Source: Campylobacterales bacterium (GTDB lineage: Bacteria > Campylobacterota > Campylobacteria > Campylobacterales > JALSKU01). Taken from it: a stretch of DNA of 43,813 nucleotides. The stretch is from positions 1 to 43,813 of the forward strand of contig JAMOOV010000093.1 in the NCBI GenBank assembly GCA_027065125.1, read 5' to 3'. Made by a program: the position numbers and the translations under genes. The stretch's first letter is position 1. The number at the start of each line of letters is the position of its first letter. This document shows positions 1 through 43,813 of this stretch, in pieces. Under the pieces are notes generated by a model, which did no database searches, had not been told where the DNA came from, and was given only the letters and a program-made list of their open reading frames with translations.

Positions 1-72
1 AAAATCTGTGGAAAAATTATGGGAAAACCTTTACAAGCTATAGGTCTTTATCTATATCTTGATAAAAAATAA
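1..72 (+). CDS. C-terminal fragment of an unidentified protein (truncated by window start)
   Basis: Open frame from base 1, KICGKIMGKPLQAIGLYLYLDKK, stop TAA at 70-72; too short to identify. Confidence 0.45.
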   Translation, partial: KICGKIMGKPLQAIGLYLYLDKK

Positions 73-86
73 TCTTTCAAATCAAT

Positions 87-110
87 TAGAAGAGGGATTT
101 CCCTCTTCTA
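87..110. terminator. Hairpin between convergent genes, possible bidirectional terminator
   Basis: Inverted repeat tagaagaggga / tccctcttcta; no strong T-tract. Confidence 0.45.
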
Positions 111-157
111 AAACTCTATCCATATAAATATTTCGTATTGCTTTAACCTAAAGTTTA

Positions 158-1285
158 TTATACAGAACAAGCACTTTTACCGGCATTTTCAGTTCCGGGA
201 ACTCCTATAGTAGGTTGAATGGCTTCATTGTCAACTCCGCCCTCTTCATTTATCTTTTCTATCATTTCCCAAAGTTTCTTGGCGGCTTCTTCATATCTTT
301 TTGCAGTTACCGTATCAGGAAATTCTGAAGTTATAGGTTTACCAGCATCCCCACCTTCTCTAATGGCAGGTTCTATCGGTATCTCACCAAGCACAATTGT
401 ATCAAACTTTTTAGCAAGAGGCTCTGTTGTGCCTTTGCCAAATATATCATACTCTTTGCCATTTTCAGGACAGATAAATCCACTCATATTTTCAACGATT
501 CCGGCTATCGGTATGTTTAATTTTTTAAACATATCCAAGCTTCTTTCAGTGTCGTCAAGTGCAACTCTTTGAGGAGTAGTAACACAAACACCAGCTGTCA
601 CAGGTACACTTTGTGCCAATGTAAGCTGTGCATCTCCGGTTCCCGGTGGCATATCTATAACAAGAACATCCAAATCTCCCCATAAAATATCTTGGAGAAG
701 TTGTTGGATAGCTTTCATAATCATTGCACCCCTCCAGATGAGAGACTGTCCCTCTTCCATCAAGCTTCCCATACTCATAACTTCAACACCAAGAGCCGAG
801 ATAGGCTTTACTTTATTTCCTATAATTTCCGGAGCAACTCCTACTATTCCCATCATTCTTGGTATATTTGGTCCATATATGTCGGCATCCAAAAGACCCA
901 CTTTTTTACCCTGTTTAGCAAGAGATATAGCAAGATTGACGGTTGTGGTTGACTTGCCTACCCCACCTTTTCCGCTACTTACCATAACAAAGTTTTTGAT
1001 ATGAGGAACAATATTTTTTCCATGAGAACTTGATTCTCTTGGCATCTTGGGTTTTTTTAGATTAAGTTTATAATCTCTTATGCCTATAGAAGCAAGAGCT
1101 TCCTCTACTCCACCACTTATCTGATCAGCAACTTCAGGTGCTGAAGAAGTTATCTCAACTTCTATAGATACATTATCTCCATTCACATTAATATTTTTTA
1201 CAAATCCAAAATCAACTATACTTTTAGTAAAGCCCGGATATGCAACTTTTTTTAATGCATCTTTAATAGTTTCACTACTAATCAT
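158..1285 (-). CDS. mrp: Mrp/NBP35 (ApbC) family Fe-S carrier P-loop ATPase
   Basis: N-terminal MIP18-like domain; deviant Walker A SSGKGGVGKST; DMPPGTGDAQLT motif. Confidence 0.93.
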   Translation of the reverse strand: MISSETIKDALKKVAYPGFTKSIVDFGFVKNINVNGDNVSIEVEITSSAPEVADQISGGVEEALASIGIRDYKLNLKKPKMPRESSSHGKNIVPHIKNFVMVSSGKGGVGKSTTTVNLAISLAKQGKKVGLLDADIYGPNIPRMMGIVGVAPEIIGNKVKPISALGVEVMSMGSLMEEGQSLIWRGAMIMKAIQQLLQDILWGDLDVLVIDMPPGTGDAQLTLAQSVPVTAGVCVTTPQRVALDDTERSLDMFKKLNIPIAGIVENMSGFICPENGKEYDIFGKGTTEPLAKKFDTIVLGEIPIEPAIREGGDAGKPITSEFPDTVTAKRYEEAAKKLWEMIEKINEEGGVDNEAIQPTIGVPGTENAGKSACSV

Positions 1286-1391
1286 GTAACTCCCTTATAT
1301 TTAAAACTCAAATGAAATCTATCACAAAAAAGATAAAAAAAAGCTTTAAAAGTGTATAATATCGTAACACTTTGTAAAAAAAGGACAAAAT

Positions 1392-2528
1392 TTGCCTGAT
1401 TTAACTCTTGTTCTACTTGGAGCGGGAAATTCTACAAGATTTAATCAAAAATTTAAGAAACAGTGGATGAGGATAGGAGAAGATCCTTTATGGCTTTTCG
1501 TAGCAAAAAGATTACAAACATTTGCTGATTTTAAACAGATCATAGTAGTAGCAAATAAAGAAGAGATAGAGTATATGAAAAATTTTGCCGATTATAAATT
1601 TGTACCGGGTGGAAAAGAGAGACAAATATCTCTTCAAAATGCACTTTTGCAGGTTGATAGCAAATATGTACTTGTTACTGATGTGGCAAGAGCTTGTGTT
1701 CAAAAAAGAGTCGTAGATGATTTGATAGAAAACAGAACCAAAGCCGATATAATTGTACCGTACATAAAAGTATCGGATACCGTTCACTATAAAAATAGTT
1801 TTTTGGATAGAGATAAGTTAAAACTTATACAAACACCTCAATTATCTCAAACAAAAATTCTCAAAAATGCTTTGAATACAACAGAGATATTTACCGACGA
1901 CAGTACTGCGATACTCAAAAATGGTGGAACAGTTTTTTATGTGGAGGGTGATACATCCGCCACCAAATTGACATATGCAAATGATCTATCCAAGCTTGAA
2001 TGCTTACAAAAACCTTGTAAAGATATTTTTACCGGTATAGGATATGATGTTCACCCTTTTGAAAATGATAAAGATATGTTTTTATGTGGTGTTAGGATAG
2101 ATGTTCCATACGGCTTTAAAGCTCATTCCGACGGAGATGTAGCCATCCATGCCATCATAGATGCTCTGCTTGGAAGTATCGGGGCAGGAGATATCGGAGA
2201 GCTTTTTCCCGATAGCGATAATAGATATAAAAATATCGATTCAAAGATATTGCTGAAAAAGGTTTGTAATTTTGTTTCAAATGTAGGATGCGATATCGTA
2301 AATATAGACATAACCGTTATCGCACAAAAGCCAAAGCTATCTGACTATAAAAAAAGTATGAGAAAAAACATATCAAAACTACTGAATATACCCTATGTAA
2401 AAGTAAACATCAAAGCGACGACCACTGAAAAACTTGGATTTGTAGGCAGAGAAGAGGGAGTTGCCGTGGAAGCCATAGCTAATACAAAATATACCGACTG
2501 GACATCAAAACAAGAGGATAGCATATGA
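1392..2528 (+). CDS. ispDF: Bifunctional IspD/IspF (MEP pathway)
   Basis: N-term IspD nucleotidyltransferase (LLGAGNSTRF), C-term IspF (GIGYDVHPF, AHSDGDVAIHAIIDALLG); TTG start after aagga RBS. Confidence 0.93.
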   Translation: MPDLTLVLLGAGNSTRFNQKFKKQWMRIGEDPLWLFVAKRLQTFADFKQIIVVANKEEIEYMKNFADYKFVPGGKERQISLQNALLQVDSKYVLVTDVARACVQKRVVDDLIENRTKADIIVPYIKVSDTVHYKNSFLDRDKLKLIQTPQLSQTKILKNALNTTEIFTDDSTAILKNGGTVFYVEGDTSATKLTYANDLSKLECLQKPCKDIFTGIGYDVHPFENDKDMFLCGVRIDVPYGFKAHSDGDVAIHAIIDALLGSIGAGDIGELFPDSDNRYKNIDSKILLKKVCNFVSNVGCDIVNIDITVIAQKPKLSDYKKSMRKNISKLLNIPYVKVNIKATTTEKLGFVGREEGVAVEAIANTKYTDWTSKQEDSI

Positions 2529-2635
2529 AATACTCCATAAAAAGAATTTTATTCTTGCCAAGTGCAAGCGGCAAAGCTTTAGTGAGAGGAATTTCTGAGG
2601 AGCTTGGCTCCGATGAAAGGAGAAATAAAATATGA
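2525..2635 (+). CDS. Putative 36-aa ORF between ispDF and the response regulator
   Basis: ATG at 2525 overlaps ispDF stop (ATGA); its TGA overlaps the next gene's ATG (ATGA); MKYSIKRILFLPSASGKALVRGISEELGSDERRNKI. Confidence 0.3.
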   Translation: MKYSIKRILFLPSASGKALVRGISEELGSDERRNKI

Positions 2636-3531
2636 AAATTTTAATCATAGAGAATGAGATATATCTTGCACAAAGTATATCTTCAAGATTGACAGAAGTG
2701 GGGTATAACTGTAAAATAGTAGCTACCATAAAAGATTCTCTTGAAGAGAAAGATGATTATGAAGTTATTTTGCTATCGACAAATATATCCGGACAAAATT
2801 TTTATCCTGCGATTGAAAAATATAAAAAATCTATCATTATTCTTTTGATATCCTACATAAGTAACGATACTGTCTCAAAACCCTTTAAGATGGGTGTTGA
2901 CGACTATATACTAAAACCTTTTATGATAGAAGAACTTATTAGAAAAATTGACCACCTTTTTGAATATAAAAAATTAAAAAAAGAAAATATATTTTATAAA
3001 ACATATATGGACAATCTATTTAAAAATAGCTCAATCAAACAAACTTTATCAAAAAAGATAAATTTACCAGTATTGATAAAAAGCACTTATCAAAAATTAA
3101 CTGATAAACTTGTGTATGAGTTTGCTAAAAGTATCGATAATATGCCTATTTTTATCTCTCTTGATTCATTGGATGCTTTTAATAAGATACAAGAGCAAGA
3201 AGCCAATACTTTTATATATCTAATCAATTTTCAAAGTCTCAAAAAGAATGAAAAAACAAAATTATTATCTATGATAGAAAATAGAAAAGTCATAATTTCA
3301 ACCACGAACTCAAATGAGCAAATTGATATCAAAATCAAAACTATAGCTATCGATAGTTATAATAAAATATATGAAAGCGGAGATATACTTTCTATAGATG
3401 ATTATGTAAAGTATATTGTATTGAGTTTTCAAAATAGTTTCACAGATACTGAACTTAGTAAAAAACTCGGAATTTCAAGAAAAAGTTTATGGGAAAAGAG
3501 AAAAAAATATGGAATCAATAAGAAAAAATAA
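2632..3531 (+). CDS. Atypical response regulator, HP1021/CemR-like, with degenerate NtrC-type central domain and Fis-type HTH
   Basis: REC-like N-term lacking the phospho-acceptor Asp (VILLSTNISG); central LPVLIKSTYQ...VIISTTN resembling AAA+ without Walker A; C-term TELSKKLGISRKSLWEKRKKYGI; position after ispDF. Confidence 0.8.
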   Translation: MKILIIENEIYLAQSISSRLTEVGYNCKIVATIKDSLEEKDDYEVILLSTNISGQNFYPAIEKYKKSIIILLISYISNDTVSKPFKMGVDDYILKPFMIEELIRKIDHLFEYKKLKKENIFYKTYMDNLFKNSSIKQTLSKKINLPVLIKSTYQKLTDKLVYEFAKSIDNMPIFISLDSLDAFNKIQEQEANTFIYLINFQSLKKNEKTKLLSMIENRKVIISTTNSNEQIDIKIKTIAIDSYNKIYESGDILSIDDYVKYIVLSFQNSFTDTELSKKLGISRKSLWEKRKKYGINKKK

Positions 3532-4708
3532 CAATCTTAAAGAGTTGCATCTTGACAAAGAGGCTCTTGCCACCCTCTCTCTTGCAAAAGAGGGTATTTT
3601 AAAGCCTATTGAAAAGTTGATGGATGAAAAAGAAGCTGAAAATGTTAGAAAAACGAGACAATATAAAAATCAATTTTTACCTTTTCCTTTTATATTGGCT
3701 CCAGCAGGTAAAAGAAATAAAGAAGTTTTAAAAAATACCAAAAAAAATGAAATTTTAAAACTGATGGTTAATAAACAATTTATGGGCTATATAAAAACTA
3801 AGAGTGTCTATAAAATTGATAAGCAAAAAAGAATAAAAGCTATATTTGGCACATATGATAAAACTCATCCGGGAGTCGTAGATACTCTAAAAAGACTTGG
3901 AGAGTATGCTATAAGCGGTCAATATGAAATAGAGTGCAATGATATAAAAAAGGCAAAACAGACAATTTCGGATGCAAAAAAAGCCATAGATGCAAAAAAA
4001 ACAACAGCCATCATGATGGCAGCAAAACCTCTTCATAGAGCACATGAAAGATTGATCAGAATAACATTAGAAAACACTGATCTTTTGGTACTCTTTCTAT
4101 TAAAACCATATAAACAAGATGTTTTATCTTATGAAATAAGATACAAAACTTTAAGATACTTTGTAGATAACTTTTTGCCAAAAAATAGAGTTATTATAGT
4201 ACCTTTTGAAAATACATACATTTTTGCAGGATACAATAATGCTATACTTGATTCGATAGCTGCCAAAAACTTTGGTTGTACCGATATAGTTCTTGGACAA
4301 AATCACTCCGGTATCGGTATATTTTATGACCATGACAGGATCAATACCATATTGGATACTGTAAAAGATATCAATATAAATGTCAATATAGTAAATGAAT
4401 TTGTATACTGCAACCAATGCAAAACACTTGTCAGTACAAAAACTTGTCCACATGGAAAACATCATCATATCTCATATCACTCCCCATCTATATTGGAGAT
4501 TTTAAAATCAGGACTTTTACCTCCTGCTGTACTTGTTAGAAAAGAAATATCGGCTATTTTGCTTAGTGAACTTTTTAAAAATAGATTTGAAGATTTAAGT
4601 AAGTTATATGATGCTATTATGCCAAGCTCCGGACTACTTGAAGAACATGATGAGAGTGATTTTTATATAAAATTGCTTGAATTATACCAAACAACATCTT
4701 TAACATAG
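3509..4708 (+). CDS. ATP-sulfurylase-like (sulfate adenylyltransferase family) protein with divergent active-site motifs
   Basis: PUA-like N-term, MAAKPLHRAHE (cf. QTRNPxHRAHE), LGQNHSGIG (cf. VGRDHAGVG), CxxC...CPHGKHHH putative Zn motif. Confidence 0.8.
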   Translation: MESIRKNNNLKELHLDKEALATLSLAKEGILKPIEKLMDEKEAENVRKTRQYKNQFLPFPFILAPAGKRNKEVLKNTKKNEILKLMVNKQFMGYIKTKSVYKIDKQKRIKAIFGTYDKTHPGVVDTLKRLGEYAISGQYEIECNDIKKAKQTISDAKKAIDAKKTTAIMMAAKPLHRAHERLIRITLENTDLLVLFLLKPYKQDVLSYEIRYKTLRYFVDNFLPKNRVIIVPFENTYIFAGYNNAILDSIAAKNFGCTDIVLGQNHSGIGIFYDHDRINTILDTVKDININVNIVNEFVYCNQCKTLVSTKTCPHGKHHHISYHSPSILEILKSGLLPPAVLVRKEISAILLSELFKNRFEDLSKLYDAIMPSSGLLEEHDESDFYIKLLELYQTTSLT

Positions 4709-4716
4709 GATATTTT

Positions 4717-5193
4717 ATGAGAAAACTCTTTTTGACATTTTTTTATACCGGATTGTCTCCTTTTGCTCCAGGAACCGTAGGTAGCATAGCTGCTGCGATA
4801 ATAGGATATATTTTTTTACAATACCTTCCCATATCTACACTAACTCTTTTTTCTATATTTATTACAGTAATTGCCGTAAAAGAGATTGATAAGTATGAAA
4901 AAGAACACAACTCCCATGATCCTAAAGAAATCGTTATAGATGAAGTTGTGGGAGTGTGGCTCGCTTTTGTTTTAAGTTCTTCTACGATATTCCAAATGGT
5001 TTTATCTCTTGTATTTTTTAGGATTTACGATATATGGAAACCCTCTATAATCGGCAAAATAGACAAGGAATATAACGGAGGTATATCAGTCATGGGAGAT
5101 GATATAGTTGCTGGTATTTTAGCTGGCATCTCAAGTGCGATAACTTTTCAAGCTTATAATTATCTTCTCATGCAAGGCTATATAACTTTTTAA
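4717..5193 (+). CDS. pgpA: Phosphatidylglycerophosphatase A
   Basis: FYTGLSPFAPGTVGS, VIDEVVGVW motifs, hydrophobic helices. Confidence 0.9.
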   Translation: MRKLFLTFFYTGLSPFAPGTVGSIAAAIIGYIFLQYLPISTLTLFSIFITVIAVKEIDKYEKEHNSHDPKEIVIDEVVGVWLAFVLSSSTIFQMVLSLVFFRIYDIWKPSIIGKIDKEYNGGISVMGDDIVAGILAGISSAITFQAYNYLLMQGYITF

Positions 5194-6871
5194 AAGAATC
5201 GCAATCTATTTTTAACCTTTCCATATCGCCTTGACAAACAATTTTTCCATGTTCAAAGACAAGTATTCTATCAGCATTTTCAACTGTACTTAATCTGTGA
5301 GCTACGATAAAAACTATCAATTTTTCTTTTAGTGCATGTATAGTTTGCATAATAGATACTTCACTTTTATTATCAAGTGCACTTGTGGCTTCATCAAGTA
5401 TCAAAATATCAGGATCTCTATACAAAGCTCTTGCTATGGCTATCCTTTGTCTCTGTCCTCCACTTAGATTTGTTCCAGATTCATCTAAAATTGTATCTAT
5501 TCCGTTTGGCAAACTCTCTATATGTTGAAAAATATTGGCTTTTTTCAATACATCTTTTATCTTTTCTCTATTTTGTTCTTTACCATATGCCACATTTGCT
5601 GCTACCGTGTCATTGACTATATATATCCTTTGAGATACCACACATATATGTTCTCTTAAATTTTCTATATCAAAATCTTTCATATCTTGGTTATTTATCA
5701 AAATTTTGCCTTCGTTAGGATCATAAAATCTCAATAAAAGATTGACAACGGAACTTTTTCCTCCGCCACTATCTCCTACAAGTCCTATCATTTCACCTTT
5801 TTGGGCTTTAAAACATATATTTTTTAGAGCCTCTTTTTCTCCATATTTAAGAGTTATATTTGATGCTTCTATTGTGCTAATATCATTTACTTTTTTATGA
5901 CCTGATTTTATCATAATAGGATGAGACATTATATCTTTTATTCTTTCATTTGCTGCCACAGCTATTTGAAATCTACTGTATGAGTTGGAAATTTTTTTTA
6001 ATGGATCAAGCAAAAGTGATAGTGCAGTCAAAAATGAAAAAAATCCACCTGTAGTCAACTCGTGAGTTATCAAAACTTCTCTACCGCCCACTATAATCAC
6101 AGAAACGATAGATATAGCTCCTACTACTTCAAAAACAGGTGCGAGAAGTTGTTGATTTTTAACATTTTTCATATTAATCTTAAAATAATCTAAGTTTTTC
6201 TTTTCAAATCTTTTCAATTCATATTTTTGTGCATTATATGCTTTTATCATTTCATAATTATTAAATATTTCAGATAGTGTTGAAGTTAGCTTTGAGTTTT
6301 GCTCTTGTGATTTTTTTGATAAATGTTTTATCTTCTTTGATATTATTCTTATTGGAAAAACTGCGATAGGAATTATTATTACCGAAAAAAGAGCAAGTTT
6401 TGGACTTTGATATATAACGATAACAAGAAGCCCAAAAACAGTAAAAAGACTCTTAAAAAAGCTTACCGCATCAGAAGATATAGCCCCTTGAATTTTTGAA
6501 ATATCGTTTGTAATCCTACTGATCAATTCTCCGCTATGTATATTTAAATGAAAATCCAAGTCCAAACTGACAATATGCCTAAGCATTTTATTTTTCATAA
6601 TTCTTACAACATCTTCCCCTATATATGTTAAGTAATATGAAGAAAGAAATGCTCCAATACCCTTTCCAAAAAATGCCAGTACTACAAATATAGGCAATAC
6701 ATAAAGCATTTTTATATCTTGTTCAACAAAAATCTTATCCATAACCGGTTTCACGAGGTATGCTACTGCGGCAGTCGAAATGGATACTAAAATCATACCC
6801 AAGATAGCCAAAGTCAATTTTCCTTTATAATTTTTCAGATAAGGTAAATACTCTTTAAAAAATTCTAACAT
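5168..6871 (-). CDS. ABC transporter, fused permease/ATPase, MsbA-like lipid exporter
   Basis: N-term 6-TM exporter fold; GDSGGGKSS Walker A; LSGGQRQRIAIARAL signature; ILDEATSALD. Confidence 0.9.
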   Translation of the reverse strand: MLEFFKEYLPYLKNYKGKLTLAILGMILVSISTAAVAYLVKPVMDKIFVEQDIKMLYVLPIFVVLAFFGKGIGAFLSSYYLTYIGEDVVRIMKNKMLRHIVSLDLDFHLNIHSGELISRITNDISKIQGAISSDAVSFFKSLFTVFGLLVIVIYQSPKLALFSVIIIPIAVFPIRIISKKIKHLSKKSQEQNSKLTSTLSEIFNNYEMIKAYNAQKYELKRFEKKNLDYFKINMKNVKNQQLLAPVFEVVGAISIVSVIIVGGREVLITHELTTGGFFSFLTALSLLLDPLKKISNSYSRFQIAVAANERIKDIMSHPIMIKSGHKKVNDISTIEASNITLKYGEKEALKNICFKAQKGEMIGLVGDSGGGKSSVVNLLLRFYDPNEGKILINNQDMKDFDIENLREHICVVSQRIYIVNDTVAANVAYGKEQNREKIKDVLKKANIFQHIESLPNGIDTILDESGTNLSGGQRQRIAIARALYRDPDILILDEATSALDNKSEVSIMQTIHALKEKLIVFIVAHRLSTVENADRILVFEHGKIVCQGDMERLKIDCDSFKKLYSLA

Positions 6872-7380
6872 TTTACTCTCTTTGTCTTTTTTAATTTTTT
6901 AGGATATTCGAAAAATAGTATATTACCTTTTTTTTGTACTATATCGCTCCATTTATCTATATCAAATTCTATGCAAATTATACCCGAAGTCGGGATGTTA
7001 AATATAACACTATTGGATAAATACTCCACCAATTCATTCAAAGATGGATTATGACCTATTAAAAAGATGTTGTTATTTTCTTTTTTACATTTTGAAATGA
7101 TTTTTAACAACTTTTCAAGCGAAGTTTCGTATATATTTTTATCGTAAATAATCTTTTGTTTTTTTATATCCAAAATCTTTAATATTTTATTTAGAGTTTT
7201 TACTGCTCTTTTAGCAGGAGATGATAATATACAATCAGGATAAAAACCTCTTTTTTTCATCCAGCAAGCCATCATCTTTATATCTTCTTTGCCTCTTTTT
7301 TTTAAATCTCTATCAAAGTCATCTATATCTTTTTCACTCCAGCTTGATTTTGCATGTCTTATTATAAATAATCTTTTCAC
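6865..7380 (-). CDS. sixA: SixA-like histidine phosphatase
   Basis: LFIIRHAKSSW RHG motif, LIGHNPSL. Confidence 0.85.
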   Translation of the reverse strand: MKRLFIIRHAKSSWSEKDIDDFDRDLKKRGKEDIKMMACWMKKRGFYPDCILSSPAKRAVKTLNKILKILDIKKQKIIYDKNIYETSLEKLLKIISKCKKENNNIFLIGHNPSLNELVEYLSNSVIFNIPTSGIICIEFDIDKWSDIVQKKGNILFFEYPKKLKKTKRVKC

Positions 7381-7381
7381 C

Positions 7382-8626
7382 CTAAAAGCTCCTTTTCTTT
7401 AAAGCACTCTTTTTCTTTATACTCAATCCCGCCAAATATCCGCACGACCATGCAAAAGCAAGATTATATCCTCCTCGTTTTCCAACAACATCAAGAAGTT
7501 CTCCTGCAAAGTATAGATTATTTACCAATTTAGACTCCATTGTTTTATCTTTTATCTTTGTTGTATCAATTCCACCTCCACATACTTCTGCATACTTAAA
7601 GCCATGTGATTTTTTTATCTCAAATCTCCAATCAACAAGCATATTAACAATCATCCTCATATCTTTCAATCCAATGTTTTTTATCTTAACATCTTTATTC
7701 AGATTTAACTCAAGCAGTAAAGCTTTGGATAGTTTAATATTTATAAAACCGACAAGCAAATTGATTAAGCTATAATGACCATGTAATTTTTGAATTTTTT
7801 GAAAAATTCCCAAAAGTTCTTGCCTGTTATATTTTTTTATAAAATCTACTGACAAAACCACACTATCGGAGTTTTGTAACATTTTGCAAACATATGGACT
7901 TATATCAAGTATTGCAAATCCGGAGAGTCCATATTTTGTAAATAAAACATCTCCATTGGTTTTTAATTTTTCCCTTATGCCGACTATTGAAACTTTTGCA
8001 TCCATTTTTACACCATTAAGTATAGACAAGCTTTTGAAATTTGTTTCAAGTTGTACCAAAGAGGGAAAAATATTGATAATTTTATGATTAAATTTTTTTG
8101 CTATATCATATCCCACCAAAGTTCCACCAAGTTGTTCAGCCGCATAACTCCCAACACAAACAAGAACCATATCATATTTTTTTATTCCGATAGAGCTTGA
8201 TATGATAAAGTTGTTATCTTTTTTTATAATCTCGTTTACAACAGTATCTGTTAAGATATTTACTTTTTTTTCTTTTAAATTTTCTTTAAATATTTCTATT
8301 ACAGATTTTGCACTATTGGAAAAAGGGTAAACTTTGCCATCTTGTTCTACTCTTAAATACAAACCCATATTTTCACAAAATTTTTTAAAATTGTTAAAAT
8401 CAAATCTTTTGAAAACATTTTCTACAAAATCCGGATTTTGAGTTATATAATTCTCTTTTTTTAAATTTATATTACTTATATTACATCTACCGTTACCGGA
8501 TATTAGGATTTTTTTGCCAATAGAGTTATTTTTTTCATACAAATCAATCTCTAAATCATTATTCGAAGCAACCAATGCTGCCATTATTCCGGAGGCTCCT
8601 GCACCTATGATAGCAATTTTAGACAC
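7382..8626 (-). CDS. HI0933-like NAD(P)/FAD-dependent oxidoreductase
   Basis: IAIIGAGASGIMAA; ISGNGRCNISN; FAGELLDVVGKRGGYNLAFAWSCGYLAG. Confidence 0.9.
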   Translation of the reverse strand: MSKIAIIGAGASGIMAALVASNNDLEIDLYEKNNSIGKKILISGNGRCNISNINLKKENYITQNPDFVENVFKRFDFNNFKKFCENMGLYLRVEQDGKVYPFSNSAKSVIEIFKENLKEKKVNILTDTVVNEIIKKDNNFIISSSIGIKKYDMVLVCVGSYAAEQLGGTLVGYDIAKKFNHKIINIFPSLVQLETNFKSLSILNGVKMDAKVSIVGIREKLKTNGDVLFTKYGLSGFAILDISPYVCKMLQNSDSVVLSVDFIKKYNRQELLGIFQKIQKLHGHYSLINLLVGFINIKLSKALLLELNLNKDVKIKNIGLKDMRMIVNMLVDWRFEIKKSHGFKYAEVCGGGIDTTKIKDKTMESKLVNNLYFAGELLDVVGKRGGYNLAFAWSCGYLAGLSIKKKSALKKRSF

Positions 8627-10932
8627 TATAACTCTTTTTTTACAATTCTAAATGTAAAATATTTGGACACAAAACTATTATCACCTATTTTATTAAATTG
8701 TATTATTGCAGCATTTGGATTTTTAACCTCAAGATAGAGTATGCCAAGAGCAAGTCTGCTTTCAAAATTATTCGAATCAGTCAATTTTGCAAGCTCCAAA
8801 AGGGCTATGGCATTCGCATCATGTCCTGCCCCTATAGCGGCTATTGAAGCAAGAAAAAGAGTATTTGAATCATCTATTTTATACACATCTATCAATTCAT
8901 TATATATCGCATACGATTCTTCATAATTTTTAGTATATATATCCACATAAGCGAGAGCTTGCATAACATCAACAGCATCATCCTTCTCATTTTCAAGCTG
9001 TTTTTCAAGAATTTCCCGAATATAATATAACATCCCGGAAATTTGTAAACTTTTTATATATAAATCTCTTGCAACCACCGGCCCATAAAAAAGAGATTTA
9101 AAGTCAACATCTTTTTTTAAAAAATTTTCTTGTATAGCTTTTGCCAAATCTTTTATGTTTTTACCATGCATTTTCGCATTTGTGTATATAAGTTGAGCCA
9201 CCATATCTCTATGCATTATAGATTTTAGTGCGATAGCTTTTTGCAAAAAAAGTTCACTATTTTTTATATTTTTTGCAACTATTGCCTCAAAGATCAAATT
9301 TATTGCCCTGTTAGACTTATCTATTTCGGCAAAATCCAATGCTGAAATCAAATCATTTTTTGCAAATTCTATAAGTGCAATATAAAATTTTTTATTTTTT
9401 ATATTTTTATCATTATGTATATCGCTATTTACCTCTTCTATAAGTTTATCACTATTTTGATGTATCAACTGCTTTGCAAATATTGCAAATATACCGGATA
9501 GATAGTTTTTACTATCAAGATGATAACTTTTTATAAAATTTACATATGCTTTAGAGTAGTTTTTCATCTGAGCATACGAAAGCCCTAAATCATAATACAG
9601 TATCGCATGATTTTGATACTTATCCTTTAAAGAGTTAAATATTTTATTAGCCTCACTTATTTTAAAATCTAAAGCTTTTTTAATTCCTGTTGAAATATCT
9701 TTATTGATTTTTGAAATTGTAGCACTTTGAGATAATAGCATAAGAGCATTTTTCGTCTCGCCAATAGAGATATTGATACTACCTTTTCTGATATATTCGA
9801 TAGTTTGATTTGCATTAAAAACTTTATATGGTGCAAAATAAAATATCAATCCATATTCGCTTTCTCTTTCTAAAAATATATCTTTTTCATAAAATTTTTG
9901 AGACAAAGAGGTGTCATATAAAGATGGTTTTAGGGCTATTGATACAGGATATATCTTCATACTTTTTTCCTTATATGCCTCAACCGCATCTTTGATACTT
10001 TTTGAAGCTGAAGAAAAAAGTCCTATTTTTATATATGATAATACCATTGCCATTAATGACTCAAGAGGATGATTTGTTGCTTTGTATGATTTATTAAAAT
10101 GCTTAATAGCTATATTATACTTTCCAATTTTTGCATACAAAAGTCCAAGGGTCAATTCATTGTCAAAATTATTGTTTTTTTCAAGATAATTAATAGCCGA
10201 TAAATCATCTCCAAATAATGCATTTGCTTTCGAAGCCATATAATTTTGTTCGGTTTTATAATACTTTGAGCTTGGATGTCTTATTGGAATCAAAGATTCA
10301 AAATAAAACTCTTTATAATAATTAATCAATGCTACATAATATGAATAAAGAGGGGAATTGGTTTCATATGGCAAATATATTTCAGACAAATCCAAATAGT
10401 ATCTAAAAAGTTTTTTATTATTTAATTTGATTGCACAAACAGCACAATTTATAGCACTAACACATCTATTTTGCCCATTATTGATCGCTTTTTTAAAATA
10501 TTTTATAGCCTCTTTGTAGCTTTTATCCTTCATTCTTACAACACCAAGATTGTAGTTAGAAATGGACTCATTGTATGAAGCTATCTCTTTATACAATTTC
10601 AAAGCATCTTGTTTATCGCCTTTTTTATAAAGAATATTTGCCTTTTTAATTAAGTGTTCAATTTTTAAAGGAGCAAACTGGGTAGAATGTTCTTTTTGTA
10701 CTATTTGTTTTACTATTTGATTTGTATTTAAAGTATCATCCTTTTTTTTATTTTTCAACAAAACAATAACAACCACAATCACGACTGCAAGTAATACGGT
10801 CGATAATGAAGCTATAATGATAATATTTTTTTTATTTAATATTTTTTCGCTTTTTTCCTCTTTTGGTGCTTCAGGCTTACTTTCGTTATCACCCTCTTCA
10901 AGAATTATTATATCATCTTGTTCTTCAGCCAT
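8626..10932 (-). CDS. pflB: TPR-repeat membrane protein, PflB-like flagellar motor disk component
   Basis: Acidic N-term, single TM (IIIIASLSTVLLAVVIVVVIVLL), many TPRs; adjacent to serS-trpS as I recall for C. jejuni Cj0390. Confidence 0.72.
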   Translation of the reverse strand: MAEEQDDIIILEEGDNESKPEAPKEEKSEKILNKKNIIIIASLSTVLLAVVIVVVIVLLKNKKKDDTLNTNQIVKQIVQKEHSTQFAPLKIEHLIKKANILYKKGDKQDALKLYKEIASYNESISNYNLGVVRMKDKSYKEAIKYFKKAINNGQNRCVSAINCAVCAIKLNNKKLFRYYLDLSEIYLPYETNSPLYSYYVALINYYKEFYFESLIPIRHPSSKYYKTEQNYMASKANALFGDDLSAINYLEKNNNFDNELTLGLLYAKIGKYNIAIKHFNKSYKATNHPLESLMAMVLSYIKIGLFSSASKSIKDAVEAYKEKSMKIYPVSIALKPSLYDTSLSQKFYEKDIFLERESEYGLIFYFAPYKVFNANQTIEYIRKGSINISIGETKNALMLLSQSATISKINKDISTGIKKALDFKISEANKIFNSLKDKYQNHAILYYDLGLSYAQMKNYSKAYVNFIKSYHLDSKNYLSGIFAIFAKQLIHQNSDKLIEEVNSDIHNDKNIKNKKFYIALIEFAKNDLISALDFAEIDKSNRAINLIFEAIVAKNIKNSELFLQKAIALKSIMHRDMVAQLIYTNAKMHGKNIKDLAKAIQENFLKKDVDFKSLFYGPVVARDLYIKSLQISGMLYYIREILEKQLENEKDDAVDVMQALAYVDIYTKNYEESYAIYNELIDVYKIDDSNTLFLASIAAIGAGHDANAIALLELAKLTDSNNFESRLALGILYLEVKNPNAAIIQFNKIGDNSFVSKYFTFRIVKKEL

Positions 10933-10944
10933 ATTCCCTCGTTG

Positions 10945-13151
<2,207 letters not shown>

Positions 13152-13210
13152 TTTAATAATCCTTAAATATAAATTTCTAAATTATATCAAAAATAGATTA
13201 ATATTTTGCT

Positions 13211-13224
13211 TGTTACAAGTAACA
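13211..13224. promoter_or_regulatory. Palindrome TGTTAC-AA-GTAACA upstream of trpS, possible operator
   Basis: Perfect 6-bp inverted repeat about 60 bp upstream of the trpS start. Confidence 0.3.
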
Positions 13225-13368
13225 GATTATAATAAATTTTTCAACCTATTTTTTAACACTCTATTTTTCAGTAACCATAATTCTAAAACAATCCATAGAA
13301 ATACTCTCTGATATATTACTTTATAAATCTTCTATAGTTTCCGTATTTATCGTACTTTAAAGCACTTT

Positions 13369-13740
13369 TTAATCACAATAAGGAGCTAACCATTTATCAA
13401 ATAGAATATATCTGTATTTTACTTCATTGCAAAAGTGAAGAATATTAAGCTTATCTTGCATAATCTCATTTTTACTGAAGAGAGATTTTTTGATATACTT
13501 TTTGTACTCTTCACTGCAGACATCCTTGCTCTTTATGATAATCTCATATCCTAATGGAATTGATATTCCTGCAGTATCAGTATAGTGGAAGTTTAGCATG
13601 AAGTTTATGTATATGTCTTGTAAATTTTACATACTCAAGCAAAGTAATTTTAGTACTTGATAGGAATATACTATTACTTTTTGTAAATTTCTAAATTCTT
13701 TTTTATCGTAATATCAGCAAATCTATTAAAATATCAAGAG
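13369..13740 (-). pseudogene. Decayed DDE transposase (IS4-like) fragments
   Basis: INFMLNFHYTDTAGISIPLGYEIIIKS...KNEIMQDKLNILHFCNEVKYRYILFDKWLAP matches remembered IS4-like core; upstream frame carries SNSIFLSSTKITLLEYV; stops and frameshifts. Confidence 0.65.
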
Positions 13741-13757
13741 GTCATATGGCTTGACTT

Positions 13758-14495
13758 TTATTTGAGCATTATTATCCCGCAAAATCTTCCGGTCCGACCA
13801 TCTCTTCTATATGAAAAATAATTTTTATCACAACTGGTACAAATATCGGATATTTTTAAATGTTCCGGCATGATACCCTCATTTAAAAGTTGTGCTTTTA
13901 ACATATTTTTTATATCAAGATAATATTTTCCATTTTTTTCGACGATGTAGCTATTGCCAAATTTTTCTTGACTTAAATATGCCAAATCTTTACCTATTTC
14001 ATAACAACAAACCCCTATAGAGGGACCGACATGGGCATATATATCTTCAGACTTTGAGTCAAAATTATCTTTTAGAGAAGTTATAGCGGATTTGACTATA
14101 TTTTTAAAAGTTCCCTCTCTACCGGAGTGAAGAGCGGCTATAAGCTTTCTTTTTTTATCATACAGCAAAACTGTGGCACAATCGGCAGACATAGCCATAA
14201 GAGGGATCTTTCTTCTGTCAGTTATCAATCCGTCGGTATCTTTTATCTCCGATAAAAAGCTATTTTTCACCACTTCTATACGGCTACTATGCACCTGCCT
14301 CATATAAACAAGATTTTCAAGCAAAAAGCCCTCTTTGTCTGCTATTAGCTCTCTATTTTTTACAACATCACTAACATTATCGCCGACATTATGGCTGACA
14401 TTTAAACTATCAAACGGACTTTTTGAAAAACCTCCGTTTCTATCTGTAAAAAAGGCTAAAACATTCTCATCTTCAAAAAATGCTCTCATTACCAT
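13758..14495 (-). CDS. pgeF: YfiH/PgeF (DUF152) family peptidoglycan editing factor / purine nucleoside phosphorylase
   Basis: MRQVHSSRIEVV, SADCATVLLYD, ALHSGREGTFKNIV, GPSIGVCCYEIG. Confidence 0.9.
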   Translation of the reverse strand: MVMRAFFEDENVLAFFTDRNGGFSKSPFDSLNVSHNVGDNVSDVVKNRELIADKEGFLLENLVYMRQVHSSRIEVVKNSFLSEIKDTDGLITDRRKIPLMAMSADCATVLLYDKKRKLIAALHSGREGTFKNIVKSAITSLKDNFDSKSEDIYAHVGPSIGVCCYEIGKDLAYLSQEKFGNSYIVEKNGKYYLDIKNMLKAQLLNEGIMPEHLKISDICTSCDKNYFSYRRDGRTGRFCGIIMLK

Positions 14496-15094
14496 CTCGC
14501 CATTATCTTATCCACATCATTCCAAGAAATCTCTCTATTTTTTTTAAATATGTGATATATGTATCGTGCAAACATATCCGTTTCTATATTTATTTCTCTT
14601 CCCTTTTTATAGCTATCGAATATAGTATTTTTTATGGTATGTGGGATAATCGTAAGCCTAAATGAGTCTTCGTAAACATCATTTATAGTTAAACTGACAC
14701 CATCTATAGCTATACTCCCCTTTGGAACTACGAATTTCATAAAATCTTTTGGCAAAGAGATAAAAAAATCATATCCATTATCCACTCTTTTTATCTCCTT
14801 GACAACACCTTTGCAGTCTATATGCCCTTGCAAAATATGTCCCTCAACTCTATCGCTCAATTTCATAGCGGGTTCAATATGAACTCTACCGTTTAGATTT
14901 TGTACTGCCAAAACAGATCTGCTTTCTTGGGATAACTCTACCACAAAACCTCCCTCCATAATCTTAACAACCGTCAAACAAGCTCCGTTAACCGCTATAG
15001 AATCTCCGATTTGAGGTTTATAATTTGCTTTTACAATCAATGTCTCTTTTTCACTTTTTGACATCGCTATCTCTCTTATGAGTCCGGTAAACAT
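14489..15094 (-). CDS. ribE: Riboflavin synthase alpha subunit (start trimmed to MFTGLI)
   Basis: MFTGLIREI start, GDSIAVNGACLTV and GSIAIDGVSLTIN duplicated motifs. Confidence 0.93.
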   Translation of the reverse strand: MFTGLIREIAMSKSEKETLIVKANYKPQIGDSIAVNGACLTVVKIMEGGFVVELSQESRSVLAVQNLNGRVHIEPAMKLSDRVEGHILQGHIDCKGVVKEIKRVDNGYDFFISLPKDFMKFVVPKGSIAIDGVSLTINDVYEDSFRLTIIPHTIKNTIFDSYKKGREINIETDMFARYIYHIFKKNREISWNDVDKIMARW

Positions 15095-15190
15095 TTGACT
15101 TCCTATATTATTATTTTTCATATTATACAAAAATAAGAGCAAAAGTAGTATAATTTCTTTTTATTCTCCAAGAAAAACAAGAGGACAAGT

Positions 15191-17062
15191 ATGAAATTTG
15201 ATGTTATAGTTATCGGCGGAGGTCATGCAGGTATAGAAGCAGCACTTATATCAGCAAGAATGGGCAAAGAAACTCTTCTTATTACCATTTTAGTAGAGCA
15301 AATAGGAGCGGCAAGTTGCAACCCCGCTATAGGAGGACTTGCTAAAGGTCATTTAGTAAAAGAGATAGATGCTTTAGGCGGACAAATGGGTATAACTACC
15401 GATAATACGGCTATACAATTTAGAACCTTGAATAGCTCAAAAGGTCCTGCGGTTAGAGGTAGCAGAGCACAGATAGATATGGATAGATATAGAATGTTTA
15501 TGAGAAATATCTGCCTAAATACGGACAATCTAAGCTTAAAACAGGAAATTGCCGATGAGATCATAGTAGAAAACGGTAAAGTAACCGGAGTGATAACAAA
15601 TCTAAAAAATCACTATCATGCCAAAAATGTCATCATAACGGCAGGAACTTTTTTAAAAGGTCTTATTCATATAGGAGATTTCAAACAAAGTGCAGGAAGA
15701 GCGGGAGAGTTTCCGTCAAATAAACTAAGCGACTCTCTAAGAGAACTCGGACTCTCCGTGCAACGACTAAAGACAGGGACTTGTGCCAGAATAGATGCTA
15801 AAACAATTGATTTTTCAAAAATGGAGCTTCAAGACGGAGACTATCCGCCTCAACCATTTAGCTTTAGAACAAACAAAGAAGAATTTAACCCCAAACAGTT
15901 ACCTTGCTACATAACTTACACAAATGAAAAAACACATGCCATCATAGAGGGAAATTTTTATAGAGCACCACTTTTTACGGGTCAGATAGAAGGAAGAGGT
16001 CCAAGATACTGCCCAAGTATAGAGGATAAGATCAACCGCTTTAGAGACAAAGAGAGGCATCATCTTTTTATAGAACCACAAACTCTTGAAGCAACTGAAT
16101 ACTATATAAACGGTCTTACCACATCTCTTCCAACTGATACACAGATAGAAATGATCCACTCCATAAAAGGTCTTGAAAATGCCAAAATCGTTAGATACGG
16201 ATATGCTATAGAGTATGATTTTGTCGATCCTACAGAGTTAAAACACTCTCTTGAGACAAAAAAGATCAAAGGATTATATCTAGCCGGACAAATAAATGGC
16301 ACTACCGGGTATGAAGAGGCTGCCGCTCAAGGTTTGATGGCGGGTATTAATGCATCTTTAAGTTGTGAAAATAAAGAGCCTTTGGTACTAAGAAGAGATG
16401 AGGCATATATCGGGGTTTTGATAGACGACCTTGTAACAAAAGGAACAAAAGAACCATACAGAATGTTTACTTCAAGAGCAGAGTATAGACTTCTTTTAAG
16501 AGAGGATAATGCCGATATAAGACTTATGGGATATGGCTACAAACTTGGACTTATCGACGAAGAGAGTTATGAAAAAATGCTTTACAAAAAAGAGTGGACA
16601 AAAAAGGGGCTTGAAATACTTCAAACAAGAAGTATAACCCCCTCAAAAGAGAACAATGCTTTTTTGCACTCCATAGGTGAAGATAAAATATCGGACAAAG
16701 TTGAACTTAGAAAAATAGTGGCAAGAAAAAGTTTCACTATGGACAAACTCGACAAACTTGCAGGAGAATTCACCCAACTACCACCGCATATAAAAGAGCA
16801 GATACTCATAGAAGCTAAATACTTCAACTATATCAACAAGCAAAAAGAGCAAATCGACAAAATGAAAACACTTATGGATATGAAAATCCCCAAAGAATTA
16901 GACATAGATGCGATTTCCGGTCTAAGCAATGAAGTAAAAGAGAAGTTAAAAGAGATACAACCCCCAACACTTTTTGCAGCAAGCGAAATCAGTGGTATAA
17001 CTCCAGCCGCCATAGATATACTCCAAATTTACATCAAAATGCATGTAAAAAGCCGATCATAA
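15191..17062 (+). CDS. mnmG: tRNA uridine-5-carboxymethylaminomethyl(34) synthesis enzyme MnmG
   Basis: [52 protein letters not shown]. Confidence 0.97.
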
Positions 17063-17075
17063 AAAATCGGCTTTT
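17047..17075 (+). terminator. Hairpin terminator overlapping the mnmG 3' end
   Basis: aaaagccgat / atcggctttt perfect 10-bp inverted repeat, 9-nt loop, T-rich 3' arm. Confidence 0.7.
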
Positions 17076-17173
17076 GCAATACATTTTTTTTGAGTTTTAT
17101 AAATTGTCGTTGATTGATTATCTCCTTTTTAATTTTTATATGTTATTATATCAATTAGCTATATAATTGTTGG

Positions 17174-17179
17174 TATAAT
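17174..17179 (+). promoter_or_regulatory. Candidate -10 (TATAAT) for the pyrB operon
   Basis: TATAAT about 37 nt upstream of pyrB ATG in an AT-rich gap after a terminator. Confidence 0.35.
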
Positions 17180-17215
17180 TATACTATAAAAAATCAAACC
17201 ATAGGCAAATAGAAG

Positions 17216-18097
17216 ATGAAGCACCTTATAAATGCAAAAGATTTTACTAAAGCTGAGATTGAAAGACTTTTTAAAAGAGCAGAGGAGTTTCTTGACGAAA
17301 AACCAAGAGATATTCTTCTTGGCAAAAGCATCATAACCATCTTTTTTGAAAATTCAACAAGGACAAGAAGCAGTTTTGAAATGGCAGCAAAAAGACTAGG
17401 AGCAAGTGTCGTAAGTCTTGATATTTCAAAAAGTTCATCAAGCAAAGGCGAAACACTTTTTGATACTGCAGCAAATCTGGATGCGATGGGACCTGATGCT
17501 ATAGTTGTAAGACACAAAAATGCAGGAGTTCCCAAAATACTCTCAAACTATGTAAACTGCCCCATAATTAACGGCGGCGACGGAAGTCATGCTCATCCCA
17601 CTCAAGCTTTACTTGATCTTTTTACCATTACAAGACACTTAAAAAAGACAAAAGGAAAAAAGATATCTATAGTAGGAGATATAAAAAATTCACGAGTTGC
17701 CAATAGCAACATAGAATTATTGACTCTTTTTGGTTTTGATATTACTCTTGTAGCTCCTCCTCACTTTATGCCTAAAACCGATCTAAAAAAGTGCTACGAC
17801 TTAAAAGAGGGAGTTAAAGATGCCGATATCATCATGAGCCTTAGAACCCAGACAGAAAGACACACAAATCAAATATATGCATCTTTAAAAGATTATGCGG
17901 AGGATTTTTGTATAACAGAGAAGATACTGAAAGATAGAGATGTACTCTTGATGCATCCGGGTCCCGTTAATAGGAATATAGACATAAACGACAAATGTAT
18001 GAAAGATAAAAGATCTGTTATTTTAGAACAGGTTAAAAACGGAGTAGCCATTAGAATGGCAGTATTAGAAAAATTAATAAAACAGGATAAAGCATGA
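17216..18097 (+). CDS. pyrB: Aspartate carbamoyltransferase catalytic subunit
   Basis: [40 protein letters not shown]. Confidence 0.96.
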
Positions 18098-19824
18098 CAG
18101 AATGGAATTTAAACGATCTTTTTAAGAGCGATGAGGATTTAGAAAAATTTGTTAACAAAGTTGAAAAAGAGGCTAAAAAATTTCAAAAAAAATACAAAGA
18201 CCATATAAAAAAAATCGGCACAAAAGAGTTTTTAAAAGCTCTTAAAAGTTACGAAAAGATACTAAACTCTATATCAAAAGCAGCAACATATACATTTTTA
18301 AAATTTGCTAAAAATTCTGAAAATGGAAATTTCTATGCCATGTATTCTCAAAAATTTAGTCATATCGAAGAGAATTTACTTTTTTTTGAACTTGAATTCA
18401 ATCAAATACATTCAAAAAAACAAAACAACTTTATAAAACATAGCGGTAAATATAAATTTTTTCTACAATCTTTAAAAAAGGAGAAGAAACATCAACTTTC
18501 TCAAAAAGAGGAAAAAATCCTTTTGAAAAAAAGCTTAACCAGTTCAAGAGCATTTAGCAGACTGTTTGACGAACATTTCAGCCGAATGAAATTTAGACTC
18601 AAAGGCAAAGAGATGAGTGAAGAGGAGGTGCTTTCAAAGCTCTACTCAAATGATAGAAAAGTGAGAAAAAGTGCAGCAAACTCCTTAACCAAAGAGCTTA
18701 AAAAGAGTACCCACTTAACTTCATATATATTCAATATGGTGAAAACAGACCTAAAAATAGAGTGCGATATCAGAAGATATAAATCAGTAGAGGAACCAAG
18801 ACATATAAGCAATAAAATTTCACAAAAAAGTGTAGATGCACTCATAAAAACAACCGGCAAAAACTTTGATATTTCAAAAGAGTATTATGAGATAAAAAGA
18901 GAAATTATAGGATACAAAAAACTTTATGACTATGACAGATATGCACCTTACAAGCAAGATAATGAAAAGATAGAGTATGAGGATGCCAAAAAAATGGTTC
19001 TTGATGCTTTTAAATCTTTTGATAAAAAGTTTTACGATATAGCCCAAAAAGCCCTTGAAGAGGGTTGGTGTGATGTCTATCCGAAAGATAAAAAAAGAGG
19101 CGGTGCTTTTTCACATCCTGCCTCCACAGACACTCATCCGTATGTGATGTTAAATTATACCAAACAAAGAAGAGATATATTTACCATAGCTCACGAATTG
19201 GGTCATGCCATACATCAATACCTATCAAGAAAGGTCGGATATCTCGGAAGTGATACACCGCTAACAACTTCAGAAACTGCTTCCGTTTTTGCCGAAATGC
19301 TACTTTTTGATTATATCAAAAAAATAACACCTAAAGAGAAACTTTTACCGATATACGGAGGTAAACTTGAAGATATATTTGCCACACTATTTAGACAGAT
19401 AATCTTTACGACATTCGAAAAAAAAGTCCACTCTCACGAGGGTGAATTGACAGTAGAAAAATTTAGTGAGTATTGGATGCAAGAAAACAAAAAAATGTTT
19501 CCAAAAAGTATGGAATTTAGTAAAGGATATGAAATATGGTGGAGTTATATCCCACACTTTATACACACACCTTTTTATTGTTATGCTTATAGCTATGCAC
19601 AATTACTTGTTATGGCGATATATGGGCTATATAAAAAAAATACTCCAAACTTCAAAAAGAATTATATAAAATTTTTATCAAGCGGAGGTAGCAAAAGTCC
19701 TAAAGAGTTGATATCAATATTTGGTTTTGATATAGAAGATGAAAAGTTTTGGAATATAGGCATAGAAGAGGTAAAAAAACTTTTTGAAGAGTTTAAAGCA
19801 ATAAGGAGTCAATATGCTTCATAA
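18094..19824 (+). CDS. pepF: Oligoendopeptidase F (M3B)
   Basis: HELGHAIHQ zinc motif; M3B architecture; overlaps pyrB stop (ATGA). Confidence 0.93.
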
Positions 19825-20287
19825 ATTAGTTGATAAAAACGGTTTTAGAACAATAATGCAATCTCACTGTGAAGATATTATTGCATTTTTATTTGATGAA
19901 AATATTGAGTTTTCCATACTAACATCACTATCAAATATAACATTTGAACCGATTTTACCCGAGGAGATAACAAGTGAGTTTAAACCCTTAACTTTTTTTA
20001 CTCTTGCGGGATACACATACGAAAGTTCAAGATTGAATGAAGGGATTTTAAGCTTTGAAGCTGGATTTGGTAGAGAAAATATCGGTAGTCTTGTCTCTGT
20101 ACCAGTTTATGCGATATTGCAAATCTTAGTTGATAATACTCCTATATTTATCAATCTATCAACACCACCTGAGAAAAAAAGCGATAAAAAACGAGAGGCT
20201 AAAAAAAGTAATGAGGGAATTGACAAATCAATGAATATCTTTTTATCAAATCCCAACAATAAAAAACTTTTCAAAAAAAAGAGATAG
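19814..20287 (+). CDS. Conserved hypothetical protein (Campylobacterota-type, downstream of pepF)
   Basis: 157-aa ORF overlapping pepF 3' end by 11 bp; RBS aaggag; hydrophobic core. Confidence 0.75.
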   Translation: MLHKLVDKNGFRTIMQSHCEDIIAFLFDENIEFSILTSLSNITFEPILPEEITSEFKPLTFFTLAGYTYESSRLNEGILSFEAGFGRENIGSLVSVPVYAILQILVDNTPIFINLSTPPEKKSDKKREAKKSNEGIDKSMNIFLSNPNNKKLFKKKR

Positions 20288-20311
20288 CGGAAATATACCG
20301 CTATATTTTTT
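20284..20311. terminator. Bidirectional terminator between convergent genes
   Basis: atagcgg-aaatata-ccgctat followed by a T-tract. Confidence 0.75.
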
Positions 20312-21200
20312 TAACATTCATTAAAAAGTCTATCATGCCATCTATATAAGCATCGTGTCTTCTGTCTTTTAGATAAACAATATACAAATGTCTTTTAAAC
20401 TTAACTCCTCTTATCCTTGCACTATATAAAGTACCGTTTTTTACTTCATCGTTTATTATATGAGAAGATATAATCGAAACTGTAGGTTTTCCATCTTGTG
20501 GTGCTTTTAAGATTGATTGTTTAACAGCAGTAGAACTTGATACTGTACTTCTCAAATCAAAAGAATTGCAATCAATCCCCATCTCTTCAAAAACTTCAGA
20601 AATTAATTCTCTAGTATGAGACCCTTCCTCTCTACAAATCCATTTAAAATTATATAAATCATCTTTTTTTACAAATTTTGGAAGAGGAGAGTTGCTAAAA
20701 AGCACCAATTCATCTTCTATCCACTCCCTATAAAGCATATTATTATAAAAAGATGGAGCTTCAACAACAGCTATATCAATCTTTTTATCATCAAGAAGTT
20801 CGACTATATTTTTGGATAAATCAATTTTTACCATAATATCATTTTTTATCTTATCTTTTATCTTATCAAGATAATTTGGAAGTATATAGTTTCCTACCGT
20901 AAAAGATGCCCCCATCATAAAAGTAAGTTGTTTATTGATAACTTTGAGTATATCTTTTTCGATATTAAATATACACTTTTCAAGCTTTATCGCAATAGTA
21001 TATATCTCTTCACCCTCTTTTGTAAGTCTTATGCCATTTTTCTTCCTATCTACAATTTTAGTTTCAATATAATCTTCAAGAAGTTTTATCTGTTGAGTAA
21101 CTGCAGGTTGAGAAATGCCCAGTTTTTTAGAAGCTTTAGAAAAACTTTTTTCTCTAACAACAGTTAAAAATGTCTGGATTTTTGAAAAGTCTTTTAACAT
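20301..21200 (-). CDS. LysR-family transcriptional regulator
   Basis: N-term HTH FLTVVREKSFSKASKKLGISQPAVTQQIKLLED; substrate-binding C-term. Confidence 0.92.
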   Translation of the reverse strand: MLKDFSKIQTFLTVVREKSFSKASKKLGISQPAVTQQIKLLEDYIETKIVDRKKNGIRLTKEGEEIYTIAIKLEKCIFNIEKDILKVINKQLTFMMGASFTVGNYILPNYLDKIKDKIKNDIMVKIDLSKNIVELLDDKKIDIAVVEAPSFYNNMLYREWIEDELVLFSNSPLPKFVKKDDLYNFKWICREEGSHTRELISEVFEEMGIDCNSFDLRSTVSSSTAVKQSILKAPQDGKPTVSIISSHIINDEVKNGTLYSARIRGVKFKRHLYIVYLKDRRHDAYIDGMIDFLMNVKKI

Positions 21201-21439
21201 TGCATATCCTTTTTATCTTATTGCATAATTACAATTATAACCAAATAAAATAATTTTTTCAACAACAAAATAATAAAAAATTATATAATGAAATTTTTAA
21301 TATCAAAATGTGATCAAAATTATTAAATACTTATATTTTTTTGATATAATATATAGAATTAAATTGATAATTAATGCTATGTGCCTATATATAAAATACT
21401 TTAAACTATAAGTACATAAAAAAACTATAGAGATATAAA

Positions 21440-23485
21440 ATGGAAAAAATTTTAAAAGAATTAAACGAAGAGCAAAAAGAAGCAGCAAAAACGATAGATG
21501 GGTCTATACTTATATTAGCCGGTGCGGGAAGCGGAAAAACAAAAACCATAACAACAAGACTTGCCTATTTATTATCCATCGGTATCGATCCTGCTAACAC
21601 TTTAACACTTACTTTCACCAATAAAGCTGCAAATGAGATGAGAGAAAGAGCCTTAAAGATGATAAAAGACATCTCATACCCCCCTCTTCTTTGTACTTTT
21701 CATAAATTTGGACTTCTCTTTTTAAAATTTAATATAGATAAAATCAATAGAAAAAATAATTTTGTCGTAATAGACAGCGACGATAAAAAAAGAATTATTA
21801 AAAATTTAGGTACAGAGTTGCCCATATCTTTAGTTGCAAGTGAAATTTCAAAATATAAAAACTCTCTTATTTCGCCCGAAACAGCAATAGCTAAAGCCTT
21901 GCAACCAAACTATAAAATAATAGCCTCGTTATATAAAAGTTATGAAGAATATATTGAAAAAAATAACTTAGTTGATTTTGATGATTTGCTATCATTGACA
22001 TATAAAATACTTGATGAAAATAGTGATTTATGTATGCATACAAGTCAAAGATACAAATATATTATGATAGACGAATATCAAGATACAAATGAATTACAAT
22101 ATAAGCTTGTAAAAAAATTGTGTTCCGCACACAACAATATATGTGTTGTAGGAGACGATGATCAAAGCATATATGGCTGGAGAGGTGCAAATATAAAAAA
22201 TATCTTGGAATTTTCTGATCAATTTAAAAATACTAAAGTTATAAAACTTGAGAAAAATTACCGCTCAACAAAACAAATTTTAAAAATTGCTAATGAATTA
22301 ATAGAACACAACAGAGGAAGACTCGGCAAAAAACTTGAAAGCACAAAAGGTAATGGCAAAGATATAGAATTTATCGATTCTGAAAATGAAACAATGGAAG
22401 CCAACATTATTGCAAATAGAATAAAAAAACTTATGGACAAGGGTGTTAGTCCAAATAAAATAGCTATTTTGTATAGAATAAATGCTCTAAGTAGATCCAT
22501 CGAAGAGGGCTTAAATAGAAATTCTATACCTTATAAAATGGTTGGTGGAATTAAATTTTACGAAAGAGCTGAAATAAAAGATTTGATTAGCTATTTAAGA
22601 GTAATAGCAAATCCAAATGATGACTTTTCCTTTAAAAGAATTATAAACAAACCAAAAAGAGGTATAGGAAAAGTTACCATAGATAGGATTGTAAAAGCTG
22701 CTTATGAAAATAAACAGTCTATATATGAGCTTTTATCTTCTAATTTTAATGAGATAAAAACTATCATAAAAAGCAAAAAAAGCTTAACTGAAATCAAAAA
22801 TTTTATCAAAAACCTCAAAAAACTCTCTAAAAGTTTAGAAAAATCGACTTATGATTTTATAGATTTACTTGAAGAGACCTTTCACATAAAAGAGTACTAC
22901 TTCAATATGCCAGAATCTTTAGATAAAGTTGCAAATATAGATGAATTTTACGGACTTTTCAGAGACTTTATCATATCCAATCCCGATGCAAATATAGACG
23001 ATTTCCTCAACGATATAACACTACAAAGCGATCAAGATCAAATAGATAATGAAAGTATATCTATCATGAGTATCCATGCGAGCAAAGGTCTTGAGTTTGA
23101 TTATCTTTTTGTTATAGGCTTGGAAGAGGGATTTTTCCCGATAACTGGCGAGGGAAGTGATATAGAAGAAGAAAGAAGACTGGGATATGTAGCTTTCACA
23201 AGAGCAAAAAAAGAGCTTACTCTAAGTTGTTCTTCAAGTAGATTTTACAAAGGGAGAAGAGCATCTTTGAGTAAAAGTAGATTTTTGGCTGAATGTGGCA
23301 TATGCAAAGGTAGTCTAAGTCTTGAAAAAACTACCTCTTTTAAAAAAGGTGATCTTGTTAAACATAAAATTTTTGGTATGGGTAGAGTTTTAGAAGTAAC
23401 TAAAATAAAAAGAGAATTTAAATTGAATATAAATTTCGGTGGTACCAAAAGAGATATACTCGCCTCCTTTGTAGAGAAGATATGA
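21440..23485 (+). CDS. uvrD: UvrD/Rep-family SF1A DNA helicase
   Basis: LNEEQKEAAK, GAGSGKTKT, DEYQDTN, DDDQSIYGWRGA, SIHASKGLEFD, VAFTRAKKEL. Confidence 0.92.
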   Translation: MEKILKELNEEQKEAAKTIDGSILILAGAGSGKTKTITTRLAYLLSIGIDPANTLTLTFTNKAANEMRERALKMIKDISYPPLLCTFHKFGLLFLKFNIDKINRKNNFVVIDSDDKKRIIKNLGTELPISLVASEISKYKNSLISPETAIAKALQPNYKIIASLYKSYEEYIEKNNLVDFDDLLSLTYKILDENSDLCMHTSQRYKYIMIDEYQDTNELQYKLVKKLCSAHNNICVVGDDDQSIYGWRGANIKNILEFSDQFKNTKVIKLEKNYRSTKQILKIANELIEHNRGRLGKKLESTKGNGKDIEFIDSENETMEANIIANRIKKLMDKGVSPNKIAILYRINALSRSIEEGLNRNSIPYKMVGGIKFYERAEIKDLISYLRVIANPNDDFSFKRIINKPKRGIGKVTIDRIVKAAYENKQSIYELLSSNFNEIKTIIKSKKSLTEIKNFIKNLKKLSKSLEKSTYDFIDLLEETFHIKEYYFNMPESLDKVANIDEFYGLFRDFIISNPDANIDDFLNDITLQSDQDQIDNESISIMSIHASKGLEFDYLFVIGLEEGFFPITGEGSDIEEERRLGYVAFTRAKKELTLSCSSSRFYKGRRASLSKSRFLAECGICKGSLSLEKTTSFKKGDLVKHKIFGMGRVLEVTKIKREFKLNINFGGTKRDILASFVEKI

Positions 23486-24309
23486 ATAGACTTTTTGTTG
23501 TAAATAAACCAAGCGGTATAAGTTCAAATGGCTTTTTAAGAAAAATAAAAAGAAAATATCAAATTAAAAAAGCCGGTTATTCCGGAACATTAGATCCTTT
23601 TGCTTCAGGTTGTCTAATAGTAGCTTTCAATCAATACACAAAACTTTTTAGATTTTTGAAAAAGAGTCCCAAAGGATATGTAGCAACTTTACATCTTGGT
23701 GCCATAAGTCCTACTCTTGACAATGAAAAAATAGAAAAAATTATCAAAGTAAATCCCATAAAAGAAGATAGCATTAATGAGCTTTTTAAAAATTTGCAAG
23801 GAGAAATAGAGTATCTACCTCCCAAATACTCTGCAAAAAAAATTGATGGCAAAAAAGCTTATGAGTTGGCAAGAGAGGATAAAGAGTTCGAGTTAAAAAA
23901 GATAAAAAGCACCATATACAATCTCGAATTGATAAAATATGAACACCCATTTATCACTTTTAAAATTACTATTAGCGAAGGTGGTTATATAAGAAGTATT
24001 GGAGCTATTATCTCTGAAAGATTAAATACATCAGGTTCTTTAAGTGCTTTAGAGAGAACAAATGAGGGAAATTTTTTTTACAATAGTGAAAAATCTTTAA
24101 ATCCTTTGGAATTTTTAAAAACAGAGGAGAATTATTATAAAAAGGATAAATCCGATATACTTCTTGGCAAAAAATTAGAAAAAGAGAATTTTGAAAAAAA
24201 GGACAATGGAGAGTATCATATAATTTTTGACGAAAGTTTTACTATCGTTAAAATCGAAGATGAAAATGTCTCCTATCTGTTAAATAAAATAAGGTTGGAT
24301 AAATGTTAG
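23482..24309 (+). CDS. truB: tRNA pseudouridine(55) synthase
   Basis: VNKPSGISS, GYSGTLDPFASGCL, PPKYSAKKIDGKKAYELAR. Confidence 0.93.
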   Translation: MNRLFVVNKPSGISSNGFLRKIKRKYQIKKAGYSGTLDPFASGCLIVAFNQYTKLFRFLKKSPKGYVATLHLGAISPTLDNEKIEKIIKVNPIKEDSINELFKNLQGEIEYLPPKYSAKKIDGKKAYELAREDKEFELKKIKSTIYNLELIKYEHPFITFKITISEGGYIRSIGAIISERLNTSGSLSALERTNEGNFFYNSEKSLNPLEFLKTEENYYKKDKSDILLGKKLEKENFEKKDNGEYHIIFDESFTIVKIEDENVSYLLNKIRLDKC

Positions 24310-24536
24310 TCTTATCAAGAAAAACAGGAGAAAGCATTCACATAGGAAACAATATAGAAGTAAAAGTTATATCTATCTCAAAAGATAAAGTCAAATTGGG
24401 TTTTGAAGCTCCAAAAAATATAACTGTTATAAGAGGGGAACTTAGATTGGCTGTAATTGGTGCAAATATAGAAGCAAGTAAAAGCCAAAAAGATATTGAC
24501 TTATTGAAAAATTTATCTTTAAAGAAGTTTGGTTGA
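24303..24536 (+). CDS. csrA: Carbon storage regulator CsrA
   Basis: MLVLSRKTGESIHIGNNIEVKV...KVKLGFEAPKNITVIRGEL. Confidence 0.96.
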   Translation: MLVLSRKTGESIHIGNNIEVKVISISKDKVKLGFEAPKNITVIRGELRLAVIGANIEASKSQKDIDLLKNLSLKKFG

Positions 24537-25333
24537 AAATAAAATCATATGCAAAAGTGAACATATACCTCAAAATTGTAGGGATAAAAAATAATTTCCA
24601 CTTAATAAATTCAAGATTTATGAGAGTAGATAATTTATATGACACTGTATCCTTTGTAAAAAAAGATAATAAACAAGATGATTTTGAAATCGAAGGGAAA
24701 TTCTCTTGTAAAAAAGAGCAAAACATCATATACAAAGCTTATAAAGAGTTGATACTTATAAAAGATATTTCCAAAAAGATAGAGGATTTTTTTAAAAATT
24801 ATAAAGTATCAGTAGATAAAAATATACCAGAGTTTGCAGGTCTTGGAGGAGGAAGCTCTAATGCTGCAGCTTTTTTAAACTTAACAAACCAAACTCTCTC
24901 TCTTGGATTAAGCAAAAAAAGTATCATTTCAATATCTCAAAAACTTGGTGCGGATGTTTCTTTTTTTGCAAACAAATATGAGAGTGCCAATGTTTCGGGT
25001 ATCGGAGAAATTGTAGAGAGATTTGAAGAAAAAGCACTGCATATATCCACTTTAACACCGCCTATCAAATGCAAAACACCTCTTGTTTATAAAAGATATA
25101 GAGAGATATTAAATCAAAATTATGATAAAATTATAAAAAATAACCAACTGTTTGCTGATAAACTTCGATATATGAAAAGTGATGAAATTTTACAAAATTA
25201 CGATATTTTTGAGTTAAATGATTTATATCAAGCAGCTTTGGATATATATCCTAAGCTAAAAGAGTATCAAAAAGACGATAATTTTTTCAGCGGTAGCGGT
25301 AGTACATTTTTCAAAACCCGAATTTTGCAATAG
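24533..25333 (+). CDS. ispE: 4-diphosphocytidyl-2-C-methyl-D-erythritol kinase
   Basis: SYAKVNIYLKIVG; PEFAGLGGGSSNAAAFL; FFSGSGSTFF; TTG start overlapping csrA stop (TTGA). Confidence 0.92.
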   Translation: MKIKSYAKVNIYLKIVGIKNNFHLINSRFMRVDNLYDTVSFVKKDNKQDDFEIEGKFSCKKEQNIIYKAYKELILIKDISKKIEDFFKNYKVSVDKNIPEFAGLGGGSSNAAAFLNLTNQTLSLGLSKKSIISISQKLGADVSFFANKYESANVSGIGEIVERFEEKALHISTLTPPIKCKTPLVYKRYREILNQNYDKIIKNNQLFADKLRYMKSDEILQNYDIFELNDLYQAALDIYPKLKEYQKDDNFFSGSGSTFFKTRILQ

Positions 25334-25498
25334 AGTTTGTTGTGGTAGTGCTTGTGCTTGGATTTAGGGTGTTTAAACAAACTTTGAAGGCTTATCTATA
25401 AGGTGTTAAGTCGAAAAGTTTTTTAAGCTCCATAAATTCGATGATAAGTGCTAATATGATAAAATCTATTGCAAAATTTGGGTCAAAAGGACAAGATA

Positions 25499-25954
25499 GT
25501 GAGTAAAACCATAGCAAGAAATAAAAAAGCTTTTCACGACTACGAAATACTCGAAAAATTTGAAGCGGGTATATCTTTAAAAGGTAGTGAAGTCAAAGCC
25601 ATCAGACAGGGCAGAGTAAATCTAAAAGAGAGCTTTATCAAAATCATAAAGGGAGAAGCCTATCTTTTAAATGCTCACATCTCTCATCTTGATACCGCAA
25701 ATCCTCACTATAGACCGGATGAAAGAAGAGATAGAAAACTTCTCCTTCATAGAAAAGAGATAGACAGACTGCTTGGAAAGATAACAAAGGATGGACTAAC
25801 TCTCGTCCCTCTTAGTATCTACTTAAATCATAAAAATATCATAAAAGTTCAAGTCGGATTAGCGAAAGGTAAAACCCTTCACGACAAAAGAGAAACCCTA
25901 AAAAGAAAACAGGCCGATAGAGATGCAAGAGCAGCCATGAAAAGATATATATAA
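25499..25954 (+). CDS. smpB: SsrA-binding protein SmpB (GTG start)
   Basis: [45 protein letters not shown]; aaaagga RBS upstream of GTG. Confidence 0.94.
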
Positions 25955-26016
25955 TATAAGTGCCTTTAAACTCTTTTTTGATAAAATAAAAAAATTTTAT
26001 ATAGTTAGGATATATT

Positions 26017-26727
26017 TTGGATAAACAAAAAAAGATAGTTTCTATGTTCGACGATATAGCCTCCACTTATGATACGGCTAACAGGGTTATGACCATGGGT
26101 GTCGATATACAATGGAGAAAAAAAGCTTGTGATTTATCATATAAACTTTATGGTAAAGACCATATAGAAAAGATAGTTGATGTTGCTTGCGGAACAGGTG
26201 ACATGATGGGTTTTTGGGAAAAAGAAGCTAAAAAATCAAATATAAAAGTGGATAAACTTATAGGAGTTGATCCTTCAAAAGGTATGATAGAAGTGGCAAA
26301 GAAAAAATTTCCCGATTTTAAATACCACATAGCAAAAGCTACCGAAATACCCCTACAAGATAGTTGTGCGGATTTTATCAGTATTACATACGGCATAAGA
26401 AATGTAGTCCAAAGACAAGAGGCTTTATATGAATTTAATCGAGTTTTAAAAAAAGATGGACTTATTGTGATACTCGAGTTTATGAAAGATGAAAATAAAA
26501 ATATTTTGAAGAAACTAAGAGATATCTATATGCACAAAATATTGCCATATGTCGGAGGTGCCATATCTAAAAATCTTGAAGCTTACAAATATCTTCCAAA
26601 CTCTATAGAAAAGTTTGTAACTATAAAAGGTATACACAAAGAGTTAAAAACGGCAGGATTTGAAATACTCTATACAAAAAGCTTTTCTATGGATGTTTCA
26701 ACACTTATAATAGCTAAAAAGATATGA
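26017..26727 (+). CDS. ubiE: Demethylmenaquinone methyltransferase UbiE/MenG
   Basis: MFDDIASTYDTANRVMTMGVDIQWRK; DVACGTGDM; TTG start. Confidence 0.94.
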   Translation: MDKQKKIVSMFDDIASTYDTANRVMTMGVDIQWRKKACDLSYKLYGKDHIEKIVDVACGTGDMMGFWEKEAKKSNIKVDKLIGVDPSKGMIEVAKKKFPDFKYHIAKATEIPLQDSCADFISITYGIRNVVQRQEALYEFNRVLKKDGLIVILEFMKDENKNILKKLRDIYMHKILPYVGGAISKNLEAYKYLPNSIEKFVTIKGIHKELKTAGFEILYTKSFSMDVSTLIIAKKI

Positions 26728-27977
26728 CAACACCCATAAGTGTATCTACATTAAACAATAGGATAAAATCCCTTCTTGAAGCAACTTTTTTATCCGTAAC
26801 GGTTGAAGGCGAAGTTTCAAGAGTTACATACCATAGTTCAGGACACTTGTATTTTACTCTAAAAGATGGTTCATCTTCGATATCTTGTGTAATGTTCAAA
26901 GGCAATAATCAAAAACTTAAATTTAGACTTGAAGAGGGTATAAATATAGTCGTATATGGCTCGATTTCAGTTTATACTCCAAGAGGAAGTTATCAAATAA
27001 ATTGTTTTTCTTTGGAACCTTCAGGAAGTGGAGCTCTATCATTGGCTTTTGAACAACTCAAAAAAAAGCTCTCATTAAAAGGCTATTTTAGTGAGGATAT
27101 AAAAAAGAGTATACCGAAGTTTCCAAAAACCATAGCCGTCGTTACTTCAAAAACCGGGGCTGCTCTGCAAGACATGTTGAGAGTAGCAAAAAAGAGATGG
27201 CCACTTATAAAGATAATCTTAATTGACACAATAGTACAAGGAGAGAGTGCGGCCAACAGTATAGCAAATGGGATTAAAAAAGCAGATTCTTTAAAAGCTG
27301 ATATCATCGTCATAGGAAGAGGCGGAGGGAGTCTTGAGGATTTATGGGGCTTCAACGAAGAGATAGTTGCCGATGCTATACACGAAGCAAACACTCCCAT
27401 AGTATCCGCAGTAGGACATGAAATAGACTTTATGATAAGCGATTTTACCGCAGATTTAAGAGCCCCTACACCATCTGCTGCTTTTGAAATGATATTGCCG
27501 GATAAAGATGAATATTTTATGTACATTGATGATACAAAAGACAGATATGACAGAACAATTAAAAATCTAATAATAAAAAAACAGCATGAATTGCAATATA
27601 TTTACAATTTATTAAAACAAAATTCCCTGTCTTCAAAGATCACTTATTATCAAAAAGAAGTCTTTTCTAAAATTGCAAGAATGAATGAAATATTTTCTGA
27701 TTTTTTACAAAAAAAAGAGTATGAAGTGCAAGAAATTTCAAAAAACTTAATTCTAAACACAAGTCACATTATAGAAAACAAACAAAAACTTTTATCTCTT
27801 TTTATCACATCTTACGAATCAAATAATCCTCAAAAAAGAGTTAAAAAAGGGTTTGCACAAATTATAAAAAATGGAAAAATTACAAACCTTGAAGAAATAA
27901 ATACAAAAGAAACTTTCTATCTTTTATCCAAAGATACAAAGTTAAAGGCAAAAGCTATTGATAAAAAAAGTTTATAA
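26724..27977 (+). CDS. xseA: Exodeoxyribonuclease VII large subunit
   Basis: VEGEVSRVTYHSSGHLYFTLKD; VIGRGGGSLEDLWGFNEE; SAVGHEIDF. Confidence 0.95.
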   Translation: MTTPISVSTLNNRIKSLLEATFLSVTVEGEVSRVTYHSSGHLYFTLKDGSSSISCVMFKGNNQKLKFRLEEGINIVVYGSISVYTPRGSYQINCFSLEPSGSGALSLAFEQLKKKLSLKGYFSEDIKKSIPKFPKTIAVVTSKTGAALQDMLRVAKKRWPLIKIILIDTIVQGESAANSIANGIKKADSLKADIIVIGRGGGSLEDLWGFNEEIVADAIHEANTPIVSAVGHEIDFMISDFTADLRAPTPSAAFEMILPDKDEYFMYIDDTKDRYDRTIKNLIIKKQHELQYIYNLLKQNSLSSKITYYQKEVFSKIARMNEIFSDFLQKKEYEVQEISKNLILNTSHIIENKQKLLSLFITSYESNNPQKRVKKGFAQIIKNGKITNLEEINTKETFYLLSKDTKLKAKAIDKKSL

Positions 27978-28847
27978 ACTACTTCTTAAACCTGAAAAAT
28001 AGCTACTTACCTTTGACATTGCACCATCAATCAATCTATTGAGATATTTTTCATATTTATCTCTTTTTTTCCATTTAGGAACTATCACGGCACTATTTTC
28101 AATAAGTATCTTTTTTGCCTCATATATAGAACCGATTTTATCAACCAAACCTACCATTTTAGCTCTTTGTGCCGAAAAGATATGAGCATCAGCAAACTTG
28201 TCTTTATTTTCAAGCTTCAAACCTCTTGCTTTGGCGACATTGAAAACAAAAAGATTGTATGTGTCTTGCAACACCTGTTTTAACTCAGCCTTTTCATCAG
28301 AAGTCCAAGCCCTTAAAAATGTACCCGCTTCTTTATATTTACCTATTTTTAAAACTTGCTCTTTTATCCCTATCTTTTTGGAAAGTCCCTCTACATCAAA
28401 ACCATCATAAACAACACCGATAGAGCCTATAATAGCTCCCGGGTTGGCTACTATCTTATCTGCCCAAACACCGGCATAATAACTTCCACTTGCCATAACT
28501 CCGGCAACATAAACTACTACCGGTTTTATTTGCTTGAGTCTTTTGATAGCCAAACTCATCTCTACAGAAGGTGCAACAAGACCTCCAGGAGAATTTATAT
28601 ACAGTAATACACCTTTTATATTGCTCTTTTTAGCCTCTTGAATTTGTTCTAAAAATTTATCACTATTTACAATAGGACCGACTATATCTATCCTTATAAG
28701 ATTTGGTTGTTTTAAATTATCTTCATTTATGTTTGCAATATAACCCACACATAACATCAAAAAAAGCAAAACAAAAAAATATTTCTTTAAAAAATCCAAA
28801 AAACCCGTTATAAATCCAAAAATTATCTTAAACACATCTCTCTCCAT
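27972..28847 (-). CDS. sppA: Signal peptide peptidase SppA (S49)
   Basis: LLYINSPGGLVAPSVEM; ASGSYYAGVWADKIVANPGAIIGSIGV; N-term TM. Confidence 0.93.
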   Translation of the reverse strand: MERDVFKIIFGFITGFLDFLKKYFFVLLFLMLCVGYIANINEDNLKQPNLIRIDIVGPIVNSDKFLEQIQEAKKSNIKGVLLYINSPGGLVAPSVEMSLAIKRLKQIKPVVVYVAGVMASGSYYAGVWADKIVANPGAIIGSIGVVYDGFDVEGLSKKIGIKEQVLKIGKYKEAGTFLRAWTSDEKAELKQVLQDTYNLFVFNVAKARGLKLENKDKFADAHIFSAQRAKMVGLVDKIGSIYEAKKILIENSAVIVPKWKKRDKYEKYLNRLIDGAMSKVSSYFSGLRSSL

Positions 28848-30057
28848 CTATATATCCACTTTTTACCTCTTTTGTATGGAGTATTAACTCTAAAGGTAAT
28901 TGCTCTTTTTTTAAAACTTTATCTGGTAATATTACAGTAATTATATCAGCACTCTTTCCTATTTTTAACATACCAACATCATCAAGTCCAAGTGCTTTTG
29001 CCCCATTGACAGTAGCAAAAGTAATCAAATATTTAGAAAGTTTCAAAACATCAATATGTGAATGAGCAAACAATACGGCTCTTAATTCATCCCAAATATT
29101 TAAACTATTATTTGAACTTAAACCATCCGTTCCAATAGTGATACTTACCTCTTCTTTCAAAGCCTCTTCGATATTTAGCAGTGGATTATTTAAAACTCTA
29201 TTGGAAACAAGACAGTGAGACAAGGAGCCATTTTTTGATATAAATTTTAACTCCTCTTTTTTACATACAACACCATGGGCAAAAATTGTTTTTAAACCTC
29301 TAAATTTTTCTAAAAATTCCATAGCATTCTGCATTGGTTTTGGATTTTGATTGAATATTTTTAAAAATTCATAAAAATCACCTTCTCCCCTGTCTATCCA
29401 CTCCCTTTCAGCAAGACTCTCCATGAAATGGGCAGAAATTAAAAGTTTATCTTTTTTAGCAATATTTAAAGCCATATCCATAAGCATCGGATGGGTAGAG
29501 TATATTGAGTGTATAGATACAGCAGGAATTAAATCTCTTGAAAAGAATTCATAACTTTTTTGAAGTCTTTTTTCAAAATTTAAAAATACATCATCTATAA
29601 AATCCGGATTTGAACCAAGTATCTCATTGAAATAAACAATTTTTTGAGGACTTTCAAAACAAGCATCCAAATCATCTCCAAAACTGCTTATATTGCCAAA
29701 AGCAGTAACTCCGCTCAAAAGCATTTGTTCTATGGCATTTTTATAACACTCTGCACCACAATCTTCTTTAAGTTTATCTCTATTTGCTATCACACTTTGT
29801 AGCCATTTTATAAAATCTCCGTATATCAAGGTTGTTTTGTTTGCCGAATATTCCAAATGTGTATGAGTGTTAATAAGACCTGGCATGATAACGGAATTTG
29901 GGGAGAGATGCTTGACTATTGCATAAGGATTGTTTTTTATAACCTCATCCTTTTTCCCAACCTCTATGATCTTCTCATCAAAACATACAGCCCCATCCTC
30001 GATAATAGAAAAATCATCATCGCAAGTCAAAATGTAATCAGCAGTTAAAATTTTCAA
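28828..30057 (-). CDS. mqnX: Aminofutalosine deaminase-family amidohydrolase (futalosine menaquinone pathway)
   Basis: VIMPGLINTHTHLEYS; IGTDGLSSNNSLNIWDELRA; synteny with sppA and aroQ. Confidence 0.8.
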   Translation of the reverse strand: MKILTADYILTCDDDFSIIEDGAVCFDEKIIEVGKKDEVIKNNPYAIVKHLSPNSVIMPGLINTHTHLEYSANKTTLIYGDFIKWLQSVIANRDKLKEDCGAECYKNAIEQMLLSGVTAFGNISSFGDDLDACFESPQKIVYFNEILGSNPDFIDDVFLNFEKRLQKSYEFFSRDLIPAVSIHSIYSTHPMLMDMALNIAKKDKLLISAHFMESLAEREWIDRGEGDFYEFLKIFNQNPKPMQNAMEFLEKFRGLKTIFAHGVVCKKEELKFISKNGSLSHCLVSNRVLNNPLLNIEEALKEEVSITIGTDGLSSNNSLNIWDELRAVLFAHSHIDVLKLSKYLITFATVNGAKALGLDDVGMLKIGKSADIITVILPDKVLKKEQLPLELILHTKEVKSGYIDGERCV

Positions 30058-30220
30058 GATCTAACCTTTTTTTGATATTTAGCAAACCTTTGCAATCAGT
30101 CCCCTGTATCCATATTCAAAATTATTGATATTATATCATACTTAATCCAAATAGAATATATTATTACATTATAAGCATATTTTCTATATAATCTTTTAAA
30201 ATTTTTTACAAAGGTGAAAT

Positions 30221-30700
30221 ATGAAAATTGTTGTTATACACGGACCAAATTTAAATATGCTTGGAATCAGAGAGCAAAATATTTACGGACCAATGAAACT
30301 CGAAGAGATAAATGCACAAATGAAAGCAGTCGGAGAACAAAATAAAATAGAAGTGGAGTTCTTTCAATCAAATCTTGAGGGTGAAATAGTAGATAAGATA
30401 CAAGAGTGTTTAGGAGATGCAGACGGCATCATCATCAATCCGGCAGCCTACACACATACATCAATAGCCATAAGAGATGCTATAGCGGCGGTTCAAATCC
30501 CAACCATCGAAGTTCATGTAAGCAATATCCATAGAAGAGAAGAGTTTAGAGCAAAAAGCTTAACAGCTCCGGTATGCAACGGTCAAATTAGCGGTTTCGG
30601 ACCTTTTGGATACCACTTAGCCATGATAGGTATGCTACAAATCTTCAATGAAATTCAAGCTATGAAAGAGCAACAAGCACAAGCACAAAAAGCTCAATGA
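30221..30700 (+). CDS. aroQ: Type II 3-dehydroquinate dehydratase
   Basis: [49 protein letters not shown]. Confidence 0.97.
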
Positions 30701-31722
30701 ATTACATCTTAAAAAATGAAAATGCCGTATTTTACGAATGCGGCTTTTCTTGCGATAATGTAATATTTTTAAAACTTGGAAGTGAAGCTTTTTTTATAAC
30801 CGACGGAAGATATGTTACGGAAGCAAATGAGTTCGTAAAAGATGCCGAGGTTGTAGAAGGCGGATTTGATATATATAAAACCGCAAGAGAGATACTAAAA
30901 AAAAATAGAATAAAAAAGATAGTTTTTGACCCTCTTTGCTGGAGTGTTGATGAGTTTAAGAGATTAAATTCAAAACTAACCTCCCACTTCTTTCCCAAAA
31001 AAAACTTCTCACAACAAAAAAGAATAATAAAAAACAAAGAAGAAATACTCACTATAAAAAAAGCGGCAAAGATAGGAGCAAAAGGTTTTGAAGAGTTCGC
31101 CAAATTTCTTCAAAATGCGGAAAATATTACGGAAAAAAAACTCTTTTTCAAAGCAAATGAGATACTCTGTCGCCAAGGAGAGCTTCAAAGCAGTTTTGAT
31201 CCAATAGTTGCTATCGATGAAAATGCGGCAAAACCGCACTCTTTACCAACTCTAAAGCCTTTAAAAAACAATTCTTTGTTTCTTTTTGATGCAGGAATAA
31301 AATACAAAAGATACTGTAGTGACAGAACAAGGGTTTTAGAGTTTACTAAAGAATCAAATTTGAACTTTTCAAAAAATCAACACTTTAAAAGCAGAAAAAG
31401 ACAAAAGATTTACGATATAGTTTTAAAAGCTCAAGAGAGTGCAATAAAACATGCCAAAGTGGGTATGAAAGCTTGTGAAATTGATAAAATAGCAAGAGAT
31501 ATCATTCAAAGCTCAGGTTACGACAAATACTTTATCCACTCGACCGGACACGGTGTGGGGCTTGATATTCATGAACTTCCTGTTATTTCTAAAAGAGATG
31601 AAACCATACTACAAGAGGGAATGGTTTTTACGGTAGAACCAGGAATATATCTACCGGGTGAATTTGGTGTAAGGATAGAAGATATGGTGGTAATGAACGA
31701 AAAAGGTGCGGAAATATTGTAG
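30697..31722 (+). CDS. M24 aminopeptidase P / Xaa-Pro dipeptidase family
   Basis: [54 protein letters not shown]. Confidence 0.92.
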
Positions 31723-32247
31723 ATGAAGTTTTTCAAAAGAAAAAACTATCCTTATCAAAGTTTTGCAAAGTCAAACAAGAAACACTTTGTCCTTATAGGA
31801 ATAGGCGGAAATATCGGAGATAGCATAAGGAGATTTCAGAAACTTTTTTACACACTTAAAAAAAATATAAAAGTTGATATACTTCAAACTTCTCCCATAC
31901 TTAAAAATCCACCTTTTGGATATCAAAATCAAGCTGATTTTTACAATGCTGTAATGCTTATAAAGACAAATTTAACTCCATTTGAACTACTCTATTTTTT
32001 ACAAAAGATCGAAAAAAAATATAAAAGAGTGAGACATTTTGAAAATTCTCCGAGAACTTTAGACTTGGATATAATATTTTATGATAAAATAAGAGTTATA
32101 AAACCTTTATTGCAAATCCCTCATGCAAAATGGCATGAAAGAGTTTCGGTTGTGTTGCCTTCTATGAAGTTACATTTAAAAAATGGTTTTATGGTAAAAT
32201 TATATAAAAAAAATATTAAGGGAGCTTATGAAACTTTTATCTTTTAA
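31723..32247 (+). CDS. folK: 2-amino-4-hydroxy-6-hydroxymethyldihydropteridine pyrophosphokinase
   Basis: IGIGGNIGDSIRRF; SPRTLDLDIIFYD; IPHAKWHERVSVVLP. Confidence 0.92.
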   Translation: MKFFKRKNYPYQSFAKSNKKHFVLIGIGGNIGDSIRRFQKLFYTLKKNIKVDILQTSPILKNPPFGYQNQADFYNAVMLIKTNLTPFELLYFLQKIEKKYKRVRHFENSPRTLDLDIIFYDKIRVIKPLLQIPHAKWHERVSVVLPSMKLHLKNGFMVKLYKKNIKGAYETFIF

Positions 32248-33478
32248 TGCAGAAACTCCTTCACTTGCACTTAAAAAAGCTCAATTACAATGTGGGGAAA
32301 ATGCTCTGGTCGTCAGCACAAAAGAAATAAGAAAAAAAAGTTTCAATCAAAGTGCTATTTATGAAGTTGTTGTTGCCGTAGATGAAAAAGATATAAAAGT
32401 CGAAAAAAGAGTAAAAAAGAGTAAAAAACAAAGTAAAGATGTACTACTTGATCTCTCAAAGGCAGCAAAGCAAATTTCTCAAATAGAAGAAATTACAATG
32501 CCAAAAAAAGATAGTACTCAAAATGTTGATAATTTCCAATCTATTGAAAATTTTAAAGAGATAAAAGACGAGATTTATAAACTTTCAGACAAAGTTAAAC
32601 TTATTCAAGAAATGTTTTGGGAAGAAAAAGCTCCTCTAAGAACCGGGCTTTCAATCCCGTCGGAATTTTCTGAAATTTATAAAAGAGCCAAGTTTAGCGG
32701 AATGGACAAAAATGATTTAGACTCAATAATGGAATTAACAGTCGAGCATATGCCCTATAGTATGAGAAAAAATAGCAAAACTGTAAAAAGATATTTTCAA
32801 GTACTTCTAAGAAAAATGATTCCTATTAGATTAGAGTCTGACATACACAGAGGTCAAAAAAGAGTTATAATGTTTGTTGGTCCAACTGGGGTTGGGAAAA
32901 CAACGACTCTTGCAAAACTTGCTGCAAGATATTCATACATCAAAAACAAAAGAGAGAAAGTTGGCATCATAACTATGGATACATACAGAATAGGAGCTGT
33001 AGAACAACTTTTTCAATATGCAAAAATGATGAGACTTCCTATTGAAGATGTTATAGATATTAATGATTTTCAAAGAGCTATCCAATCTTTGTCGTATTGC
33101 GACACAATTCTTATAGATACCATAGGTAGTTCTCAATATGATGAAAAAAAACTTCTCAAAATTGAGGAGTTTATAAAAAAGGCAGGATCAGATATAGATG
33201 TCAATCTTGTTTTATCTTCCGCCACAAAACTTGAAGATTTAAGGGAAATATATAATAACTTCGAATATCTCAACATAGATACTTTAATATTTACTAAATT
33301 TGACGAAACAAAAAATTTTGGTAATATTTTTTCTCTCGTTAAAGAGGTAAATAAACCACTTAGTTACTTTTCAACGGGACAAGAGGTACCCGATGACATT
33401 ATGTGTGCAAGTAGCGAATTTCTTGTGGATTGTATTCTTGACGGATTTAAGAGGAATAAAAATGCAAAATCAAGCTGA
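32228..33478 (+). CDS. flhF: Flagellar biosynthesis SRP-like GTPase FlhF
   Basis: GPTGVGKTTTLAKLAARY; DTYRIGAVEQL; LIDTIGSSQ; overlaps folK by 20 bp. Confidence 0.95.
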   Translation: MKLLSFNAETPSLALKKAQLQCGENALVVSTKEIRKKSFNQSAIYEVVVAVDEKDIKVEKRVKKSKKQSKDVLLDLSKAAKQISQIEEITMPKKDSTQNVDNFQSIENFKEIKDEIYKLSDKVKLIQEMFWEEKAPLRTGLSIPSEFSEIYKRAKFSGMDKNDLDSIMELTVEHMPYSMRKNSKTVKRYFQVLLRKMIPIRLESDIHRGQKRVIMFVGPTGVGKTTTLAKLAARYSYIKNKREKVGIITMDTYRIGAVEQLFQYAKMMRLPIEDVIDINDFQRAIQSLSYCDTILIDTIGSSQYDEKKLLKIEEFIKKAGSDIDVNLVLSSATKLEDLREIYNNFEYLNIDTLIFTKFDETKNFGNIFSLVKEVNKPLSYFSTGQEVPDDIMCASSEFLVDCILDGFKRNKNAKSS

Positions 33479-34331
33479 TAAATTAAAAAAAATCGTAACT
33501 ACCGATAAGACAAGAACTCCAAATACAAAATTTATAGCCATTACAAGTGGCAAAGGTGGTGTGGGTAAAAGTACTGTTAGTGTAAATATGGCAGTATCGC
33601 TATCTAATTTTGGCTACAAAGTAGCACTATTTGATGCTGATATCGGTTTAGCCAATCTTGATGTTTTACTAAAAGTGAGATGTGAAAAAAATATTTTAAA
33701 TGTCTTAAAAGGAGAGTGTTCTTTAGATGACATAATCGCTCCTATAAGAAAAAATTTGATACTAATTCCAGGTGATAGCGGAGATGAGATACTAAAATAT
33801 AGTGATCAATTTATTTATGAAAGATTCATTGAAGAAGCAAGTTCTCTTGATGATCTTGATTATATCATTATTGATACTGGTGCCGGAATAGGAGAGCATA
33901 CAAGACTATTTTTAAATGCTTCTGATGAAGTTATCGTAGTTACCGTACCTGATCCTGCGGCTATCACCGATGCATATGCCACGATAAAGATAACAAGCAA
34001 ATTCAAATCTCATGCATACATGCTTTTAAATATGGTTAAAAATGAAAATGAAGCCAAAATAATTTTTGATAAAATCAATAAAGTTGCCAAATCAAATATA
34101 GACGATAATTTTGTTTTAAGTCTTATCGGAAGTATCAAAAATGATAAAAATGTTGCAAAAAGTATAAGAAACAGAACTATTTTTGTTGATGAGTATCCAA
34201 ACTCTTCAACAACTGCCGAAATGAAAGGTATCATTAAAAAACTTATTTTAAAATTGGAACATAAAGTGCTTGAAGATGGCAAAGAAAAAAGTTTTGGTGA
34301 ATTTTTTAAAAGATTATTTGAACAATTTTAG
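33462..34331 (+). CDS. flhG: MinD-like ATPase FlhG/YlxH (start trimmed)
   Basis: AITSGKGGVGKSTVSVNMAVSLSNFGYKVALFDADIGLANLDVLL; follows flhF. Confidence 0.94.
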   Translation: MQNQADKLKKIVTTDKTRTPNTKFIAITSGKGGVGKSTVSVNMAVSLSNFGYKVALFDADIGLANLDVLLKVRCEKNILNVLKGECSLDDIIAPIRKNLILIPGDSGDEILKYSDQFIYERFIEEASSLDDLDYIIIDTGAGIGEHTRLFLNASDEVIVVTVPDPAAITDAYATIKITSKFKSHAYMLLNMVKNENEAKIIFDKINKVAKSNIDDNFVLSLIGSIKNDKNVAKSIRNRTIFVDEYPNSSTTAEMKGIIKKLILKLEHKVLEDGKEKSFGEFFKRLFEQF

Positions 34332-34344
34332 TTAAGGAATTTAT

Positions 34345-34707
34345 TTGAGGATAGAGAATTTTATATATTTTTTTACAATTTGCGGTTTTTTTATAGGATT
34401 GGTATTTTCTATAATCAATTTTAATGAACCGGAATATGTTCTATTTTATACTGCTATTATCACACTATTTTTCTATCTACTCATTCATGTTGCTGTGGCA
34501 AATTTTCTTGATGTTAGAATACTTTCCAAAAATATATTTAACAAAGTAAAATATGAAGAAATTAGTGATTATTTTATATATGAAATGGAAACAAGAGAGA
34601 AAAAAATCAACTCTCTTGTCAATGTACTTGAAAAGATACAAGCAAAGGATACAAATAATATAGCCAAAACAAGGGAAAATGACAACTATGACAAAATTGC
34701 AGCTTAA
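34345..34707 (+). CDS. Conserved membrane protein between flhG and fliA
   Basis: Two hydrophobic segments, TTG start, conserved position in Campylobacterota flagellar cluster (recollection: Cj0062 position). Confidence 0.75.
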   Translation: MRIENFIYFFTICGFFIGLVFSIINFNEPEYVLFYTAIITLFFYLLIHVAVANFLDVRILSKNIFNKVKYEEISDYFIYEMETREKKINSLVNVLEKIQAKDTNNIAKTRENDNYDKIAA

Positions 34708-35392
34708 TGAATATCAAAAGCAAATCAAAGAACAAAAAGATGAGCTTGTATTGCAATTTTTACCGGCAGTTAGGGCTATGGCATACAGGCTAAAAGAGAG
34801 ATTGCCGGGAAGCATAGATGTAAATGATTTGATATCTATAGGTACTGAAGAAGCTATAAAACTCTCAAGAAGATACGATGAAAATAAAAATGATTTTTTT
34901 TGGGGATATGCAAAACAGAGGGTTTACGGCTCTATGCTTGATTATTTAAGAAGTCTTGATACTCTTAGTAGAAACAATAGACGACTCATAAAAGCCATAG
35001 ATGCAGAGTGCGAAAAATATCTCGAAGAGCATGAAGATGAACCAGACGATGAATATCTTGCAAAAACTTTAGGAGAAAATGTACAAAAAATACAAGAGGT
35101 TAGAAATATCTCAGAAACATCTATGGTATTGCCAATTAACGAACAAATGGTTATAATGGATAAATGCAATACTGAAAAAATTGTTGAAAAAGATGAATTA
35201 ATCGAAATCATAAAAGGAATTTTACAAACTTTTAAAGAGAGGGAGCAATTAATCATTCAACTATACTATTTTGAAGAGTTAAGTTTAAAAGAGATAAGCT
35301 CTATCTTAGACATAAGTGAATCAAGAATATCTCAAATTCATAAAAAACTTATCATAAAGATAAGAAATTTATTAGGAAACAACGATGGCTGA
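34679..35392 (+). CDS. fliA: Flagellar sigma-28 factor FliA
   Basis: Sigma-70 regions 2 and 4: RLPGSIDVNDLISIGTEEAIKLSRRYDENK; LSLKEISSILDISESRISQIHKK. Confidence 0.94.
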   Translation: MTTMTKLQLNEYQKQIKEQKDELVLQFLPAVRAMAYRLKERLPGSIDVNDLISIGTEEAIKLSRRYDENKNDFFWGYAKQRVYGSMLDYLRSLDTLSRNNRRLIKAIDAECEKYLEEHEDEPDDEYLAKTLGENVQKIQEVRNISETSMVLPINEQMVIMDKCNTEKIVEKDELIEIIKGILQTFKEREQLIIQLYYFEELSLKEISSILDISESRISQIHKKLIIKIRNLLGNNDG

Positions 35393-36434
35393 CATACTAA
35401 GTCAAGAAGAGATTGATGCACTGCTTGAAGTTGTTGATGATGAGGAATCAGCAGATATTGTTGCGGATGAAGTAATAGACCAAAGACAGATAATATTATA
35501 CGACTTCAAAAGACCAAATCGTGTCAGCAAAGAGCAACTAAGAGCCGTAAAAGGCATACACGATAAAATGGCAAGAAATCTCTCGTCACAAATCTCAGCT
35601 ATCATGAGATCTATAGTTGAAATCCAACTGCATTCCGTAGATCAAATGACTTATGGCGAATTTTTGATGAGCTTACCCAGTCCTACCAGTTTTAATGTAT
35701 TTTCTATGAAACCGCTTGACGGAAGTGGAATTATAGAGATAAATCCCTCTATAGCTTTTCCAATGATAGATAGACTGCTTGGCGGAAAAGGAGAGAGTTT
35801 TGAATCCAGCAGAGAATTAACCGATATAGAACTTAACCTTCTTGATGCAATCCTGAGGATTATAACACAAAAATTAAGAGCGGCTTGGGAACCTATAGCA
35901 GATATATATCCAAACATAGAAACAAAAGAATCAAGTCCAAATGTAGTGCAAATCGTTTCTCAAAATGAGATAGTCATCATGGTTGTTATGGAACTTATAG
36001 TAGGAAATTCAAGTGGAATGATAAACATTTGCTATCCTGTCATATATCTTGAGTCTATCTTGCCAAAACTTGCAAACAGAGACATAATGCTCGGAAGTTC
36101 AAGCACTAAAAAAAGCAGAAACAAAGAGTTGAATGTCCTTATAAAAAGAGCAGATATAAATGTTGAAGGTGTTTTAGGAAGAACAACTCTAAGTGTCAAA
36201 GAATTACTTGATTTGAAAAAAAATGATATAATTAGACTTGATAGAAATGCTGATGATACTGCGATAGTAAGTGTCAATAAAAAAGATATGTTTATTGGAG
36301 AGATCGGCATACACAGATTTAGAAAATCCATAAAAATAACCGAATTTATCAAAAGTGATAAAGATGAAATAAAAGAGTATTTAGAAATTGTTGAAAAAGA
36401 GAGAAAAGAAAAAGTTTCTACGGTTAGTGCATAA
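35385..36434 (+). CDS. fliM: Flagellar motor switch protein FliM
   Basis: LSQEEIDALL N-terminal CheY-binding motif; FliM middle domain; SpoA C-term. Confidence 0.96.
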   Translation: MADILSQEEIDALLEVVDDEESADIVADEVIDQRQIILYDFKRPNRVSKEQLRAVKGIHDKMARNLSSQISAIMRSIVEIQLHSVDQMTYGEFLMSLPSPTSFNVFSMKPLDGSGIIEINPSIAFPMIDRLLGGKGESFESSRELTDIELNLLDAILRIITQKLRAAWEPIADIYPNIETKESSPNVVQIVSQNEIVIMVVMELIVGNSSGMINICYPVIYLESILPKLANRDIMLGSSSTKKSRNKELNVLIKRADINVEGVLGRTTLSVKELLDLKKNDIIRLDRNADDTAIVSVNKKDMFIGEIGIHRFRKSIKITEFIKSDKDEIKEYLEIVEKERKEKVSTVSA

Positions 36435-36451
36435 AGAAGGAGAATTGCATA

Positions 36452-37303
36452 GTGAATAAATTTATTGAAATTTTAGAAAAAGATATAATATCTACCATAG
36501 AGGGATTAACAGGTGTTGCACCCAAACTAACCTTTAATGCTGAAGATGAAGTCACTAAAAATATTGCAATTACACCTCCTCTTGTATGTATGCACATTAG
36601 TTCATTCGGCGATATAGAAAGTAAAATAGCCCTTTGTATGACACCTGCATTGGCAACCACGATAGGCGACATGATGCTTGGCGGAGAGGGTGAGAGCAAA
36701 GAGGATATGGATGATGACGATTTGGATGCAACAAAAGAGATTATTTCAAATATCTTTGGCGGATTATCCACCTCATTGTCAGCACAAAAAGATTTACCAA
36801 AGTTATCATTCAATATTGATAATGTTGAATTTATATCTGAAAGCGATGATATTAATTTATCTTTATATTCTAAAATTTTTACCTACGATGTTGAAATTGC
36901 CTCTACAAATTCTCATCTTTATATAGCTTTAGATGATAAACTACTATCATCTCTCAATCCTATAGAAAAAGAACAAAAAAGCGATGAAAGCAAGAACACA
37001 AAATCCGAAACTTACAAAGAGGAAGAGTTATCGCCTATAGAAATGAAAAATATATCACTTATTATGGATGTAAAACTTCCCGTTAGAGTTCGTATCGGTT
37101 CAAGAAAAATGCTTTTAAAAGATGTATTAAATATGGACATAGGCTCAGTTATAGAACTAAACCAACTCGCAAATGACCCACTTGATATACTTGTTGGGGA
37201 CAAAGTCATAGCACATGGAGAAGTTGTTATAGTTGATGGAAATTTTGGAATACAAATTTCAGAAATAGGAACAAAAAAAGAGAGATTGGAAAGCCTTAGA
37301 TAG
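36452..37303 (+). CDS. fliY: Flagellar motor switch protein FliY (CheC-like N-term plus FliN C-term)
   Basis: C-term DVKLPVRVRIGSRKMLLKDVLNMDIGSVIELNQLANDPLDILVGDKVIAHGEVVIVDGNFGIQI; GTG start. Confidence 0.94.
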   Translation: MNKFIEILEKDIISTIEGLTGVAPKLTFNAEDEVTKNIAITPPLVCMHISSFGDIESKIALCMTPALATTIGDMMLGGEGESKEDMDDDDLDATKEIISNIFGGLSTSLSAQKDLPKLSFNIDNVEFISESDDINLSLYSKIFTYDVEIASTNSHLYIALDDKLLSSLNPIEKEQKSDESKNTKSETYKEEELSPIEMKNISLIMDVKLPVRVRIGSRKMLLKDVLNMDIGSVIELNQLANDPLDILVGDKVIAHGEVVIVDGNFGIQISEIGTKKERLESLR

Positions 37304-38319
37304 TGAAAATCCTGGTAGCTTTAAGCGGAGGCATAGACTCTGCTGCTGTTGCATACAAATTGAAAAATGAAGGTCACAATATAGAGGGAGTTTATATGAA
37401 ACTCCATAATTCCCTGACATATCACGAAGAAAATATAAAAAAAGTGGCAAAAATATCAAAAAATCTACAAATCAAATACCACATACTTGACTTGAGCGAA
37501 AAGTTTGAAAAAGCGGTTTATTTACCCTTCATAGAAAGTTATAAAAAAGGAGAAACCCCCAATCCTTGCATACTTTGCAATAAACTCATAAAATTTGGAG
37601 AACTTGTCGAATTTGCCAAAAAAAAAGGATTTGATAAACTTGCCACAGGCCATTATGCATCTATCTGTGGTGATTTTATATGTGAAGCTAAAGATAAAAC
37701 AAAAGATCAGAGCTATTTTCTTGCTGATATAAAAAAAGAGTATATACCGTATCTACTTTTTCCTTTAAGCAATACTACAAAAGAGGAGTTAAAAGAAAAT
37801 ATTTCCAAAATAGACGAAATGAAAGAGTATAAAAAGCAAAAAGAGAGCCAAGAAATATGCTTTGTCGATACAACATATGTAGATATTTTAAAACAACATA
37901 CAAATGTTGAAATAGCAGGAAAAGTTTTAAATCAAGAGGGCAAAGTTATCGGTGAACATAAAGGGTATATGAGATACACCGTTGGGCAAAGAAAAGGATT
38001 TACTGTATTTATTGCTCACGAACCTCACTATGTTTTAAGCACAAATCCTAAAAAAAATGAGATTGTTGTTGGAAAAAAAAAGAATCTCGAAGTAACTTCA
38101 TTTTTCATTAAAGATATCAATATTTTTATAGAGAAGAAAAGCTTTGATTCGACGGTTAAGATAAGATACAGAAGTGAAAAAACTCCTTGCCAAGTAGAAC
38201 TAACAAGTCTTACTACAGCCAAAGTAACCCTAAAAAAACCGGTTTTTGCTCTTGCAAAAGGACAAATGGCAGTTTTCTACGAAGGAGAAAAAGTTATCGG
38301 TGGAGGTTGGATAATTTAA
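37303..38319 (+). CDS. mnmA: tRNA-specific 2-thiouridylase MnmA
   Basis: VALSGGIDSAAVAYKL; NPCILCNKLIKFG; TGHYA; DQSYFL; SQEICFV; YTVGQRKGF; GTG start. Confidence 0.95.
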   Translation: MKILVALSGGIDSAAVAYKLKNEGHNIEGVYMKLHNSLTYHEENIKKVAKISKNLQIKYHILDLSEKFEKAVYLPFIESYKKGETPNPCILCNKLIKFGELVEFAKKKGFDKLATGHYASICGDFICEAKDKTKDQSYFLADIKKEYIPYLLFPLSNTTKEELKENISKIDEMKEYKKQKESQEICFVDTTYVDILKQHTNVEIAGKVLNQEGKVIGEHKGYMRYTVGQRKGFTVFIAHEPHYVLSTNPKKNEIVVGKKKNLEVTSFFIKDINIFIEKKSFDSTVKIRYRSEKTPCQVELTSLTTAKVTLKKPVFALAKGQMAVFYEGEKVIGGGWII

Positions 38320-38413
38320 ATTAGTTTACCTGCTTGTATCCAATACAAAACTATACGATTTTTTCACAATTTTAGTATAAAGTTTTAAAACAAAATCAAA
38401 AAAGGAGATAAAA

Positions 38414-38935
38414 ATGAAAAAGTTAATCGCACTATTTTTAGTATTTGGTTTTAGTCTGGCAATTTTTGCTGATAGTTTTGTGATAAATGATAAGGTGGAA
38501 GTTATTAGAAGCAAACCTATATATAGAAATATTACAAAAAGAGTACCATATCAAGAGTGTTGGAATGAGCAAGTACCCATTGAGTCCTCTTACAATCAAA
38601 GAGAAAGCAATTCTCCTATCGGAGCATTACTTGGTGGAGTAGCCGGAGGTATAATCGGTCATCAAATAGGTGGCGGTCATGGAAAAACTGTCGCAACAGT
38701 CGGTGGAGCCATCATAGGTACACTTGTCGGACACAATCTATCTGAAAGAAGCAGACAGCAAAGATATGTTAGTGGATACAAAACTGTTAGAAGATGTGTT
38801 ACCAAATACAACGAAAGCTATGATAGAGTAGTAACAAGATATAAAAATATAGCTTACTATCATGGCAGAAAAATAGTAAAATTTAGCGATAGACCTCTTA
38901 GATTTATTTATATCAGAAAAATCATAGAGTACTAA
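38414..38935 (+). CDS. Secreted/outer-membrane glycine-zipper 2TM-domain protein
   Basis: Signal peptide MKKLIALFLVFGFSLAIFADS; GALLGGVAGGIIGHQIGGGHGKTVATVGGAIIGTLVGHNL. Confidence 0.87.
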   Translation: MKKLIALFLVFGFSLAIFADSFVINDKVEVIRSKPIYRNITKRVPYQECWNEQVPIESSYNQRESNSPIGALLGGVAGGIIGHQIGGGHGKTVATVGGAIIGTLVGHNLSERSRQQRYVSGYKTVRRCVTKYNESYDRVVTRYKNIAYYHGRKIVKFSDRPLRFIYIRKIIEY

Positions 38936-38949
38936 AATAAATCAATCAC

Positions 38950-38985
38950 AATGCAAAGGTAACATAACAAAACCACCTTTGCATT
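38950..38985. terminator. Inverted repeat, possible terminator or structured 3' UTR
   Basis: aatgcaaaggt / acctttgcatt, 11-bp perfect stem, 14-nt loop; no T-tract. Confidence 0.4.
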
Positions 38986-39080
38986 ACCTCAACAATAAGA
39001 GTATTTAATAATTTTTGACCAAAATTTAAGTAATTTTTTAGTATTATAACTTATCTAATCACCAATACAAGGATATAAAA

Positions 39081-40421
39081 TTGTTTGATACACTAACCGA
39101 CTCTTTTAAAACGGCTATAAATAAGATACGATTTGCCGACGACGACAAGGCTCTTAAAAAAGCTCTTGATAATCTAAAAAAATCACTTTTAAAAGCGGAT
39201 GTCCATCACAAAGTTGTCAGAGAACTCGTTAAAAATGTCGAACTTGAAACTAAAAGAGCTGGCATAGGTAAAGATAATTTTTTAAAATCATTAAGAAAAA
39301 ATTTACTTGAGATACTTGATGTCGGAGGTAAACAAGGCTTTGTATTTGCCTCAAAACCCCCTACAGTCGTTTTGATGACAGGACTTCAAGGTAGCGGTAA
39401 AACAACTACTACGGTAAAATTGGCATACTATTTAAAACTAAGAAAGAAAAAAGTCCTTATAGCTGCTTGTGATTTGCAAAGATTGGCGGCGGTTGAACAG
39501 CTTAAACAGCTTTGCGAACAAAACGAACTTGACCTCTACTATGACGAGGACGAAAAAGATCCGGTAAAAGTGGCGAAAAATGCTCTAAAAAAGGCAAAAG
39601 ACGGACTTTATGATGTTCTTTTAGTCGATACGGCAGGACGACTTGCGATAGATGATGAGCTTATGGATGAACTTCACTCCATAAAAAAAGCTCTAAATCC
39701 CGATGAAGTATTTTATGTAGCCGACTCCATGAGCGGTCAAGATGCGGTAAGAAGTGCATCAAGTTTCAATGAAAAATTGGAATTAAGCGGTGTAATTCTC
39801 TCCAAGTATGACGGTGATAGCAAAGGCGGAGTAGCTCTTGGTATCGCCAAACAGACAGGTGTCCCTTTGAGATTTGTCGGTACGGGTGAAAAAGCACCCG
39901 ATTTTGAGCTTTTCGCTCCCGATAGGATAGTCAATCGCCTCATGGGAGAGGGTGATTTGATGACTCTTGCGGAAAAGACAAGTACTATTATAGACGAAAA
40001 ACAGGCGAAAAAGCTCACAAGAAAGATGAAAAAGGGAGAGTTTAACTTCAATGACTTTCTTGAGCAGATGGAGAGTATGAAAAAACTCGGAAGCATGAAA
40101 TCCATCATAGGCATGATACCGGGCATGTCCTCTATGGCAAGCCAGATAAAAGATATGGATCTTGAAAATTCAGCCGAAATGAAAGCCATAAAAGCTATGA
40201 TAAGCTCTATGACAAAAAAAGAGAGAGAACAGCCCTCTTTGTTAAACAATAGCAGAAAAAGAAGGATAGCCCAAGGTGCGGGACTATCTCAAATGCAGGT
40301 AAATAGATTTATCAAGCAGTTTCAACAAGCCGCCAAAATGGCAAAGAAATTTTCAGGCAAAAAGGGTATGCAAGACCTTCAAAATCTTATGGCAAATCAG
40401 GGAAGAGGATTTCCGAGATAA
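39081..40421 (+). CDS. ffh: Signal recognition particle protein Ffh
   Basis: MTGLQGSGKTTTTVKLAYYL; DTAGRLAIDDELM; Met-rich M domain; TTG start. Confidence 0.97.
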   Translation: MFDTLTDSFKTAINKIRFADDDKALKKALDNLKKSLLKADVHHKVVRELVKNVELETKRAGIGKDNFLKSLRKNLLEILDVGGKQGFVFASKPPTVVLMTGLQGSGKTTTTVKLAYYLKLRKKKVLIAACDLQRLAAVEQLKQLCEQNELDLYYDEDEKDPVKVAKNALKKAKDGLYDVLLVDTAGRLAIDDELMDELHSIKKALNPDEVFYVADSMSGQDAVRSASSFNEKLELSGVILSKYDGDSKGGVALGIAKQTGVPLRFVGTGEKAPDFELFAPDRIVNRLMGEGDLMTLAEKTSTIIDEKQAKKLTRKMKKGEFNFNDFLEQMESMKKLGSMKSIIGMIPGMSSMASQIKDMDLENSAEMKAIKAMISSMTKKEREQPSLLNNSRKRRIAQGAGLSQMQVNRFIKQFQQAAKMAKKFSGKKGMQDLQNLMANQGRGFPR

Positions 40422-41545
40422 AGATATATGACTTCATCGTTATCGGTGGCGGTATTAGCGGTGCAACAGTAGCATACTTTTTAAAAACGAGCGGTTTTAG
40501 CGTTTTGCTTTTGGAAAAAAGCACTCTTTCAAGCGGCGGAAGCGGGGCTGCGGGAGCTTTTTTATCTCCTAAAATTTGCTCAAACTCCTCTTATACCTCT
40601 TTTGTCAATACAGCTTTTAACTTCTCCGTAAAATTTTATAAAGAGAACTTTTCTTCGACCATCAGGCAAAACGGCATTCTTAGGATATTAAAAAGCGAAA
40701 AAGATAAAATAAAATGCAAAAATCCTCCAAAAGAGATAGAAAATGTTAAGTTTTTAAAACAAAACGAGATAGAGTTTATCAACAAAGAGATTGCACCTTT
40801 TGGCGGATACTTTTTTAGAGACGGTGCGATAATAGATAGCAAAAAAATCATACAAAACTTAACAAAAGACATAGAGGTAAAAGAGAATAGTTTTGCAAAA
40901 AAGATAAAGTATCAAGATGAGATATACGAAATATGCTCATATAAGGCAAAAGGTGTTATTGTCTGCACGGGAAGCGATATAGATTTTAAAGAGTTGGAGT
41001 ATATAAATCTCAAAAAAACTTACGGTCATCGAATAGATATAAAAACTGATGCAAAACTCCCTTTTCATCTGCACAAAAACTACTCTGTCAGCTCAAGCAA
41101 AAACGACACTCTTCATATAGGAGCAACACACATACCAAAATATAGATATAGTGAAAAAGAGATAAAAAAAGAGCTTGAAAAGATGATAAAAGAGGTATCC
41201 TCTTATATAGACTTGAAAAATTTTACGATAGAAAAAATCCACTTCGGAGCAAGATCTTGTAGCTTTGATTTTTTCCCGGTAGTGGGTCGGGTGATAGATC
41301 ACAAAAAAACTCTTAAAAAATATCCCTACATTAAAAAAGGCTCAAAAGTCCCAAGCTCCAAATATATATACCATAACAATCTATACATCCACACCGCCCA
41401 CGGAGCAAGAGGCTTCGTCCTCGCACCCTATACGGCTTGGATGATAGTAGAGCATATAAAAAACGACACCTCTTTGTCTGAGGATATATCAACAGAGAGG
41501 ATTTTTTTGAGATTTGCAAGAGGTAAACAACTTACCATTTATTAA
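40418..41545 (+). CDS. FAD-dependent DAO-family oxidoreductase, apparent AUA start
   Basis: Frame open upstream of the listed ORF: (I)KIYDFIVIGGGISGATVAYFLKTSGFSVLLLEKSTLSSGGSGAAGAF; ggaagagga RBS 8 nt before ATA. Confidence 0.8.
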   Translation: MKIYDFIVIGGGISGATVAYFLKTSGFSVLLLEKSTLSSGGSGAAGAFLSPKICSNSSYTSFVNTAFNFSVKFYKENFSSTIRQNGILRILKSEKDKIKCKNPPKEIENVKFLKQNEIEFINKEIAPFGGYFFRDGAIIDSKKIIQNLTKDIEVKENSFAKKIKYQDEIYEICSYKAKGVIVCTGSDIDFKELEYINLKKTYGHRIDIKTDAKLPFHLHKNYSVSSSKNDTLHIGATHIPKYRYSEKEIKKELEKMIKEVSSYIDLKNFTIEKIHFGARSCSFDFFPVVGRVIDHKKTLKKYPYIKKGSKVPSSKYIYHNNLYIHTAHGARGFVLAPYTAWMIVEHIKNDTSLSEDISTERIFLRFARGKQLTIY

Positions 41546-41588
41546 CCTTAAAAAGGGTATAATCGGCAAAAAATTTTAGGATATAAAA

Positions 41589-43813
41589 GTGAGCGAGAGT
41601 AAAGATTTTTTAAGAGCTATCGTAGAAAAAGATTTAAAAGAGGGAAAATACGATAAAATCGTTACGAGATTTCCCCCCGAACCAAACGGTTTTCCGCATA
41701 TAGGACATGCCAAGTCAATATATATAAATTTTGGTATAGCAAAAGATTATAACGGTGATTGTCATTTAAGAATGGATGATACAGACCCGACAAAAGAGAA
41801 TATGGAGTATGTTGAGGCTTTAAAAGATGCCGTAGAGTGGCTTGGATTTGACTACGGCAAAGAGATATACTATACATCGGACTATTTTGAAAAATTATAT
41901 AATTATGCCGTTAAACTTATAAAAATGGAAAAAGCTTATGTGGATAGCCTCAACGAGGAAGAGATCAAAGAGTATAGAGGCACCGTTACGACTCCGGGAA
42001 AAAGAAGTAAATATGCAAAAAGAAGTGTCGAGGAGAATTTGGATCTTTTTGAGAGAATGAGAAAAGGAGAGTTTAAAGAGGGAGAGCATATCTTAAGAGC
42101 AAAGATTGATATGAGCTCGCCCAATATGAAGCTAAGAGACCCTCTGCTTTACCGCATAAGACATGCCCACCATTTTAGAGCGGGAGACAAGTGGCATATC
42201 TACCCCATGTACGACTTCGCTCATCCGCTATCAGACTACATAGAAGGTATCACCCACTCATTTTGCACTTTGGAGTTTGAAAACAACCGAGCTATATACG
42301 ACTGGCTTATAGATGCTTTGGAACTTACTCCACCAAGACCCTATCAGTATGAATTTGCAAGACTCAATATAAACTATACCGTTATGAGTAAAAGAAAGCT
42401 CATAGAGCTTATAGAAGCGGGGGTGGTTAGCGGTTGGGACGATCCGAGACTCCCTACGATAGCCGGATATAAAAGAAGAGGATATACTCCTGAGTCCATA
42501 CTCGCCTTTTGCGAACAGATAGGTATAGCCAAAGCAAACTCGGTAGTGGATGTATCACAGCTTGAATACTGTATAAGAGACGACTTAAACAAAAAAGTGC
42601 CAAGAGTTATGTGTGTAACAGAGCCTTTGAAAGTAACTATCGTAAACTATGAGGGCGAAGAGGAGCTTGAAGCCTCATACTATCCCCACGATGTACCTAA
42701 AGAGGGCTCAAGAAAACTGCCCTTTTCAAAGGTGATATATATAGAAAAGGATGATTTTTCAGAAAATCCTCCAAAAGGCTACTACCGCCTAACCCCTACT
42801 CAACCCGTCAGACTAAAACATGCCTACATCATCTCTTTCGAAGAGGCTATCAAAGATAAAGAGAGCAACATTATAGAGATAAAAGCAAGATACTACCCCA
42901 ACTCAAAAAGCGGACAAGATAGAAGCGGTATCAAAGTAAAAAGTGCCATACATTGGGTAGAGGAGAAAAGTGCTATCAAGTGCGAACTTAGACTATATGA
43001 TAGACTCTTTGCGGTGGAAAATCCAAAAGGTTTGGAAGATGTCAATCCCAACTCCTTAAAGGTAGTAAAAAATGCCCTTATAGAGCCTGCAGCGATAAAA
43101 GAGAAGCCAAATAGTAGATTTCAGTTTGAAAGACAGGGGTATTTTTATGCCGAGCCGAAAGACTATAGTGACGAAAAGCCGATATTTAATAAGATAGTAT
43201 CGCTAAAAGATTCATGGAGCAAAAAGAAAAAAGAGAGCAAACCCAAACAGGAAATTAAACCTAAAAAACCAAGTAAACAAAAAGAGGGTGAAGTAGCTCC
43301 TATGAACGAAGAGCAAAAAAAACTATACGAATACTACACGAAAGAGTTAAATCTAAATAAAGAGATAGCAAACACTCTCTCAAGAGATGAAAAACTATCA
43401 AACTTTTTTCAAGAAGCTAAAGATACCGCTATCTCACCTGCCTCGCTTTCAAACATAGTGGCAAATGAGGTGGCAAGAGAGTTTAAGCAAAACGGCAAGA
43501 TAGAGCTAACTCCTACCCAAATAGCCGAGCTATCCAACTTGGTAAATGACGGCACTATCTCAAATAAAATATCCAAACAGGTTTTTGATGAGATGCTAAA
43601 AACAAAAGAAAATCCTAAAGATATAGTGGAGAAAAAAGGGTTAAAACAGATAAACGACCCCAAAGTCATAGAGCCTATCATCGACAAAATTATCAAACAA
43701 AATCCAAACAATGTAGCCAAATACAAAGAGGGTAACGAAAGACTTTTCGGCTTTTTTGTAGGTCAAGTCCTAAAAGCCACCGGAGGCAAAGCCAACCCGC
43801 AAATGGTAAATGA
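41589..43813 (+). CDS. glnS: Glutamine--tRNA ligase with C-terminal YqeY/GatB-like domain (3' truncated by window end)
   Basis: RFPPEPNGFPHIGHAKSIYINFG; VMSKRKLIELIEAG; C-term EEQKKLYEYYTKELNLNKEIANTLSRDEKLSNFF...GFFVGQVLKATGGKANPQMVN; open to last base; GTG start. Confidence 0.92.
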   Translation, partial: MSESKDFLRAIVEKDLKEGKYDKIVTRFPPEPNGFPHIGHAKSIYINFGIAKDYNGDCHLRMDDTDPTKENMEYVEALKDAVEWLGFDYGKEIYYTSDYFEKLYNYAVKLIKMEKAYVDSLNEEEIKEYRGTVTTPGKRSKYAKRSVEENLDLFERMRKGEFKEGEHILRAKIDMSSPNMKLRDPLLYRIRHAHHFRAGDKWHIYPMYDFAHPLSDYIEGITHSFCTLEFENNRAIYDWLIDALELTPPRPYQYEFARLNINYTVMSKRKLIELIEAGVVSGWDDPRLPTIAGYKRRGYTPESILAFCEQIGIAKANSVVDVSQLEYCIRDDLNKKVPRVMCVTEPLKVTIVNYEGEEELEASYYPHDVPKEGSRKLPFSKVIYIEKDDFSENPPKGYYRLTPTQPVRLKHAYIISFEEAIKDKESNIIEIKARYYPNSKSGQDRSGIKVKSAIHWVEEKSAIKCELRLYDRLFAVENPKGLEDVNPNSLKVVKNALIEPAAIKEKPNSRFQFERQGYFYAEPKDYSDEKPIFNKIVSLKDSWSKKKKESKPKQEIKPKKPSKQKEGEVAPMNEEQKKLYEYYTKELNLNKEIANTLSRDEKLSNFFQEAKDTAISPASLSNIVANEVAREFKQNGKIELTPTQIAELSNLVNDGTISNKISKQVFDEMLKTKENPKDIVEKKGLKQINDPKVIEPIIDKIIKQNPNNVAKYKEGNERLFGFFVGQVLKATGGKANPQMVN

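Follow-up and report, generated by a model that had tools for sequence, protein, structure and literature searches.

What does the ATP sulfurylase-like gene of the Campylobacterota actually do? Most genomes of this phylum carry it as 'sat', and sulfur-cycle studies read sulfate activation from it. In the window (the whole 43,813-nucleotide stretch of DNA that was analysed), the gene lies at 3509..4708 on the + strand, starts with ATG and encodes a protein of 399 aa with PUA_2 and PF01747 domains and an ATP-sulfurylase fold. By gene order it is the ortholog of Cj1609 of C. jejuni, and we refer to this Campylobacterota ATP-sulfurylase-fold ortholog here as satL. The first-pass annotation of the sequence called its product probably not a sulfate adenylyltransferase. 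This view is very probably correct: the sulfate-site motifs are consistently replaced, a search of the host genome found no enzyme that uses APS, and CysD and canonical Sat occur independently of satL.

The family fold is easily recognised, as had been claimed. The PF01747 match reaches 188.2 bits (E=1.6e-55; Pfam gathering score 24.3), PUA_2 is matched too, and an AlphaFold model with 35 orthologs in the input has a pLDDT of 89 and a pTM of 0.87. The 33 best PDB fold matches of this model are ATP-sulfurylase-fold entries, with those of Methanothermococcus and Thermus on top. By fold and PF01747 membership, satL is what one looks for in a sulfate adenylyltransferase (Sat, EC 2.7.7.4). The curated NCBIfam models give scores far under their cut-offs, 190.8 bits against 387 for the sulfate adenylyltransferase model NF003166 and 143.7 bits against 322.95 for TIGR00339, while a canonical Sat from the Campylobacterota passes NF003166 with 397.1 bits. 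The open reading frame is no product of chance or sequencing error, since the same substitutions recur in orthologs across the phylum and the median pairwise dN/dS is 0.08 (88 pairs; an approximate value, with synonymous sites near saturation and some pairs reusing the same sequence).

How much of the active site is left? In Sat structures, the Gln and Arg of the QTRN loop and the Arg of GRDH contact sulfate or APS. In the window, FQTRNPxHRAHE is replaced by MMAAKPLHRAHE (aa 169-180; 4013..4048, + strand), with MAAK in place of QTRN, so that the Q, T, R and N of the sulfate loop are all gone and HxxH is kept. GQNHSG (aa 263-268; 4295..4312, + strand) stands in place of GRDHAG, with Arg changed to Gln and Asp to Asn, and HSPSIL (aa 324-329; 4478..4495, + strand) occupies the position of the canonical SGTxxR loop, which is lost. 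We compared these residues between 127 satL orthologs, a sample weighted to near relatives, and 10 canonical Sat proteins. QTRN is replaced throughout the orthologs: the Q and R, present in all 10 canonical proteins, are absent from the listed residues of the 127, and the canonical-invariant Q, T, R and N have become M, L or I; A, S or N; A; and K, N or R, respectively. The loss of the loop Gln and Arg noted at first pass extends to these orthologs. The loss of the GRDHAG Arg, also noted, is true of the window (Gln) and of most orthologs (Q in 92, K in 24), but Arg still stands in 6 of the 127. Nearly all orthologs also have substitutions in the SGTxxR loop, whose S, T and R are invariant in canonical Sat, in the HHA/R pair and at the Arg and Asp of GRDHAG. 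Individual changes relative to canonical Sat include H to D at position 248, R to A at 252, R to Q or K at 264 and D to N or H at 265.

The HxxH catalytic histidines are present in the window, and P174, R177, H179 and E180 persist in the orthologs (H179 in 126 and E180 in all 127). The statement that HRAHE is kept is therefore correct for the window, but it does not apply family-wide: H176, retained in 118 of 127, is Asn or Thr in the other nine, including that of Sulfurovum mangrovi, and one ortholog (L049) reads TRAQ and has lost both histidines. H266, the His of GxxH, is retained in 123 and missing from four. Because of these exceptions, what satL conserves may be a function other than catalysis. 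New conserved residues (K199, N235, Y237, D248 and N265) surround the old pocket.

The most conserved parts of satL lie elsewhere. Conservation of the catalytic segments is 0.65-0.69 in satL versus 0.82-0.84 in canonical Sat, and that of the zinc segment is 0.81 versus 0.61. Judged by sequence, the constraint is shifted from the catalytic segments to the zinc/HHH segment and a new tail. The former, CxxC-x8-CPHGxHHH (CNQCKTLVSTKTCPHGKHHH, aa 301-320; 4409..4468, + strand), consists of a zinc motif as in Thermus and Methanothermococcus Sat and, behind it, an HHH run peculiar to satL; C301, C304, C313 and H315 are invariant in the 127 orthologs. The motif aligns with the zinc segments of 8A8D and 1V47, which places satL with the zinc-containing Sat subtype. 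The first-pass annotation had described the zinc cluster as extra, which is mistaken: the solved Thermus and Methanothermococcus enzymes carry CxxC...CPH, and the alignment indicates that the cluster is inherited from ordinary Sat, with only the HHH run and the C-tail being new. The tail (aa 356-399, about 44 aa; 4574..4705, + strand) ends in FYxxLxxLYQTTSLT and is not found in canonical Sat. (A resemblance of its QTTSLT end to clamp-binding peptides was considered but dropped, the final hydrophobic residue being missing.)

Is there any APS metabolism for satL to serve? A Sat would be expected to have a genomic partner that makes or uses APS, and in the host genome neither an APS kinase nor CysD was found, nor a recognisable CysH; a search for AprB, made without a positive control, was negative as well. 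The host genome does encode a 445-aa PAPS-reductase-superfamily protein (L159:1375-2712, beside a 249-aa ORF), which was rejected as CysH or CysD, as it scores far below all the respective cut-offs. CysD is a true ATP-sulfurylase subunit. It is found above cut-off in 40 of 200 Campylobacterota genomes, and satL is present in 33 of these 40 and in 128 of the 160 without CysD (a hand count from lists). The distribution of satL does not follow APS metabolism; it occurs equally with or without CysD. Canonical Sat is found in a few Campylobacterota genomes (L054-L057 and L006), at other loci and with its motifs kept, and in one genome (G122) its gene directly adjoins that of APS kinase. In the tree, satL and canonical Sat are split by a single branch (SH-aLRT 100; 2.84 changes per column), and the canonical proteins of the Campylobacterota group with Sat from outside the phylum.

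Of 298 Campylobacterota genomes, 239 (~80%) have PF01747, nearly always in single copy, and the diverse single-copy loci that were read were all satL, except for that of G122. In the host genome, satL is the sole PF01747 gene. The usual order is ispDF-cemR-satL-pgpA, represented in the window by ispDF (1392..2528), an atypical response regulator of the HP1021/Cj1608 kind (2632..3531; named CemR in PMC11334517), whose 3' end shares 23 bases with the 5' end of satL, and the phosphatidylglycerophosphatase A gene pgpA (4717..5193), all on the + strand. The C. jejuni-type gene order named at first pass was borne out: the regulator is directly upstream of satL in 93 of 113 loci, overlapping it in 86 of these 93 pairs, and pgpA is directly downstream in 86 of 113. 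The order ispDF-Cj1608-Cj1609 is described for C. jejuni (PMC4435418) and is present in two of its relatives (L058 and L068). Genomes that lack satL, in family f7 and among the Helicobacter relatives, mostly retain ispDF-cemR-pgpA, with satL cleanly gone. It is absent from most of f7, and two f7 genomes have it at another locus (L043 and L051), outside the operon. The gene that comes next there encodes a small lipoprotein (HP0838-like in L043), and satL faces another gene, the start of which resembles QueH (MLVHICCSVDSH). Two genomes of family f6 (G007 and G117) yielded neither satL nor a full-length CemR.

No relatives were found in viral contigs, and the plasmid collection yielded mostly ordinary Sat, plus one satL and one odd Sat from Phaeobacter. 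The former belongs to an ispDF-regulator-satL-pgpA locus on a 395-kb linear 'plasmid' record of Sulfurovum mangrovi (L033); this record might represent part of a chromosome, or else a chromid. The latter, on a Phaeobacter inhibens plasmid record (L032:6706-7949), is an unannotated, frame-broken Sat homologue with TGAN for QTRN and GRDHAG kept; within the plasmid collection it stands apart, as the best others are about 36% identical or less. In a scan of genome contigs, among 80 of 534 matches listed, the titles were of the Campylobacterota type, except for one 'Proteobacteria'.

Why has satL been retained? TraDIS scored Cj1609 as essential in C. jejuni and also in C. coli, but as non-essential in the C. 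lari and C. hyointestinalis strains examined (PMC10077673). As the transposon used there had a promoter and a putative terminator, polar effects on pgpA are possible; deletion of Cj1608 is viable (PMC11334517). Since the sulfate-binding residues are lost and the genomes have no use for APS, yet the gene is strictly conserved and scored essential in two pathogens, satL probably does another job. In aerotolerant derivatives of C. coli OR12, A290V in 'sat' is among about ten coding changes (PMC5366326), and a link to the oxygen-responsive CemR operon is possible.

We consider it about an even chance (roughly 0.5) that satL is, as was proposed at first pass, a re-tooled nucleotidyltransferase with an acceptor other than sulfate and, jointly with this, that it split off long ago from the zinc-containing ATP sulfurylases of the Thermus/Methanothermococcus type and has been inherited vertically. 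Such an enzyme would no longer make or consume APS. Most members would presumably still bind a nucleoside triphosphate at HxxH, and the nucleotidyl group would pass to an acceptor bulkier and less anionic than sulfate, as suggested by the changes of Q/R to Met-Leu-Ile/Ala, R to Gln/Lys and HHA to D. A part in shaping or regulating the new site, or the oligomer, may fall to the zinc/HHH segment and the tail, which are placed in the counterpart of domain III, the domain through which Methanothermococcus Sat dimerises; the zinc motif lies in this domain, which makes the dimer interface in both Methanothermococcus and Thermus Sat (PMC10322725). Besides the exceptions at HxxH and GxxH and the lower conservation of the catalytic segments, it counts against this reading that several lineages have lost satL cleanly while keeping ispDF-cemR-pgpA.

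Could the protein have given up catalysis altogether? A structural, binding or regulatory role via the zinc/His segment and the C-tail, possibly together with the co-encoded CemR, would agree with the shift of constraint to these parts, the orthologs that lack HxxH or GxxH, the loss of SGTxxR throughout and the overlap of most cemR-satL pairs. However, HxxH is kept in more than 90% of the orthologs (again in the sample weighted to near relatives) and H179 in all but one, and the conserved residues around the pocket fit a re-tooled site better than decay. A partnership with CemR is also at odds with Helicobacter, where CemR functions (PMC11334517) even though Helicobacter-like genomes lack satL. 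On balance, we regard a pseudoenzyme as less likely than not, but as a rival to be taken seriously. Improbable is the view of the database annotation, that satL is still an ATP sulfurylase with a rebuilt sulfate site, serving assimilation or the making of sulfonucleotides. A review of Sulfurimonas was puzzled by Sat-type ATPS in the absence of AprBA and attributed it to assimilation (PMC4584964), and a study of Nautilia PV-1 lists a sulfate adenylyltransferase, possibly satL, among its sulfur-respiration enzymes (PMC10092268). The fold, the PF01747 membership, the GRDHAG Arg of six orthologs and the Phaeobacter homologue, in which QTRN has varied, speak for this view; but in satL all sulfate-contact motifs are lost together, the scores fall far short of the curated cut-offs, satL shows no co-occurrence with CysD beyond its general frequency, and the search for an APS-using enzyme in the host genome was negative. 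Least credible of all is a functionless, decaying ATP-sulfurylase relic: the ancestral active site is indeed lost, and the gene has gone from the Helicobacter relatives and most of f7, but the dN/dS already contradicts decay, as do residues invariant across the order, the conserved operon and the essentiality of Cj1609.

The puzzle of Sat without AprBA disappears if satL is no ATP sulfurylase, and the marker gene then needs re-curation. The role of satL is possibly a core one in the Campylobacterota. We propose tentatively, at somewhat less than even odds, that satL is an adenylyl- or nucleotidyltransferase acting on a new acceptor, and that a wrong sulfur label hides its core function, which is essential to both C. 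jejuni and C. coli. With the gene scored essential in C. jejuni, which does not grow on sulfate, a core function can be tested for directly, and it might offer a narrow drug target.

How does satL compare with known systems? Its best matches by fold and sequence are the ATP sulfurylases of Thermus thermophilus (1V47) and Methanothermococcus thermolithotrophicus (8A8D/8A8G), with which it shares the three-domain fold, the PUA-like N domain and the CxxC...C zinc site; HxxH is common to satL and the Thermus enzyme. It differs from them in an identity of only ~25%, in the loss of QTRN, the GRDHAG Arg/Asp, HHA and SGTxxR, and in the added HHH run and C-tail. The canonical Sat of the Campylobacterota has the same fold and phylum, but differs in locus, motifs and tree position. 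The catalytic domain has weak profile and fold similarity to citrate lyase ligase and the HxGH nucleotidyltransferases (CoaD, NMNAT), which belong to another family and lack PUA-like and zinc domains. Cj1609 of C. jejuni, on the other hand, is of the same family and is labelled a sulfate adenylyltransferase by similarity only. Within a known fold family, satL stands out by its replaced sulfate site and by the new HHH run and C-terminal tail.
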